Origin: Gammaproteobacteria bacterium
Lineage (GTDB): Bacteria > Pseudomonadota > Gammaproteobacteria > GRL18
Assembly: GCA_016744395.1 (NCBI GenBank)
Contig: JADGEK010000003.1
Coordinates: 45,204 to 109,203, forward strand
Length of the DNA stretch: 64,000 nt
Reading direction: 5' to 3'
Shown: positions 1 through 64,000 of the stretch, piece after piece
Layout: the number at the start of each line of letters is the position of its first letter
Position numbering within the stretch: position 1 is the stretch's first letter
The notes under the pieces: generated by a model
What the model was told of the DNA's origin: nothing
The model's input: only the letters and a program-made list of their open reading frames with translations
Databases searched by the model: none
Made by a program: the position numbers and the translations under genes

Positions 1-162
1 AAGGTTATAAAATCATGATGGTCGATTGTACTTTTCAGTAATTGGGAGATTTTCACGGACTCACGAGCAATGAAACAGCAGCCACTCAAAAGCAAAGAAT
101 CTTTAATACTCGGTATGCAACTCTATTACTCGCCTACTTCTACAATTTATATTGTTCACACA

Positions 163-1422
163 TTACAAAGTCGAAAAGCCTTTCTGGATAATACCGCTAT
201 TATAAAACTTCATAATATCAATATTATAATCCGTTGCTTTTACCGTACGTTTTATTGTGTACATTTCCCCTCCCATATCTTCTTCTCTGAGGGATAAATC
301 AATGGGCTTCTCTTTTTTAGGTTGCTTATCAGCACCTAATAGCAGGATAATTTTGGGACGGAGTTTTTCATCCTGATTAACTTCCACCACAATCGCGATT
401 TCATCATTGGTTAATTCAACAATACTTCCAGGTGGATACACGCTCAAGCATTCAATAAACTTGAGCATTAATGCGTAGTCAAGATGCTTGCCACTCATCT
501 TGTTCATTATATCAATGGCTTCTAAGTGGCTGCATCCTTTGCGGTAGACCCGATCACTGGTCAATGCATCATACATATCCGCGATAGCAACAACGCGAGT
601 CGCACGAGTCAGCTTATCTTGTCCAATTCCTCTTGGATAACCTTTACCATCGACTCGCTCATGGTGAGAATAAGCTACATTAATCACTGATAAAGGCACT
701 CGACCTTTTGATTTCTTTAAGATTTTAAGACCAAGAACCGTATGGTATTTCATGATCTTAATTTCTTTACCTTTTAATTTTCCTGGTTTATTCAGAATTT
801 TATTGGGTATTAACATTTTACCCATATCATGTAACATGCCGCATAAGCCAAGTTCTTTTAGTTCTTTTTCAGATAAACCAATGTGCCTGCCCAAAGCAAC
901 AGAGAGCACACAGACGTTCATGCTGTGCTGTGATGTATATTCATCTCTTTTTTTCAACTGAGTCAACCACATGAGTGCATCAGGTGTTTTAATCACACTG
1001 TGCACGACCTGATCGACCGCTTCTTTCGCTTCTTCAATATCAAGATTTTGGTTCACTTCAACATCTTTCAAAAAGCTTTGAATCAGGCGTGATGTGGTAC
1101 TGAAGATTTTATCTGCTTTGGAAATTTCATTAAAAAAAGTTCGAGTTTTTTTCGGTGGTGCGGGATAAACAATGTCTTTACGTTTTTCTTCTTGTAAAAA
1201 ACTGGTTTCTTTTTCGATAATGCGCGTCGTATCAATATAAACAAATTCACAGGTATCTTGTACCAATGAAATGTGTTGCTCTGTCGTCAGAAAAAAACCC
1301 TGAAATAAAAAGGGGGACTCTAACCAGGGGCGGTCTAATTCAGTCACATACATACCCAACGCCAGTTTATCAACTGACACTTTTTGTTTTACAAATTGGG
1401 TTTCAAGTGTTGTTTTTTTCAT
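163..1422 (-). CDS. HD-GYP cyclic-di-GMP phosphodiesterase with DUF3391 N-terminus
   Basis: A 419-residue cytoplasmic protein with no membrane segment. Residues about 10-130 match the DUF3391 module that commonly precedes HD-GYP domains. The catalytic part follows: His166, the HD pair in HDMGK (198-202), HHERVDGKGYP (253-263) with the GYP signature intact, and downstream conserved RVVAIADMYDALTS. Known members hydrolyse c-di-GMP to pGpG or GMP, so this enzyme should lower c-di-GMP; the diguanylate cyclase near 21 kb would oppose it. No receiver domain is fused, so the input is unknown. The gene stands alone, divergent from whatever lies left of the window. No strong ribosome site precedes the ATG. 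The first 160 bases of the window hold no gene I can support. Confidence 0.9.
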   Translation of the reverse strand: MKKTTLETQFVKQKVSVDKLALGMYVTELDRPWLESPFLFQGFFLTTEQHISLVQDTCEFVYIDTTRIIEKETSFLQEEKRKDIVYPAPPKKTRTFFNEISKADKIFSTTSRLIQSFLKDVEVNQNLDIEEAKEAVDQVVHSVIKTPDALMWLTQLKKRDEYTSQHSMNVCVLSVALGRHIGLSEKELKELGLCGMLHDMGKMLIPNKILNKPGKLKGKEIKIMKYHTVLGLKILKKSKGRVPLSVINVAYSHHERVDGKGYPRGIGQDKLTRATRVVAIADMYDALTSDRVYRKGCSHLEAIDIMNKMSGKHLDYALMLKFIECLSVYPPGSIVELTNDEIAIVVEVNQDEKLRPKIILLLGADKQPKKEKPIDLSLREEDMGGEMYTIKRTVKATDYNIDIMKFYNSGIIQKGFSTL

Positions 1423-1526
1423 TAATAGCTATTATTTTAATTTCTAATTCGCAGTAAGTTCAATGACCAACTTTCTTTCCCCTCATGTGCTTAAAATTAA
1501 GTCATTTTAAAGTAAATTATCAGATA

Positions 1527-2219
1527 TTAAATGGTAGATAATTGACCATCTGATAACATAAAAATATTATCCATACGAGCTGCCAATTTTTCATCGTGCG
1601 TCACCAGCACTAAACTGATCTTCATTTCTTCATTCAGTTTTATCAGAAGTTCATACACTTGTTTAGCCGTCGTATTATCTAAATTACCCGTGGGTTCATC
1701 CGCCAGTAAACATTTTGGATTCGTCACCAATGCTCTTGCAATGGCTGTACGTTGTCTTTCCCCGCCCGACAACTCTCCAGGCTTGTGTTGTAAACGATGA
1801 CTTAAACCAACCTGTTCTAACAAAAAAGTCGCTTTTTCTTTAGCCTGAACGGTATTATCGCCACGAATCAGTAAGGGCATGGCAACATTTTCTAAAGCAG
1901 TAAATTCTTGAAGTAAATGATGAAACTGATAAACAAAGCCTAGCGTCTTATTACGTAAAATGCCAAGTTTTTTTGCATTTAATTGACTTACATCACATCC
2001 ATCAATCAATAACTTACCTGATTTAATTTTATCCAGCCCCCCCATCATATAGAGCAAGGTGCTTTTTCCGGAACCAGAGGCCCCCACAATGGCAAGGCGT
2101 TCTCCTGCTTTAACTTGCAAGTTTAAATTCTGGAAAATATCCACATGATTTGTACCATCATCAAAATACTGATCTAAGTTTTGGCAATCGATAATAATAT
2201 CACTTGTCTTACTATTCAT
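1527..2219 (-). CDS. lolD: LolD, lipoprotein-releasing ABC ATPase
   Basis: ATPase of the Lol system, which extracts outer-membrane lipoproteins from the inner membrane and hands them to LolA. From the chosen ATG the protein has 230 residues, the usual LolD size. It shows Walker A GASGSGKST (46-54), a Q-loop YQFHHLLQEF, the signature LSGGERQRTAIARAL, Walker B CLLADEPTG and the H-loop VTHD. The frame is open 63 bases further upstream, but that extension lies inside the permease gene and is not LolD-like. The ATG at 2219 overlaps the permease stop by 8 bases, so the two are probably translationally coupled. Confidence 0.93.
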   Translation of the reverse strand: MNSKTSDIIIDCQNLDQYFDDGTNHVDIFQNLNLQVKAGERLAIVGASGSGKSTLLYMMGGLDKIKSGKLLIDGCDVSQLNAKKLGILRNKTLGFVYQFHHLLQEFTALENVAMPLLIRGDNTVQAKEKATFLLEQVGLSHRLQHKPGELSGGERQRTAIARALVTNPKCLLADEPTGNLDNTTAKQVYELLIKLNEEMKISLVLVTHDEKLAARMDNIFMLSDGQLSTI

Positions 2220-3459
2220 AACGAAGTGCCTCAGCAGGTTGAACTCTGGAAGCTCGCCAGGCGGGATAAATAGTCGCCACAACCGTCAAACAAAATGAAA
2301 TTGTCGCTGTCGTCAGTACATCAGACCATTTCATTTCTGAGGGCAAATCACTGATTAAGTAAATTTCAGGCGCTAAAAACTTGATGCCGAGAACACTTTC
2401 CAAAGCAGGAACAATCGTCTCAATATTTTGAGCCGTCAGTATCCCTGTCACAACACCCAGTAAAGTACCTACCAGGCCAATGACCATACCTTGTGAGATA
2501 AAAATACGCATAATCATGCCTGGACTGGCCCCTAAAGTTCGCAAAATAGCAATGTCCGCCTGCTTATCATTAACCACAATGACCAAGGTAGAGACAATGT
2601 TAAAAGCAGCAACCGCAATAATCAGAGAAAGAATAATCAGCATCATTGTCTTTTCTATATTAATTGCTCGAAACAAATTTGCATGATGTTGAGTCCAGTC
2701 AATGACACGATGATAGCCTGGAATTTTACTTTCAATTTCCCGACTGATACGCGGTGCATCATATAAATCATCGAGCTTTAAACGAATACCTGTCACTTGC
2801 TCTTTCATTTTAAAAAGAGTCTGGGCATCACGAAGATTGATCAAAGCCATATTAGCATCATACTGATTATGACCCATCTCAAATAGACCTACCACAGTGA
2901 AACGTTTTAATCTCGGCATAATACCTGCTGGCGTCACATTAGCCGAAGGAGTCACCATCGTTACCTTAGAACCGACCACAGCACCAATAGAGCGAGCCAG
3001 ATAACGTCCAAGAATAATGCCATATTTCTTGTTGTTCAAAGCTTCATAACTGCCTCTGTACATGTGTTTTGAAACCTCAGAAACACGTTTTTCTTCTTCT
3101 GGTTCAATGCCCCGGACCAATGCACCATGAACATTGGAAGCATTGGTTAACATCGCTTCTTTCAATATATAAGGTGCCGCACCTTCCACATGAGGCTGCT
3201 TCTCAACTAAACTATCAAGCGATGGCCAGTCCTGCATTGCCCCATTAATACTGCTAATGGTTGCATGAGATGCCATGCCGAGAATACGTTCACGTATTTC
3301 AGACTGAAAACCATTCATCACAGATAAAACAGTAATCAAAGCCCAGACACCAATAGCAATACCAGTAAATGAACTGAGTGTGATAAAGGAAATGAATTGA
3401 TTTCGTCGTTTGGCTCGTGTGTAACGAAAACCAAGAAAAAGAGAAAGTGGTTTAAACAT
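2212..3459 (-). CDS. lolC: Lol permease, LolC/LolE/LolF family
   Basis: A 415-residue inner-membrane permease that partners LolD. It has one transmembrane segment near the N-terminus (about 27-49), a large periplasmic MacB-type domain, and three C-terminal segments (about 268-300, 318-345, 378-400). The start FKPLSLFLGFRYTRAKRRNQFISFITLSS is typical of LolC/E. Only one permease gene is present with lolD; the gene after lolD is unrelated. E. coli has lolC-lolD-lolE, whereas many other Proteobacteria use a homodimer of one LolF permease. This locus fits the latter layout unless a second permease lies elsewhere. The symbol lolC is therefore a family label. Confidence 0.88.
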   Translation of the reverse strand: MFKPLSLFLGFRYTRAKRRNQFISFITLSSFTGIAIGVWALITVLSVMNGFQSEIRERILGMASHATISSINGAMQDWPSLDSLVEKQPHVEGAAPYILKEAMLTNASNVHGALVRGIEPEEEKRVSEVSKHMYRGSYEALNNKKYGIILGRYLARSIGAVVGSKVTMVTPSANVTPAGIMPRLKRFTVVGLFEMGHNQYDANMALINLRDAQTLFKMKEQVTGIRLKLDDLYDAPRISREIESKIPGYHRVIDWTQHHANLFRAINIEKTMMLIILSLIIAVAAFNIVSTLVIVVNDKQADIAILRTLGASPGMIMRIFISQGMVIGLVGTLLGVVTGILTAQNIETIVPALESVLGIKFLAPEIYLISDLPSEMKWSDVLTTATISFCLTVVATIYPAWRASRVQPAEALRYE

Positions 3460-3568
3460 AAGTGTTTATGTTAATCCTTATAAAATAATAAATAGGCTAA
3501 AATAATGAGAATTAATCAATTACATCATCTGCAATTGTTTGGTTAAGCGAATGCCATCTGATCTTTCA

Positions 3569-4123
3569 CTACTGGAATTCAATTAAGGATTTGTTCAATG
3601 TAGGTCTACTCACTTTAAAATGCTGAGCAACTTCAGTTTTCGTTATTTCAGGATCAAGCAACATTGATTTAGCTTTTTTAATGTCTGAGTTGGACATTTT
3701 GGGTCTGCGACCACCTTTTCGGCCTCTTGCTCTGGCGGCTGCTAATCCAACTTTGGTTTGCTCTGATCTCAAACGTCTTTCAAACTGTGCTATTGAACCA
3801 ATCAACTCAAAAACCAGTTCACCCATTGCTGAGGTGGTGTCAATTTTTTCTGTTAAAGAAATAAACTGAATAACTTTACCATTAAACACATCCAGGAGCC
3901 CAATTAAATCTTTAAGGCTTCGCCCGAAACAATCCAGCCGCCATACTATCACGATATCACCTTCTCTCAAAGCATCAAGCATACGCACTCGCTCTGGGCA
4001 TTCAATTTTTTGTCCAGTGTCATATTCACTGAAAATACGTTCACAACCAGAAGCATTTAACGCATTCAGTTGAAGTGAGGTATCCTGCTCATCTGTACTG
4101 ACTCATACATAACCAATTCTCAC
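3569..4123 (-). pseudogene. Serine recombinase (resolvase/invertase family), broken by one nonsense codon
   Basis: Reading from a GTG at 4123 with a strong AGGAGG ribosome site about 8 bases upstream gives VRIGYV-stop-VSTDEQDTSLQLNAL and continues in frame to the end. The stop is TGA at 4105-4103, where the family has Arg (CGA), so a single C-to-T change explains it. The full frame is 184 codons, normal for Tn3-type resolvases and DNA invertases. The catalytic serine (in VSTDEQ) comes two codons after the stop. The body keeps the WRLDCFGRSLKDLI and AQFERRLRSEQTKVGLAAARARGRKGGR motifs and a C-terminal helix-turn-helix. The first ATG after the stop, at 3988, would make a 139-residue protein without the catalytic serine. 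No transposon ends or partner genes are visible. Confidence 0.85.
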
Positions 4124-4362
4124 CAAACAAACCCTCCTTTTCTTTACATGAATTACTCTACGGATTTGTATACATAGAATCAAGGTTAATAGTGGAGTTT
4201 TTTAATAATATAATTAATGCAAACAAAGCGAAGATGTTTTTATAATGTGAAAAGCTTGAATGACTGGTCAGAAAAACTCATCCGTAGTCTTTAACTGCAT
4301 GTTTGTAGGTTATTTATAATGTATAATAAATTTTTCAATAGTAAAAAATGGAGTATATAATA

Positions 4363-4953
4363 ATGAAAATAGTAATCCTTATTTTTCTTGCTTATTGGTC
4401 TACACTCACCCTTGCATCTGAAAATATCTTAGTTAAATTATCTCCTACAGAGGAGAAAACACTGACTAACATTGGAAATAAAGCGGCAACCTCAGTTTCA
4501 CAATTGTTGATGAAAACAATGGTAGCTGATATTAAATCTGTAGGTGTTGCTGAGGCTGCACGGGGCTGGAGTAAATCTGTGAATCTCATAAACAACACAG
4601 CAGATTCATTTAATCTGGGTATGAAAATTCGACGACCTACCTACCAATATAGAAATCCAGTTAACAAGCCAGATGATTTAGACAAAGTTGCCTTAGATTT
4701 TTTTCTGAGTAAAGAATCTGAGGACTCAAAATACTTTGCTCGCAAGGTAGCAGGTAAAAATGGTTACCGTTATCTTTATTATAAACCAATGTATGTAACA
4801 CAAAAATGTTTACTCTGTCATAGTGAAAACATGGCAGATGACGTTAAGGCAGTATTGGATGAAAAATATCCCAATGATCTCTCTAGAGACTTAAAACTTG
4901 CTGCATTGCGGGCACTTATACGAGTTGAGCTTCCTGAATCGGCTATAAAATAA
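4363..4953 (+). CDS. Periplasmic DUF3365 (Tll0287-like) haem-binding protein
   Basis: A signal peptide (KIVILIFLAYWSTLTLA) is followed by a single DUF3365 domain. In the family this is a PAS-like sensor fold, often with a covalently bound c-type haem. A CLLCHS motif (CxxCH) near the C-terminus supports haem attachment. The domain is usually the input part of kinases or cyclases; here it stands alone as a soluble exported protein. The second ATG (4363) is preferred over that at 4348 because GGAG lies 9 bases before it and the signal peptide begins there. Ligand and partner are unknown. A hairpin with a T-run follows the gene. Confidence 0.8.
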   Translation: MKIVILIFLAYWSTLTLASENILVKLSPTEEKTLTNIGNKAATSVSQLLMKTMVADIKSVGVAEAARGWSKSVNLINNTADSFNLGMKIRRPTYQYRNPVNKPDDLDKVALDFFLSKESEDSKYFARKVAGKNGYRYLYYKPMYVTQKCLLCHSENMADDVKAVLDEKYPNDLSRDLKLAALRALIRVELPESAIK

Positions 4954-5019
4954 AGAGCATTAATTACTCTGATCAGGTTAGAAGTTAGCCATAAATACAG
5001 GCGTTGGTATGGTCACTGT

Positions 5020-5054
5020 AAAATACAGTTCTGAAAAGTCCCATACTGTTTTTT
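5020..5054 (+). terminator. Possible terminator after the DUF3365 gene
   Basis: AAAATACAGT (5020-5029) pairs with ACTGTTTTTT (5045-5054) with one mismatch; the right arm ends in a T-run. A competing small palindrome ACTGTA-AAA-TACAGT lies at 5015-5029. Confidence 0.4.
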
Positions 5055-5102
5055 ATGGATGCCAATAATAAAGTTTGCAAAATTATCCAAACTTATAGTT
5101 TA

Positions 5103-5136
5103 TTAAGTGTAATATTCTATTTCATATTACACTTAA
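5103..5136. terminator. 13-bp perfect inverted repeat between convergent genes
   Basis: The arm at 5103-5115 (TTAAGTGTAATAT) is exactly complementary to 5124-5136, with an 8-base loop. It lies just beyond the stop of the minus-strand OB-fold gene and between two convergent genes, where a bidirectional terminator is expected. The stem is AT-rich and no clear T-run follows on either strand, so efficiency is doubtful. Confidence 0.45.
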
Positions 5137-5137
5137 A

Positions 5138-5539
5138 TTATTTAGTAAATGTTGAGTCATCAATCAAAATAGAGTAGGTATAACCGTAACCAAAATCAAG
5201 ATCAGTATCGACTATACCTTCAGCAACGACTTCAGTATCAACAGGTACACTTTCAGTTTTTGAACGAAATATAATCTTATCCGTTCCATTTTCACCCGTG
5301 CCGTCTGTAATATGGATCCAATTGAGTTTCATGATGTTATGGGAAACTTTAACAACTTTACCTTTGACTCTTACCATTTTTCCTTTCAATGTATCCTTGT
5401 TAGCAAAAATTTCAGCAATAGTCATCGTTTCTACACTATTAGTATTAGTCGTAGATATAGGTTCAGCCTGACAAATTGATGTCATAGCGATTAAGGTTGA
5501 TACAACAAGTGCAAGGGCAAAATTATTTCTGGATAACAT
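5138..5539 (-). CDS. Secreted OB-fold protein
   Basis: A 133-residue protein with a clear signal peptide ending near CQAEP (24-28). The mature part (TLKGKMVRVKGKVVKVSHN, then WIHITDGTG, and VVAEGIVDTDLDFG) has the strand pattern of small periplasmic OB-fold proteins, often annotated as DNA-binding-like but probably not binding nucleic acid. AGGA lies 7 bases before the ATG. It is divergent from the small membrane protein at 5552 and convergent with the DUF3365 gene. Function unknown; similar exported OB-fold proteins occur near haem and respiratory proteins. Confidence 0.65.
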   Translation of the reverse strand: MLSRNNFALALVVSTLIAMTSICQAEPISTTNTNSVETMTIAEIFANKDTLKGKMVRVKGKVVKVSHNIMKLNWIHITDGTGENGTDKIIFRSKTESVPVDTEVVAEGIVDTDLDFGYGYTYSILIDDSTFTK

Positions 5540-5551
5540 CGTTTTTTCCTA

Positions 5552-5764
5552 ATGAAGTGGAGTAACTCTTTAATAAAACTTCTTTTTATAATTCCACTAT
5601 TGTATCTCAACTTGATGATATATACTCAAATAAATATTAATGATACAGATAAAATAGCGACATTTATGTTAACGCATCTTAATAAGTTTGCACTTTCCTT
5701 AATAATTTCTTCCGCCGCATTTGGAGCTGCGCTATTATTAAGTCAATATCACTACAACACTTGA
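5552..5764 (+). CDS. Small two-helix membrane protein (tentative)
   Basis: A 70-codon frame with two hydrophobic stretches (residues 7-25 and about 44-64) separated by a polar loop (ININDTDKIATFML). No ribosome site is visible; the upstream pyrimidine tract is the reverse of the neighbouring minus-strand gene's own ribosome site. I do not recognise the family. Confidence 0.35.
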   Translation: MKWSNSLIKLLFIIPLLYLNLMIYTQININDTDKIATFMLTHLNKFALSLIISSAAFGAALLLSQYHYNT

Positions 5765-5870
5765 CATTCATAAGAACTTGCTTATATACTATAAACCAAA
5801 CAATAATATAATATAATTCAGGGACAACTTATTAACAATTGAGGGGGCTACAACTAATAGGAAAGTTCTT

Positions 5871-5990
5871 ATGTTTTATTTAGCTTTAATGGGTATGTCT
5901 ATTGTAGGTATGGCAATGATGGCAGAACTCTTTTTATTTTTTATGCCATCAAAAAAAACTGTAACTGAAATTCCAGTAAAGACTCCCTAA
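5871..5990 (+). CDS. 39-residue single-span membrane peptide (tentative)
   Basis: The frame starts MFYLALMGMSIVGMAMMAEL and ends with a short polar tail SKKTVTEIPVKTP. AGGA lies about 8 bases before the ATG, which favours translation. One methionine-rich transmembrane helix is predicted (about 2-26). It resembles the small accessory subunits that sit with membrane enzymes, but no such enzyme is adjacent. A strong hairpin with a T-run lies about 110 bases downstream. Confidence 0.45.
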   Translation: MFYLALMGMSIVGMAMMAELFLFFMPSKKTVTEIPVKTP

Positions 5991-6097
5991 TCCTGAAAGA
6001 ATAAGCTACCTTTAAGATGTTCAAGGGATAGTAAATTCAATATCCCATTTCAGTCAATAAACCGAGTTCTGTGATACTTCTAACTAACAAAAATTTA

Positions 6098-6153
6098 ACA
6101 ATCATAATTTTAGAGATTTTATATTACTAAAATTATGATTGTGATATTTTTTT
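6098..6153 (+). terminator. 16-bp perfect hairpin followed by a T-run
   Basis: The arm 6098-6113 (ACAATCATAATTTTAG) is exactly complementary to 6127-6142, with a 13-base loop and seven T at 6147-6153. It fits a plus-strand intrinsic terminator for the small gene ending at 5990, though the stem is AT-rich. The rest of 5991-6307 holds no gene I can support. Confidence 0.55.
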
Positions 6154-6307
6154 AGCTAAGAGCTTTTGATGTTTTAATTTTGGTGATTGGCCGACGTGAA
6201 ATGTCAAATAGGCATGGGTTGATTTTGCACATTCGTCATTCCAATTATTATTGAGCCCTTCATAAGCGCCAGTTTTTTACTTTAATTATTACAAAACCCC
6301 TAAGTAA

Positions 6308-7063
6308 TCACACAAACAATAGTTTTTCAGTTAAAAACACTCCATCTGGAGTGTTACCACCAGAAAAACGAACACCATAAGCCAGGACTTCTACGCCATT
6401 TTTTTGTACCTGGGCGAGAGTTTTTGCATATAAAGGATCAATCTCATCTGCAGCTCGTACCTGTTTAATATCATCACGCTGTACACAGAAAAAAATAATA
6501 CCCCGATGCCCCTGTTTGACCATTAATTCAAGTTCTCGTAGGTGTTTTGTACCCCGTGACGTGACCGCATCAGGGAAAGCAGCAATACCTGATTGAAAAC
6601 TTGCCGTTACATTCTTTACTTCAACGAAGCATTTCTGAGAATTTTTTTGAGTCACTAATAGATCAATACGGCTTTTTTCTGCACCATAGCTTACCTCTGT
6701 TTCAATTTTTTGAAAATCAACTAATTCACTAATATAACCTTTTTCAATGGCTTCTTGGACCAGTTTATTCGCAAGCATAGTATTAATACCAATTAAGCTT
6801 CCATTTTCAGAAGTGGCGTCCTGTACTGTAGAGAGCTCCCAGCTGTAGAGGTACTTTCGTTTGAGATTATGGCTATTGCTGATCCAGATAGTATTACCTG
6901 GAATAGCACAGCCAGTCATAGAGCCAGTATTTGCAGTATGGATCGTAATGAATTTTGTTTTTTTCCCCTCAACTTCAATTTCAGCTTCTAATTCAATATC
7001 AGCCAAAAAACGTTTGTATCGTTTAATGAGTCGAGCTTTAATTAATGGCTCAGGATATTTCAT
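6308..7063 (-). CDS. sfsA: SfsA family DNA/RNA nuclease-like protein
   Basis: A 251-residue SfsA (E. coli 234). Family signatures are present: RLIKRYKRFLADIEL at the start of the N-terminal OB-like domain, HTANTGSMTGCAIPG, and the PD-(D/E)xK-like part with SRIDLLV and CFVEVKNVT. SfsA was named for an effect on maltose use and has been described as DNA-binding; its nuclease-like fold suggests nucleic-acid cleavage, which is not settled. The ATG begins directly at the conserved N-terminus. It sits 43 bases after the aminotransferase gene, same strand. Confidence 0.92.
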   Translation of the reverse strand: MKYPEPLIKARLIKRYKRFLADIELEAEIEVEGKKTKFITIHTANTGSMTGCAIPGNTIWISNSHNLKRKYLYSWELSTVQDATSENGSLIGINTMLANKLVQEAIEKGYISELVDFQKIETEVSYGAEKSRIDLLVTQKNSQKCFVEVKNVTASFQSGIAAFPDAVTSRGTKHLRELELMVKQGHRGIIFFCVQRDDIKQVRAADEIDPLYAKTLAQVQKNGVEVLAYGVRFSGGNTPDGVFLTEKLLFV

Positions 7064-7105
7064 AACAATTGATTATATCTCTTCATTGAAATTTATTTTT
7101 GGCTT

Positions 7106-8311
7106 TTATTTAAAATATGCAGCCAAACGCTGCACCGCCTGCTCAAGGTATTGTATATCTCGGGTATAAGCAAAACGAATATACCGTTCAGGCGAATTAC
7201 GACCAAAGTCAATGCCAGGTGTCACAGCCACACCTGTTGCATTTAAAAGTTCATAAGCCAACTTCATACTGTCATCAGTATGAGCACTGCAATCACAATA
7301 AAGATAAAAAGCACCCTGTGGTTTCACAGGGATCTTGAAGTCCAGCTCAATTAGTTTTGGATAGAGATAATCTCTGCGTTCCTTGAAAATAAGTCTCCTA
7401 TACTCCAATATTTCAATGGTCTCAGGTAAAAAAGCAGACATTGCTGCTTCCTGTGCAGTTGTCGGTGCAGCCAAAAAAAGATTTTGTGCAAGGTGCTCAC
7501 AGGCCTGAATTAAATGCTCAGGCACAATACACCAACCCAGACGCCAGCCTGTCATTTGAAAATATTTGGAAAAACTATTGATGATGATAACATGTTCATT
7601 TTGCCCGCTCTGACAGGAAGATAAAGCACATGTGGGGGCCATGTCATAAACCAGCCCCTGATAAATTTCATCCACAATTAAATAGGCTTGCTTATCTTTG
7701 ACCAATTGAACGATTTTTTTCATTTCATCTTCAGCAACGATGGTACCTGTTGGATTAGCCGGGGATGCAATGAGTACTACTTTTGTATTTTTTTGCCAGT
7801 TTGCTTCAATTAAATCTGCGCTCAGTTGATAGGATGACGATTCATCAACAGCAATTGCCTGAACGTCACCATCGACAAAGCGCACAAAATTTTGATTACA
7901 GGGATAACCGGGATCAGCCAACATCACAGCATCTCCTGATCCAATTAAAGCACCTATAATGAGTAATAACGCACCTGAAGCGCCAGGAGTGACGACAACA
8001 CTCGATGCAGAGACGTCCAGAGAAAAGTGATTTTGATAAAAAGTCGCAATTTCCTGCCGTAATGACATCATTCCCAAACTGGGTGTGTAATGAATGTCTC
8101 CACGCCTTAAAGCCTCAACACCTGCCTCAACTATAGGCTGAGGCGTATTAAAATCAGGTTCACCCACCTCCAGATGAATAATATCCTTACCCTTTTGCTC
8201 CAGCGCTTTCGCTTTACCCAATAAATCCATCACATGGAATGGTTCAATACTTGCCATTCGTTTTGCAAGAGGCATTTGCTTTATCAACGTTGGATGAGTT
8301 GATTGACTCAT
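7106..8311 (-). CDS. PLP-dependent aminotransferase, class I/II
   Basis: A 401-residue fold-type I aminotransferase. Visible features are HLEVGEPDF (47-55), SPANPTG (183-189), the aspartate in LIVDEIYQG that contacts the PLP ring, and the Schiff-base lysine Lys249 in NSFSKYFQMTGWRLG. Relatives act on aspartate, alanine or aromatic amino acids; the substrate cannot be told from sequence alone. The start codon overlaps the stop of the upstream phosphatase by four bases (ATGA), so the two are translated from one message. Confidence 0.9.
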   Translation of the reverse strand: MSQSTHPTLIKQMPLAKRMASIEPFHVMDLLGKAKALEQKGKDIIHLEVGEPDFNTPQPIVEAGVEALRRGDIHYTPSLGMMSLRQEIATFYQNHFSLDVSASSVVVTPGASGALLLIIGALIGSGDAVMLADPGYPCNQNFVRFVDGDVQAIAVDESSSYQLSADLIEANWQKNTKVVLIASPANPTGTIVAEDEMKKIVQLVKDKQAYLIVDEIYQGLVYDMAPTCALSSCQSGQNEHVIIINSFSKYFQMTGWRLGWCIVPEHLIQACEHLAQNLFLAAPTTAQEAAMSAFLPETIEILEYRRLIFKERRDYLYPKLIELDFKIPVKPQGAFYLYCDCSAHTDDSMKLAYELLNATGVAVTPGIDFGRNSPERYIRFAYTRDIQYLEQAVQRLAAYFK

Positions 8312-9081
8312 GCCTGAAATATTTTTTGGGCACTTTGTATACTGAAATAAGAGTCATCACAATTTCCGCTGAGTACTTTCATAGATTGCTCAGGTTCACC
8401 AAAATCACTCAAAACTAATTCAGCCCCCGTAAAGTCATGATCACTGGTGTAATCATTAATAGTCACGACTGTTTTTAAATTGGCTCCAGTAGAAGATAAC
8501 AAGCCATTATGAGAATCTTCAAAGGCCAGACATTGCTCTGCTTTAAGATTCATTTTTTCTATGGCATATAGAAAAATATCAGCTGCGGGCTTCTTTGCAG
8601 GAACAATATCACCTGCAGCAATGACTTCAAACCAGTCAATGGATTCTGCGCCCAGGGTGTGAGTCAATAGCGATGTAACATTCGCAGGTGTCGTTGTAGT
8701 TGCAATGGCCATACGCAAGCCTGCATCACGTGCTTCTTGAAAAAGGCGCACCACACCTGTACGCAATGGCACAGCACCATCAGCCATCAATTGCATATAA
8801 AATTTTGTTTTTGATGCATGCAAACCTGCAACAAAAGTATCTGGGTCATCCGGCATAGAAAAAGCCTGTCCTCTTTCCTGCTCATAGAAATCGTTTAAGT
8901 AATAACGAATACGCTCTTTGCCACCAGTCACTGCCAGTAACTGCCCATAAAGCTCGGCGCTCCAGTTCCAGTCCAGGCCAGCCTCTTCAAAGGCCATATT
9001 GAAAGCAACTAAATGCCCATCGCGTTCCGTATCAGCTAATGTACCATCGACATCAAATATTAGTGCTTCTAATTGGCTCAT
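8308..9081 (-). CDS. cbbY: CbbY-type HAD phosphatase
   Basis: A 257-residue HAD hydrolase with motif I DVDGTLADTE (9-18), a cap reading GLDWNWSAELYGQLLAVTGGKERI, motif II in AIATTTTP, and motifs III-IV KKPAADIFLYA and LAFEDSHNGLLSS. The cap sequence is that of CbbY, which in autotrophs removes phosphate from xylulose-1,5-bisphosphate, a RuBisCO inhibitor. This hints at a Calvin cycle elsewhere in the genome, but CbbY homologues also occur in heterotrophs. It is the first gene of a two-gene unit with the aminotransferase. Confidence 0.85.
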   Translation of the reverse strand: MSQLEALIFDVDGTLADTERDGHLVAFNMAFEEAGLDWNWSAELYGQLLAVTGGKERIRYYLNDFYEQERGQAFSMPDDPDTFVAGLHASKTKFYMQLMADGAVPLRTGVVRLFQEARDAGLRMAIATTTTPANVTSLLTHTLGAESIDWFEVIAAGDIVPAKKPAADIFLYAIEKMNLKAEQCLAFEDSHNGLLSSTGANLKTVVTINDYTSDHDFTGAELVLSDFGEPEQSMKVLSGNCDDSYFSIQSAQKIFQA

Positions 9082-9398
9082 AAATTCTCTCTAATCATCT
9101 GTTAAAAAAGTTTCAAAAGCTAAAAAGACCCATGCGATACTTCTAAGTCACTTATAATTTCCCATTCATCTAATTTGGCAGTTTATGAGGCCAAAACGAT
9201 GGTGGCTAAATTTGAGCTTAGCTAAAGGCTTTAACTTTTGTTTAATTTAACATTATATGGCTATTCTCTTAACATATCTCAAGTTATTTTAAATTTTATA
9301 TTGATAAAATAAATGACACTTAAAGTTCAAATTTATTGTAAAAAAACAGAATTTAGACCTAAAATAGAACAATTAATCAAAAAAACACACGTTAAAGT

Positions 9399-9428
9399 TG
9401 CCTTAAGGCACGTATTTTGGTATATATT
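9399..9428 (+). promoter_or_regulatory. Candidate dksA promoter with an internal 12-bp palindrome
   Basis: TTGCCT at 9398-9403 and TATATA at 9421-9426 are 17 bases apart and lie about 55 bases before the dksA start. A perfect palindrome TGCCTTAAGGCA (9399-9410) overlaps the -35 and the spacer, where a repressor could bind. Nothing else is evident in 9082-9479, which holds no supported gene. Confidence 0.4.
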
Positions 9429-9479
9429 CACATCTTTTTTAACTTTCTACTTTTTAATGAGTAGGCTGGAGCCCAATCG

Positions 9480-9917
9480 ATGCCAACAAAAAAAAGCACA
9501 TCATCAGAAAGTGCTATTGAAACCTTTGAACCTTATCAGGAAAAAAAAGGTGAAGAATACATGAACGAAAACCAGCAAGCACACTTTACTGCCATATTGC
9601 TTGCCTGGAAGAAAGAATTAATGGAAGAAGTTGATAAAACAGTTTCGCATATGAAGGATGATGCGACTAATTTTCCTGATCCCAGTGATCGTGCTTCTCA
9701 AGAAGAAGAGTTTGCCTTAGAGTTGAGAACCCGTGACCGTGAACGTAAGCTTATCAAGAAAATTGATGAGTCTATGGAAGCAATGGATGCTCAGGAATAT
9801 GGTTTCTGTGAAACCTGTGGTGTTGATATCGGTATTCGTCGTCTTGAAGCACGTCCAACAGCTACTCAATGTATTGACTGTAAAGAACTTGACGAAAGAA
9901 AAGAAAAAATCGGTTAA
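9480..9917 (+). CDS. dksA: DksA, RNA polymerase-binding transcription factor
   Basis: A 145-residue DksA that binds the RNA polymerase secondary channel and, with ppGpp, drives the stringent response. The coiled-coil tip keeps both acidic residues in DPSDRAS (Asp67 and Asp70, equivalent to E. coli Asp71 and Asp74). The zinc finger has its four cysteines, C110 and C113, C131 and C134. GGAG lies 9 bases before the ATG. In E. coli dksA is followed by gluQ; here an antisense DUF3579 gene lies between them. Confidence 0.96.
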   Translation: MPTKKSTSSESAIETFEPYQEKKGEEYMNENQQAHFTAILLAWKKELMEEVDKTVSHMKDDATNFPDPSDRASQEEEFALELRTRDRERKLIKKIDESMEAMDAQEYGFCETCGVDIGIRRLEARPTATQCIDCKELDERKEKIG

Positions 9918-10072
9918 TTAACAAACTGAATTCCCTTTATACTATTTCTGTTGCCCTTTTAAATCTTTTTGTTTAAAAAAGCTCCATAGGTTTAAAGTGG
10001 CCTCAGCCATAGAATCTCATTTATAGCTATAGCGGTTGACTAATCGCCAGCTAAAAATATAAATGCTCTGAA

Positions 10073-10405
10073 TCAGGCAAGCACTCTTCTTCTGCCCCTT
10101 CTTTCATCATCCACATTTTGTTGGCTTTTTCTTCTATCTTCTTGAATTTTCAGTTTATTTTCAGATGCAAAAGCCAATAAGAACTCATAAGATTCGGGGG
10201 ATTTTGTTTCTAAGTCTTTATCAACAATTAAGCAATTAATACCATTAATAAGGCAAGGGTGTGCACTTTTACAATAGTGAAGCCGCTGATCTTCTCCAAA
10301 ACTAGCCAGTGTGGTAGCCAAACGTTCGCACCAGTCACTGGGTCTGAACTTATTGCCATCTTCTTTGATACCCTCTATGATTATCCGTTCAGAACTTGCT
10401 GACAT
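10073..10405 (-). CDS. DUF3579 family protein
   Basis: A 110-residue soluble protein. The pattern RPSDWCERLATTLASFGEDQRLHYC, then P-C-LINGINCLIVDKDLE and SPESYEFLLAFASENKL, matches DUF3579, a small proteobacterial family of unknown function. The tail is strongly basic (RRGRRRVLA). It lies antisense between dksA and gluQ, so its promoter region is shared with that of gluQ. Confidence 0.75.
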   Translation of the reverse strand: MSASSERIIIEGIKEDGNKFRPSDWCERLATTLASFGEDQRLHYCKSAHPCLINGINCLIVDKDLETKSPESYEFLLAFASENKLKIQEDRRKSQQNVDDERRGRRRVLA

Positions 10406-10478
10406 AGAATATCCCTCTATTTAACTCATTTATAAGCTGATTTTTTTATAACTATTGTAGTAACTATAGACACACACA

Positions 10479-11399
10479 TTGAAAAACACCAATTTTGACC
10501 AAAAGTATTACCGAGGGCGTTTTGCCCCCTCTCCAACGGGAGAACTGCACTTTGGTTCACTGCTGGCAGCAATGGCCAGCTATGCTGACGCTCGAAGCCA
10601 TAATGGCCATTGGCTATTGCGTATAGACGATATCGATCAAGCCCGTGTCGTGGTAAATTCAGACAAGCATATCTTATCGACACTGGAACACTGTGGGTTT
10701 CAGTGGGATGAAAATGTCACCTATCAAAGTCAGTGTTTAAATAACTACCAGGACACCCTCTTAAAATTAAACCGAACAGAACAGACCTTTGCTTGCACTT
10801 GCTCTCGCAAACAAATAAAAGAACAATCTGAACAACTGGGCATTAAAAATGGTGTCTATCCAGGGACATGTCGCAATCACCATAAAAGCCTTACGACCAG
10901 CCAGGAACATGCGATCCGTTTAAAAACATCAGGCGATAAGCTATCATTTTTTGATCACGTTCAGGGCCAATACACACAGAACTTACAAAAAGAAGTGGGA
11001 GATTTTATTATTTATCGACGAGATAAGGTTTTCTCTTATCAACTCAGTGTTGTGGTTGATGATTTTCACAGTGATATTACACATATTGTTCGTGGCTTCG
11101 ACTTATTAGACTCCACGCCAAAGCAAATTTTCTTACAACGATTATTAAACTACCCCCAACCAGACTATGCGCATATCCCTTTGGCAGTCAACCAGAATGA
11201 CTTAAAACTCAGCAAACTCAGCCATGCTCAAAAAGTTGACTGCAACATTAGTACATTGGTTCTGGCCGCCAATTTTTTAGGCCAAAAATGCCCTGATGCT
11301 AAAGAATTTGATAACAAAGATGACTTTTGGCAATATCTTGTGACTTATTGGGATATAAACAGGGTGCCAAAGATGGAAAAGCAAATGATTTTGGTTTAA
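10479..11399 (+). CDS. gluQ: Glutamyl-Q tRNA(Asp) synthetase
   Basis: A truncated paralogue of glutamyl-tRNA synthetase that attaches glutamate to queuosine-34 of tRNA(Asp); it lacks the anticodon-binding domain. The protein has 306 residues. It shows GRFAPSPTGELHFGSLLAA with HFGS as the HIGH motif (24-27), LLRIDDID, a CTC...C zinc site near residues 108-122, and KLSKLSH as the KMSKS loop. The start is TTG at 10479; there is no in-frame ATG before the conserved RGRFAPSPTG, and no good ribosome site, so expression may be weak. Confidence 0.93.
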   Translation: MKNTNFDQKYYRGRFAPSPTGELHFGSLLAAMASYADARSHNGHWLLRIDDIDQARVVVNSDKHILSTLEHCGFQWDENVTYQSQCLNNYQDTLLKLNRTEQTFACTCSRKQIKEQSEQLGIKNGVYPGTCRNHHKSLTTSQEHAIRLKTSGDKLSFFDHVQGQYTQNLQKEVGDFIIYRRDKVFSYQLSVVVDDFHSDITHIVRGFDLLDSTPKQIFLQRLLNYPQPDYAHIPLAVNQNDLKLSKLSHAQKVDCNISTLVLAANFLGQKCPDAKEFDNKDDFWQYLVTYWDINRVPKMEKQMILV

Positions 11400-11483
11400 T
11401 CTAGCCAACTAATTTAATCATCATAAAATGTTCTTTCAAGCACAATTGCTCTCAACACTTTTTAGAGCACTTCTTTTAGAGAG

Positions 11484-11520
11484 AATAGTTTAGAGAAATA
11501 GTTTAGAGAAATAGTTTAGA
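11484..11520 (+). repeat. Short tandem repeat, 13-bp unit, about 2.8 copies
   Basis: AATAGTTTAGAGA occurs at 11484-11496 and 11497-11509 and again, lacking its last two bases, at 11510-11520. The array ends 17 bases before the GTG of the next gene, in its 5' leader. Confidence 0.8.
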
Positions 11521-11537
11521 ACAATTTGGAGAAACGG

Positions 11538-11990
11538 GTGACCGAAACCGCAACACAACTCACACATCCTTTCATGGAAAAATTTCATGGCCGGTTAATC
11601 GGTATTTTACGCTGGGAGCATTTAGATGAGTTATGGGAATCAATCCATGCTGGCATGGCAAACAACTGGTTTATTTATCATATCGGCGAACCTCCTCCTG
11701 TTGTTGCCTGTCAACCAGACAAACTTCAACATTTCATCGAAGAAATAGACAAACTATTAAAGCATGACCACGAACACGATTATTGTGGCATCGTTTATGT
11801 GGATGACAGCTCAGCCCCGACATTTATAAAAATATACGATCCGAACAACCTGGGCCATACTTGTGGTTCAAATGGTGCCCCACCACCTCTTCCAGGATGG
11901 ATTTTAAGTAAAATTCAACCCATTGATCTGGAAGTCGCCATTGCACCACCTGGCAATAGAAGGCGTTGGTGGCAGAAGATTTTTAGTTAG
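11538..11990 (+). CDS. Conserved hypothetical protein upstream of acs
   Basis: About 150 residues, soluble. Conserved-looking stretches are KFHGRLIGILRWEHLDELW, IYHIGEPPP, GIVYVDD, FIKIYDPNNLGHTCGS and PPPLPGWILSKIQP. I recall similar proteins in other gammaproteobacteria but know no function or named domain. A GTG at 11538 with GGAG 6 bases before it is preferred to the TTG at 11526. It lies 68 bases before acs on the same strand and may share its message. Confidence 0.65.
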   Translation: MTETATQLTHPFMEKFHGRLIGILRWEHLDELWESIHAGMANNWFIYHIGEPPPVVACQPDKLQHFIEEIDKLLKHDHEHDYCGIVYVDDSSAPTFIKIYDPNNLGHTCGSNGAPPPLPGWILSKIQPIDLEVAIAPPGNRRRWWQKIFS

Positions 11991-12058
11991 CATTTTTAGT
12001 TGCTAGACACTTAGTTTGTACATTTTAATTAACTCACCTTTTTGAAGGAAAGCGCATT

Positions 12059-14011
12059 ATGTCAGATGATAAGGTATATCCAATCCCACAAGCAGTGGCA
12101 GACAAGGCTTATATTACTGAAGAGAAGTATAACACCATGTACCAGCAGTCCATTGATGACCCTGATACTTTTTGGGGCAGCATGGCAAAAGACTTTCTCA
12201 GTTTTTCTAAAGACTGGGATAAAGTCAGTGATTGTAACTATGGGGATGAGTCTAATGAAAATGTAAGCATTAAATGGTTCACTGGTGCAAAATTAAATGT
12301 CACATACAATTGCATCGATCGTCATTTAGAAAAAAGAGCCCTTCAAACAGCTATTATTTGGGAAAGTGATGACCCAACAGTGTCTAAAAATATTTCTTAT
12401 CAAGAACTGTCTAATGAAGTCAATCGCTTTGCAAATGTTCTAAAAGCACGGGGCGTAAAAAAAGGGGATCGAGTGTGTATTTACATGCCAATGATCCCTG
12501 AAGCCGCTTATTCCATGTTAGCCTGTGCTCGTATTGGTGCGATTCACTCAGTTGTCTTTGGAGGGTTTTCCCCAGAGGCTGTCAAAGATCGAATTCTAGA
12601 CTCCGATTGCCAAATTGTTATCACTGCCAATGAAGGCCGCCGTGGTGGAAAATCTGTCCCCCTTAAGAAAAATGTCGATCAGGCTGTCACACAATGCCCG
12701 AATGTGCATACGGTATTAGTCATTAAACACACTCAAGGTGATGTGGCATGGAGTGATATACATGACGTCTGGTACCACGAAATTGCAGCCACTGTCGATG
12801 CAAACTGTGAACCTGAAGAAATGGACGCAGAAGATCCTTTATTCATTCTTTATACCTCAGGGTCTACAGGCAAACCTAAAGGTGTTTTACACACTACAGC
12901 GGGTTATTTACTGTATGCTGCTGCGACCCACAAATATACATTTGACTATAAAGAGGGTGATATTTATTGGTGTACTGCTGATGTGGGCTGGATTACAGGC
13001 CATAGCTACATTTTATATGGACCATTGGCGAATGGTGCCACCACGCTGATGTTTGAAGGCATTCCAAGTTATCCTGATGCGTCACGCTTCTGGCAGGTCG
13101 TTGACAAACATAAAGTGAATACTTTTTACACCGCACCAACCGCTATTAGAGCATTAATGGCGGAAGGTGATGAGCCCGTGAATAACACCGATCGAAGCAG
13201 CCTGAAATTATTAGGCTCTGTCGGTGAGCCTATTAATCCTGAAGCCTGGGAATGGTATTACAACGTTGTTGGTAAGGCAAATTGTCCTATCGTTGATACC
13301 TGGTGGCAGACTGAAACAGGCGGCTTTATGATCACCCCATTGCCAGGCGCTACACCATTAAAACCTGGTTCAGCATCACGTCCCTTCTTTGGCATTAAGC
13401 CCAACCTAATGGATCCTGATGGCAATATTATGACAGGTGAATCCTCTGGTGCCCTGGTTATTAGTGCCAGCTGGCCTGGCCAGATGCGTACCATTTATGG
13501 TGATCACAAACGCTTTATCGAAACATACTTTAGAACTTATCCAGGTCACTATTTCACCAGTGACGGCTGTCGTCGTGATGCCGATGGCTACTACTGGATA
13601 ACAGGTCGGGTTGACGATGTTCTGAATGTCTCAGGTCATCGTCTCGGTACCGCAGAAATTGAAAGTGCTTTAGTGTTGCATAACGACGTTGCTGAAGCGG
13701 CAATTGTTGGTTACCCTCATGACATAAAAGGCCAGGGCATTTATGCATATATCACCCTTGTGAAGGGTGTTGAAAGCACTGATGAGCTGAAAGTTGAACT
13801 CGTTAAACAAGTACGAAAAGAAATTGGTCCCATTGCCAGCCTTGACTTTATTCAGTGGGCTCCAGGCTTACCTAAAACTCGTTCTGGAAAAATTATGCGT
13901 CGTATTCTGCGTAAAATAGCCAGCAATGAGCTTGAGAATATGGGAGATACCAGTACCCTTGCCGATCCAGGTGTTGTTGATCAACTGGTGGAGAACCGCG
14001 AGAATAAGTAG
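12059..14011 (+). CDS. acs: Acetyl-CoA synthetase
   Basis: A 650-residue AMP-forming acetate-CoA ligase, the family's usual length. It carries the P-loop [15 protein letters not shown], the acetate-pocket motif [31 protein letters not shown] at the hinge, and [17 protein letters not shown] with the lysine whose acetylation switches Acs off in other bacteria. AAGGA precedes the ATG. It converts acetate, ATP and CoA to acetyl-CoA, so the cell can use or salvage acetate. Confidence 0.97.
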
Positions 14012-14131
14012 AACTTATTATGGCTTACGACCTCATCTGTTACGTAAGCCATAAGCCTCCTTTTTCGGCCTGAAAATTGCATACTTCTATTTATTGAAAA
14101 GAAGTTATTCAATTTTAAGAGCATAGTCCTA

Positions 14132-14467
14132 ATGGAAGATATTAACACCCTCTCCTCAGCTAAACTGAACATTATGGTCGCAGAAGCGATTGGCATTGAT
14201 GTATTCTATCCTGATAATCACAATACACTCAGCTATTTTCCCCGCACAGGAATGCCTCCAAGAGAATGGGCACCCAGTCGGTTTTGGTCTCAGGGTGGAC
14301 CTCTGATTGATCAGTATAAAATTGATTTAAACTGGGGCTGGGAAGAAATGAGTGAGTGGACTGCATCAGTTGAACCCAATATCAATGTTCAGGGAGCCAC
14401 TGTCTTAGAGGCGGCCATGCGAGCACTGGTTTGTTTAAAGCTACCCGAGTATATCCATCAAAGCTAA
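14132..14467 (+). CDS. NinX-like DUF2591 protein
   Basis: A 111-residue protein with the DUF2591 arrangement: an N-terminal helix (SSAKLNIMVAEAIGI), then PSRFWSQGGPLIDQYKIDL, then W-x-A and GATVLEAAMRALVCLKLPE. The family includes phage lambda NinX and many prophage and chromosomal relatives of unknown function. No other phage gene is nearby, so it is probably a domesticated or stand-alone copy. No good ribosome site is seen before the ATG. Confidence 0.65.
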   Translation: MEDINTLSSAKLNIMVAEAIGIDVFYPDNHNTLSYFPRTGMPPREWAPSRFWSQGGPLIDQYKIDLNWGWEEMSEWTASVEPNINVQGATVLEAAMRALVCLKLPEYIHQS

Positions 14468-14529
14468 AAAATCATGATGAATATTCCGTCCCTCTTCATT
14501 GCTTGAAGAAGTCAAAAATTGATCTAAAG

Positions 14530-15093
14530 TCAGAGTAATTCCTGATGACGAAAACAGTCAACCGTATGATCATTCACCATGCCTATCGCTTGCATATAGG
14601 CATAACAAATCGTACTACCCACAAACTTAAACCCCTTTTTTTTCAATGCCTTGCTCAGTTGATCGGACTCTTTTGTATTCGTTGGAATAGCGGATAACGT
14701 TTTCCAGTGATTCACTTTCGGCTGGCCATTTGAAAACTGCCAGATATAGCTAGAAAAAGAGTTATTTTGAGCTTGAATTTCTAAAAACAAACGAGCATTG
14801 GTAATTGTGGAGTTTACCTTTAGGCGATTACGAATGATTCCAGGATCATCGAGCAGTTGTGCCACTTTATTTTCATCATATTCAGCAATTTTAGCGGCAT
14901 CAAAACGATCAAATACTTTCTGGTAATGTGCCCTTTTTTTCAAAACTGTAATCCAACTCAATCCAGCCTGAGCACCTTCAAGAATCAACATTTCAAACAA
15001 ATGCTGATCATTGTAATTAGGTACGCCCCATTCAGTATCATGATAGAGCTGATATAAGTCATCGTCACCACACCATTCACAACGATGTTTCAT
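14530..15093 (-). CDS. tag: DNA-3-methyladenine glycosylase I
   Basis: A 187-residue TagI, which excises 3-methyladenine from alkylated DNA. The four zinc ligands are present (Cys5, His18, His176, Cys180), and the core reads LFEMLILEGAQAGLSWITVLKKR, the conserved substrate-pocket helix-hairpin region. Length matches E. coli Tag (187). It is convergent with the NinX-like gene and transcribed alone. Confidence 0.95.
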   Translation of the reverse strand: MKHRCEWCGDDDLYQLYHDTEWGVPNYNDQHLFEMLILEGAQAGLSWITVLKKRAHYQKVFDRFDAAKIAEYDENKVAQLLDDPGIIRNRLKVNSTITNARLFLEIQAQNNSFSSYIWQFSNGQPKVNHWKTLSAIPTNTKESDQLSKALKKKGFKFVGSTICYAYMQAIGMVNDHTVDCFRHQELL

Positions 15094-15275
15094 TTTTATT
15101 CCATTCTTTTATATCATTAATTCTATTCAAAAAATTTATTGATCTTAGCTGAGTGACGATGTTAACTACACATACACTATTGTGATTAACGCCCTTATAT
15201 ACTACCTTTAAAAAGAAAGATGTTTCCTTAAACACAAAATCAATACGTTACTAATAAAAACAATATTTACAAATC

Positions 15276-18200
15276 ATGCAAATTAATCAATGGTTCAATC
15301 ATATTAGTGTAAGAAATAAGCTTTTATTGTTTCTTACTATCCCCATCATCACATTATTGTGCTTCATCTATAATTCTTTTCAAAAAGAACAAAAAACACT
15401 CCATATTCAACAACATCTAAGTAAGCACGCAGCCATTGCTTTTTCACTCTCACAGGTCATTACTGAATTACAAAAAGAGCGAGGGCTCACAGCAGGTTTC
15501 ACTAAAAAGAGCCCACAAAACAACCAGAAGCTGTCGCAATTAATGGAGCAATGGAAACAAACGAACCGTTCCATTGAAACTTATAGACAAAAATTATTAA
15601 ACCACCATCACTATAGTGACATTGACACAAAACATACTCAACATCTTAATACATTTGCTGCTTTTTTGCTCCATCGAGAAAAAATACATCAATCAATCCT
15701 TAAAAAGGATAATAACAACGTTTATTTTGATGACTACACTCGAGCCATCTATCAGGGAATTATCATTATCCGTCATATTGATAGAACCACTACGGATATT
15801 CATCTGTTTCGAATGAATTCAGCTTATATTTCATTAATTCAACTTCAAGAACAAAGCGCTCAGGAGAGAGGGCTCATTAATGGTATTTACAAAACACAAA
15901 AAATAACCACCGATAACTTTCGTACTTTAAGCACTCTTATTTCCAATCAGGAAATTTTTCTAAAATATTTTTATAATGAAGCTTCAGATAAATACGCTCA
16001 AATACTGACTGAAAAACTGCAACACCCAAGGGTGGTTAAAACTCAAGAAATCACTCAAGATATCCTAAATAAAATTTCTCGCCAGGAGCTACTCAATGAA
16101 CTTCAGCAAATTATCGGCTATGGAGGACTCATTCACTTATTCAAAAACTATGTCATCAGAGGTGATGAAAAATACGCAGAAAAATTTGAACAGGATTTCA
16201 GTAAAATGGAAACTATTCTCCAGACCTACTCTTTTCAGGAGAATACAACAGAACATGAGAAGAATCTCTTCAGAAGAATTGTTACTACATTTGATACGTA
16301 TAAGAATCTACTCACCATTGTCTCTCAACGAAAAAAAACGGGTTACAGCATTACTGATATCGATAAACAAGTCAAAGTCAATGATGACATTGCACTATCA
16401 GCTATCAAACAACTTCGCTCCAGGTTGACTTATTATGATGCATCCAACTGGTGGGAAATAGCCTCCTATAAAGTTAACCAGTTTTATCAAGTCAAAATTC
16501 TTTTAGAAAAAGACATTAATAGACAAATGCTGACGGTGATGAATAACGCTTCCAGAAGCATTTACTATTATATGCTTTTAGTCATTTTAACAATATTTAC
16601 AACACTCTTTTTTGCATATTTTCTTTTTAAACGCTTAGTAAAAGATATTACTGATATTGCTCACACAATGGAAGATATGCAACAGGGTCATAATAGTCAA
16701 CTATTAGCTGTTGATGGTAATGATGAAATCAGTAAAATGTCCCATGCTTTCAATCAGATGATTTTGGAGCGGGTTAAGTTTGAAAACCAGTTACAATCTG
16801 CACTTGAAAATGCCGAAGCGGCTATGTTAGCAAAAAGTCAATTCTTATCCACAATGAGTCATGAAATTCGCACTCCATTAAATGGTGTTTTAGGAATGTC
16901 GGAGCTTCTTGCCCAATCTCAATTAACCGATGAACAGCATGACTACATAGAAACCATTATGAATTCCGGGAAATTATTATTGACCATTATTAATGACATT
17001 CTCGATTTTTCAAAGCTGGAGGCAAATAGTGTTGAGCTTGAACATATTCGTTTTAATTTAGAAAAAATGAGCTTTGACACTTTACAATTATTGTCCATGA
17101 CTGCTGCTAAAAAGAATATAGAACTCATCTTCAATTACCCTTTAGATATCCCAAAATATTTTATTGCTGATCCATCAAGGATTCGTCAAATATTATTGAA
17201 TCTAATCAATAATGCCATTAAGTTTACCGTCTCAGGTCATGTATTGCTGGAGATAAATGGCCTTAAATTAGACCCGGATCTCTATCGGTTGACTTTTTCA
17301 ATAAAAGATACTGGAATTGGCATTTCAGAAAAATACAGAAGCCACTTATTTGAATCATTTACACAGGCAGAGCAATCCACTACCCGTCAATTTGGTGGCA
17401 CAGGACTCGGACTGACAATCAGTCAAAAGCTGGTTAATTTAATGGGGGGCAATATTGAAGTGACGTCTGAAGTCAATAAGGGAAGCCACTTTTACTTTTC
17501 TTTAACTTTAGCTGTATCAGATAGTCTGTCAGAAAACTTAGAAACTGACTTGACTGGCATTCGTGTACTTGTGGTAGATGATAATTCTATTAATCTGACG
17601 ATTATTGATAAAATGCTTCGACATTATAATATTGAAGCAGTTTTACTAAGCACCCCTGAACAAGTCATCCCTATCTTACAAGAATCAAAAAAATCTGGCC
17701 ATCCTTTTGATGCAGTCATTCTGGATCATGACATGCCTGAAATTGATGGCTTTAAACTTGCCATGATGATAAAAAAAGCACCTGATATCAATACAGTAAA
17801 AATGCTTTTGCTAACCTCTGGTGGAATGAAAGGAAATGCCGAAAAAGCAAAAAGCGCAGATTACCTGGCTTACCACACCAAGCCATTACGCTCAGATATT
17901 CTGATGCAGTCACTCAATAGTGTCTTGGCTCGCCAGAAAAAACAAACAAAAATAAAACGACTCACTCATTTAGATACTGAGGCAGTGACTGGCAATAAGG
18001 AACTCAAAGAAAATCAAATATTTACAGGAAAAATCCTCTTAACTGAAGATAATCTGGTTAATCAAAAAGTCGCTTTGGCCGTCTTTAAGAAACTAAAATT
18101 AAATGTGGATATCGCAAACAATGGCTTGGAAGCAGTTGAAAAATACCAACAAAATTATTATGACTTAATTTTTATGGACTGTCTTATGCCTAAAATGGAT

Positions 18201-18395
18201 GGCTTTGATGCCACAAAAGCAATACGGATAATCGAGCAATCAAGCCAACGACATATCCCAATCATTGCGTTAACAGCCAATGCTCTAGTGGAAGACGAAG
18301 AAAAGTGCCGTGCTGCAGGCATGGATGACTTTGTCTCTAAGCCCTTTAAAAGGAATGATATCATCAAAGTATTAGAACAATGGTTGTCCCCTTGA
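15276..18395 (+). CDS. Hybrid sensor histidine kinase: NIT-HAMP-HisKA-HATPase-REC-REC
   Basis: A 1039-residue membrane kinase. The first transmembrane segment is at about 15-33 and the second at about 429-451. Between them lies a periplasmic NIT-type domain with its two ELQKERGL-like repeats (TELQKERGLTAGF and QEQSAQERGL); NIT domains sense nitrate or nitrite in studied cases. After HAMP comes the H-box MSHEIRTPLNG with His529, the N-box LINNAIKFT, and G boxes DTGIGIS and GGTGLGLTI. Receiver 1 has Asp817 (ILDHDMPEIDG), receiver 2 Asp968 (FMDCLMPKMDG). There is no Hpt domain or DNA-binding partner nearby, so the output route is unknown. Confidence 0.92.
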   Translation: MQINQWFNHISVRNKLLLFLTIPIITLLCFIYNSFQKEQKTLHIQQHLSKHAAIAFSLSQVITELQKERGLTAGFTKKSPQNNQKLSQLMEQWKQTNRSIETYRQKLLNHHHYSDIDTKHTQHLNTFAAFLLHREKIHQSILKKDNNNVYFDDYTRAIYQGIIIIRHIDRTTTDIHLFRMNSAYISLIQLQEQSAQERGLINGIYKTQKITTDNFRTLSTLISNQEIFLKYFYNEASDKYAQILTEKLQHPRVVKTQEITQDILNKISRQELLNELQQIIGYGGLIHLFKNYVIRGDEKYAEKFEQDFSKMETILQTYSFQENTTEHEKNLFRRIVTTFDTYKNLLTIVSQRKKTGYSITDIDKQVKVNDDIALSAIKQLRSRLTYYDASNWWEIASYKVNQFYQVKILLEKDINRQMLTVMNNASRSIYYYMLLVILTIFTTLFFAYFLFKRLVKDITDIAHTMEDMQQGHNSQLLAVDGNDEISKMSHAFNQMILERVKFENQLQSALENAEAAMLAKSQFLSTMSHEIRTPLNGVLGMSELLAQSQLTDEQHDYIETIMNSGKLLLTIINDILDFSKLEANSVELEHIRFNLEKMSFDTLQLLSMTAAKKNIELIFNYPLDIPKYFIADPSRIRQILLNLINNAIKFTVSGHVLLEINGLKLDPDLYRLTFSIKDTGIGISEKYRSHLFESFTQAEQSTTRQFGGTGLGLTISQKLVNLMGGNIEVTSEVNKGSHFYFSLTLAVSDSLSENLETDLTGIRVLVVDDNSINLTIIDKMLRHYNIEAVLLSTPEQVIPILQESKKSGHPFDAVILDHDMPEIDGFKLAMMIKKAPDINTVKMLLLTSGGMKGNAEKAKSADYLAYHTKPLRSDILMQSLNSVLARQKKQTKIKRLTHLDTEAVTGNKELKENQIFTGKILLTEDNLVNQKVALAVFKKLKLNVDIANNGLEAVEKYQQNYYDLIFMDCLMPKMDGFDATKAIRIIEQSSQRHIPIIALTANALVEDEEKCRAAGMDDFVSKPFKRNDIIKVLEQWLSP

Positions 18396-18498
18396 TACTT
18401 AGCATTAACATTTGAATGACAGTTAAAATATTTACCGTTCCCCAAATCAGTCCATTTCCTTATTTGAAAATTACCTCAATCTCATTACAAAATAACTC

Positions 18499-18525
18499 TA
18501 AAGTTCTTAGAAATACAGACGCTAA
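18499..18525 (+). promoter_or_regulatory. Candidate sigma-28 (FliA) promoter
   Basis: TAAAGTTC (18499-18506), an 11-base spacer, then GACGCTAA (18518-18525). Against the E. coli FliA consensus TAAAGTTT-N11-GCCGATAA this is 13 of 16 matches at the exact spacing. It lies 59 bases before the start of a YjfB-type motility protein. Confidence 0.6.
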
Positions 18526-18584
18526 AGGTTTAACTGGAAATTTTATACTTTATCTTTTTATCCATGGGCAAGAGGAATTTTTTA

Positions 18585-18764
18585 ATGGACATTTCTGGAG
18601 TACAAACAGCAGCCATCGCTTCAAATGTTGGTCAAAACGACGCTGCAGGTATTGCAGTGCTTAAAAAGGCTATGGATGTCCAAAAAGAATCTGCCCTGCA
18701 ACTCATTGAATCGATACCAGCACCATCAGGTAATACTGGCCATAATATCAATGTAAAAGTGTAA
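18585..18764 (+). CDS. YjfB-type putative motility protein
   Basis: A 59-residue protein beginning MDISGVQTAAIASNVGQ. The alignment-like features GIAVLKKAMDVQKESALQLIESIP and the C-terminal GHNINVKV are those of the YjfB_motility family (PF14070), small proteins in flagellar regulons. The chosen ATG has AGAGGA about 9 bases upstream; a start 21 bases earlier is possible but lies outside the family's usual N-terminus. The candidate sigma-28 promoter upstream agrees with a motility role. Confidence 0.75.
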   Translation: MDISGVQTAAIASNVGQNDAAGIAVLKKAMDVQKESALQLIESIPAPSGNTGHNINVKV

Positions 18765-18840
18765 AACAGTAGTACTAACGTTAAAGTTTGAATGTTGAAT
18801 TAAGGGCAAAAGCAAATAACTCAACATTTTTCATCCAGTA

Positions 18841-20397
18841 TTAGCCAAGTTTATTATCTGCCACATGGTATTTTGGATCTTCAATCACATTCACTTCGCA
18901 CAATTCACCCGCTTTACTTAACAAGCTCTTACACTCTGGACTCATATGTCTCAAGTGCAAACGTTTATGTGCACTTTCATAACGTTCGGCTAATGTATCA
19001 ATAGCTTCAATGGCAGAATGATCAGAAACACGAGAGTATTTAAATTCCACTACCACATCATCTGGATCATTTTTAGGATCAAACAAATCCTGGAAGTTCT
19101 GAACTGAGCCAAAAAACAATGGGCCATGTAATTCGTATACTTTAGAATCTTCATTATCACGAGTGATAACCACCGTAATGTGTTTTGCATGATTCCATGC
19201 GAACACAAGCGCAGCAATGATAACACCGATGAAAACAGCGATAGCCAGATTGTCAGTAATGACGGTAATGGCTGACACTGAGATGAGAATAAAGGCATCT
19301 GATTTTGGTATTCTTCCTAAAATACGAAAACTAGACCATTCGAATGTACCTATGACCACCATAAACATAACACCGACTAATGCTGCTAGAGGAATTTTTG
19401 AAATCAGCTCTGAAGCAAACATGATGAAGCTGAGTAAAAAAAGTGCTGCGGCAATGCCCGAGACACGACCTCGACCACCTGAATTGACATTGATCATAGA
19501 CTGACCAATCATCGCACAACCACCCATGCTACCAAAAAAGCCACTGGTGATGTTAGCAACCCCCTGCCCCACACACTCTTTATTACCGCGACCGCGAGTT
19601 TCAGTCATCTCATCAATCACTGTCAGTGTTAATAACGACTCAGTTAAACCGATGGCTGCAAAAGCCAGAGAATAAGGAAGGATAATAATCAACGTATCAA
19701 TGATTTCTGACGTTGTAGAGAACGGGATCATTGGTATGTGAAACTCAGGGAAACCACCTGCGATTGAAGCAATATCACCTACGGTGCGAGCAGGTAACCC
19801 AAGTGCGATGGCCAATATAGAAACCACTAAAATACCAGCAAGTGGTGCTGGTATTGCTTTAGTGTACTTAGGTAAGAAATGAATAATCATCATCGTCAGT
19901 GCAATTAAACCGAGCATTGTCCATAACAAACTGCCCTCCATCCAGACCAATGCTTCACCGCCCTGAGGATCTGGGATCTTGAACTGACCTATTTGAGCCA
20001 GAAAAATAACAATGGCCAATCCATTCACAAAACCCAGCATAACGGGATGTGGTACCAGTCGAATAAACTTACCCAAATGCAAGGCACCAAATAAAATTTG
20101 AATAATACCCATCAAAACCACAGCCGCAAAAAGATACTCAACACCATGAATGACGACCAGCCCCGTCATAATTACAGCCAGCGCCCCTGTCGCCCCAGAA
20201 ATCATACCTGGACGACCGCCAAACGTTGCTGTAATCAAGCCGACAATGAATGCCGCATATAAGCCGACCAGAGGATCAACCTGTGCCACAAAAGCAAAGG
20301 CAATGGCTTCAGGAACCAGTGCCAGGGCAACGGTCAGGCCTGAAAGAATTTCAGTTTTAATATTACAAGGCTGCTCTTTAGGGCAAAGGTCAATCAT
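18841..20397 (-). CDS. SulP family anion transporter with STAS domain
   Basis: About 518 residues from the ATG at 20397. A membrane part of 12-14 segments begins ILSGLTVALALVPEAIAFAF, and includes GGRPGMISGATGALAVIMTGL and GSMGGCAMIGQSMINVNSGG. A C-terminal STAS domain follows (about 425-515) with YSRVSDHSAIEAI, the usual regulatory-serine region. SulP proteins move sulfate, bicarbonate or other anions, often with sodium or protons. The substrate cannot be assigned; bicarbonate uptake would suit an autotroph. An upstream GTG at 20451 adds 18 residues; neither start has a clear ribosome site. Confidence 0.85.
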   Translation of the reverse strand: MIDLCPKEQPCNIKTEILSGLTVALALVPEAIAFAFVAQVDPLVGLYAAFIVGLITATFGGRPGMISGATGALAVIMTGLVVIHGVEYLFAAVVLMGIIQILFGALHLGKFIRLVPHPVMLGFVNGLAIVIFLAQIGQFKIPDPQGGEALVWMEGSLLWTMLGLIALTMMIIHFLPKYTKAIPAPLAGILVVSILAIALGLPARTVGDIASIAGGFPEFHIPMIPFSTTSEIIDTLIIILPYSLAFAAIGLTESLLTLTVIDEMTETRGRGNKECVGQGVANITSGFFGSMGGCAMIGQSMINVNSGGRGRVSGIAAALFLLSFIMFASELISKIPLAALVGVMFMVVIGTFEWSSFRILGRIPKSDAFILISVSAITVITDNLAIAVFIGVIIAALVFAWNHAKHITVVITRDNEDSKVYELHGPLFFGSVQNFQDLFDPKNDPDDVVVEFKYSRVSDHSAIEAIDTLAERYESAHKRLHLRHMSPECKSLLSKAGELCEVNVIEDPKYHVADNKLG

Positions 20398-20585
20398 AGA
20401 AGATCCAGAGAAAAATGAGTAAAGATAAGTGTTCTTATTGAAAATAAACACAAAAAAAAGGAGCTGTATTATACATAAATTATTGTTTTTATTCTAGTAA
20501 AGAACTCAAAACAAAAAGAAAATATAACCACATTTTTTCTATAATTTGAGATGTTCGAAATAAAGTTACAAGTTTTTAACTCATT

Positions 20586-20720
20586 TATACCCAATTTAAG
20601 GGCAGTTCGAATATTTAATTTTACTTACATCTAATAATATCAAAGACAATGTTTTTATAAAAAAGAGAAGTCAACCTGCTGGGACCAACCGCATGCATCA
20701 ATACGAACGCATTGGGTATA
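20586..20720. repeat. Inverted pair of 10-bp sequences bounding a 135-bp gene-free segment
   Basis: TATACCCAAT (20586-20595) and ATTGGGTATA (20711-20720) are exact inverted copies. Further inward GTTCGAATATT and CAATACGAAC are loosely complementary. The layout resembles a small non-autonomous element, but I see no clear target-site duplication and no second copy. It lies in the 416-base gap 20398-20813, which otherwise holds only the leader of the SulP gene. Confidence 0.3.
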
Positions 20721-20813
20721 TAGCAAAAGAAATTGTCACTTTTTAATCAATTGCCTTTCAATAACGGCGAAGAAATGAAACACCTCAAAATATTCATTAT
20801 GTCAGTGATGAAA

Positions 20814-22610
20814 TTAGCAGACCTGATTTCGACCATTTTCTTTTGCCTGGTACATACGATGATCGGCCAATTTAATCAAATCATCAATAGAGTCTAGGTT
20901 TTCTGACATTTCTGCAACACCCAGACTAATTGTAAATGATAGCTTACCTTGAGAGGTCGATAATACCAGTTTTTCAATATTTTCCCGTAAACGTTCCGCT
21001 AACAAAAGTGCTTCTGAGCGACCCTGTTCGGGAAGTAAAATAGTAAATTCTTCCCCCCCCCAGCGGGCAGACACATCCCCTTTACGAATTATTTTTTGTA
21101 TCATGTCAGCCGTTATTATGATGACCTCATCACCGATACTATGACCATATTGATCATTAATTTTTTTAAAATTATCAATATCCAAAAGAATACCTGATAT
21201 TTTTTTTTGATAACGCTGACTATTATAAAGGACTGTTTTACTCTGCTCATAAAATGCCCTCCTATTAAAAATACCTGTCAATGGATCCAGTCGAGCTAAT
21301 TTTTCAGCAGTCAATTTCTCAGATTGGAGAATTCTGAATTGTTCAGCCAAAGCAATTGACAATAAAATCACATCAATAGACACTCCAATCTCAATGGCTC
21401 TATAAGAGATTTCATAATAAGGAATAACCCCAAAAACAGTCATCGCAGTAACAATGGAACCAATTAAAGATGCAGTGGTCGCAACCAGAAAGAACCGCAC
21501 ATCATTCGGTGCATATTTCAGACTGAAGAGGGTGAGAACAAAACTGAAAATTGAGAAGAAAATAACCAGGCCTATTGCCAAAATGACAGAAATGGATTGC
21601 CATTTTAAAATAAACAAAATGAGCTGGATAATCAAAAGAGCCAGACTACCAGTCAAAACAGTAGAAAAAATTCGTGGAAATAATCGATGTGTCTTTAAAA
21701 ATAAAAAAGTAAATATAATTCCGCTAATGGAATACAAAGTAATTAGAAAAGGATTCATCCAGTGCTGCCACAAAGGATTTTCAGGCCAAAATATAAAAAA
21801 AGCATGTCCAGTATAAGATTGATTCATTAGAACAAACATTGCAAGGTGAATCACATAATACAAGTAACGTAATAATCGAAGTTGAATATACAGGATAAAA
21901 TTATATAAAAGTAAAGCCGTAACAACACCGTATAGCAATCCATAACTATACCCATTAAACATATCCCTAAATGATGAATCATCTATTGTGCCCAAAAAGA
22001 TGGGCAAAACCATAGGATCGGGTGTTTCAACCCGGATAAAAAGTTGGCTAATACCCTGCGTATAATCATGATCAAAAGCAAAAAAGCGATGTGGAACATC
22101 ACGTGAGTCAAAGGGGTATGAATCACCAAGATGGGCTTGTTGGAGCAAGTGATCATTTTTCAGAACATAAATATCTATTTTATCGAGCCATGAATTTTCA
22201 ATGATTAAACGACGCATCATATTTTGAGTATCAACATTATTGACTTCTGCCACTAACCATCGTGGAGAAATGCCAATACCTAAACTCAGTACTTCATTTT
22301 CCACTGAAGAAAATTTATTTTGCTCATACGCTTGTCTCGCTTGTGTCAGAGTCAGGGGATTATTATCTTCTTTAAGAACAACAAAATATTGACCAATAAC
22401 CCCACTGTCATTATTAATCATTAACATTGGTGCTTGTTCAGCTTGAGCAGTTGAGCAGAGTAATAAATGAATGATCAATAGAGTAACGACTGAAAAGCTG
22501 GATAGAGAGAAAGACAGAGTGATGTAACGAATTAAGTCAGTAAAAGGGATTGATTTATTCTTTGATCGTGCACCTGACATTAAAAGCATTTGATTATACT
22601 GCTCAACCAA
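20814..22610 (-). CDS. Diguanylate cyclase with 7TMR-DISM sensor
   Basis: A 598-residue membrane protein. An N-terminal hydrophobic segment (about 33-55) is followed by a periplasmic DISMED2-like domain (about 65-210) ending VRVETPDPMVLPIFLG. Seven membrane segments of the 7TMR-DISM type occupy about 225-420, and a GGDEF domain fills the rest. The catalytic loop reads RWGGEEF, an active variant, with RKGD five residues earlier forming an inhibitory I-site. LDIDNFKKINDQYGH is the expected metal and substrate motif. It should make c-di-GMP in response to an external, possibly carbohydrate, ligand. Confidence 0.92.
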   Translation of the reverse strand: MVEQYNQMLLMSGARSKNKSIPFTDLIRYITLSFSLSSFSVVTLLIIHLLLCSTAQAEQAPMLMINNDSGVIGQYFVVLKEDNNPLTLTQARQAYEQNKFSSVENEVLSLGIGISPRWLVAEVNNVDTQNMMRRLIIENSWLDKIDIYVLKNDHLLQQAHLGDSYPFDSRDVPHRFFAFDHDYTQGISQLFIRVETPDPMVLPIFLGTIDDSSFRDMFNGYSYGLLYGVVTALLLYNFILYIQLRLLRYLYYVIHLAMFVLMNQSYTGHAFFIFWPENPLWQHWMNPFLITLYSISGIIFTFLFLKTHRLFPRIFSTVLTGSLALLIIQLILFILKWQSISVILAIGLVIFFSIFSFVLTLFSLKYAPNDVRFFLVATTASLIGSIVTAMTVFGVIPYYEISYRAIEIGVSIDVILLSIALAEQFRILQSEKLTAEKLARLDPLTGIFNRRAFYEQSKTVLYNSQRYQKKISGILLDIDNFKKINDQYGHSIGDEVIIITADMIQKIIRKGDVSARWGGEEFTILLPEQGRSEALLLAERLRENIEKLVLSTSQGKLSFTISLGVAEMSENLDSIDDLIKLADHRMYQAKENGRNQVC

Positions 22611-22753
22611 CTTAACAATCCTAGTTCATAATAAAAACATACTTAGAGGATAGTCGATAAGTGCTTTTTTGTCATGCTATATGGTGAACACAGATCTATA
22701 TACGGACTGTTCTTATATAAGATATTTATAAACCTCTTTTGGGAGACAAATAA

Positions 22754-23926
22754 TTAACTTAATTGCAGCTGAACCATTCTGACCCAATAACTCACACCAA
22801 TCGTTAATACCTCATCATTAAAATTATAATAAGGATTATGTAAAGATGCACTATCCCCATTACCAATTGAGACATAGCAACCTTTTGACTCATTTAATAA
22901 AAAAGAAAAATCTTCAGATCCCATACTCGGTGGGTAGTCACAAACAATATTACCATTGCCAACTACATCCATCGCAGCCAGTACCGCATGTTCAGTTTCA
23001 ATATCACTATTGATCGTAGAAGGGTAACGTTTTTGGTAATCAATTTCTGCCGCTGCACCATAAGCGTCACAAATGGATTGAACCATTTGTTCCAATTGCG
23101 TGATCACTTTTTCCTGTACCCTATGATTAAAGGTTCTAACCGTACCTGACAAGCAGGCGGATTCTGGAATGACATTATAACTATCACCCGCATGCATACG
23201 AGTGATGGAAACCACAACCGCATCTTGAGGATTACATTGACGTGAGCTAATATTTTGCAGCGCAGTGATGACATGACCAGCAATCACAATGGGATCAATG
23301 GTATTTTGAGGGGCAGCCGCATGCCCCCCTTTACCATTAATTTGAATATCAAACACATCATACGCAGCCATTACAGGACCACTGCGAATAGCGAACTTAC
23401 CAACTTCCAGGCCTGGCCAGTTATGCATGCCATAAATAGCATCAATTGGGTATTTTTTAAAAAACCCCTCCTCAACAAAGACTCGCCCCCCTCCTTCATT
23501 TTCTTCTGCAGGTTGAAAAACAAAATAAACCGTGCCATTAAAGTCCAAGTTTGTGGATAAGTACTGAGCAGCTCCCAGTAGCATGGTCGTGTGGCCATCA
23601 TGGCCACAGGCATGCATCATGCCCGAGTGAGTTGAGCAATAGGCAACACCTGTTTTTTCAACAATCGGTAACGCATCTAAATCCGCTCTTAAGGCAATTG
23701 CTTTGTTATCTGTCCTGGTTTTGTTCGTCAACTTACCCGTCAAAGAACCAATAACACCCGTACCTGCCATTCTTGGGTGTACAGTGACCCCAAAGGAAGC
23801 CAGCTTTTGTTCCACAAATTGTGCTGTTTTTTCTTCATCAAAAGCAATTTCCGGAATAGAATGCAGCTCATGACGCCATTTTTTAAGCTCATCTTTATTA
23901 CTCACAATTTGTTCAATTAAAGGCAT
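22754..23926 (-). CDS. M20D family amidohydrolase
   Basis: A 390-residue metallopeptidase-fold amidohydrolase of the hippurate / N-acyl-amino-acid hydrolase type. Metal-site motifs are visible: MHACGHDGHTTMLLGAA with Cys and His ligands, QPAEENEGGG with the Glu-Glu pair, GMHNWPG, and the late ligand His in SASLHNPYY. The dimerisation insert starts INGKGGHAAAPQNTIDPI. It should cleave an N-acyl or N-acetyl amino acid; the substrate is not predictable. Three bases separate it from the small membrane gene upstream, so the two form an operon. Confidence 0.9.
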   Translation of the reverse strand: MPLIEQIVSNKDELKKWRHELHSIPEIAFDEEKTAQFVEQKLASFGVTVHPRMAGTGVIGSLTGKLTNKTRTDNKAIALRADLDALPIVEKTGVAYCSTHSGMMHACGHDGHTTMLLGAAQYLSTNLDFNGTVYFVFQPAEENEGGGRVFVEEGFFKKYPIDAIYGMHNWPGLEVGKFAIRSGPVMAAYDVFDIQINGKGGHAAAPQNTIDPIVIAGHVITALQNISSRQCNPQDAVVVSITRMHAGDSYNVIPESACLSGTVRTFNHRVQEKVITQLEQMVQSICDAYGAAAEIDYQKRYPSTINSDIETEHAVLAAMDVVGNGNIVCDYPPSMGSEDFSFLLNESKGCYVSIGNGDSASLHNPYYNFNDEVLTIGVSYWVRMVQLQLS

Positions 23927-23929
23927 AGT

Positions 23930-24301
23930 CTACTGCTCATCGTTTAAGCTCGTGATTCGAGACAAGCCCCAAATCCCAATCGTGGTTCCAAATGGAAATA
24001 GTACCCACAAAATCATGGGTTCAGCGCTACTTACTATCATCAGTTTATCTAAAAATATTGAAATTGCAGCAATAATGCCAAGTAAAATTTGAAAACCCGA
24101 AGCAAATTGTATGGTTCTCCGTTGCAGATGAATCGTAGAGATTTTTCCCATGAGTCCAAAACAGCTGAGAAAACCAATAATGTAAATTAGCCAAAATGGC
24201 ATGCTGGAACCACTGACCACCAAGCCAAAACTAATGAATAATAGAGCAATACCACTGGCCATTGCCAGCAGTAATAGGAATAAGGCAAAAAGATAAAACA
24301 C
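23930..24301 (-). CDS. Small four-helix membrane protein
   Basis: A 123-residue protein with four hydrophobic segments (about 3-25, 36-52, 67-85, 93-112) and short polar loops (KISTIHLQRRTIQF). I do not recognise the family. Its stop is three bases from the start of the amidohydrolase, so the two are co-transcribed. ATATCCTCC upstream reads as AGGAGG on this strand, a strong ribosome site about 8 bases before the ATG. Confidence 0.65.
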   Translation of the reverse strand: MFYLFALFLLLLAMASGIALLFISFGLVVSGSSMPFWLIYIIGFLSCFGLMGKISTIHLQRRTIQFASGFQILLGIIAAISIFLDKLMIVSSAEPMILWVLFPFGTTIGIWGLSRITSLNDEQ

Positions 24302-24361
24302 ATATCCTCCTAAATAATCGTTTAAGTTGCAGTCAGCTAAAATGTCATGGCTTGCTGAACG

Positions 24362-24871
24362 CTATTTATTTTTTCTGCTTTGTTTTAATTTAAAATCAAT
24401 GAGTACTTTCACCTTTTCAGCGCTGCTTTCATCCAGCTCTGAAAAATTGAGTGTTATTAACTTATGTGTCTGGCCAGACTCATTGACAGATAAAATTATT
24501 TTTTGCTTTTTCAGGTATTCAACTTGCTGAATATCAGTCCACTTTATTTTTTCATTAAACTGTTTAATATTAAATACGATAATACCATCTTTATTCATAA
24601 CAACCTTATAAACATAAAAATTGATTCCACCAACAAGAAATATAAAACTAACGGTAAATAAGACGCCAGGCATAAAACTGTGCTTTTGTTTTTTTTTGAG
24701 CTGACTCCTCCAGTTTTTACTCACAAAGAAAAGCAAAAGTCCTGATATGAGTAATGAAGCCATCCAGATAGGTGAATATTTAATAATAAATTGATCAGGC
24801 AGTATCAAAAGTTCCATTTTCTTTGGGCTTTGCTCACTATGTTTTTTCCAGAATATAAAAAAGGGTTTCAT
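24362..24871 (-). CDS. Hypothetical two-span membrane protein
   Basis: From the ATG at 24871, about 169 residues. Two transmembrane segments (around SPIWMASLLISGLLLFFVS and PGVLFTVSFIFLVGGINF) precede a C-terminal soluble part of about 80 residues (MNKDGIIVFNIKQFNEKIKWTDIQQVEYLK) that reads like a small bacterial PH-type domain. The frame is open 14 codons further upstream to 24913, and the start is uncertain. Function unknown. Confidence 0.5.
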   Translation of the reverse strand: MKPFFIFWKKHSEQSPKKMELLILPDQFIIKYSPIWMASLLISGLLLFFVSKNWRSQLKKKQKHSFMPGVLFTVSFIFLVGGINFYVYKVVMNKDGIIVFNIKQFNEKIKWTDIQQVEYLKKQKIILSVNESGQTHKLITLNFSELDESSAEKVKVLIDFKLKQSRKNK

Positions 24872-25035
24872 AATAATTTTTATGTTGCTTATAATAGCAT
24901 ATCTATACCCCATTTTTTCATCATTAGCTCGCTTGAAACTAAGAAAAATAGCTCTGCAAAATTTTTTTATAGAGTCTTTTTATTCTATTAATTTTAAGAT
25001 AAAATCCATTCAAATTTATTATTTGGAATCGAAAA

Positions 25036-25461
25036 ATGCTCGACTTTATTTTTTTCCACGAAATACCTGTACAAAAATTTCAACACTTCCTTGATTCAGA
25101 AAAAATTCCTTATGAAAATGACACTGAGTTTCAGGCATCAGTCGAAGAAACAGGCTTTACCATTAGCATCAGTGATGAGTACGATTTAAAGATCATAGAA
25201 AAGATTGAAGATTATTATGATGAAATGATGGATTTAAACGCTGAACTCATTTCCGAAGGAGAAGAGGAAAGAGAGGGTGAGATTGAAAATGCAGGTATCA
25301 GTGTTAATTTAGCTGATGGTAGTACAGTGCTTGCCGATGTTGATCCAAACCTCATTTATAAATTATCAGAAGCACTCACACCCAACGAAATACTAGAGCT
25401 TATCAATGCCATTGCCAGTGCAGTCGAAAATCCTGACAAGCGAGCACTGTGCAAAAGATAA
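25036..25461 (+). CDS. Conserved hypothetical acidic protein
   Basis: A 141-residue soluble protein, strongly acidic in the middle (ELISEGEEEREGEIE). The N-terminal half (FHEIPVQKFQHFLDSEKIPYEND) looks like an alpha-beta fold. The C-terminal half is a helical segment (NLIYKLSEALTPNEILELINAIASAVENP). I do not recognise a named family. It is convergent with the GAF gene, 17 bases away. Confidence 0.65.
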   Translation: MLDFIFFHEIPVQKFQHFLDSEKIPYENDTEFQASVEETGFTISISDEYDLKIIEKIEDYYDEMMDLNAELISEGEEEREGEIENAGISVNLADGSTVLADVDPNLIYKLSEALTPNEILELINAIASAVENPDKRALCKR

Positions 25462-25478
25462 AAATTGTAACTCAACGC

Positions 25479-26078
25479 TTAATTCGACTTGATTGATTTA
25501 AACAAGGCCTTTTGTTTGTCAATTAAAATTTTTGATGATAAAGTAAAAGCCGTCTGCAACACAAATAAATCCACTAAGTCTTTATCATTATCATTAAACA
25601 CTCGAATTTGATCGTCACTGTCTTTGGCATTAATGAGTTGAATCACACCAATAATCTTTTTTTCAAAATCTAAAATCGGAACAGTTAATACGGAATGGGT
25701 TCGATAACCTGTTTTTTCATCAAATGCCCGAGTACCCGAAAAATTATAAGAATCTTCATCATAGATATCATCAATCAATATGCTTTTTTCTAACAAAACA
25801 CAATTGACCACTACCATCGAGGCATTAGCAACGCCGTCTTTATGGATAGGAATGCTTGGAAAATCGATATCAGGTGCCACTTTATTAATATCCAATGAAT
25901 GATTCAACACCACCTCAAATTTCAGCATTTGGTTTTCATAAATAGAATACAATGTGCCTGCATCTGCACGGGTCAGATTCATTGCCCCCTCAACAACAAT
26001 CGCTAATTGAGTTTGTAAATCTGTCTCTCTGGACAGTTTCGTTGAAATTTGGTTAAAAATTACTGTGCTATTAGACAT
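25479..26078 (-). CDS. GAF domain protein
   Basis: About 199 residues, essentially one GAF domain: TDLQTQLAIVVEGAMNLTRADAGTLYSI, then LTVPILDFEKKIIGVIQLINA, and a closing helix with DLVDLFVLQTAFTLSS. GAF domains bind small ligands such as cyclic nucleotides or haem and usually sit with an output domain; none is fused here. The ATG at 26078 is chosen because a GGA-containing site precedes it and the earlier 13 codons are unlike the family. Confidence 0.8.
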   Translation of the reverse strand: MSNSTVIFNQISTKLSRETDLQTQLAIVVEGAMNLTRADAGTLYSIYENQMLKFEVVLNHSLDINKVAPDIDFPSIPIHKDGVANASMVVVNCVLLEKSILIDDIYDEDSYNFSGTRAFDEKTGYRTHSVLTVPILDFEKKIIGVIQLINAKDSDDQIRVFNDNDKDLVDLFVLQTAFTLSSKILIDKQKALFKSIKSN

Positions 26079-26264
26079 TTTTCCGTCCGTGCTTGTTATT
26101 CGGATACCCATCCCCATTTATAGTGTAACAGATGCTCAACGAGGTCTGTTATAAATAAATGATCGGATTGCTAAGTCGATCACTCAATTGGCCTAAAGAT
26201 TCATTCAAAACAATGAGTAAATTTTTTTGCCTAACCAATATTGCTTAATTAAAAGGATATTTTT

Positions 26265-26738
26265 ATGAACACATTTGATTTTTCACCCCTATTTCGCTCA
26301 GCAGTTGGCTTTGACCACCTTTATTCAAAACTGGATAATGCAACACGTACAGCCCAGAGTCAGCCCAGTTATCCACCTTATAATATAGAACTCATCGATG
26401 AAGACAGCTATCGCATCACGATGGCACTCGCAGGTTTTGAAGAATCTGACCTTAACATCGAGACTGAAAATAATGTTCTGACAATTACCGGACAACAAAA
26501 AGAACAAACAGAATCACGCCAATACTTGCATCAGGGCATTGCTGCACGCAGCTTTGAACATCGCTTTCAACTGGCCGAACACGTTACAGTCACTGGGGCA
26601 AATTTAGTCCATGGCTTGCTCAACATTGAATTAGTCAGAGAAATACCTGAAGCAATGAAAGCACATACCATTTCTATAAGCACATCAGCCGATGCCAATA
26701 AAAACAAACTAAAAGACGCATCAATAAAAGCGGCTTAA
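26265..26738 (+). CDS. Hsp20 / alpha-crystallin small heat shock protein
   Basis: A 157-residue IbpA-type chaperone that holds unfolding proteins for refolding by other chaperones. The alpha-crystallin domain spans about 38-130, with YNIELIDEDSYRITMALAGFEESDLNIE and the closing GLLNIELVREIPE containing the I/V-x-I/L tail-like contact. AAGGA lies about 9 bases before the ATG. I could not see a sigma-32 promoter or convincing ROSE-type thermometer in the short leader. A strong terminator follows. Confidence 0.93.
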   Translation: MNTFDFSPLFRSAVGFDHLYSKLDNATRTAQSQPSYPPYNIELIDEDSYRITMALAGFEESDLNIETENNVLTITGQQKEQTESRQYLHQGIAARSFEHRFQLAEHVTVTGANLVHGLLNIELVREIPEAMKAHTISISTSADANKNKLKDASIKAA

Positions 26739-26755
26739 TATTATCAGTGTAAACA

Positions 26756-26783
26756 AAAAAAGGGAGCTTTAGCTCCCTTTTTT
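26756..26783 (+). terminator. Strong intrinsic terminator after hsp20
   Basis: AAAAAAGGGAGCT pairs exactly with AGCTCCCTTTTTT around a two-base loop; the GC core is GGGAGCT/AGCTCCC and six T follow. The A-tract makes it able to work in both directions. Confidence 0.9.
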
Positions 26784-26898
26784 GTGAAAGTTCATTAGCA
26801 AAACCTTTCGTTAAACACTTTCCTATTGAAAGAAAGCATGAGATTTACAGGTCATATTATTAAAGGACATTATGATCAATTAATTTTCGAAACACACA

Positions 26899-27516
26899 AT
26901 GCATATAATCAAACTTTCACAATGTCTGACAACTTTAGTATTACTGCTCTACTCTATAACATCATCCTTGGCAGAGTCCCCTTCATCACAGACCGTAATG
27001 GTACTCGGCGATAGTTTGAGTAGTGGCTACCAAATAAAACAGGGTAAAAACTGGGTCAGCCTTTTGCAGCAATGCATTAACAATATGCATGAAGATGTAC
27101 TTATCATAAATGAGAGCATTGAGAATGACACTACGTCCAGCAGTATAAAGCGTTTTCCAGAATCACTCACTGCTTATCAACCCGATGTGGTCATAATTGC
27201 CTTAGGTACAAACGACCAACTGACTCATATGAGCAACAGTGATACGATAAACAATTTGCAACAGATGATTCACTTAAGTCAACAAAATGATGCCCAGGTA
27301 TTATTAATAGGTTCACCAATTCACACGATCAAACAACAGCAATTGTTCAAAGAACTGTCTCTGCAAAAGAACATCCCTTTTATCAAAAATCTCTACATGG
27401 AATTAGAAAAAGACTCTACAGACCTTATGAGTGATGAATTACATGCCAATACACAGGCACAACAAACCATTATGAACACCATCTGGAAACAGCTCTTTCC
27501 TATTCTGGGCCTATAA
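26899..27516 (+). CDS. tesA: TesA-like SGNH esterase / lysophospholipase
   Basis: A 205-residue periplasmic SGNH hydrolase. A signal peptide (about 1-25) precedes block I VLGDSLSSGY with Ser39, block III GTND and block V DELHAN with the Asp-His pair. These match TesA (acyl-CoA thioesterase I, arylesterase, lysophospholipase L1). The family usually has the ABC exporter ybbA divergently beside it; it is absent here. No strong ribosome site precedes the ATG. Confidence 0.85.
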   Translation: MHIIKLSQCLTTLVLLLYSITSSLAESPSSQTVMVLGDSLSSGYQIKQGKNWVSLLQQCINNMHEDVLIINESIENDTTSSSIKRFPESLTAYQPDVVIIALGTNDQLTHMSNSDTINNLQQMIHLSQQNDAQVLLIGSPIHTIKQQQLFKELSLQKNIPFIKNLYMELEKDSTDLMSDELHANTQAQQTIMNTIWKQLFPILGL

Positions 27517-27599
27517 ATCATCGTCAAACTGACCAAAATCATCCGTTGAAATAGAGCAGAAAAATAACTCAACCCACGATGGGTTAACGTATTTTATAA

Positions 27600-27887
27600 T
27601 TAATCACAGTCATCATCCTCAGCATAGGCATGCCCACCATCTTGAGACTCCACAATCGTGTCAACAAACATCATCGTTTCAATACGATTAAACTGGGTGT
27701 CCATGGCAGTATGGATGGTTTTATTTCTCACTCGTGAGTAAATAATCACTTGTTCTGGATTGCCTCCGGAGCCAGGAGGATTGAGCAATATTTCTTCTTC
27801 AATTTTACTGAATTCAGGTTCAGCAAATACTGCGGAAAAAGAACAACAAAATAATGATGCACCACATAGAAATTGGCTGCAATTCAT
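27600..27887 (-). CDS. Small exported hypothetical protein
   Basis: A 95-residue protein with a signal peptide ending near AVFAEP (about 18-24) and an acidic C-terminus (AYAEDDDCD). The middle part RNKTIHTAMDTQFNRIETMMFVDTI has no family I recognise. AGGA lies about 9 bases before the ATG, supporting expression. It is divergent from the rubredoxin gene. Confidence 0.6.
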   Translation of the reverse strand: MNCSQFLCGASLFCCSFSAVFAEPEFSKIEEEILLNPPGSGGNPEQVIIYSRVRNKTIHTAMDTQFNRIETMMFVDTIVESQDGGHAYAEDDDCD

Positions 27888-28051
27888 GATATTTATCCTG
27901 TTCTTTATAGAATGTGTATTTAATGTAGTACAAAAAATTGATCTAAATTGATTTTTTGTAGGTGTTTTCCAATTTTTATTGTAGGATTTTTCTTAAAATC
28001 AGAGGTAAGTTTGAACAGAAATATGCGATTAATTCACAATTTGTTTTCATT

Positions 28052-28080
28052 TTGACAATTCATTAAAATCAATTTAGAAT
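28052..28080 (+). promoter_or_regulatory. Sigma-70 promoter for rubredoxin
   Basis: TTGACA (28052-28057, perfect), a 17-base spacer and TAGAAT (28075-28080, 5 of 6). Transcription would begin about 35 bases before the rubredoxin ATG. Confidence 0.75.
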
Positions 28081-28123
28081 ACTTTAGTATAACACTTGGT
28101 TATTATTATTTTTGGAGTTTTTT

Positions 28124-28288
28124 ATGAGAACATGGCGTTGTAAGATTTGTAATTTCATCTATGAAGAAACACTAGGCCTTCCTGAAGAAGGTATTGCTCC
28201 AGGCACTGCCTGGGAAGACATTCCAGATGACTGGTTATGCCCTGATTGTTCTAAGGGAAAAGATGAATTTGAAATGGAAGAAATTTAA
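28124..28288 (+). CDS. Rubredoxin
   Basis: A 54-residue electron carrier with one iron held by four cysteines in CKICNFIYEE and CPDCSKGKDEF. The conserved core GIAPGTAWEDIPDDWLCP is complete. GGAG lies 6 bases before the ATG, and a near-consensus promoter is upstream. It could serve an alkane hydroxylase or peroxide- or NO-reducing flavoprotein; no partner is adjacent. Confidence 0.95.
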   Translation: MRTWRCKICNFIYEETLGLPEEGIAPGTAWEDIPDDWLCPDCSKGKDEFEMEEI

Positions 28289-28491
28289 TCCATTACAATT
28301 CAATGGGTTACACAAAATAGACTTTTTATATGCTGTTTTGTGTAATACCCATTCTAATAATTCACTTTCTCTTTAATCTTCTTTCACCAAAATAAGCACT
28401 CTGCCCGCCCAATATTCCTACATCATTTTGTCTTTAAATGTCCTACAATATCAGTATCAGTGGTAGCGTTAATTAACATCAAGAAAGTATT

Positions 28492-28689
28492 ATGGAAAAA
28501 TGTCACGAGTATTTCGACTGCAAGAAAATAAATTGCATTATGTTTCAAGATAATGTCAAACAAGCCTGTTGGGAAGTTGAAAGTACATTATGTTTTTTTC
28601 AGCCTCTAATCCCTATTATAAAAACATATAATCATAAAGAAAAATGTGAGTTTTGCCTCTATAAAATGAGCCAATCAGGTAACTCATAG
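28492..28689 (+). CDS. Small cysteine-rich protein, two-CW-like
   Basis: A 65-residue protein with eight cysteines: C4, C10, C15, then CWEVESTLC and the terminal CEFCLYK. The CWE motif and the spacing resemble two-CW domains, short putative metal-binding modules often found with signalling proteins. No neighbour suggests a role. The ribosome site is weak (AAGAAAG). Confidence 0.5.
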   Translation: MEKCHEYFDCKKINCIMFQDNVKQACWEVESTLCFFQPLIPIIKTYNHKEKCEFCLYKMSQSGNS

Positions 28690-28771
28690 CCTATAGCTAC
28701 AGTGAACCTTTCAGCTAAAATAAAGGCTCAGGGACCGCCTAATTTATGCAATCCAGCCATCATTCTTAATA

Positions 28772-29032
28772 TTAATAAAGCCACTCAACCAGATAAAAAA
28801 TCATAAATCCTTCTGAAGATTTAGCGGGGCCTATCACTTCTGCTGCAAACAGTTTTTTGCTGTGATCTTGTTCTTCAATGGCTTCTTCTTTTGATTCATA
28901 GACGGTTACAGTGGTTGACGGAAAGCGATCACGTTTTCTTCTCGGTGAATAAATAACAGCAAAGTGTCTGTTAGCGACATTTGCTCCAGGATGTGGATCA
29001 AGAGAATAACCTTTCAATATCTTATATTCCAA
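28772..29032 (-). CDS. Small hypothetical protein
   Basis: An 86-residue soluble protein with alternating strands (HFAVIYSPRRKRDRFPSTTVTVYESKEEAIEE, then FAAEVIGPAKSSEGFMIFYLVEWL). No signal peptide or membrane segment. I do not recognise the family. Confidence 0.5.
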   Translation of the reverse strand: MEYKILKGYSLDPHPGANVANRHFAVIYSPRRKRDRFPSTTVTVYESKEEAIEEQDHSKKLFAAEVIGPAKSSEGFMIFYLVEWLY

Positions 29033-29323
29033 TACGTTAAATAAATAAAACTGACTTAAGGGTTGTTTTAGGTGCTTTTATCATTAGAAAAACATCATTT
29101 TATCATATTGTACTCATTTACTTCCTATGTATCGTTTTGCCTGACTTTTATTTTAAAACATTCGTGTTTTACTTTTACCACACTCTTTGCCCTCCCCTGT
29201 CCATAATTCCTACATCCTCCCTGTAAAACTTCTGATATTATTCATCCAAGGATCTTAGCCCCTATCATAATTGTAATTTCCAAAAAATAATTTTTGTGCT
29301 TACGAACATCAAATTGAGTATTT

Positions 29324-29620
29324 ATGAAACATAGAAAATCCTTAGCCGAATTAGAGCAATCTGGTCAATATGGTTCAGTCGTTATAAGAAATTGTAATTG
29401 CAATGCTTCCTCAGCTCTTTGTACCCAACATTTTTCCTTTACACATGCGCCATCACTACCATTAAAAGGATGCACTGCCAGCAAATGTACCTGTGAGTAT
29501 CAGGGCATTGTTGATCGACGTCTTGGCGGCAGGCGAGTAACTAATTGTAGTGATTGTATCAAAGGCGATAAGCGCAAATCCGATAGGCGTGAACAAAACC
29601 AGGTAACTCTTAATAAATAG
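29324..29620 (+). CDS. Small cysteine-rich basic protein
   Basis: A 98-residue protein with nine cysteines, arranged CNCNASSALC, CTASKCTC and CSDC, which suggests metal binding. Three short basic clusters (DRRLGGRR, KGDKRKSDRRE) could bind nucleic acid or anionic lipid. I know no family. The 290-base stretch before it (29033-29323) holds no other gene I can support. Confidence 0.5.
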   Translation: MKHRKSLAELEQSGQYGSVVIRNCNCNASSALCTQHFSFTHAPSLPLKGCTASKCTCEYQGIVDRRLGGRRVTNCSDCIKGDKRKSDRREQNQVTLNK

Positions 29621-29740
29621 TCTTCCTAACTTATCATCTTAGTGAGTTTGATTTCATAGTTTTTCACAGATAATCCATGCAGCTATTGAATAGACAAATA
29701 GCTATAATGTACTTAATCATCAAAAAAAACAGGCTTACAA

Positions 29741-30241
29741 ATGAACTCAACTGAACCAATCAATTTACATAAAGAGATCCCTTTGGTTGAAGTTGTTATT
29801 GAGATACCTCGGGGTAGTTTTTTGAAACGCGGCTCTACTGGGGAGTTAGATTTTATATCTCCTTTACCTTGCCCATTTAATTATGGCTCAATTCCAGCAT
29901 TCATAGGTTTAGAGGGTGATTTGCTCGATGCTGTAGTGCTTGGTCCACGCCTTGCTGCTGGTAAAAAAGTAAAGGTTTACGCATGGGGGGCTGTTGGATT
30001 GACTGACCGTGGGTTATATGATGATAAATTAATTTGCAGTCAGCATCCAATTTCTCAATGGCAGCAACAGTTAATTATTATTTTTTTTAATGTCTATGCC
30101 AAGGCAAAAAAATTACTTAACATAGTAAGAGGCCGTAATGGGCCTAACCGCTGTGAAGGTTGGCATAAAGCTGAATGTGCCTTAGCCAGAGCAACACCAC
30201 GTAATAACATTGAATGGAAAGGACCAACGATTTCATTCTAA
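29741..30241 (+). CDS. Divergent inorganic pyrophosphatase family protein
   Basis: A 166-residue member of the soluble pyrophosphatase family. EIPRGS, CPFNYGSIP and GDLLDAVVLGPRL follow the usual order EIPxGS, YPxNYGYI and DGDPLD. Compared with E. coli Ppa, the first metal-binding aspartate (Asp65) is Glu here, and Glu98 in the TDE motif is Arg (LTDRG), while Asp97, Asp102 and Lys104 equivalents remain (LYDDKL). The canonical enzyme is about 175 residues. The changed ligands suggest altered activity or a different substrate; a second, normal pyrophosphatase probably exists elsewhere. A GC-richer C-terminus (NIVRGRNGPNRCEGWHKAECALARA) contains the usual tyrosine/lysine region in modified form. 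Confidence 0.75.
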   Translation: MNSTEPINLHKEIPLVEVVIEIPRGSFLKRGSTGELDFISPLPCPFNYGSIPAFIGLEGDLLDAVVLGPRLAAGKKVKVYAWGAVGLTDRGLYDDKLICSQHPISQWQQQLIIIFFNVYAKAKKLLNIVRGRNGPNRCEGWHKAECALARATPRNNIEWKGPTISF

Positions 30242-30790
30242 GAAAATAAAGTCATATCAATATTTGGATATTTAAGTCAGTACTTATAATTTCAACTAAG
30301 CAATAGAAACAAAACATTGAGTTTAGTTGATCAGTGTCAACAACTCCTTCGAAACTAAAAATATCTTACAGACAAAATTGAAAGTTTAGATCATACTTAA
30401 TTATAAGAAATAATTTTATATTTTCAACCGAATTTAAAAGGCCTCGCCTAGCCGATAACTGGCTACAGCCTACAGACCACAAAAGATGTCATAGGCACTC
30501 AATCATCTCCACTAGCTGATACCTTGCGGGGTTTTATTTAGTCCTAAATAATCTTTACATTCAGATAAATTAACAGACAGAACATCTAAGCTGATAGGTT
30601 ATTAACGGTATTAGTCTCATCCATCATTAAATATTAATATTTTTCCTACAGACTTTGTAACAAGGATAGTGAATTATTTAAAGTAAAGCTCAACCATGAT
30701 TTTTAAGCTATTATTTTGCAATTTCATCGATTGTACATGAGGTTCTTAGCACAACACATTAAGATACTCCTGTCATTTGTGAGGTGATAT
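30242..30790. other. 549-base gene-free gap
   Basis: I found no reading frame, tRNA or strong hairpin here. The only local structure is a five-base-pair stem TAGCC/GGCTA near 30454-30470 inside a slightly GC-richer patch. The ribosome site GAGGTGATAT for the next gene is at its right end. Confidence 0.6.
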
Positions 30791-31513
30791 ATGCCTAAAG
30801 ATAATAAAGAACAAGCCATTGAAGTTGAAGAAGTTACCTGTGCAGCTTGTTTAAAAATCATTCCATTCTCTGAGGCACAGAGTAAAAATATAGCTGATAA
30901 TATTATCCATTTCTGTGGTTTAGATTGTTATGACGACTGGAAACACCAGAAGTCATCGGGCAATTCAGACTATAATATTAATTTTCTTATTGGTATTTAC
31001 GGTTTATGGGAATATAAATATGAGCAAGCCAGAGACTTTTTTCTCAAAGCCGTCACTGAAACTAATCAATTAGATGCGCAATATGATGTTTATCTATCCT
31101 ATTTAGGATTGTCAGAAGTATTAATTGATAATAAGAACGGTGCTTTACAGCATAGCAATCATTCCTTTAACACTTCTCTCTCTATTAAGCCAGAAATCCA
31201 GCTTAACCTGGCGTGTGCTGAGTTGATCAAAGGTAATCGAAAGCGTAGTGTTCAAGCAGTACATAAAATTGATGATTTAAAATTATCACCCAGAAACTCT
31301 GAAGAACTCCATTCCTTTTATAATATCATTGGCAAACGCGAGAAAGATGATAATGGCTCATTGAAAAGAAACAAATTTTTTCATAAGACTATGGGAAAAG
31401 TGTTTAGAAACAGAGCAAGTGTTGTGACAGGACGAGTTGAATTATTTATTATAAATACCGCCCAAGAACGTTATAGTGGTGCTATGGCCAAAATGAATAA
31501 TCAGCTACTTTAA
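30791..31513 (+). CDS. DUF3330-type zinc-binding plus TPR-like protein
   Basis: A 240-residue soluble protein. The N-terminus (about 13-55) has VTCAACLKIIPFSEAQ and HFCGLDCYDDW, the CxxC...CxxxC arrangement of DUF3330, likely a zinc knuckle. Residues about 65-190 form helical pairs like tetratricopeptide repeats (YGLWEYKYEQARDFFLKAVTE, YLSYLGLSEVLIDNKNGAL, IQLNLACAELIKGNRKRSV). The C-terminus is basic. DUF3330 is usually a short stand-alone protein, so this fusion is less common. Function unknown. Confidence 0.6.
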   Translation: MPKDNKEQAIEVEEVTCAACLKIIPFSEAQSKNIADNIIHFCGLDCYDDWKHQKSSGNSDYNINFLIGIYGLWEYKYEQARDFFLKAVTETNQLDAQYDVYLSYLGLSEVLIDNKNGALQHSNHSFNTSLSIKPEIQLNLACAELIKGNRKRSVQAVHKIDDLKLSPRNSEELHSFYNIIGKREKDDNGSLKRNKFFHKTMGKVFRNRASVVTGRVELFIINTAQERYSGAMAKMNNQLL

Positions 31514-31557
31514 ATCAAAAAGCTGATCATGGAGTGGCTTATATCAGCCATGATATA

Positions 31558-31723
31558 TTACTTCTCCTTCGCCTCAAACTTAATCAATTTCTCCAGCGGA
31601 TCCTGTTGCAGTAGTTCTCCAACTGACGCCTTCTTTTCCTATCCCCTACTTCCCACCAAAAATATCTTGTAATAATTGTTCAGAAAATTGCCATATTTCA
31701 TCCTCAAATAAAACAGATTCCAC
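31558..31723 (-). pseudogene. Possible decayed reading frame
   Basis: On the minus strand, an uninterrupted stretch to the TAA at 31560-31558 reads GELLQQDPLEKLIKFEAKEK, and just before it, in another frame, MESVLFEDEIWQFSEQLLQDI ends at TAG (31648-31646). Both look like coding sequence in composition, are out of frame with one another, and together lack a long open frame. A broken small gene is the simplest reading, but neither part matches a family I know. Confidence 0.25.
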
Positions 31724-31770
31724 CTCCAAAATGGTTATTAATTATTAATCTCCATCAATGGAAAGCAGCA

Positions 31771-33267
31771 ATGAAAAATATTTTCAATACATTAACACCT
31801 CAAACCGAATCAAACCGCAGACAAACAGAACATTCATGGGTATTGATGTTAAGTATTTTATGTTCGTTTATTGCAGCACATTTTGTTTCCAATGAAGCGC
31901 TTGGGCTCAACTTTGTATTACTTAATCTCTTTGGCATCACAGCCATTATTTATTTAAGAAAAAAATTCCAACAAGTCATTAGCAAAAGTGATTATTTATT
32001 GATAACCAGTGCAATAATTATCAGTCTTTTTTTTGTTATTAGAAAATCAGATGTCTTATACGGTCTTAACTTTTTAGCATTGTTTATCATTACCTGGGTT
32101 GCCTTCTCTCAAAGATATACAGGTTCCCTTTTTGACATCCCAATGATTGCCTGGCTGATGACTCCTTTTCGATTAGTCCGTCTTTGTGTGGTGAGTACTA
32201 TACGCTCAATCTCAATTGGTATTCCCCCCAGTTTACGGCTAACAGACAAACATAAACAGATCCGTTCCGTTATTCTTGGCACCCTATGGACTTTGCCTAT
32301 TTTATTGCTACTAGGTTCACTATTGATATCTTCAGATAGTCGATTTGAACATTTTGCCATGAATATTATGTCATTTAAATTATCTGATATTTTCCATACA
32401 TTATTATCTTTCATTTTATACTTTCCATTATTCAGTGCTCTCTTTTATGCTGGCATTTTAGGTGCTGCTCATAAAACAAGCCTAAGAAAAAATTCACCTC
32501 TCTTTTTAGAAGGCATTCAAATTTTAACGATATTGACATTGATTAATATCTTATTTTTAAGTTATATCCTGATTCAATTCAGTTATTTTTTTGGTGGCGA
32601 ACAAATCATATTTGAAGCGGGCAGTCGAACTTATTCATCTTATGCTCGACGCGGATTTTGGGAATTAATTTTCTTAGCAATGATAGTCTTACCCTTATTG
32701 CTCATTGCACACTGGTTGCAACGTAATGAAGAAAAGTCATTACAAATCTGGTTTAAGCGTGCTGCCACACTTATGGTAGTTTGCCTTATCATTATTGAAG
32801 CATCAGCCATACATCGTATGTATCTTTATGTGAAAATATATGATTTGACAGAACTGCGCTTTTACTCCAGTGCTTTTATGCTATACATGATGGCTGGGCT
32901 TGTGACTTTTTATTTTACTGTGCTGAAAAATAAACGAGAACAATTTATTGTCGCCCTATTTTCTCAAACAATAGCCATGATTCTTAGTTTAAATCTTATT
33001 AATCCTGATGCACAAATCAGTCAATATAATATGTCCCATAATCAACATCCAAAAATTGATGTCAACTATTTGAAATCACTGAGCACCGATGCTTACCCAA
33101 GCATTTATAAGCAAAAAAAATCGCTGGCCCATTTTTCTTCGTGCACCTTACATCGCCAATTAAAGTTGAAATTAAGACGTGTAGAGAGTCAAACCAAGCA
33201 ATGGAACTGGTCAATAAATCAAGCACAAAAAACCATCAAACTTTGGGATCAGCAGTGCAAACAATAA
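31771..33267 (+). CDS. DUF4173 family polytopic membrane protein
   Basis: A 498-residue protein with about ten to twelve transmembrane segments. YARRGFWELIFLAMIVLPLLLIA, then IYDLTELRFYSSAFMLYMMAGL, and a closing soluble tail (about 410-498) containing NYLKSLSTDAYP, match DUF4173 proteins. The family is widespread but uncharacterised. It is convergent with the helicase gene, 59 bases away. Confidence 0.8.
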   Translation: MKNIFNTLTPQTESNRRQTEHSWVLMLSILCSFIAAHFVSNEALGLNFVLLNLFGITAIIYLRKKFQQVISKSDYLLITSAIIISLFFVIRKSDVLYGLNFLALFIITWVAFSQRYTGSLFDIPMIAWLMTPFRLVRLCVVSTIRSISIGIPPSLRLTDKHKQIRSVILGTLWTLPILLLLGSLLISSDSRFEHFAMNIMSFKLSDIFHTLLSFILYFPLFSALFYAGILGAAHKTSLRKNSPLFLEGIQILTILTLINILFLSYILIQFSYFFGGEQIIFEAGSRTYSSYARRGFWELIFLAMIVLPLLLIAHWLQRNEEKSLQIWFKRAATLMVVCLIIIEASAIHRMYLYVKIYDLTELRFYSSAFMLYMMAGLVTFYFTVLKNKREQFIVALFSQTIAMILSLNLINPDAQISQYNMSHNQHPKIDVNYLKSLSTDAYPSIYKQKKSLAHFSSCTLHRQLKLKLRRVESQTKQWNWSINQAQKTIKLWDQQCKQ

Positions 33268-33326
33268 TTAAAATAGGTTTGGAGAATTTTTTTATTGAGT
33301 GGGTAAGCACTTATTATTGTCCTCCT

Positions 33327-36014
33327 TTACTGCCAACGATCCTGACGTTTGACATCATTTTCAAAAGCCGATGAAAAAGATTTCATTTTTGCCTTGAGTA
33401 ATATCGCTCTGCCATTATCATTTCGGGTATACACCAATTCTGATGGCCCCACATATTCTTTCCAAGCAGTATAAAATATTTCAGCATTTTTCTTTTTAGC
33501 CGCTAAAATTATTGGTACAGCATGATAGTCATCTCTTGCTGAACCATAAACATGCCCATTGCGAACAATCAAATACCTTGGGCTGTCAATGGGTAACAAT
33601 ATTTCTGCCAAACAATTAGCAAACAAAGATGATTCATAAAACGAACCACCCTGAAGGGATAAATAGTAAGTTCCATCCATCGCTTCATGCACTTTTATTT
33701 CAAGCTGTCTATATTCTGTTTCAATTAACTCTGTTTGACACAGTGCCGATGCTAAAGCCTGACCAATTTGTTTGATGGAACCCTCAACGGGTAAATGTCG
33801 TAAAAGAATCCGCAGCACCGTAATTGATTTTTTAAAATTAAAGAGAAAAATACCAGCCAGAACCATTGAGAGAATTATAAAGTACGTTGAAAAGCTATCA
33901 GTCCTTATTGCCCCAAAGCCGCTGAGCACACTTGATGCCGCAATACTTATTTGATACGCCAAGTGCTTTAATGTATTTTTAAAATGGTATAAGCGAATTT
34001 TGGGCAAACGCCCCGTCTTCACTGAAGGTAAAACTCGTGCCGACTCAGAATACATCAAAGCGTCGCGCCAACGCTGTATCATTAATTCAGAAGTATCATA
34101 ACGCTTCATCATCTGTTTATTATTAGCTTTGATGGCCTTTCTAGGTTTCAATAAAGATAAATGCTTAAATCCCGTTGCATTTAACCGCTCAAAACCACTT
34201 TCAATTAAATTTTCTTTTTCTGAAAGCCCAACAAATGTTTCAAAACGTTTATGTAAATTGGAATAATCACTGAGACCACTATAACTCTCTGTATCGATCG
34301 CAACCAGATGCCAAATGCAGCTAAACTTATTATCAACGTGTTTATCAATTCTTATGGCACGACCGCGCATTTGATTGGTCAGCATAAAAGAGCCCACCGA
34401 ACTTGCCAACACCAATGAGTTAACCACAGGCGCATCCCAGCCTTCCCCTAACAAAGAACGAGTCCCCACCAGAGTCAAAATATCTCCTGACATAAGCATT
34501 TCAGTATAGGCAGCGGTGAGAAGGTTGAGTGGTCCTGAAACTTTGTAATAGTTTTCCTGCCCTGCAAACATTTCTGTCGAAAAACGTTCTTTGGGAGAAA
34601 TTTCAAAAAATCTATCAAGCAACGTACGATGAATAATGCTCAATCGACCTGTCAGCAATGCGATTCGCTCAGGGATTTCAGAGCGTGAAACCAATCGTTT
34701 ATAGATGGGCCATGCACCCAATGTATTTTGTCCACTGTCAATGTCTGAACCTATATTTTCATCTCGAATATAATCCGTCAATATAACTTGTCGTAGAGAT
34801 TCACCACGATATTGGTATTCAAGTTCATGCAGTTTTAAACAGGCTGAAATTTTTGAAGCACTTAAAGACAGCGAGCGTTCAATACGACGTGAGCGTTCTA
34901 AAGATAAATCTCGTTTATACAGTAGTTCAGATGCCCTGAGTTGTTTTTTAAGTTTCTCAATAAACCTTTTTTGCTCTTCTGTTTTAAAAAATGTATTTGA
35001 GAAGAGTAAACTTTCAATGAGTATTTGCCACCAATGCCTACCCAATTCTGGTATATCTTTACGATCAAGATCGAGTATGACACAAAGACTCCGAGGGATT
35101 TCTTGTTGTTTTGCTTTAATAAAAACCAAAAGAGAAATCGCAATATAGGGCTCTTTTATAATTGCTTGCTTATCAATATTACTGGACAGCCAGGGATGTG
35201 AATAAACGATTTGAACAAATGGTTCACTATCAAACAAAGATGCACACAAATCTGTTACTCTATTATCATATTCCTTTACATCCTGTTTCTCAGTTGTAGA
35301 GACATCAACCGCCCATACATAATCCTGATGCGGACACAGTGTACCAGCCTTAACCAGCTCTGGAACTGATATTTCTTCATCAATGGGGCCACACAATTGC
35401 TCATATTTATTCCACTCATGACCCTGTGCATCATAAGGTGGTGTTGCGGTCAAAGAAACTAAAATCAACTCAGGAAGCTCTTTACTAACCTTTGTCAAAG
35501 CTCGCCACCATTCCGATCTAAGATGGTGTGCCTCATCCATAATAATGACTTCAATTTGATGAGTTTTCAGTGATTCAATAAAGACATTAATATTATCAAT
35601 ATCACCTTTGTCATTAAACTCATCATTTTCATCCTCTTCTTTTTCCAGTTCAGATGATAACTGAGCATGCAGAGCCTGATAGGTTATTGAGGTTAATATT
35701 GCAGGCTTTCTTATTTCTCGACTGACCCAATCCAATTCAAAAGGATCATCAGTTTCAAGGAAATCCATTAAACGCTGAATCCATTGATCACGAATGGTTC
35801 TCGTCGGTGATAGAACTAATGCACGTTTTTGAAGCCTGCAAAAAACTTCTAAGCCGAGTGTTGTTTTGCCTGCCCCAGGTGCAGCCACAATATGTAAGCG
35901 CTTATCATCTAAATGTTGATCAATCGCATCAAGCACTCTTTTTTGATAAGGACGCCAGGAATATCGAAACTTTAAATCACTATAACTCATTTGATACAAT
36001 GGTATTGAACTCAC
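33327..36014 (-). CDS. SF2 DEAD/DEAH-type helicase with C-terminal membrane segments
   Basis: An 895-residue superfamily 2 helicase. Motif I AAPGAGKTT (44-52), motif II DEAHH (160-164), motif III SLTATPP (about 187-193), a GTRSLLGEGWDAP motif V region and motif VI QMRGRAIR are all present, so it should hydrolyse ATP. Residues about 118-142 are an acidic insert. After the helicase core, residues about 685-725 contain two hydrophobic runs (ISIAASSVLSGFGAI and YFIILSMVLAGIFLFNF), then a mixed domain of about 150 residues (YYLSLQGGSFYESSLFANCLAEIL...). Related helicases occur as stand-alone genes in many bacteria and have no agreed function. The gene's ATG overlaps the stop of the VOC gene by four bases. 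Confidence 0.85.
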   Translation of the reverse strand: MSSIPLYQMSYSDLKFRYSWRPYQKRVLDAIDQHLDDKRLHIVAAPGAGKTTLGLEVFCRLQKRALVLSPTRTIRDQWIQRLMDFLETDDPFELDWVSREIRKPAILTSITYQALHAQLSSELEKEEDENDEFNDKGDIDNINVFIESLKTHQIEVIIMDEAHHLRSEWWRALTKVSKELPELILVSLTATPPYDAQGHEWNKYEQLCGPIDEEISVPELVKAGTLCPHQDYVWAVDVSTTEKQDVKEYDNRVTDLCASLFDSEPFVQIVYSHPWLSSNIDKQAIIKEPYIAISLLVFIKAKQQEIPRSLCVILDLDRKDIPELGRHWWQILIESLLFSNTFFKTEEQKRFIEKLKKQLRASELLYKRDLSLERSRRIERSLSLSASKISACLKLHELEYQYRGESLRQVILTDYIRDENIGSDIDSGQNTLGAWPIYKRLVSRSEIPERIALLTGRLSIIHRTLLDRFFEISPKERFSTEMFAGQENYYKVSGPLNLLTAAYTEMLMSGDILTLVGTRSLLGEGWDAPVVNSLVLASSVGSFMLTNQMRGRAIRIDKHVDNKFSCIWHLVAIDTESYSGLSDYSNLHKRFETFVGLSEKENLIESGFERLNATGFKHLSLLKPRKAIKANNKQMMKRYDTSELMIQRWRDALMYSESARVLPSVKTGRLPKIRLYHFKNTLKHLAYQISIAASSVLSGFGAIRTDSFSTYFIILSMVLAGIFLFNFKKSITVLRILLRHLPVEGSIKQIGQALASALCQTELIETEYRQLEIKVHEAMDGTYYLSLQGGSFYESSLFANCLAEILLPIDSPRYLIVRNGHVYGSARDDYHAVPIILAAKKKNAEIFYTAWKEYVGPSELVYTRNDNGRAILLKAKMKSFSSAFENDVKRQDRWQ

Positions 36015-36289
36015 TTATTTATCTCTTCTGGCCCAGCCCGAAAGAAGGAATGGTATGCCACTTCCCTTAAATGACCATCAGGATCTTTAAAACAGCCTGA
36101 ATAACCACCCCAGTCAGTTTTCTGAGGCACTTTTGCGCTCGTTGCACCCACAACTAGAGCATATTCAATGATTTGACCCTCTTCAGATGGAGAATCCATT
36201 TTGGGAAAGCCCAAGCCCTCTTGATAAAATTTGACTGACGTATCCATGTCTTTGACACCTAAAGTAATGAGACTAATTCTTCCATCCAT
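36011..36289 (-). CDS. VOC (glyoxalase-fold) protein with an internal deletion
   Basis: A 92-residue protein. Its N-terminus RISLITLGVKDMDTSVKFYQEGLGF and C-terminus WGGYSGCFKDPDGHLREVAYHSFF match a common single-domain VOC family of about 130-140 residues. The part between residues about 40 and 45 is missing some 40-50 residues, including the strand with central metal ligands. The frame is kept, so this looks like an in-frame deletion. A functional VOC barrel is doubtful unless the remainder dimerises in a new way. Its stop overlaps the helicase start (ATGA), giving a coupled two-gene unit. A multi-residue tail RAGPEEINK replaces the usual end. Confidence 0.75.
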   Translation of the reverse strand: MDGRISLITLGVKDMDTSVKFYQEGLGFPKMDSPSEEGQIIEYALVVGATSAKVPQKTDWGGYSGCFKDPDGHLREVAYHSFFRAGPEEINK

Positions 36290-36303
36290 AACTTACACCA
36301 TTA

Positions 36304-36384
36304 AAAATTCTATCTCTAATTAAACTTCAATTTGACCTTTCATGTATTGTACTGCTTTGCCAGAAATTAAAATTCTATCTCTAA
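36304..36384. repeat. 16-bp direct repeat
   Basis: AAAATTCTATCTCTAA occurs at 36304-36319 and 36369-36384, 65 bases apart. The second copy encodes part of the 56-residue minus-strand frame and the first lies immediately past its stop, as if a duplication or a repaired deletion had occurred here. Confidence 0.85.
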
Positions 36385-36490
36385 GTAATTCACAATAAAC
36401 TTCTCCTCCACGGCTTGAAACCTGCTTTGAGTGAACGAATCTCAGATGAGTTAAAAGAGATTTTAATCCATAAAAATCCCATTGATGCAT
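36320..36490 (-). CDS. 56-residue hypothetical protein
   Basis: The frame starts MHQWDFYGLKSLLTHLRFV at 36490 and continues SKQVSSRGGEVYCELLRDRI to a C-terminus KAVQYMKGQIEV. AGGA lies 8 bases before the ATG. Composition is that of a folded soluble protein, not random AT-rich sequence. It is not recognised as a family member and could also be the remnant of a longer gene. It is upstream of the VOC-helicase unit on the same strand, about 30 bases away, so it may be its first gene. Confidence 0.45.
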   Translation of the reverse strand: MHQWDFYGLKSLLTHLRFVHSKQVSSRGGEVYCELLRDRILISGKAVQYMKGQIEV

Positions 36491-36940
36491 TCGAGCATTC
36501 CTGACTTTTCAGAAAAAAGTCAACTTAACACTGAAGAAAGTAAAATTCCTGCAGTTATAATTATTTTCATAGCATTTACCTCTATTATTTTTGTATGAAT
36601 TTTAAGAATAAGACATGAAGTGCGGAAAACAATGTGAAATGTCAGTAATTATTTGATTAATAAAATTTATTTATCCAGAAATGGAATATGTAAGGCTGTC
36701 TTACGTTTAACCATGGGATATCTCTACTATCTAATTAATCACGGGTAAAGAAATTAAATTTTGGGTATTTTATCACTAACCTGCAGATTAATATCAAATA
36801 ATACATTTTATTTTTAAGATACGACTAATAAATTTTGACATTTTAATGTACAATTATCAAATATACTATTTTATTAATTATAAATGTCTGAACAAAACAA
36901 TGAATTGTAATGGTCAACCTTTTTATCTGGAGCAAAATAA
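36491..36940. other. 450-base gene-poor gap
   Basis: Very AT-rich and without a supported gene. The right end carries GGAG, the ribosome site of yebG. I looked for a LexA box (CTGT-N8-ACAG) before yebG and saw none. Confidence 0.5.
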
Positions 36941-37300
36941 ATGTCAATTAGGCTTGAATACATCGTGTGCAACAAAAATGGTGATGAATTGAACCGCTTT
37001 GATGTAAAAGCAGATGCAGAAGCATATGATTCAGTCATATGTGCGGCAGAAGACATCAGCATACTCTTAGAACCGCTGCAAAAAAAATTATCATTAAGTG
37101 ATGATCAAATTTATGGTATCTCTGAACATCTTGCCTTTCAATCGGATGAAGTTAAACTGGCTTTAAAACAGATCAAAAAAGTAAAAGTCCCTGTTATCAG
37201 TGAAAATGAACAAAAACCCGAAGCTGAGACAGTGCCTGAACCAGAAAAAAAAGTGATGACCAAAAGCGTCGCTACCAAAAAAGCAGTAAAGAAAAAGTAA
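36941..37300 (+). CDS. yebG: YebG family protein
   Basis: A 119-residue YebG-like protein (E. coli 96). Conserved parts are the N-terminal RLEYIVCNKNGDELNRF, the characteristic ADAEAYDSVICAAEDI and the helical segment to residue 85. The tail is Glu/Pro/Lys-rich (EAETVPEPEKK, then KKAVKKK), like histone-type tails. In E. coli yebG is SOS-induced; here no LexA site is evident, so regulation is unknown. GGAG is 9 bases before the ATG. Confidence 0.8.
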   Translation: MSIRLEYIVCNKNGDELNRFDVKADAEAYDSVICAAEDISILLEPLQKKLSLSDDQIYGISEHLAFQSDEVKLALKQIKKVKVPVISENEQKPEAETVPEPEKKVMTKSVATKKAVKKK

Positions 37301-37361
37301 AGAGTTTATTATAAATCGGTTTCAATGCTCTATTTTTATGAAAGCCATTTTGAATGATTTT

Positions 37362-37700
37362 TTAATGGCCAAGATGTTGATCAATGAGCTCAGCTAATTT
37401 TTTATGCACCTGAGACTCAAACTTATCCAGATTTTCATTAAAAACATCTAAAAACTGAGCGGCTTGTACCTGACTTAAATTTTTATTATTGATTTGATAT
37501 TGCATTTCAGGCAAAGCCTTATCATTTCTTGGGACAATATTCCAATGAACAATTTCAGAGTGAACAGACTGAAAATTTGCTTGCGCTGCCTGGCAAAATT
37601 CATCAATCAGCTCGTCACCTTGAGGCCCTAAACAACCTGGTTCCAGCCTGAAAATAACCGTTAATTTTTTTTCTTCTGGTAATGGTAAATTATCTTTCAT
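37362..37700 (-). CDS. Conserved hypothetical protein
   Basis: A 112-residue soluble protein. The N-terminus KKLTVIFRLEPGCLGPQGDELIDEFC is followed by VHWNIVPRNDKALPEMQYQIN and a helical C-terminal half. I recall similar proteins in other gammaproteobacteria, without a function. It is convergent with yebG. Confidence 0.6.
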   Translation of the reverse strand: MKDNLPLPEEKKLTVIFRLEPGCLGPQGDELIDEFCQAAQANFQSVHSEIVHWNIVPRNDKALPEMQYQINNKNLSQVQAAQFLDVFNENLDKFESQVHKKLAELIDQHLGH

Positions 37701-37892
37701 AAACCCATTTCTTTTTATCGTAGCAAGTAGAAAAAATCACCTTTTTAATAAAAGTGATTACTATATAAGCCCTCAAAGGATGATTGTACACTTATATTTC
37801 TTCAAAGCAAAAAAGTTCTAGAGATATTAAAAAGATTAGTGTTAACCTAACTGTCACATAATATTATTACAATAAACCAATGATTTCTATCA

Positions 37893-38798
37893 ATGACGAT
37901 AACAGCCACAAGCAATGCCACTGAAAAATTTGAAAAACACCTGGATATCACTTTGGAAGGTATGACAGCCATTGATATATTGGCAGAACACACTCCTTTT
38001 TCCAGACAAAAAATAAAACAAATCATGCAAAAAGGAGCTGTTTGGCTAACTCAGGGAAAATCAACCCAACGAATACGTCGTGCCAGTAAAAAACTCTCAA
38101 TTGGACAGATACTACACCTCTATTATGATGCACATATTTTATCTCAAACTGATTTTGATACACAATTAATAGCTGACGAGGGTGATTACAGCGTCTGGTT
38201 TAAGCCATCAGGAATGTTGTCTCAGGGTAGCAAGTATGGTGATCACAGTGCAATCTATCGTTGGGCTGAAACTCACTTACTGCCACAGAGAAATGCCTTT
38301 TTAGTTCACCGTTTGGACAAAGCCACCAGTGGACTCATTCTCATTGCCCATAGTAAAAAAGCAGCCACTGCTTTATCAAAGCTATTCAGTGAACGCTCAA
38401 TTGACAAGTACTACAAAGCACTTGTTTATGGTATTCCCAGTGCTCCTCAAATATTAGATACCCCATTGGAAAATAAGCGTGCCGTCACTAAAATTATCAG
38501 TGGCAAAAAAATAATCGAAAAAAACATCTATAATGATAAAAGCACAAACAAACAAAACAGCTTACTTGATATTCAAATATTAACAGGGAAAAAACACCAG
38601 ATTCGTCAGCATTTAGCCCAAATTGGTCACCCCATCATTGGTGACAGGCTTTACGGCAATGGAAAAAATGATAATATTGATCTCTGTCTGACAGCCTATA
38701 AAATGGCGTTTATATCACCGTTTGATGAGCAACAAAAACACTATGAACTGGGCATAGAATATTACCCCAGTTTATCAAATGCATACAAAGTAGAGTAA
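37893..38798 (+). CDS. RluA family RNA pseudouridine synthase
   Basis: A 301-residue enzyme that isomerises uridine in RNA. An S4-type RNA-binding domain (about 25-75, FSRQKIKQIMQKGAVWL) precedes the catalytic domain with HRLDKATSGLILIA, whose Asp is the nucleophile, and KKHQIRQHLAQIGHPIIGDRLYG. The exact target (23S rRNA or tRNA) is uncertain. It is three bases upstream of ppnN, so both share an operon. Confidence 0.9.
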   Translation: MTITATSNATEKFEKHLDITLEGMTAIDILAEHTPFSRQKIKQIMQKGAVWLTQGKSTQRIRRASKKLSIGQILHLYYDAHILSQTDFDTQLIADEGDYSVWFKPSGMLSQGSKYGDHSAIYRWAETHLLPQRNAFLVHRLDKATSGLILIAHSKKAATALSKLFSERSIDKYYKALVYGIPSAPQILDTPLENKRAVTKIISGKKIIEKNIYNDKSTNKQNSLLDIQILTGKKHQIRQHLAQIGHPIIGDRLYGNGKNDNIDLCLTAYKMAFISPFDEQQKHYELGIEYYPSLSNAYKVE

Positions 38799-38801
38799 CG
38801 A

Positions 38802-40172
38802 ATGAAAAAAGTAAACGAAAGACTGACTCCAGAAGGGAAAATGGACGTTTTATCCAAGTGGGAAGTGAATATCCTGCTCAATGCCAGTAAAGAAAAGTTT
38901 GCCAATGAATTCAGAGCCTGTTCTTTAGCCGTTTTAAACACAGGCAGTACAGAAGACAGCGCAAAGGCAGTACTGGAGCAGAATCCTGACTTTAAAATTG
39001 AAGTTATCCAGCAAGAAAGAGGCATTAAACTACAAGTTTGTAACGCACCAGCACAAGCCTTTGTTGATGGTGAGATGATAACTGGTATAAAAGAACATCT
39101 TTTTTCTGTGCTACGTGATATTGTTTTTGTTGGCAATGGAATTGAAACCAATCCACGTTTTGATTTGAGCAAATCAGAAGATGTCACTAACGCTATCTTT
39201 CACATTCTGAGAAATGCAAAAGTATTGCAGCCAGAGGTATTACCCAATATTGTTGTTTGCTGGGGTGGCCACTCAATTAATCCTGTGGAATACGCCTACA
39301 CCAAAGAAGTGGGCTATCAACTCGGTTTAAGACACTTAAATATATGTACTGGCTGTGGCCCTGGTGCAATGAAGGGACCAATGAAAGGTGCCAACATAGC
39401 CCATGCAAAACAACGCATTAATGATGGGCGATACATTGGCATCACAGAGCCAGGCATTATTGCAGCTGAATCCCCAAACCCAATTGTGAATGAGCTAGTC
39501 ATATTACCTGACATCGAAAAGCGTCTTGAAGCTTTTGTACGCATGGGACACGGTGTTATTATTTTCCCTGGAGGCCCTGGAACAGCTGAAGAAATTCTTT
39601 ATTTACTCGGAATTTTACTGCACCCTAAAAATAAAGAACTCCCCTTTCCTCTAATATTAACAGGGCCAAAGAGCAGTGAAAATTATTTCAAAAAAATACA
39701 TCACTTCATTGAAAAAACATTGGGTTTTGAAGCACAACAAAAATATAAAATTATCATTGATGATCCTGCTTTAGTCGCACGTGAAATGAAATCAATGATT
39801 GAAGAAGTATCTAAATTTAGACGAAAAACCAGTGACGCCTATTATTACAACTGGATCATACATATCGATCAAGAATTCCAGCAACCCTTTGCCCCAACGC
39901 ATGAGAATATGAGCAGTTTAGAATTACACAAAGAACAGGAGACTCACCTTCTGGCAGCGAATTTACGCCGTGCTTTTTCTGGTATTGTTGCGGGTAATGT
40001 TAAAGAAGATGGTATCCTCTCAATTGAGAAGCACGGTAAATTTGAAATCAATGCCGATGAAGAAATTCTCTCTCCCCTGGATGACTTACTCAATTCATTT
40101 GTTGAGCAACAAAGAATGAAGTTGCCTGGGAGTGAATACATTCCATGTTATACCGTAAAAAAAAGAGAGTAA
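38802..40172 (+). CDS. ppnN: Nucleotide 5'-monophosphate nucleosidase PpnN
   Basis: A 456-residue homologue of E. coli PpnN (YgdH, 454), which splits nucleoside monophosphates into base and ribose-5-phosphate and is regulated by (p)ppGpp. The N-terminal domain begins ERLTPEGKMDVLSKWEVN. The LOG-like nucleosidase core has TGCGPGAMKGPMKGANIAHA and the phosphate loop FPGGPGTAEEILYLLGIL. A C-terminal regulatory domain follows. DksA at 9.5 kb belongs to the same stringent network. Confidence 0.94.
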   Translation: MKKVNERLTPEGKMDVLSKWEVNILLNASKEKFANEFRACSLAVLNTGSTEDSAKAVLEQNPDFKIEVIQQERGIKLQVCNAPAQAFVDGEMITGIKEHLFSVLRDIVFVGNGIETNPRFDLSKSEDVTNAIFHILRNAKVLQPEVLPNIVVCWGGHSINPVEYAYTKEVGYQLGLRHLNICTGCGPGAMKGPMKGANIAHAKQRINDGRYIGITEPGIIAAESPNPIVNELVILPDIEKRLEAFVRMGHGVIIFPGGPGTAEEILYLLGILLHPKNKELPFPLILTGPKSSENYFKKIHHFIEKTLGFEAQQKYKIIIDDPALVAREMKSMIEEVSKFRRKTSDAYYYNWIIHIDQEFQQPFAPTHENMSSLELHKEQETHLLAANLRRAFSGIVAGNVKEDGILSIEKHGKFEINADEEILSPLDDLLNSFVEQQRMKLPGSEYIPCYTVKKRE

Positions 40173-40216
40173 GGCCCTCAATACTAAGCGTTTGAAATTA
40201 AAAGCCTAAGATTAGA

Positions 40217-40612
40217 CTAGACGCTTAGTATTGCTCTGACCTGGCCTTCTGTCACAGGCTGAGGTAAAACATAATCCGCATTGTAATAATCGCCATAATG
40301 ACCATCCAGTTTACTCACAAATTCATACTCCCGCTTACTGACCAGAAATATGAATTTTGGTCGATAATCAGGGTATTTCTGCAATGTAATGAGAAGTGAG
40401 TCTAGATTACTGATGTGATTACTACTGTAATTAGTACCAAAAGCATAAAAAAATTCAGCAACAATTACATCGGGCTTTTGTTTTTTAAGCGCATTCATTG
40501 CCTTTCTAATGGATGACAATTGAATTTCATCATAACCTAACTCATCATACAGACTGGATAACTTGGGATGTGTGGGTGATTCAATGACAGAAAAAACAAT
40601 CGGTTTTGACAA
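40217..40612 (-). CDS. Degenerate receiver-like protein
   Basis: A 131-residue protein with the beta-alpha pattern of response-regulator receivers: KPIVFSVIE, then KKQKPDVIVAEFFYAFG, PKFIFLVSK and ADYVLPQPVTEGQVRAIL. The site normally holding the phosphorylated Asp (DVIVxD) reads E in AEFF, and the conserved Lys before Pro is Gln (LPQP). It is probably a non-phosphorylated pseudo-receiver. The family is not certain. Confidence 0.5.
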   Translation of the reverse strand: MSKPIVFSVIESPTHPKLSSLYDELGYDEIQLSSIRKAMNALKKQKPDVIVAEFFYAFGTNYSSNHISNLDSLLITLQKYPDYRPKFIFLVSKREYEFVSKLDGHYGDYYNADYVLPQPVTEGQVRAILSV

Positions 40613-40630
40613 GTGAAAATTCCATTTGAG

Positions 40631-40888
40631 TTAAGACTTAAAACTCAGTTGCATATTTAAGATGATGCTTGTGACTGGTATTTTCAAAAGAGTCTTCCAA
40701 TTAAAACCATTTTGAGAATACCAGTCCCTGGCACCTTTAACCTTCTCTGTCCGACGCTTTGACTTATAGGACTTCTCATGAACATGAGACTTTTTCATCA
40801 GCGGGTGATTAAACAGAGGGTTTCTTGGAGCGACTGGCAATAGAGCTCCCATTTCCTTTTTACGCACTTTGCGCTTTCTTTTAGACAT
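40631..40888 (-). CDS. Small basic hypothetical protein
   Basis: An 85-residue protein starting MSKRKRKVRKKEMGALLP and continuing RNPLFNHPLMKKSHVHEKSYKSKRRTEK. Very basic and without a signal. AAGG lies about 7 bases before the ATG. Proteins with the pattern RNPL-x-H-PLxKKxxVHxKS are seen in other gammaproteobacteria; function unknown. Confidence 0.6.
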   Translation of the reverse strand: MSKRKRKVRKKEMGALLPVAPRNPLFNHPLMKKSHVHEKSYKSKRRTEKVKGARDWYSQNGFNWKTLLKIPVTSIILNMQLSFKS

Positions 40889-41001
40889 TTTTTATACCTT
40901 TTGAAATTAAATATTACCTGTTTTAAATAAACTTCGATATTATAACGGTGTTTGTTCGTAAAACATACTAATTCCAGCATGGATAAAAATTTATTACTAA
41001 A

Positions 41002-43464
41002 TCAAACGCTTCGCTGCTTTACTTTAGGAAAGCGAATAATTATATCTGCAGAAATACGATTCAAATTCAGATCAGGATTGTATTGACGTAATAACCAAAA
41101 TGGAATTTTATAGGTTTTTTTAGTCAATTTCCAAACGGACTCGCCTCTATTAAGTCGGTATTTATCAACACCAACAATTTGATTTTGTTCAAAAAACTCT
41201 TCCTGAAGTGTCTTATGATAGAGCATGCGTTGTGCTTCAAACTCCAGAGATGTTACTTTTTTAAAACTTAATTTGAGGCGTTTACCAACAACAACATGTT
41301 GACCATATTTCATTTTATTCAGACGCCTTAAATCTCTTGCTCTAATTTGTAGCCATTCAGCATAATGCCCTAAAGTCTCAGCCGCTTGAATTTCAATATG
41401 ATTTTTTTCGCTCACAGTATAATCACTGGGATCCGCCAATAATACAGGGCTTTGTTCAACCGAAGCAGCACCATTTAAATCATTCTCTAAAACTTCACTT
41501 TCTAAAGAATTAGAAATAGCACTTCCAGCAATCAATACCTCACCTTCAGCCGTTTCAGAAGGTGTCATTTTCTCACCCAGGTTTATTTCAGAAACCGTTT
41601 CCTTAACCACAAGGGGTTGCGGAGTCATTTCATTGATTTCAGTCCTAACAATGACTTTACCTGTATTTGTCATATCTGACGGTTGCATTTCATCTGAATC
41701 GAATGTTTCAGGTATATTCTGAGGTGATTTTAATAATTTAAGATCAAGCTGAGCTAATTGCACCTGATTTTGCTTAGAAATTTCATCGGGTTTGATCAAA
41801 ACCAGTTTTTGCCCTGGATAAATTTTATTTTTATTACGCAAATGATTCAATTTTAATAGTTGTCTGACACTGATTGAATTTTTTCGTGCTATCTTATCAA
41901 GACTATCCCCTTTTTTAACCCGATATATTCCATCATTTGAAACCGCTACAGGTTCAATTTTTGGTGGATTTTTTTCTTTGACTTGAATCTTACTTTTACT
42001 GGCAAGCTGTGCTTTTTGACTCCCTTTTTGAGGTAAAATTAAGACTTGACCAATTCTTATCACATGTTTATTACGCATATTATTGCTCGTAATCAAATCA
42101 CTCATTTTGATCCCGTAACGTGCAGCAATAATGGACAGTGTTTGTCCCTTTGTCACTCGATGATAACGATCTGCTTTTTGCTTATCAAAACGTTTATCCG
42201 CATTAATATGATTAATATCACTAATCACTTGAGCCGCATTTGGAGTTAATGAACGGTCAATTCGCAACTCATAAGAATTGGGGACATATTTATTATCATT
42301 CCAGATCGCAGGTCTTAAAGCTGGGTTAGAAGCCATTAAGTCTGCTCTATCAGTTTTCATTGTATCAATAATGGTATCAATACTGACATAGTCTGTCAGT
42401 TTCACAAACTCAAAATTGGCAGGAGGAGCAAGTTTGATATTTTTAAAATACAGTTCAGGTTGATTTGATATTTCAATGGCAGCTAAAAAAGAAGGATAAA
42501 AATTACGAGAAGCAAAACCAAAGCTTCTGCTTTTATAGTTTCTCAAAATGGTCACAATTTCTGTCGTACCTACTTTTTTGGATGCTCGACGCATTCCTGC
42601 AGCACCATGATTATAAGCGGTCATCGCTAAAGGCCAGGTGCCCGTTACAGCATAATTATTTTTCAACAGACGTGCAGCGGCTAAAGTGGCGATAAAGGGA
42701 TCTAAACGCTCATCAATCACATGATCAACACGCATGTAACGACGCCCAGTAGAACGAGTAAACTGCCACATGCCTGCAGCACCCACTTTAGAATAGGCTT
42801 TATAATTAAAAGAGGATTCAACATGGGGTAATGCAGCAATTTCTAATGGCAGGTCCATTCCCTTCAGTACGCTAATAATATAAGGTTTCCAACGCCCAGA
42901 ACGAATCAAACCCGCTTTAAATTTATTTGCCTGCCCTAATTGAAAGCGTATCTGTTTTTTTGCCCTGAGCAATGTTTTATAGGTGACATTATCTGGCCAA
43001 AGCGCAAGGACTCTTTTTTCTTCTGCATTTAAAGCAGCACCTTTTTCATAAGAAGTTGGATTTTTTTTAATGACTTTAGCCAGTTTATCCAATATGACTT
43101 TGTATTTCATTTTGAGTTTTTTAGTATGGCGCGAACGCGCTTTGTAACTCAGATTAGCAGGTAACTTAACCGTTTGATAGATAATGGATAAATCCACATT
43201 ATCATGAATATATCCCTCTGCAGTCGTTACTTGCGTATAAACCTGTTTCCAGAAATTAACATCTTTTTCAATTGCTTGAGGTTTAGGAAATAATTTATTT
43301 TGCCAAGTGTTTTTTTCTGCCAGTGAAGAACTCTTTGCTGAAGAAAAAGCAAGTAAAGAATAAGAACTAAAAAAGATAAAAACAATCAGAAAAATAAATA
43401 TTTTTTTGTTTGTTATTGCTATATAATTGATTACAACAGCATCCATTCTAGGTTGATTCATCAT
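41002..43464 (-). CDS. mltD: MltD-type lytic murein transglycosylase with LysM domains
   Basis: An 820-residue periplasmic enzyme that cleaves peptidoglycan glycan strands. An N-terminal hydrophobic segment (about 23-42) is followed by an SLT domain (about 210-330) with the catalytic Glu in LPHVESSFN, then GAAGMWQFTRSTGRRYM and MTAYNHGAAGM. Two clear LysM repeats (RVTKGQTLSIIAARYGI and RVKKGDSLDKIARKNSI), plus two weaker ones near the C-terminus, bind the wall. MltD of E. coli is 452 residues; the extra length is a linker of about 150 residues before the last LysM pair. Confidence 0.92.
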   Translation of the reverse strand: MMNQPRMDAVVINYIAITNKKIFIFLIVFIFFSSYSLLAFSSAKSSSLAEKNTWQNKLFPKPQAIEKDVNFWKQVYTQVTTAEGYIHDNVDLSIIYQTVKLPANLSYKARSRHTKKLKMKYKVILDKLAKVIKKNPTSYEKGAALNAEEKRVLALWPDNVTYKTLLRAKKQIRFQLGQANKFKAGLIRSGRWKPYIISVLKGMDLPLEIAALPHVESSFNYKAYSKVGAAGMWQFTRSTGRRYMRVDHVIDERLDPFIATLAAARLLKNNYAVTGTWPLAMTAYNHGAAGMRRASKKVGTTEIVTILRNYKSRSFGFASRNFYPSFLAAIEISNQPELYFKNIKLAPPANFEFVKLTDYVSIDTIIDTMKTDRADLMASNPALRPAIWNDNKYVPNSYELRIDRSLTPNAAQVISDINHINADKRFDKQKADRYHRVTKGQTLSIIAARYGIKMSDLITSNNMRNKHVIRIGQVLILPQKGSQKAQLASKSKIQVKEKNPPKIEPVAVSNDGIYRVKKGDSLDKIARKNSISVRQLLKLNHLRNKNKIYPGQKLVLIKPDEISKQNQVQLAQLDLKLLKSPQNIPETFDSDEMQPSDMTNTGKVIVRTEINEMTPQPLVVKETVSEINLGEKMTPSETAEGEVLIAGSAISNSLESEVLENDLNGAASVEQSPVLLADPSDYTVSEKNHIEIQAAETLGHYAEWLQIRARDLRRLNKMKYGQHVVVGKRLKLSFKKVTSLEFEAQRMLYHKTLQEEFFEQNQIVGVDKYRLNRGESVWKLTKKTYKIPFWLLRQYNPDLNLNRISADIIIRFPKVKQRSV

Positions 43465-43539
43465 TTTGCTTTTCCATGTTAGATATTTCAGGGTACCTCT
43501 ATACTACACTCCAGACTATATTAAACTGCGTTTTAATGC

Positions 43540-44085
43540 CTACCACATTAAATCATCAGGTATTTCATAATCTGAATAAAAATCATCATCTTCTTCAGCT
43601 TGAGTCGAAGGCTCATTACGTAAAATAATATAAGCTTCATCCCGCTGTTTTATTTTATCGGCAACAGGTGCAGGTACAACTTCATATTGCCCATCCAGTT
43701 TGACAATAGCAAGCTTGCCTTGTGAAAGATTGTCATGGGTTTCCTGAGTCAAAAAAACACGTTTAATGTTTTTATTATCTTCAAAATTATAAGCCAGATC
43801 GTCGCCATTTCCCTTGCTGACTTTATTTACATTAATTAATTGTTTAATTTGAGCAATAATGGCCTTTTGTTGAGCCTTTTCATCACGTTGACGGTTAAGT
43901 TCCCGATCCCGTTGCGCTTTATCCTGAATAGCCTTGGCTGCCAACGCCTTTGCCTCATCGACAACAACTTGATTATTACTACGCTGATGTTTCATTTTTT
44001 TATGTTTTGCACTTTTGGCTTTATTTGCCTTATTTTTATCAATTAATCCAGCCTTAAGCAGCTGTTCTTGAAGCGCATTTCCCAC
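43540..44085 (-). CDS. yaiL: DUF2058 (YaiL-like) protein
   Basis: A 181-residue protein typical of DUF2058: start MGNALQEQLLKAGLIDKNKANK, a long highly charged helix, then IKQLINVNKVSKGNGDDLAYNF and the C-terminal LAIVKLDGQYEVVPAPVADKI. The family is described as nucleoprotein or polynucleotide-associated, function unknown. No strong ribosome site precedes the ATG. The 287-base gap to the next gene contains only a hairpin. Confidence 0.88.
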   Translation of the reverse strand: MGNALQEQLLKAGLIDKNKANKAKSAKHKKMKHQRSNNQVVVDEAKALAAKAIQDKAQRDRELNRQRDEKAQQKAIIAQIKQLINVNKVSKGNGDDLAYNFEDNKNIKRVFLTQETHDNLSQGKLAIVKLDGQYEVVPAPVADKIKQRDEAYIILRNEPSTQAEEDDDFYSDYEIPDDLMW

Positions 44086-44328
44086 AAACTCGTCCTCACA
44101 TTTTTTTTACAACGGTTGAATAACAATGATACATCTTATCACAAACCATTAAAATCTATCCATCATCATAAGAACACAAAACCATGTGTTGACTTGCAAG
44201 AATCAGTAACTCTTTAAGTAAAGGGAGATAAGTCAATACAAGCAAAGCGATAAAGATACTGGATAAATGAACGACAAAGAAAGTTTAAAAAAACGGAAAT
44301 GGCAGCATGATTAGTGAAAAACTTTATA

Positions 44329-44366
44329 TTTCTTTCTTCAAACATTTGAACGTTTGAAGAAAGAAA
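44329..44366 (-). terminator. 15-bp perfect inverted repeat after the OmpA-like gene
   Basis: TTTCTTTCTTCAAAC (44329-44343) is exactly complementary to 44352-44366, with an 8-base loop. It is 7 bases beyond the stop of the minus-strand OmpA-like gene, so it probably acts as its terminator. Confidence 0.6.
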
Positions 44367-44372
44367 AAATAA

Positions 44373-44999
44373 TTATTGAGAGACTTGCCCATCCAGAATA
44401 ATCACTACACGACGATTGATTGCACGCCCTTCTTTCGAGTCATTTGAGGCTTTAGGTTCAGTTTCACCTTTACCAATCGCATCAATTTGATCATCAACAA
44501 TATTTGTGTTTTGCTCAAGATATACGGCAACCGCTTTTGCACGTCTCTCAGAAAGCCCCTGATTATAAGTTTCAGGGCCTGTGCTATCGGTATGGCCGAT
44601 AACACTCACATTAGAAGTGAGTTCTCCGCGACCTTTATATTTTGAAATGCGTTCATCAAGAACTGCTTTTGCATCATCTGATAAAACAGCACTGTCAAAA
44701 GCAAATAATAATGCTGCCCGAATATTGATTTCCTCAGCCACCGTCGTCGTGAGAGTCACAGCAGTGGGGGCAATCACCAATTCCTGTTCAACAACAACGA
44801 CAGGTTTTTCATAGCCACATTCTTCTAATTTTTCAGTGGTCTCTTGAAAACGCGAGCGCCAGCATTCACCATAGCTGTTTTTATAAACCTCACCATATGG
44901 ACTACCCACATAGTCTTCGACAAAACCATCATTAGCAAATGCCATTGGCTGGAATAAAACAGCTGTGAATACTGCTGCTAGAATTGCTTGTTTCTTCAT
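44373..44999 (-). CDS. OmpA family peptidoglycan-associated outer-membrane protein
   Basis: A 208-residue exported protein: signal peptide ending near AFAND (about 22), a short linker with two cysteines (GECWRSRF, EECGYEKP) and an OmpA/MotB C-terminal domain (about 90-205). In the latter are LLFAFDSAVLSDDAK, VIGHTDSTGPETYNQGLSERRAKAV and GRAINRRVVI, the peptidoglycan-binding residues. There is no beta-barrel, so it is probably a periplasmic or surface anchor between wall and outer membrane. Confidence 0.88.
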   Translation of the reverse strand: MKKQAILAAVFTAVLFQPMAFANDGFVEDYVGSPYGEVYKNSYGECWRSRFQETTEKLEECGYEKPVVVVEQELVIAPTAVTLTTTVAEEINIRAALLFAFDSAVLSDDAKAVLDERISKYKGRGELTSNVSVIGHTDSTGPETYNQGLSERRAKAVAVYLEQNTNIVDDQIDAIGKGETEPKASNDSKEGRAINRRVVIILDGQVSQ

Positions 45000-45151
45000 T
45001 ATTAATTCCCAATTTATCGTTCAAAATATTACTTAACCGCTATACACCTAATATATCAACGGCACAATTTCAACTGAAGCAGAGCTGAGGCATCAAAACA
45101 CAGGGAAAGACACCTGAACTCTACTCTCATTCAGCCAATTGATGTATGTAC

Positions 45152-45682
45152 CTACTTGGCTTTATAGGTGAATCGTTGTCCGCCGACACTGGCTGCAGCC
45201 ATTAAACCGCCTTTATAATCAGTAAAAATTGCTACTCCATCATTGTATTTTGTTTGTGTCGCAACACCTGATTTTATAGCAACCGCAGACGCTTGTGCTC
45301 CTAAAGCATAACTCCCCTTAATGAAGGCATTATAATCAGACGCTTTCTCAAAAAAGATAATCTCACTATAGGATTCTGCACCTGCTTGCCAGCCTACACT
45401 CAGTTGAGTCATAGTGGCTGTACCCGTAATGACACCCTGCTTATAAACCACACCTTTTCCATGAGCACCACCTACAATAAAGCCTGCTTTACCAATTGTG
45501 GGGAATACAGCATAACCATAAGCCTGCTTAAAGAAATTTTCGATGGATTTATCTTTAGTAACAAAATGCGCCAATGTTTCATTCGCTTTTACTTCAGCAT
45601 TTGCATCCCACGCCAATGAGTTTTGACTGGCAATTGACAAAGCAAAAAAGCAGGATATTAAAGTTTTAAATAATAATCTCAT
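45152..45682 (-). CDS. SYLF/YSC84 domain exported protein
   Basis: A 176-residue protein with a signal peptide (about 1-24) and a SYLF domain. The pattern AYGYAVFPTIGKAGFIVGGAHGKG, then TQLSVGWQAGAESYSEIIFFE, and the closing VATQTKYNDGVAIFTDYKGGLMAAASVGG, is the family hallmark. SYLF proteins bind membrane lipid. It lies 49 bases after the glycine-zipper gene, same strand, and likely forms an envelope operon with it. Confidence 0.85.
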   Translation of the reverse strand: MRLLFKTLISCFFALSIASQNSLAWDANAEVKANETLAHFVTKDKSIENFFKQAYGYAVFPTIGKAGFIVGGAHGKGVVYKQGVITGTATMTQLSVGWQAGAESYSEIIFFEKASDYNAFIKGSYALGAQASAVAIKSGVATQTKYNDGVAIFTDYKGGLMAAASVGGQRFTYKAK

Positions 45683-45731
45683 ATTTATATTTCCTTTTTA
45701 TTTCAATAAAAACGTTGAAAGTCTTGCCATT

Positions 45732-46208
45732 TTATTTAACCGTGTAACCTTTACCTTCAAGGCAAGCAGAGTAGGCACGATCGTACTGGCTTCTATTATT
45801 AGCATAATTACTGGCTTCTTGTTGTTTCCACTGCTCTGTTTTTTGAGCAGATGCATTATTCGCAGAGCTTTGCCTAACACCGCCAATTAAAGCACCAGCA
45901 GCACCTGCATTTCTGGCTGAACGAGAGCTGTCACCAATAATGGCTCCTAATGCCGCACCACCTAATGCACCTCTTACAATACCACCTGATTTTTGCTGCT
46001 GAGAAGGAGGGGCGGTTGACGTGGTCGGTACCTTCATGGGATCAAAGCCCGTTTGGCCTTTAGCCCAGCCATAACAGGAAAATTTGTCCTGCTCCATAGT
46101 GGCATCACTCTGCCCTTTGGCAGGAAAAATCATTAAGTCAGCCATAGCCATATTCATTACACTAAGCAAAACAACACTGGATAGCCCTAAAGTGATTGAA
46201 GTTTTCAT
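45732..46208 (-). CDS. Glycine-zipper exported protein
   Basis: A 158-residue protein with a signal peptide (about 1-23), a cysteine in FSCYGWAKGQTGFDP, and a glycine-zipper segment GALGGAALGAIIGDSSRSARNAGAAGALIGG. That segment is expected to insert into or against a membrane. The C-terminus SQYDRAYSACLEGKGYTVK is the usual end of YMGG-like proteins. Probably an envelope-stress or structural protein; no specific role known. Confidence 0.75.
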   Translation of the reverse strand: MKTSITLGLSSVVLLSVMNMAMADLMIFPAKGQSDATMEQDKFSCYGWAKGQTGFDPMKVPTTSTAPPSQQQKSGGIVRGALGGAALGAIIGDSSRSARNAGAAGALIGGVRQSSANNASAQKTEQWKQQEASNYANNRSQYDRAYSACLEGKGYTVK

Positions 46209-46506
46209 TAAATTTTCCTTATCTATTCTGAAATAAACCTGATTATATTCTATTTTTTATTAACAAATACTGAAGATTAAGAATTCACATTAATAATAAC
46301 TCTTTTTTTTATTATTTCGATGAAGCCAGCAGTCTTTGTAAGACTTAACCTACACAGCGAATAATCTATAAAGTAAAGTGACCAATAAACATTTATATTT
46401 TATAAAACAGTTGTTGGTCATATTAAATTAACTTACTATTAATTAGGATGTAAATTTTTTAAAATCAATGTCTCTCATCATAAACTAACATTTTAAGGAC
46501 TACAAA

Positions 46507-47184
46507 ATGAAAAAACTTTTTGCAGGCTTATTAATCTCCAGTGCGTTATTGACGGGTTGTGCGAGTAACAATTCAGTCACCGAAGATAAATACTCCGGTT
46601 TCTTAGATAATTACTCGCTTCTTAAAAAAGTACCCAATGACAAAAGTACGATGGGCTATGTCACGCCAGAGATAGACTGGTCAGATTATAATACCATTAT
46701 GGTTGATAAAGTACTGGTCATTACCCCGGATGGTGACATGAAAACCGATGGCAAGCTTCTCGTCGCCATCGCTGATAAATTTGAAGAACTCATTAAGCAG
46801 GAGCTTGCCAAAGAATTTAAGGTGGTTGATAATGCAGGCGTTGGAACCATTCGTGTTCAAGCAGCAATTACCAGTATTTTTAGCAGTTATGATGATATGA
46901 AAGGTTATCAGTACATTCCTATCGCAGCAGCAGTCACAGGTGCTGCCAGAGCTTCAGGAGCTGAAAAGAAAAGTGTACGGGTGATGGCTGAATTTAGAAT
47001 CCTTGATTCAACTGACGGACAGCTTTTGGCTCAAGCGGTTGATTTAAAAGCAGGTGGTAAAGAACAAGATGAAAATTCTGGAATTTTATTGGCTGATGTT
47101 ATACCCATTTTGGAACAATGGGCTATCCGTATGACTGATCGTTTAGAAGGCTTAAGAGCTGCGGCTCGTGCCCATAAAATCTGA
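46507..47184 (+). CDS. DUF3313 lipoprotein
   Basis: A 225-residue lipoprotein. The lipobox is LLTGC (Cys19). The mature part has KYSGFLDNYSLLKKVPNDKSTMGYVTPEIDWSDYNTIMVDKV and repeated motifs VRVMAEFRILDSTDGQLLAQAVD, typical of DUF3313. Function unknown. It is divergent from the glycine-zipper gene; the 298-base gap between them holds nothing else I can support. Confidence 0.82.
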   Translation: MKKLFAGLLISSALLTGCASNNSVTEDKYSGFLDNYSLLKKVPNDKSTMGYVTPEIDWSDYNTIMVDKVLVITPDGDMKTDGKLLVAIADKFEELIKQELAKEFKVVDNAGVGTIRVQAAITSIFSSYDDMKGYQYIPIAAAVTGAARASGAEKKSVRVMAEFRILDSTDGQLLAQAVDLKAGGKEQDENSGILLADVIPILEQWAIRMTDRLEGLRAAARAHKI

Positions 47185-47228
47185 TTTGTTATAAGCATTA
47201 CTTAATGTCCTGTTAAGAGGAGCGTCCA

Positions 47229-48338
47229 ATGCTTAAGCTGGATCAATGGCTTATATTATTGATTTTAGTCGCTTCTTTTAGATGGGTACAAGCATCTGAA
47301 CACGCCATCATTCTGCAATACCATCATGTCAGTGACAAAACACCAAAAGTGACCAGCATTTCACCAAAGCAATTTAGCTGGCATTTAGACTATCTTGAAC
47401 AACAAAAATTTACTGTCTGGCCATTAAGTCAAATTACTCAATACCTCAAACAAGGTAAACCCCTACCAGACAAATGTATTGCCATCACTTTTGATGATGC
47501 TTATCGCTCAATTTACACAACTGCATTTCCCTTATTAAAAAAGCGAAACTGGCCCTTTACATTATTTTTAAATACTAATGCCGTAGGCAAAGGTAGAAAT
47601 AGTTTAAGTTGGCATGAAATTAGAGAAATGAATCATTCTGTCGCCGAAATAGCTAACCATAGCAGCACCCATGCTCATCTGATCCAATATCAAAAGAATG
47701 AGTCGTTTAAGCAATGGCAAGAACGGGTGACTAGCGATATTCAAACCGCGCAAAAAACCATTGATCAGCAGTTATCTAATGGAAAAACCATGCCTCCACG
47801 ATTATTTGCCTATCCTTATGGTGAATATTCACTAGCACTGACTCAAATTATAAGCCAATTAGGTTATTCTGCAGTTGGCCAACAATCGGGGCCTGCAACA
47901 TTCACAACACCTCAGTCAATGTTACCTCGATTTCCAATGGGTGGAATTTACACAAGCAAAAGTCAGCTGATAGAAAAATTAAAAACGTTCCCTTTACCTT
48001 TAATAAAAATGGCAATAGTGGAGCCACAGCTTAAGCTAGCCACTGGACAGGAATATGACAGGCCCATCCTTCAATTAAAGTTCAAACCAGAACACTGGAA
48101 TAAAAATTTAACTCAGCAATTACAATGCTACGTAAGTGGACAAAGCAAAGCCGTCATTCGCTGGGACAATCAAACGGCTTACATCCAGGCAAAAAAACCA
48201 TTAAAGGCAGGTCGGAGCCGTTATAATTGTACAGCACCAGTGACTACGACAAATAATGGCAAAGCCCAACAGGGCTTTTATTGGTACAGCCAGTTATGGA
48301 TCAAGCGAAAGAACAATGGACAATGGTATCAAGAATGA
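47229..48338 (+). CDS. Polysaccharide deacetylase (NodB / PgaB-like)
   Basis: A 369-residue exported enzyme: signal peptide (about 1-22), then a carbohydrate esterase 4 domain (about 25-250) with LQYHHV, ITFDDAYRS (metal-binding Asp-Asp), HSSTHAHL (His ligands) and LFAYPYGEYS. It removes acetyl groups from N-acetylated glycans. The C-terminal 110 residues form a beta-rich domain of unknown type. GAGG lies near the ATG, 44 bases after the lipoprotein gene, so the two are probably linked. Confidence 0.88.
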   Translation: MLKLDQWLILLILVASFRWVQASEHAIILQYHHVSDKTPKVTSISPKQFSWHLDYLEQQKFTVWPLSQITQYLKQGKPLPDKCIAITFDDAYRSIYTTAFPLLKKRNWPFTLFLNTNAVGKGRNSLSWHEIREMNHSVAEIANHSSTHAHLIQYQKNESFKQWQERVTSDIQTAQKTIDQQLSNGKTMPPRLFAYPYGEYSLALTQIISQLGYSAVGQQSGPATFTTPQSMLPRFPMGGIYTSKSQLIEKLKTFPLPLIKMAIVEPQLKLATGQEYDRPILQLKFKPEHWNKNLTQQLQCYVSGQSKAVIRWDNQTAYIQAKKPLKAGRSRYNCTAPVTTTNNGKAQQGFYWYSQLWIKRKNNGQWYQE

Positions 48339-48505
48339 TGGGTACCTTTATATTACTGCGCAAACCCGCCTGACGCATTTGTCTGTGACCTTCTGGTGTC
48401 TGACGGTCTAATACACACCCATTCCGTTATAATGCATTTTACTATTTAATTAAATACTTATATGATAAATAGAATTATATACAAAATAGTGTTAATAGGT
48501 CTCGC

Positions 48506-49684
48506 ATGAAGTTTGGCATCACAATCGTCTTTTTATTTATCTCTGCAAGCGCATGGTCAGCAGATGCCCCCCAATACAACAATAATTATTACCCCGATTA
48601 TGCTTATAATAATCATTACAACCGTTATTATCAAAACTCATATACACAGCCTTCATATTACTCAAATGCCTACTCTTACGAAAATGCTTATCAGCAAGGC
48701 TATTACCTGGTACCCAATCCAACGGTTCAGAATCAATATGGCTATTACACAGCACCCGCTTATCAACCACCTGTTTATTACACGCCAATTTATCCAGCGC
48801 CTGCTTATCAAGCTCCTTATTCAAACGCCAATCAAGGGCAAGCTAATGTACCCCAGACTCGCTCTAACACTGAGCCATCTGCGGTCAGTTCAGCAAAAAC
48901 AAAACCAATAAAAAAACCCATTATTAAAGCCGAAGATAAAGCTAAAAAAACCGTTCAATTACCCAGAAAAAGTTTCAAAAAACGTACTCACTCTGAGCGA
49001 AACAAACAGTTCTTAAAGCAGATATTGCCTTTGGTTATCAATGAAAACAAGCAAATTCAGAAGAACCGAACTCATTTGATGTCTATTTTCAAGTCATTAA
49101 ATCAAGCACACTCCATTTCAAGAGAAAACAGTCATTGGCTTAATACTATTGCAAAAAAATACAGGGTTTCAGGTAACATCTCTAAGGATTCAGAATTACA
49201 AAAAGAACTATTAAAGCGTGTCAATGGCATTTCTCCTGCGATGGCACTGGCACAAGCAGCCAATGAATCAGCCTGGGGGACATCACGTTTCAGCAGACAG
49301 GGCAACAATTTATTTGGAATTTGGACCTATAATGAAAAAATAGGAATTAAGCCACTTAAACGTGCCCCTGGGAAAAAGCATTTTGTCCGTAAATTCAGTT
49401 CCTACCAGGAGTCTGTGACTGTCTACATGCATACATTAAACTCTCATTCAGCCTATAAAAAACTCAGAGAGATTCGACACAAGGCTGTTTTAAACAATGA
49501 AAAATTATCAGGCTATGAATTAGCCAAAGGGTTAGAGAAATACTCTGCTAAGGGTCAGGATTACATCAAAATGATTCAGTCAATGATCAATAATTATGAT
49601 TTAGAAAATCTGGCACTTGCAAGCATAAAGCTTAATAATTTAAGTCTTAATAACATGCCCATCTCTGAAGTGGCATTCAACTAA
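48506..49684 (+). CDS. Bax-like glucosaminidase
   Basis: A 392-residue exported hydrolase. A signal peptide (about 1-18) precedes a low-complexity Tyr/Asn/Pro/Gln-rich stretch (about 22-115, with YYPDYAYNNHYNRYYQN). A basic linker follows, then a glucosaminidase domain (about 235-365) with AMALAQAANESAWGTSRFSRQGNNLFGIW, where Glu is the likely acid, as in E. coli Bax. It should cleave peptidoglycan between N-acetylglucosamine and N-acetylmuramic acid. The Tyr-rich region is unusual and might bind carbohydrate or drive assembly. Confidence 0.85.
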   Translation: MKFGITIVFLFISASAWSADAPQYNNNYYPDYAYNNHYNRYYQNSYTQPSYYSNAYSYENAYQQGYYLVPNPTVQNQYGYYTAPAYQPPVYYTPIYPAPAYQAPYSNANQGQANVPQTRSNTEPSAVSSAKTKPIKKPIIKAEDKAKKTVQLPRKSFKKRTHSERNKQFLKQILPLVINENKQIQKNRTHLMSIFKSLNQAHSISRENSHWLNTIAKKYRVSGNISKDSELQKELLKRVNGISPAMALAQAANESAWGTSRFSRQGNNLFGIWTYNEKIGIKPLKRAPGKKHFVRKFSSYQESVTVYMHTLNSHSAYKKLREIRHKAVLNNEKLSGYELAKGLEKYSAKGQDYIKMIQSMINNYDLENLALASIKLNNLSLNNMPISEVAFN

Positions 49685-49822
49685 AATATTGTGATGTTCA
49701 TCCTTTTTAAAATCGTATAATTTACAAGAAATTCAAATATGTTAAGTTCAAATATCTGGCAATTTTTGATAGGATAAATAGAAATATAGATTTCTAAATC
49801 AAAAGTAATCAGGAGTGGCTCA

Positions 49823-50635
49823 ATGAGACAGGACCGAGAGCATAAGAGTGTCGCTGCTTATTTATGTGGTTATATTAGTCATATGCCCGCGCGCCTGGAT
49901 TTATTGCAAAGTGTCACAGGACTCATTCTTGCCTTATTTATTGCCGCTCACCTCCTCTTTGAAGCCAGTATACTGATCAGTAAAGAGGCAATGTACGCAG
50001 TCACAAAATTATTTGAAGGCTATTACTTCTTTGGTGAAGCCTACCCAGGTATAATTTCTTTTCTAGCAGCCGCCATCTCTGTTATTTTTATCTTACATGC
50101 CTTGACGGCCATCCGCAAATTTCCCTCTAGCTATCGACAATATAGACTGTTTATGAGTCATATGCACCGATTTCAGCATGGTGATACAACTCTATGGTTT
50201 TATCAGGCTGTCACAGGCTTTATGATGTTTTTTCTCGGCTCAGTACATTTGTACATGATGATGACTGTGCCTTCAAACATTGGTCCTTATGCATCTGCAG
50301 ATCGAATCTACAGCGATTGGTTGTGGCCTCTGTATTTGTTACTTTTAATCAGTGTCATTCTTCATGCTGCCATAGGCATATATCGACTGACTCTAAAATG
50401 GGGTTTCTTTGAGGGGAAGGCTGGAGGTAAAAGCAAAACTATAAAACAAAAACACCAGAAAATGAAAAAAATAATGTTCGCAACAGCCTTTGTTTATATG
50501 AGTATAAGTGTGATGTCACTGGGTACTTACATGCTTATAGGATATCAGCATTCTGATAATGCAGGTGAGCGTTATCATACACAGAATGAATCTCAAGCAA
50601 AGACCGAACCTTTGTCCCCCAATAAGGTAAAGTAA
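49823..50635 (+). CDS. frdC: Fumarate reductase dihaem cytochrome b subunit
   Basis: A 270-residue membrane subunit of the Wolinella type. His43, His92, His142 and His181 align, one residue offset, with the four haem ligands of W. succinogenes FrdC (44, 93, 143, 182), and Glu65 with its essential Glu66. Five transmembrane helices are predicted. The E-pathway Glu180 is replaced by Ile179 (SVILHAAIG). It anchors FrdAB and exchanges electrons with a quinone, most likely menaquinone. It overlaps frdA by one base (TAATG). This gene order, C-A-B, is that of epsilonproteobacteria. Confidence 0.9.
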
Positions 50636-52689
50636 TGAAAATAACCTATACAGATGTTTTGGTGATTGGCGGTGGTCTCGCGGGTTTAAGAACAGCAACA
50701 GGTGTAAAGGCCCGAGGGCATGATGTCATTGTGCTTAGTTTAGTACCACCCAAACGTTCACACTCAGCTGCAGCACAAGGCGGAATGCAAGCCAGCCTGG
50801 CAAATTCTGTCATGGGTCAGGGTGATAATGAAGACATTCATTTTGAAGATACAATAAAAGGCAGTGATTGGGGTGCCGATCAAAAAGTGGTGCGAATGTT
50901 TGTTAATACTGCCCCAAAAGCAATTAGAGAACTAGCAGCCTGGGGAGTCCCCTGGAGCAGGGTCAAACGCGGTGATCGTCAAGCCATTATTAATGCAGAA
51001 AAAGTCACTATTTCTGAGCAAGATGAAGCACACGGACTCATCACTGCTCGGGATTTCGGTGGTACTAAAAAGTGGCGGACCTGTTATACCTCCGATGGCA
51101 CAGGTCATAGTATGCTTTATGCTATGGATAATAAAGCCCATGAGCAAAAAATTGAAGTTCAGGAGCGAATGGAAGCAATTGCCCTGATCCATGAAAATAA
51201 ACGGTGTTATGGCGCTATTGTCAGAAATCTCATGACAGGTGAATTGACAGCCTATGTGGCAAAAGCCACCACTATTGCTACTGGTGGTTATGGAAGAATT
51301 TACAGTGTTTCAACCAATGCAGTGATATGTGAAGGCATGGGCCAGGCTATTGCACTGGAAACAGGTGTTGCCACTCTTGGCAATATGGAAGCCATCCAGT
51401 TTCACCCGACGGCGATTGTTCCCGTTGGGATTCTAACCACAGAGGGCTGTCGTGGTGATGGCGGGGTACTAAGAGATGTGGATGGATATCGATTTATGCC
51501 CGACTATGAGCCTGAGAAAAAGGAACTGGCATCAAGAGATGTGGTCTCCAGACGAATGATAGAACACATGCGTAAGGGTAAAGGTGTTTCTTCTCGTTAT
51601 GGCGATCATCTCTGGCTTGATATTACTCTTCTGGGTCGTGAACATATTGAAAAAAATCTGCGTGAAGTCAAAGAAATCTGTGAAAAATTTCTGGGAATCG
51701 ATCCTGCTGAAGAATGGATACCTGTACGTCCCACACAACATTATTCAATGGGTGGTATTCGCACCAAACTAACAGGAGAATCACAAACCCTAAAGGGTTT
51801 ATACGCTTGTGGTGAAGCTGCTTGCTGGGACATGCACGGCTTTAATCGACTGGGTGGAAACTCAGTCAGTGAAACGGTAGTTGCAGGTATGCTGGTCGCT
51901 GAATACATTGCTGATTATTGCGATGACAAAGCCAGTTCTGTTGATATCAGCAGCCAGACAATTGAGTCCTTTATGGATCAGGAAAAAGAAAAAATCGAAT
52001 CATTATTAAATCATAAAAAAGGTGAAGACGCTTATCAATTACGTGAATCAATGGAAAAAATCATGATGGAAAAAGTCGGTATTTTTCGAAATGGTGCTGA
52101 TCTTGAAAGTGCAGTGATAGAACTTCAGGCATTGTATGAGCGCAGTCATAATATTGAAGTCAAACGTTCAAAATCAAGAGCAGCCAACCCAGCTTTGGTT
52201 AATGCCTATCGCACGCAGCGTATGATTAAAATTGCTTTAACTGCAGCGTATGGTGCATTATTAAGAACTGAAAGCCGAGGTGCACATTCCAGAGAAGACT
52301 ATCCTGAGCGCAATGATAAAGACTGGCTCAAACGCACCATAATGAGCTGGCCAGCAACAACCAACAAAGCCAACACGAATACTTCAAAGAGTTTACCTGA
52401 CGTCAGCTATGAAGATCTTAATATTGAAGAAATGGAATTGCCACCAGGATTTAGAGGTTATGGTAAAGACATGACTATCAAACATCCCACAAGTATTATA
52501 CGTCAAAAGCAAGTTGAGAAAATACAAGAGAACAATAACCAACAAGGACTGGATCGATTTAAAGCACAGAATAAGTTCATGCCTTATGAAAACTTGTTGC
52601 CTGAAAAATATCGTGGAAGAAATGAACGCTTAACTGAACGCTTTAATGACGATGACGATGAAGTTAAAGGCATAGACAATGAAAAATAA
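50635..52689 (+). CDS. frdA: Fumarate reductase flavoprotein subunit
   Basis: A 684-residue catalytic subunit. The FAD-binding Rossmann motif is [11 protein letters not shown] (8-18), and the covalent flavin histidine is His43 in [11 protein letters not shown], the same number as in W. succinogenes. Substrate-site motifs include [30 protein letters not shown], and [10 protein letters not shown]. The C-terminal extension (about 590-684, [12 protein letters not shown], charged tail) is longer than the E. coli enzyme. It overlaps frdB by 11 bases. Confidence 0.94.
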
Positions 52690-53431
52690 TAAAGAGCGTC
52701 AGTTAAAAATCAGTATATTGCGCTTTGATCCTCATATCAAAGGTGACAAACCTCGCATGGAAAGCTATGAAATTGAAGAAGCGCCAGGCATGACCCTGTT
52801 TATTGCCTTAAATGATATTCGTCAACATCATGATGCCTCACTGAAATTTGATTTTGTCTGCCGTGCTGGCATTTGTGGCAGTTGTGCCATGATAATTAAT
52901 GGTAAACCCGATCTTGCCTGTCGGACTTTGACCAAAAAATTGCCCGCAGAAATCACCCTGGCTCCCCTGCCCGTTTTTGAATTAATTGGCGACTTGTCTG
53001 TGTTTACTGGTAACTGGATGCGCGGCCTCAACGAACGTCTCGAAGCCTGGGTTCATGAGCAAGAAGAAATCGATTTTAATCGTCTGGAACAACGCATGGA
53101 GCCAGAACTCGCTGACGAAATTTATGAACTGGATCGCTGTATTGAATGCGGTTGCTGCGTCGCTGGCTGTGGCACCATTCAAATGCGAGAAGAATTTGTC
53201 GGTGCTGTCGGCTTAAATAAAATAGCACGTTACCAACTCGATCCCAGAGATAAGCGAACCGATAGAGACTACTATGAACTCATCGGTGATGAGGATGGTG
53301 TGTTCGGCTGTATGACCTTGCTTGGCTGTGAAGATGTTTGTCCCAAAGATCTGCCATTACAATCAAAAATTGCCTATCTGCGGCGTAAAATGCTGGAAAT
53401 TGGTTTAAAATCGGATACACACTCTTGCTAA
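52679..53431 (+). CDS. frdB: Fumarate reductase iron-sulfur subunit
   Basis: A 250-residue iron-sulfur protein. The 2Fe-2S ligands are C61, C66, C69 and C81 ([10 protein letters not shown] and CRT). The 4Fe-4S and 3Fe-4S clusters use [13 protein letters not shown] and [15 protein letters not shown]. It carries electrons between the flavin and the cytochrome subunit. With frdC and frdA it makes the whole quinol:fumarate reductase; no assembly gene (sdhE) is adjacent. Confidence 0.94.
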
Positions 53432-53496
53432 AGCCAATTGTTTTACGACTATTGCAGTAATTTAGGGTGCCTAAAAATTTAAGTAAGGTTATCATT

Positions 53497-55278
53497 TTAT
53501 GCCAATGGTGCAGGTGACACTCTTAAGACTTCATCAACGGTTGTCACTCCTTTTGCAATTTTTTGAGCCCCACTTAAGCGTAAGGGTTTGTATCCATCCT
53601 TCATAGCCTGGCGACGCAACTGTTCCCGGCCAGCATCTTTACTGAGCAGATGCTTAAATTCTTGAGTCAATGACAGCATTTCAAAAAGGCCCACACGTCC
53701 TAGATAACCTGTATTTCGGCATTCAAGACAGCCTACGGGTTCATATATTTTCTTAGGCAGTTCACTTTTCCAAGGTTTAACCATATCGACCCATACATCT
53801 TTCTCAAGTGGTACTTCTTGCTTGCAGTGCGGACAAAGCGTTCTAACCAACCGTTGGGCCATAATACCAATAATAGTTGAGTGAATAAGATAAGGCGGTA
53901 CTCCAATATCCTGTAGTCGGATCAATGCTGACAGTGTATCATTGGTATGTAATGTGGATAAGACCAAGTGTCCCGTCAGCGATGCCTGAATAGCCATTTC
54001 TGCGGTATCTTTATCTCTGATTTCACCAATCATGATAATATCAGGGTCTTGACGCATCAAAGTCCTGATCCCCTGAGCAAAGTCGAGTTCAAGTTTTTGC
54101 TGAACCTGCATTTGATTAAACATAGGTTCAATCATTTCAATGGGATCTTCTACTGTACAGACATTAACTTCAGGTTTTGCCAATTGGCGTAATGTCGTAT
54201 ACAAAGTGCTTGTTTTGCCCGAGCCCGTAGGTCCAGTCACGAGAATAATACCATTGGGTTGCTTGATCATATTCTGCCAGACTTTGTGCTCCTGTTTGCC
54301 AAAACCAAGGGATTCAAAGCCACGTTGCAATACTTCCGGATCAAAAATCCTCATCACGAGTTTTTCACCAAATGCCGTCGGCATAGTAGACAGTCTGAGT
54401 TCTATTTCTGTACCTGAAGGTGTTTTTGTTTTTATACGACCATCCTGTGGGCGACGTTTTTCTGAAACATCCATACGCCCCAGAATTTTAATACGACTCG
54501 AAACTGCGTTCATGACTGCGGCTGGTATTTCATAAACCTGCTGCATTACACCATCAATTCGAAAGCGTACATTGGCCTGCTCCCTTCTGGGTTCCAGATG
54601 AATATCACTGGCACGTTGTTCAAAGGCGTATTGCAATAACCAGTCAACAATTCTCACAATATGATTATTGTCAGCATCCAGATTGCCAGCACGTCCCATT
54701 TCAATTAATTGTTCAAGATTCTGAATACCTTGAAGCTCATCATCTGACTGATATTCAGCCTGTGTGACTGATTTAGACACACTGTAAAATTCCACCAGGA
54801 AATGAGTCAGATCATCTGGATTGCAGAGTAGCAATTCTATTTTTTTGCCTGAAATACGCTCAATTTCTGCTTGCCAATCCAATTCAAAAGGTTGAGCAGT
54901 TGCGACATAAACCGTATCAAAAGTGACTTCAACGGGCAATATATTGAAATTTTTTGCATAAGAAAAAGACATAAGAGATGTCACACTATGAACATCTGTG
55001 ACCAGAGGATCGATTCGCTTAACGCTGATTCCTGTTTTATCGGACAGCCATTGAATTAACTCTGCCATTGAAATTAAACGTTCAGGATGAGAGCAATTTT
55101 TCCAACCTCTATCCGTAATCACTAAAAAAGGATGCTGTTTAGAGTATTGATTATTTTTATCTAAAGCTCTTAGAACTTGAGCGTTTTCTTTGGAAACCAG
55201 ACCATCAATGATCAGTTGCTCAAGCACTTTATAGAGATCAAGTTTGCCATTTGCTTGTGTGAGTTGATTGTTATACAT
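53497..55278 (-). CDS. GspE/PilB family ATPase
   Basis: About 593 residues from the ATG at 55278; the reading frame stays open 30 codons further upstream, but that part is hydrophobic and not family-like. The N-terminal domain (about 1-200) is followed by the N2 region with ASDIHLEPRR, Walker A GPTGSGKTSTLY, the Asp box EDPIEM, Walker B IMIGEIRDKDTAEMA and the His box LSTLHTNDT. A zinc cluster CPHC...CLEC is present. The enzyme powers type II secretion or type IV pili; neither gspF/pilC nor any pilin gene is nearby, so it is an orphan copy here. Confidence 0.88.
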   Translation of the reverse strand: MYNNQLTQANGKLDLYKVLEQLIIDGLVSKENAQVLRALDKNNQYSKQHPFLVITDRGWKNCSHPERLISMAELIQWLSDKTGISVKRIDPLVTDVHSVTSLMSFSYAKNFNILPVEVTFDTVYVATAQPFELDWQAEIERISGKKIELLLCNPDDLTHFLVEFYSVSKSVTQAEYQSDDELQGIQNLEQLIEMGRAGNLDADNNHIVRIVDWLLQYAFEQRASDIHLEPRREQANVRFRIDGVMQQVYEIPAAVMNAVSSRIKILGRMDVSEKRRPQDGRIKTKTPSGTEIELRLSTMPTAFGEKLVMRIFDPEVLQRGFESLGFGKQEHKVWQNMIKQPNGIILVTGPTGSGKTSTLYTTLRQLAKPEVNVCTVEDPIEMIEPMFNQMQVQQKLELDFAQGIRTLMRQDPDIIMIGEIRDKDTAEMAIQASLTGHLVLSTLHTNDTLSALIRLQDIGVPPYLIHSTIIGIMAQRLVRTLCPHCKQEVPLEKDVWVDMVKPWKSELPKKIYEPVGCLECRNTGYLGRVGLFEMLSLTQEFKHLLSKDAGREQLRRQAMKDGYKPLRLSGAQKIAKGVTTVDEVLRVSPAPLA

Positions 55279-55403
55279 TCCCAGACAGTTTCCTAAGCCT
55301 TTAAAATTAAAATAATGATATACTACGCTTGTTTGTACAACAACTGTTGACACCACTAACAATGTCACAAGTCACACTCTAGCCATTAATAACATTTAAA
55401 GAT

Positions 55404-55973
55404 ATGCCAAAACTCGTTCTTTTTAACAAACCCTATAACGTCTTATGTCAATTCACTGATAATGATGAAAAACAAGCATCTAATAGGGAAAATTTATCCG
55501 ATTATTTATCCATAGAAAAAGTGTACCCTGCTGGACGCCTGGATCGTGATAGCGAAGGCTTATTATTATTGACCGACTCTGGAACATTGCAACATCAGAT
55601 TGCTCATCCTAAGCATAACAAAGAAAAATCTTATTGGGTACAAGTTGACGGGGCAATCAATAAGCAGGCAATGAAGCTACTTAAAAAAGGCGTTCAGCTT
55701 AAGGATGGGCTCACTCTACCCGCAAAAGCAAGAATCATAAATGAACCCAAGCTCTGGCCCAGAACACCAGCTGTTCGGTTTCGCAAAGACATTCCCACTT
55801 CCTGGATAGAATTAACCATTTCAGAAGGAAAAAATCGTCAGGTCAGGCGAATGACGGCTGCTGTCGGCTTCCCAACACTTCGCCTAATCCGACATCGAAT
55901 AGGAGAATGGTGCTTGAATGATCTTCAACCTGGAAAATACACTATTTTAACCATAGCCAAAGGAAATACTTGA
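55404..55973 (+). CDS. rluE: 23S rRNA pseudouridine(2457) synthase
   Basis: A 189-residue pseudouridine synthase of the RsuA branch lacking an S4 domain. The catalytic motif is AGRLDRDSEGLLLL, and LVLFNKPYNVLCQF, KSYWVQVDG and ISEGKNRQVRRMTAAVGFPTLRLIR are the other conserved blocks. The size and the absence of S4 match RluE. The next gene starts 2 bases after its stop. Confidence 0.92.
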   Translation: MPKLVLFNKPYNVLCQFTDNDEKQASNRENLSDYLSIEKVYPAGRLDRDSEGLLLLTDSGTLQHQIAHPKHNKEKSYWVQVDGAINKQAMKLLKKGVQLKDGLTLPAKARIINEPKLWPRTPAVRFRKDIPTSWIELTISEGKNRQVRRMTAAVGFPTLRLIRHRIGEWCLNDLQPGKYTILTIAKGNT

Positions 55974-55974
55974 G

Positions 55975-56619
55975 GTGTATAGAGACCATCACTCAGTTTT
56001 TTTTTATTTATCAGCATTATTACTCTTACTGACCACTAACATCACCCAGGCGGATGTTTTTGTCAAAGATGAGATTATCACCGAACCCGATATTAATCAT
56101 TTTTCTATGTGTCATGCTCATGGCTGTAAAGAAGTTGAACAATTATCACTGACACCAATTGAATGGCAAAAAATTAAACAACATTTCCTGCCGACTGCTC
56201 ACTCAGCTGAAGCAGAAAGAATTCAAGTAGCCAATGCCATTGCCGAATTTGAACAAATTATTGGAATTAAAACAGATACCACTCATGACAAAGCGGGCTT
56301 ATTTGAATCCATGGGTTCTTATGGTCAATTGGATTGCATTGATGAATCAACCAACACCACCACTTATTTACTCATTTTAGAAAAGCAGGGCTTGTTGAAA
56401 TGGCATCAGCCTATGGATCATGTCACTCGTGGATTTTTCCTTTTTGGCTGGCCTCATAGCTCTGGTGCCATGCGAGAAATGACTTCTGCTGATAATGCCT
56501 CAGAATCTGAATTTGCTGTTGATTCCTGGTTTGAAGATAATGGCAAGCGTCCCCATATTATACCATTATCACAATGGCGTTCTGGCTGGACACCAGAAAA
56601 TGACCCATCCAGACCATAA
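55975..56619 (+). CDS. Exported hypothetical protein between rluE and mnmA
   Basis: A 214-residue protein starting at a GTG with AGGA about 9 bases upstream. A signal peptide (about 1-27) precedes the mature part with [17 protein letters not shown], and later [29 protein letters not shown], and PLSQWRSGW. The conserved cysteines (CHAHGC, LDC) suggest metal or disulfide use. I believe similar proteins occur in other gammaproteobacteria, but no function is known. It lies 8 bases before mnmA. Confidence 0.7.
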
Positions 56620-56627
56620 TTAAGACA

Positions 56628-57815
56628 ATGACCAAACAAGCAGACAATATTATTAATCACTCTTTTGATACCACACAAAACACTATTGTTGTGGGTCTTT
56701 CTGGTGGTGTTGATTCATCCGTGACAGCCCTATTGCTAAAACAACAAGGATTGGATGTTTCCGCTATCTTCATGAAAAACTGGAACGAGGATGACGACGA
56801 AGGTTATTGTCCTGCTGAAGAAGATTTTGCTGATGCACAAAGTATTGCTGCAGAGTTGAATATCCCTTTTCATGGCGTCAATTTTGCACCTGAGTACTGG
56901 GATAATGTTTTTTCTTACTTTTTATCTGAATATAAAGCAGGACGAACTCCTAACCCCGATATTCTGTGTAATAAAGAAATCAAATTTAAAGTATTTCTGG
57001 ACTACGCGCTTGCCCAGGGAGCAAAAAAAATTGCCACGGGTCATTACGCACGGGTAAAAGAAGAAGACGGGCAATTTTATTTACTCAAGGGTAAAGATAA
57101 TAATAAAGATCAAAGTTATTTTCTGTATACTTTAGGACAATATCCCCTGTCCAAAACCTTATTTCCTGTCGGTGAGTTAGAAAAGCCTGAAGTACGCCAA
57201 CTGGCTGAAGAGTTTCATTTAGCCACCTGGGATAAAAAAGACTCAACAGGCATTTGTTTCATTGGAGAACGAGATTTTTCAAAATTTCTCAGTCAATATC
57301 TGCCAGCCAAGCCTGGAGATATGGTGACACCTGACGGTGAAATAGTAGGACAGCATCAGGGTCTTATGTATCACACTCTGGGTCAACGAAAGGGACTTGG
57401 CATTGGCGGGCGTCAATCAGACAAAGATGCCAGCAAGAAAAACGCTGGGCTTCCCTGGTTTGCAGCTCAAAAAGATTTAGATAAAAATCAATTAATTGTG
57501 GTTCAGGGAAAAGATCACCCTCTTCTTTACAGCCAAAAGCTGAGCGCCTCAAATTTACACTGGGTCAGTGGAATTGCACCCACGCCCCCTTTTAAGTGCA
57601 CGGCAAAAACTCGATACCGCCAGCCTGATCAGGCTTGCACTATTACTGAATTTAGTACAAGCACTGAAATATTGCCTGAAAGAATGAAGAATGGCACAGA
57701 AAATTCTGCAAATTGTGTGGTAAAATTTGATTCGCCCCAATTTGCGGTCACACCAGGACAATCCGTTGTTTTTTATCAAGATGAGATTTGCCTTGGCGGT
57801 GGTGTGATTGACTGA
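56628..57815 (+). CDS. mnmA: tRNA-specific 2-thiouridylase MnmA
   Basis: A 395-residue enzyme that thiolates U34 of tRNA(Lys), tRNA(Glu) and tRNA(Gln). The PP-loop [16 protein letters not shown] is near the N-terminus. Then come the catalytic cysteines in [12 protein letters not shown] and [12 protein letters not shown], and the adenylate-site [20 protein letters not shown] short insert (about 350-370, [16 protein letters not shown]) lengthens the C-terminal barrel relative to E. coli (368). The next gene is hflD, as in many gammaproteobacteria. Confidence 0.95.
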
Positions 57816-57860
57816 CAAGCCAAACATTAATGAGAACACAAGACTAATAGAGAAACCAGT

Positions 57861-58490
57861 TTGACAATTGAACATTTAACCCCCATGGAAGAACGTACCA
57901 TTGCACTGGCAGGCATTTTTCAAAACTGCCATCAGGTACAACAACTGGCAAGCACAGGGAAAGTCGATTCTTATGTATTGGACATTGCCGTTAAGGCCAT
58001 CTTAAATACTGAGCCTGAAAACACGTTGCAAGTATTTCAGGGCATTTCAGGAATACGTGAAGGTCTGACTATTGTTCAACAACAATTAGGGAATTCTGAC
58101 ACTAAAAGAGATACTGAGCTGACCCGCTATTCCATCAGTGTTCTTTTTTTAGCAAACAAATTGCTCAAAAACAAGTCAATGTTGAAACAATTGAGTGATG
58201 GTATCGAAAAAGCCCAAAATCAGGTTGAACACTTTGGGCTTGATCATGAAAATATCTATGCCAGCCTGGGGGGACTTTATTCGGATACCATCAGCAAGCT
58301 GAATCCTCGGATAATGGTTTCTGGCGAGCCCGAGATCTTAAACAATTCAGATAATGCCAATAAAATACGTAGTTTATTGCTGAGCAGTATCCGCGCTGCA
58401 GTACTCTGGCAACAACTGGGCGGCAATCGTTGGCAACTACTATTAAAGCGTAAACAAATCGTTAATATCGCTAAGCAACTCACTCAATAA
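57861..58490 (+). CDS. hflD: High frequency lysogenization protein HflD homologue
   Basis: A 209-residue HflD family protein. IALAGIFQNCHQVQQLASTG at the start, then LDIAVKAILNTEPENTLQVF and AVLWQQLGGNRWQLLLKRKQIVNIAKQL, are characteristic. The start is a TTG with weak context; an in-frame ATG lies 24 bases downstream. HflD is a peripheral membrane protein that in E. coli interacts with lambda CII; its own cellular role is unclear. Confidence 0.9.
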   Translation: MTIEHLTPMEERTIALAGIFQNCHQVQQLASTGKVDSYVLDIAVKAILNTEPENTLQVFQGISGIREGLTIVQQQLGNSDTKRDTELTRYSISVLFLANKLLKNKSMLKQLSDGIEKAQNQVEHFGLDHENIYASLGGLYSDTISKLNPRIMVSGEPEILNNSDNANKIRSLLLSSIRAAVLWQQLGGNRWQLLLKRKQIVNIAKQLTQ

Positions 58491-58636
58491 TCAGCATGAC
58501 AATAAATAAAACCAGTCACTTTAGAGACTTGGAAATTATAAAGTTTCCAGGGCTCTTAGATCCACATGAACTTTTAGATTGCCTTTTGGTCTAAAAAAAA
58601 CAAAACACACACATAAAAAGAAACCTATAGAAAAAC

Positions 58637-59623
58637 ATGAGCCTATATCAACAAATTACACACGCAAGAGATTGTTTAAGAAAAAAAATTATTGGCCAGG
58701 AAGCACTGGTCAATAAATTGTTCATTGCCCTTCTAGCGGACGGTCATTTATTAGTCGAAGGGGCTCCAGGTTTAGCAAAAACCCGAGCAATTAAAGAGCT
58801 TGGCGATCTCATTGAAGCCGATTTTCATCGAGTTCAGTTTACACCTGACCTATTGCCAGCGGATCTAACGGGCACGGAAATATACAGACCACAAGATGGC
58901 TCTTTTCATTTCCAAAAAGGGCCTCTATTTCACAACCTTCTTTTAGCTGATGAAATCAACCGTGCGCCAGCAAAAGTTCAATCAGCACTATTAGAAGCAA
59001 TGGCTGAAAAACAAATTACTGTGGGGAGAGAAACTTACCAATTACCCAAATTGTTTATGGTTATGGCAACCCAAAACCCCATTGAACAAGAAGGCACTTA
59101 CCCACTTCCAGAAGCCCAGCTCGATCGTTTTTTAATGCATATCAGTATTGGTTATCCCAGTCAGGATGCCGAAAAAGCCATTTTAGATCTTAATAGGCAA
59201 GAAGCCCAACAAGCACTTTTAAATACTTCTGATGGCATTTTAAGCGATAATCAAACAGCCGTTATCTCACAACAAGTGTTATTTGCAGCTCGACATGAAA
59301 TACTGAACATTCATATGAGCTCTGAAGTTGAGGCCTATTTATTAAAAATCATTCTCGCTACACGTGACCCTGCACCTTATGATAAAAATCTGGCTAAGTG
59401 GATAAACTATGGTGTCAGCCCCCGAGCAACCATTGCACTGGATCGTTGTGCCCGTGCTCATGCCTGGCTGGCGGGCAAAGATTATGTTGCTCCCTCTGAT
59501 ATTCAAGCGGTTGTCCCTGACATCTTCCGTCATCGCCTGCTATTATCTTTTGAGGCAGAAGCCAATGGTATTGATACCGATTATTATATTAATAAGTTAC
59601 TCAGCTACATTGCAGTACCTTAG
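58637..59623 (+). CDS. moxR: MoxR family AAA+ ATPase
   Basis: A 328-residue MoxR ATPase. Walker A is GAPGLAKT (42-49), the MoxR variant; Walker B is LLLADEINRAPAKVQ; sensor 1 is ATQNP and the arginine finger region follows in LPEAQLDRFLM. MoxR proteins act as chaperones for VWA-domain proteins such as those encoded downstream. It starts the Bat-type operon; an odd double hairpin separates it from the next gene. Confidence 0.92.
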   Translation: MSLYQQITHARDCLRKKIIGQEALVNKLFIALLADGHLLVEGAPGLAKTRAIKELGDLIEADFHRVQFTPDLLPADLTGTEIYRPQDGSFHFQKGPLFHNLLLADEINRAPAKVQSALLEAMAEKQITVGRETYQLPKLFMVMATQNPIEQEGTYPLPEAQLDRFLMHISIGYPSQDAEKAILDLNRQEAQQALLNTSDGILSDNQTAVISQQVLFAARHEILNIHMSSEVEAYLLKIILATRDPAPYDKNLAKWINYGVSPRATIALDRCARAHAWLAGKDYVAPSDIQAVVPDIFRHRLLLSFEAEANGIDTDYYINKLLSYIAVP

Positions 59624-59674
59624 GTTCAGAACTAAGTTCTAAACCTACGCTTAAAATTAGGTTTTAAACGTAGG
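59623..59674 (+). terminator. Two overlapping hairpins between moxR and the DUF58 gene
   Basis: Hairpin 1 (59623-59645) pairs GGTT and AGAACT with AGTTCT and AACC, with one mismatch. Hairpin 2 (59644-59674) pairs CCTACG and TTAAAA with TTTTAA and CGTAGG around TTAGG, one mismatch, followed by CCTGCTTTTCTTT. The two share bases 59644-59645, so they cannot both be complete. Hairpin 2 with its T-rich tail could be a partial terminator. Confidence 0.5.
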
Positions 59675-59714
59675 CCTGCTTTTCTTTAATACAAGAGTAT
59701 CTAAAAAACCGTCA

Positions 59715-60725
59715 ATGAGCATCTGGAAAAACAAACAAACAGACACAACTGATACTGATAAAAGTACCCGTGCAACTGAAGTTGATTTGCAAGGATTGAT
59801 CCAACTACGCTATCAATCTTCTCATCTATCTCTTGGCTCTCAACGTAAAGCTTTTTCATCACTATCAGGCAATTACAGTTCACCATTTAAAGGTCGTGGA
59901 CTGAATTTTGATGAAGTCCGCCCTTATCAACCTGGCGATGATATCCGAAATATTGACTGGAATGTCACTGCAAGAACAGACAAGGTGCATACTAAAGTTT
60001 TTCAGGAAGAACGGGAACGTCCAGTCTTTATTATTGTCGATCTCAGCAGCAGCATGTATTTTGGTACCCGCCATTGCTTAAAATCAGTCACTGCAGCAAA
60101 AGCAGCCGCACTCTTTGCATGGGATGGTGCGGATAATAATAATCGTATTGGTGGTTTGGTATTCAATGAAACCAGTCATATGGAAATGCGTCCTAAGGGT
60201 GGTCACCGAGGTGTTTTACGGTTTCTAAAATTACTATCCGATTTCCATAATAAGAATCATAACAAAAGTCACAGCCAAGCAACGCAGTCCAATACAGAAG
60301 CCTTAAATACCGAGCTATTATTTGCCCGTATTCAAAAAGTGATTCACCCAGGCAGTATCATCCTGTTTGCCAGTGATTTTATTCAAATGAATGAAGCATG
60401 CTTAAAACACATACGCTATATTGCCAGACATAATGATTTACTGATCACACATATATTTGACTCTTTGGAAACACAACTGCCTCCACCTGGGCAGTATGGT
60501 ATCAGCAATGGTTTGCAACATCAGTCCATTGATACTCGGGACAATGCGCTTAGAGATTCATTTCATGAACTCTTTCAAACCAAGATGAATGAGATTGAAC
60601 AGTTTTGTATCAAGAATAGAATTCATCTGATTAACCTGGCCACTCACGATAAAGTAGCCGATCAATTTCTTGCCGCTTTAGGTAAAGATCAAAGTGTTCG
60701 TAGAATTGCCAGGAGTCGACACTGA
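59715..60725 (+). CDS. DUF58 domain protein (VWA-like)
   Basis: A 336-residue protein with the DUF58 signature GRGLNFDEVRPYQPGDDIRNIDWNVTAR at about 60-85 and a VWA-type core, FIIVDLSSSMYFG, holding the metal-dependent adhesion site. DUF58 proteins usually follow moxR and work with it. No membrane segment is evident. The gene is two bases before the DUF4381 gene. Confidence 0.88.
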   Translation: MSIWKNKQTDTTDTDKSTRATEVDLQGLIQLRYQSSHLSLGSQRKAFSSLSGNYSSPFKGRGLNFDEVRPYQPGDDIRNIDWNVTARTDKVHTKVFQEERERPVFIIVDLSSSMYFGTRHCLKSVTAAKAAALFAWDGADNNNRIGGLVFNETSHMEMRPKGGHRGVLRFLKLLSDFHNKNHNKSHSQATQSNTEALNTELLFARIQKVIHPGSIILFASDFIQMNEACLKHIRYIARHNDLLITHIFDSLETQLPPPGQYGISNGLQHQSIDTRDNALRDSFHELFQTKMNEIEQFCIKNRIHLINLATHDKVADQFLAALGKDQSVRRIARSRH

Positions 60726-60727
60726 TT

Positions 60728-61402
60728 ATGGCAACACCCACTCAACCTTTAATGCAAGGGGTACAATTTGATCCTGGCAAACTGGTCGACATACAATTAC
60801 CCGATACCATTGCCTTCTGGCCTGTGGCTCCAGGCTGGTGGATCCTACTGGGAATTATTGTTGTTATTCTGTTACTGGTCATTTACCTAATCAAAAGAAA
60901 ACCAACAGTTCCTGCACCAACGAGTAAAGAACTAAAGTCACAAGCCATGGTCGAGTTGGACTCTATCAAGAAACACTATGAATCACAAAAACCGTCTCTC
61001 TCTGGCAAGGAACTGAATGCTCATACACATAAGATAGTAAAAAAATTATCTATTTTTTTACGCCGTTATGCACTTTCACTTTATCAAAGAGATGATGTTG
61101 CCTCTTTAACCAATGAACAATGGCTCATTCTACTGGATAAACTCATTGCCGAGCAAACAGACTCAAGTTTCTCTTCTGAAATAAAGCATGGTCCTTTTAC
61201 CAATCAGTTTTCAGAATTGTTAACTCAAGTCCCTTATCAATCCGACCAGAAAGCGATAGATAAACAACAACTTGATGACTTATTGGCCACATCAGAAGAG
61301 TTAATCAACAATAGCTTTAAACGCTTCACACCCTCTAAACTGGAAGCAAAAGAACACATTAAAACAAAGGAAGTTGAAAAAATGGAGCACAATCATGTAT
61401 AG
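60728..61402 (+). CDS. DUF4381 membrane protein
   Basis: A 224-residue protein with one transmembrane segment (about 37-57, WWILLGIIVVILLLVIYLI) after the family motif DIQLPDTIAFWPVAPGW. The rest is a helical cytoplasmic domain. DUF4381 proteins sit between DUF58 and VWA genes in Bat operons. It overlaps batA by 8 bases. Confidence 0.82.
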   Translation: MATPTQPLMQGVQFDPGKLVDIQLPDTIAFWPVAPGWWILLGIIVVILLLVIYLIKRKPTVPAPTSKELKSQAMVELDSIKKHYESQKPSLSGKELNAHTHKIVKKLSIFLRRYALSLYQRDDVASLTNEQWLILLDKLIAEQTDSSFSSEIKHGPFTNQFSELLTQVPYQSDQKAIDKQQLDDLLATSEELINNSFKRFTPSKLEAKEHIKTKEVEKMEHNHV

Positions 61403-62423
61403 TTTTGATTGGCCCTGGATGTTTACTCTACTGCCTTTACCTGCTCTTTTTTATGCTTTTAGTCAGTCTGCAGAGATTAATCAAAAGCAGGCCCTTAAAG
61501 TGCCTTTTTATACACAACTACAAGTTCTTTCAAATCATTCTACAAGTCAAAATATAAACAATATATCACCATTACTTATTTTGGCTTTTTTAGCCTGGAT
61601 TTTTCTTATTACAGCCACTGCCCAGCCCAAATGGTCGGGTGAAGCCATTGAAATTCCAGTCAGTGGTCGCGATCTCATGCTGGCCGTTGATATTTCCGGA
61701 AGTATGGAAACAGCCGATATGTTCTTTGCTCAAGATGCTGTCAACCGTCTGGTTGCAGTTAAATCGGTTTTACAGCCCTTTATTCAGCAACGCGAAGGCG
61801 ATCGGATGGGCTTAATTTTATTTGCTGATCACGCTTATTTACAAACACCATTAACATTTGATCGAAAAACCATCGAAAAAATGCTCCATGAATCATTCAT
61901 TGGTATGGCAGGATCAAAAGCAACGGCAATAGGTGATGCAATTGGTTTGGCCGTTAAACGACTTAAGGATTTACCTGTTGATCAGAGTGACTCGCGAGTG
62001 TTAATTATATTAACCGATGGTTCAAACAATGCAGGAATCGATCCAATAACGGCAGCAAAGCTAGCCAAACAAATTGGCATAAAAATTTATACCATTGGAT
62101 TCGGTGCAGACGAAATGATAGTACGTTCATTCTTTGGGCGTCAACGTGTTAACCCTTCTCGTGATCTGGATGAAAAAACATTAAAACAGGTAGCAGAAAC
62201 AACAGGTGGACAATATTTTCGGGCCCGAGATACCGAAGAACTGCTAAAAATTTACCAAACGCTAGACCAGTTGGAACCAGTTGAGTCTGATAACCTGACT
62301 TATCGTCCTAGCAAATCACTTTTTTATTGGCCTCTATCCATTGCAGTTATGATCAGTATTTTTATTTTATTAGCCAGACTTCCTATGTCTAATATTAGCG
62401 TTCAAGCAAAGAGGAAAGTCTAA
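61395..62423 (+). CDS. batA: BatA-type VWA membrane protein
   Basis: About 342 residues from the ATG at 61395, chosen because GGAG lies 7 bases before it. Two N-terminal transmembrane segments (about 8-24 and 50-70) and one at the C-terminus (about 306-328) flank a VWA domain. The metal site is DISGSME with later TDGSNNAG. Bat proteins are involved in stress tolerance or membrane and protein homeostasis in other bacteria; the precise action is unknown. It overlaps batB by one base (TAATG). Confidence 0.85.
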   Translation: MYSFDWPWMFTLLPLPALFYAFSQSAEINQKQALKVPFYTQLQVLSNHSTSQNINNISPLLILAFLAWIFLITATAQPKWSGEAIEIPVSGRDLMLAVDISGSMETADMFFAQDAVNRLVAVKSVLQPFIQQREGDRMGLILFADHAYLQTPLTFDRKTIEKMLHESFIGMAGSKATAIGDAIGLAVKRLKDLPVDQSDSRVLIILTDGSNNAGIDPITAAKLAKQIGIKIYTIGFGADEMIVRSFFGRQRVNPSRDLDEKTLKQVAETTGGQYFRARDTEELLKIYQTLDQLEPVESDNLTYRPSKSLFYWPLSIAVMISIFILLARLPMSNISVQAKRKV

Positions 62424-64000
62424 TGTTAGAGACTTTTCATTTTCTTCGTCCTGAATGGCTGATGGCCATTCCTCTGGTTGCAGTCCTGTTATATTTTGTA
62501 TTAAAGCAATCCAGTCATAATAGTGGCTGGGAAGATATTTGTGATCCTGTACTCTTACAGTACCAACTGGCACAGCAAAATAATCAACCAACAAAATCCT
62601 TACGCATCTTTAGTTGGACTCTGCCCTTTTTCTTTTTAATTGCTTTATTTGCACTTGCTGGACCAACCTGGGAAAAAAAAGAGCAGCCCGTTTTTCAGCA
62701 AGGCAATGCATTGGTTATTATTTTGGATTTATCACTTTCCATGAATGCCAAAGATTTGAAACCGTCACGACTTGAACGAGCAAAACTCAAACTGATTGAT
62801 ATTCTTCAACAAAAAAAAGAAGGACAAACGGCACTCATTGCATTTGCTGGTGATGCTCATACCGTTAGCCCATTAACCATTGATAACAAAACAATCATAT
62901 CATTACTGCCCTCTCTTGATTCATCAATTATGCCGTTAACAGGCTCCAATTTATTCGATGCATTAACAACAGCAAAACAATTATTCAAAAATGCAGGTTT
63001 TACCCAGGGTGATATATTGCTTCTGAGCGATGGCATTGATGCCTCTCAACAAAAGACACTGAAAAAAAGTATTAAACAATTAAGACAACAGGGATATCAT
63101 TTTTCTGTCATTGGAATAGGAAGTAAAACAGGTTCTCCAATACCTCAACCTCGCCAGGGCGGCTTTATTAAGGATAATTCGGGTCAAGTAGTACTTAGCA
63201 AATTAGAACCCGCATCCTTAAAAACATTAGCCAATATCGGTGGTGGCACTTATCATAAATTATCATTAGATGATAGTGACTTTCAAAACATTTTAGATCG
63301 GGGTATTGATCAATCAAACAATCTTATTGATCAAGATACACAACTTGAACAGTGGGTTGATGCAGGTGTTTATTTTAGCCTGCTGTTAATTCCTATGGCC
63401 TTATTGAGTTTTAGAAAAGGATTACTCAGTCTTTTTTTATGCCTGTCAGTGACTGCTACTTTTATCAGTGAACCTGCAAAAGCCGAACCAGAGACCACCA
63501 CAAGTATCAAGAAACAGGTGTGGACTAAAAACTTGTGGTCCACACCAAATCAACAAGGCCAAAAATCATTTAATGCCCAGAACTACCAGAGTGCTGCTGA
63601 TAGTTTTTCAAATCCAAAATGGAAAGCAAGTGCTCATTATCGAACTGGAAATTTTGAACAAGCCTTAGAACAATTTTCACAATCAGATGATGCTGCCAGC
63701 CTTTATAATAAAGGTAATACTTTGGCAAATATGAACAAACTTGAGGAAGCCGTTAACGCTTACGAAGATGCCGTAAAAAAAGCATCAGAAGCTGATGCAG
63801 ATAAGTCCAATAAAAATCAACGTGTCGTTGAAGATGCCAGTAAAAATCTCGAATATATCAAGAAAATTTTAGAGCAACAAAAACAACAACAGTCTGAAAA
63901 AAATTCTGATAAGCAAGAAGAAGAGTCCGAACAGCAATCTGAAAAGCAAGATCAGGAACAAGAAAAGAGTGCTGACGATGCCTCTAAAAGTAACGAATCC
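62423..64000 (+). CDS. batB: BatB-type VWA protein with TPR tail (partial)
   Basis: The frame is open for 526 codons to the window end, so the C-terminus is missing. Two N-terminal transmembrane segments precede a VWA domain with DLSLSMNAKD as the metal site and LLSDGIDAS. Another membrane pair follows (near LLLIPMALLSF). Residues about 390-470 form tetratricopeptide repeats (ASAHYRTGNFEQALEQF, LYNKGNTLANMNKLEEAVNAYEDAV), and the end is a Glu/Gln/Lys-rich helix. This is the usual gammaproteobacterial BatB-BatC fusion. GAGGAAAG precedes the ATG. Confidence 0.85.
   Translation, partial: MLETFHFLRPEWLMAIPLVAVLLYFVLKQSSHNSGWEDICDPVLLQYQLAQQNNQPTKSLRIFSWTLPFFFLIALFALAGPTWEKKEQPVFQQGNALVIILDLSLSMNAKDLKPSRLERAKLKLIDILQQKKEGQTALIAFAGDAHTVSPLTIDNKTIISLLPSLDSSIMPLTGSNLFDALTTAKQLFKNAGFTQGDILLLSDGIDASQQKTLKKSIKQLRQQGYHFSVIGIGSKTGSPIPQPRQGGFIKDNSGQVVLSKLEPASLKTLANIGGGTYHKLSLDDSDFQNILDRGIDQSNNLIDQDTQLEQWVDAGVYFSLLLIPMALLSFRKGLLSLFLCLSVTATFISEPAKAEPETTTSIKKQVWTKNLWSTPNQQGQKSFNAQNYQSAADSFSNPKWKASAHYRTGNFEQALEQFSQSDDAASLYNKGNTLANMNKLEEAVNAYEDAVKKASEADADKSNKNQRVVEDASKNLEYIKKILEQQKQQQSEKNSDKQEEESEQQSEKQDQEQEKSADDASKSNES

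What the first reader, a model, noticed from the sequence alone, without database searches (positions are those of the whole stretch)
33327..36014. SF2 helicase carrying membrane segments
The helicase motifs are complete, yet about residues 685-725 form two hydrophobic runs, then a conserved-looking C-terminal domain of unknown fold. A membrane-held helicase or translocase would be unusual; defence against incoming DNA at the envelope is one idea. Its locus is gene-poor, with deletions and repeats typical of accessory regions.
Basis: partly seen in the sequence, partly recalled or inferred. Interest (0 to 1): 0.55.

Follow-up and report, generated by a model that had tools for sequence, protein, structure and literature searches.

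The report
Membrane-anchored stand-alone bacterial helicase gene
A bacterial DNA/RNA motor protein carries a built-in greasy hairpin that very probably fixes it to the cell membrane, and its gene travels alone between unrelated bacteria, as genes for fighting viruses often do; what it does has not been tested.

Summary
Window 33327-36014 (-) encodes an intact 895-aa SF2 helicase (ResIII/XPB-like; motifs invariant in 20 of 20 family members). Residues 685-727 form two hydrophobic segments. In 19 members this stretch has the lowest sequence identity (0.25) but the highest hydropathy of any region; the window protein's hairpin score (1.73) exceeds all 46 control SF2 proteins (maximum 1.41). That is the signature of a transmembrane hairpin. 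The first segment is weak in 10 of 19 members, and one clade lacks the hairpin but has a small coupled partner gene. The family is rare (0-2% of sampled genomes) and scattered. The window copy lies in a 7.8-kb insert absent from four congeners; a fifth keeps a decayed copy elsewhere. Five relatives share this gene (84-91% DNA identity) amid mostly unrelated flanks, two of them near known defence genes. So it is a single-gene mobile accessory. No nuclease motif or universal partner was found. Best reading: a membrane-tethered DNA translocase acting at the inner membrane, most likely against phage or plasmid DNA; the membrane part is well supported, the defence role is inference (about 0.4). Ten literature searches found no description.

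The parts
33327..36014 (-). SF2 helicase/translocase with membrane hairpin, 895 aa (GTG start; alternative ATG at 35988-35990, 887 aa)
35319..35966 (-). RecA-like domain 1 (about residues 17-232): Walker A APGAGKT, DEAH box, SLTATPP
   Evidence: Pfam ResIII 1.1e-22; invariant residues in 20 of 20; XPB-like hits in PDB
34815..35297 (-). Family-specific insert between the RecA domains (residues 240-400), helical only in a low-confidence model
34290..34802 (-). RecA-like domain 2 (residues 405-575): motif V GTRSLLGEGWD, motif VI NQMRGRAIR
   Evidence: invariant cores in 20 of 20; not detected by PF00271 at E 0.001
33834..33962 (-). Hydrophobic hairpin, residues 685-727 (segments 685-703 = 33906-33962 and 707-727 = 33834-33896), predicted membrane anchor with a short outside loop
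33330..33779 (-). C-terminal domain of unknown fold (residues 746-895); invariant R813 Y814, P834, A844, T863 R864, G868 R869, L872
   Evidence: models too weak to place the fold
36011..36289 (-). Glyoxalase/VOC-family fragment (92 aa) directly upstream, 4-bp overlap with the helicase GTG start
29047..36808 (.). Lineage-specific insert that holds the helicase; near-empty in congeners G012, G005, G013, G011; different 2.4 kb in G003

Best explanation
A self-contained (single-gene) accessory protein. An XPB/ResIII-like SF2 ATPase motor in the cytoplasm is tied to the inner membrane by a two-segment hydrophobic hairpin between its post-RecA region and its C-terminal domain. Shown here: an intact, conserved motor; the conserved hydrophobic hairpin; spread as a single gene and patchy gain and loss. 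Inferred: the hairpin spans the membrane with both soluble parts inside; the motor moves on double-stranded DNA; its substrate is DNA at the inner membrane; the benefit is interference with incoming phage or plasmid DNA by ATP-driven translocation, not by cutting, since no nuclease motif is seen. The C-terminal domain, with conserved Arg and Tyr, would be the nucleic-acid or partner recognition part.
For: Motor intact: motif cores invariant in 20 of 20. Closest solved relatives are XPB-type proteins. Hairpin: identity 0.25 (lowest of six regions), mean hydropathy 0.93 to 1.84 in 19 of 19 with no other region above 0.17; window score above 46 of 46 controls; charge pattern 6/1/4 K+R in the window. 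Accessory and mobile: 1 of 369 class genomes (the own one), 4 of 398 phylum genomes, 8 of 397 in one alphaproteobacterial family with one per genus (the samples share some genomes); near-empty site in four congeners; decayed copy in a fifth. Single-gene unit: five loci share the helicase at 84 to 91% DNA identity with otherwise unrelated flanks, except that L056 and L128 also share a relaxase region. Defence company: Type IIG RM plus integrase at L055; integrase, MobA relaxase and PD-Lambda-4_A at L128. Precedent that membrane anchoring can aim a DNA-acting defence protein at injected DNA: SNIPE (PMC13190303; abstract and passages read).
Against: No functional data. Only 2 of 20 full-length loci were found with a recognised defence gene nearby and no matched background was computed; many loci have ordinary neighbours. 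PADLOC has no family for it. The first hydrophobic segment is weak (below 1.3) in 10 of 19 members, and Tritonibacter and Rhodovulum forms lack the hairpin. Recurrent envelope-stress neighbours (SPFH/NfeD at L127, Band_7 at L002, the DUF4178/spermine-synthase operon at L013) fit an envelope role as well.
Confidence: 0.4

Rival explanations
1. Envelope or DNA stress-tolerance factor, not immunity: the membrane-held motor handles chromosomal DNA or nucleoprotein near a damaged membrane.
For: SPFH plus NfeD genes, the latter ending 25 bp upstream, at L127; Band_7 gene near L002; Tritonibacter locus carries DUF4178 and spermine-synthase-like genes, an operon type linked to PspA systems in PMC11237479 (passages).
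Against: Those neighbours occur in a minority of loci; patchy single-gene spread and decay are unusual for stress housekeeping; no LexA-type box near the gene.
Confidence: 0.2
2. A DNA transfer or uptake motor (ComFA-like in role) or an element-encoded helper that aids transfer of its carrier.
For: Presence beside MobA relaxase genes at L056 and L128 and an integrase at L128; a membrane-held DNA motor suits transport.
Against: The most similar copies sit in different contexts and the gene moves without the transfer genes; no competence genes were noticed among the neighbours that were scanned.
Confidence: 0.12
3. A membrane-tethered RNA helicase (SF2 motors often act on RNA), for example tied to RNA turnover or to sensing phage RNA.
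For: An SF2 core alone does not tell DNA from RNA; membrane-tethered RNA degradation is known (recalled).
Against: Closest profiles are ResIII and XPB-type DNA translocases, not DEAD-box RNA helicases; no RNase neighbour was seen to recur.
Confidence: 0.1
4. The hydrophobic hairpin is not in the membrane but is a buried or dimerisation helical hairpin of a soluble protein.
For: Ala/Gly-rich and weak in the alphaproteobacterial members; dispensable in the Tritonibacter clade.
Against: Sequence there is the least conserved of all regions while hydrophobicity is kept, the opposite of a buried core; window and gut members exceed every control.
Confidence: 0.15

Closest known systems
XPB/RAD25-type SF2 DNA translocases (XPBII, archaeal and human XPB)
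   Same: RecA1 aligns best to them among solved structures
   Different: Far below the XPB equivalog cut-off (36 of 610 bits); carries a roughly 150-residue inter-RecA insert, a membrane hairpin and an unrelated C-terminal domain
ResIII family (Pfam PF04851), Type III/Type I restriction motor subunits
   Same: Best Pfam match, 1.1e-22
   Different: No methylase among the window neighbours scanned and no nuclease motif; restriction-subunit models score far below cut-off
Hna (stand-alone SF2 helicase-nuclease defence; PMC13381803, passages read)
   Same: Single gene, similar length (845 aa), two N-terminal SF2 domains
   Different: Hna has a C-terminal PD-(D/E)XK nuclease and resembles DinG; the word membrane does not occur in that paper's main text. 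Here no conserved acidic active site and a membrane hairpin
SNIPE (membrane-bound nuclease cutting phage DNA during injection; PMC13190303, abstract and passages)
   Same: A poorly conserved transmembrane part anchors a DNA-acting protein at the inner membrane
   Different: [quoted passage not shown] this protein is a helicase without nuclease
PbeA / Dnd-type restriction helicases
   Same: Weak match over the RecA1 core
   Different: 29 of 600 bits against the curated Dnd cut-off; no dnd or pbe partner seen among the window neighbours

Membership tests
SF2 helicase/translocase superfamily | Walker A, DExH box, motif III, motif V and motif VI | tested here: met
   Cores invariant in 20 of 20 aligned members; PF04851 over cut-off
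SF2 helicase/translocase superfamily | RecA2 recognised by Pfam Helicase_C (PF00271) | tested here: not met
   Window locus absent from the own-genome PF00271 list at E 0.001; motifs V and VI are nevertheless readable, so the domain is divergent and superfamily membership stands on the motifs
XPB (NF045503) | Score over the equivalog cut-off | tested here: not met
   36.1 against 610 bits
Dnd/PbeA phosphorothioation restriction helicase (TIGR04095) | Score over the cut-off | tested here: not met
   29 against 600 bits
Hna | C-terminal PD-(D/E)XK nuclease | tested here: not met
   No invariant Asp, Glu or Lys between residues 584 and 895 in 20 members; motif-level test only
SNIPE | DUF4041 and GIY-YIG domains | tested here: not met
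   Pfam scan lists neither
Type III restriction-modification | Adjacent Mod methyltransferase | tested here: not met
   None among the seven window neighbours scanned
Integral membrane protein | Insertion in the membrane | not testable with these tools
   Hydropathy and conservation support it; needs fractionation and topology fusions
Anti-phage defence system | Protection from phage or plasmid | not testable with these tools
   Only context evidence
ComFA-like uptake ATPase | Sequence or operon link to competence genes | not tested
   ComFA itself was not compared; papers seen only as a search listing

The most novel reading that the evidence does not exclude
A previously undescribed, widespread single-gene immune family: a membrane-hairpin SF2 translocase that stands at the inner membrane and defeats incoming phage or plasmid DNA by ATP-driven translocation or extraction, without a nuclease, discriminating foreign from own DNA by place of entry. 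In one clade the built-in membrane hairpin has been replaced by a small partner protein encoded just upstream.
Probability: 0.2. Interest if true: 0.85.

Novelty: new variant of a known kind. Interest (0 to 1): 0.57.

Why it matters
A bacterial SF2 helicase with an internal membrane anchor was not found described in the ten literature searches made. If the hairpin inserts and the gene protects from phage, it would be a nuclease-free way to tell foreign DNA by its place of entry, next to SNIPE. The family offers natural controls: hairpin-bearing and hairpin-less forms with conserved motors. It also gives a tractable single gene to test.

Tried and rejected
Structure: AlphaFold2 of the whole protein with one relative gave mean pLDDT 33 and of the C-terminal domain 49; both are too weak. 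Foldseek gave no match at E 0.001 or better. VIA-align's best Z was 5.5 (rmsd 3.6, 98 aligned, MotB periplasmic domain), within the tool's stated noise, so no fold is claimed.

Viral relatives: five viral-contig scans found no full relative. The two phage-labelled records L015 and L016 are unverified short faecal fragments.

A conserved partner gene was sought: 128 neighbours (ORFs of at least 150 aa within 6.5 kb of 14 loci; shorter ORFs, L014 and L020 left out; ORF calls mechanical) gave no family present in most loci. The six loci fetched later (L125-L130) were scanned only in part. NUDIX genes at three loci (L002, L012, L016) were considered: roughly 0.4 expected by my estimate of NUDIX frequency (recalled), but some 120 families were compared, so I do not claim a link. 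PADLOC matches named mad3, mad8, AriA, HTH_VI and PDC-M43B were not traced to their proteins. The RecD-like PADLOC matches at L056 come from its MobA relaxase.

SOS control by a LexA-type box: none near the helicase. Distant DNA search of E. coli genomes with an alphaproteobacterial copy: no match, uninformative for protein-level relatives.

Control proteins were open frames, some cut at locus ends. The family rows are 13 of the 19 later hairpin-bearing members: 11 of 13 exceed the highest control (1.41), L054 (1.39) and L056 (1.24) do not, and the best pair of L017 (133/165) lies outside the hairpin while that of L057 (705/741) lies only partly in it.

Full report
What is there. The ORF at 33327-36014 on the minus strand is intact, 895 aa from a GTG that overlaps the stop of a short glyoxalase-family fragment. 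It occurs once in its genome. Pfam recognises only the first RecA domain (ResIII 1.1e-22); NCBIfam and PADLOC give only weak core matches far below cut-offs where these exist. Among solved structures the only clear relatives are XPB/RAD25-type translocases, over the first RecA domain.

The family. Searches brought 20 full-length members including the window: gammaproteobacterial L002 (61%), L058 (56%) and L017 (53%), several other proteobacterial ones at 32 to 36%, a Paenibacillus megaplasmid (L012, 33%), two gut contigs labelled phage (L015, L016), and the Tritonibacter form L013. Motor motif cores are invariant in 20 of 20, so the ATPase is under selection. After residue 576 the invariant residues are D583, R590, G607, R610, N632, W649, R813, Y814, P834, A844, T863, R864, G868, R869 and L872: no nuclease signature.

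The hairpin. Across the 19 members that have it, residues 685-727 show the lowest mean pairwise identity of six regions (0.25) and the highest hydropathy (0.93 to 1.84 per member; the next region never exceeds 0.17). The window protein has a hairpin score of 1.73 against a maximum of 1.41 in 46 control SF2 proteins; of the 13 hairpin-bearing members scored, 11 exceed that maximum, 7 of them at 1.7 or more. In the window, 6 K/R precede, 1 lies in the loop and 4 follow, the pattern of a hairpin with both ends inside; L015 and L016 have acidic upstream flanks and do not fit as well. The second segment is at least 1.36 in all 19, the first is below 1.3 in 10 of 19, so in the alphaproteobacterial members insertion of the first segment is uncertain.

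A natural hairpin loss. L013 (Tritonibacter) lacks the hairpin, and the downstream piece of the broken Rhodovulum gene has no comparable segment. In these, a 121 to 145-aa gene lies directly upstream with a 4-bp overlap; it is found in exactly the three plasmid records that hold this form of the helicase. Its function is unknown. L013 is a very long branch in the family tree.

Accessory and mobile. Presence: own genome plus one decayed copy among 24 genomes of the order (two further weak matches there are only N-terminal helicase similarity); only the own genome of 369 in the class draw; 4 of 398 in the phylum draw; 5 of 246, 1 of 199 and 2 of 247 in three other orders, the centre genome included each time; 8 of 397 in one family, one per genus. 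The draws share some genomes. In the window the gene lies in a 7.76-kb stretch (29047-36808); flanking DNA is contiguous, with gaps of about 70 to 480 bp, in four congeners, and a fifth holds a different 2.4 kb. The DUF4153 gene of the insert lies elsewhere in three congeners. In five alphaproteobacterial genomes the helicase gene is 84 to 91% identical in DNA while the flanks differ, apart from L056 and L128, which also share a relaxase region. The transferred unit is therefore the single gene.

Company. L128: tyrosine integrase, helicase, MobA relaxase and PD-Lambda-4_A (5e-201); the PD naming series comes from PMC9519451, of which I saw passages but not one on that system. L055: an MmeI-like Type IIG enzyme 0.7 kb away and an integrase. 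L056: MobA and a 1350-aa protein without Pfam family. Most other loci have ordinary neighbours and no partner recurs family-wide. A minority have envelope-stress genes: SPFH plus NfeD at L127, Band_7 at L002, and at Tritonibacter DUF4178 and spermine-synthase-like genes with a small DUF350-like ORF (that last by eye), an operon type that PMC11237479 links to PspA.

How it probably works. Anatomy says: a cytoplasmic DNA motor held at the inner membrane. Being a stand-alone, gained-and-lost gene found partly on integrative elements with defence cargo, it most likely acts on foreign DNA at entry, and without cutting. Shown: intact motor, conserved hydrophobic hairpin, single-gene mobility. Inferred: membrane insertion, DNA as track, defence. 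SNIPE (PMC13190303, abstract and passages) shows that an inner-membrane anchor can aim a DNA-acting protein at injected phage DNA. Rivals are an envelope-stress role, a transfer role, an RNA role, or a soluble hairpin.

Literature. Ten searches found no description of a bacterial SF2 helicase with an internal membrane hairpin. The library lacks most subscription papers, so this is weak evidence of novelty.

Noticed in passing
L013:11540-11977 and L014:8414-8851 (upstream of the helicase): Small coupled gene (58% identical between Tritonibacter and Rhodovulum) found only with the hairpin-less helicase form; may replace the membrane hairpin in trans.
   Followed up: partly
L127:7226-8586: SPFH and NfeD genes ending 25 bp upstream of the helicase, same strand; possible membrane-microdomain operon.
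   Followed up: no
L002:8340-9047; L012:16707-17480; L016:371-1003: NUDIX genes next to or near the helicase at three loci (L002's is NrtR-type by Pfam); L012's is followed by nicotinate phosphoribosyltransferase, nadD and nadE.
   Followed up: partly
L056:4551-8600: A 1350-aa protein with a Walker A-like stretch and no Pfam family, next to the helicase and a MobA relaxase; candidate unknown defence gene.
   Followed up: partly
window 29047-36808: Hot spot next to yebG: congeners hold almost nothing or a different 2.4 kb here; the insert carries gene fragments (pyrophosphatase-like 29741-30241, glyoxalase 36011-36289) and a DUF4153 gene that lies elsewhere in three congeners.
   Followed up: partly
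window 34290-34802: Second RecA domain is not recognised by Pfam Helicase_C at E 0.001, although motifs V and VI are readable.
   Followed up: no
L020:9453-10258: Decayed helicase copy in a congener at a different site; only parts matching residues 543-639 and 735-895 remain.
   Followed up: yes
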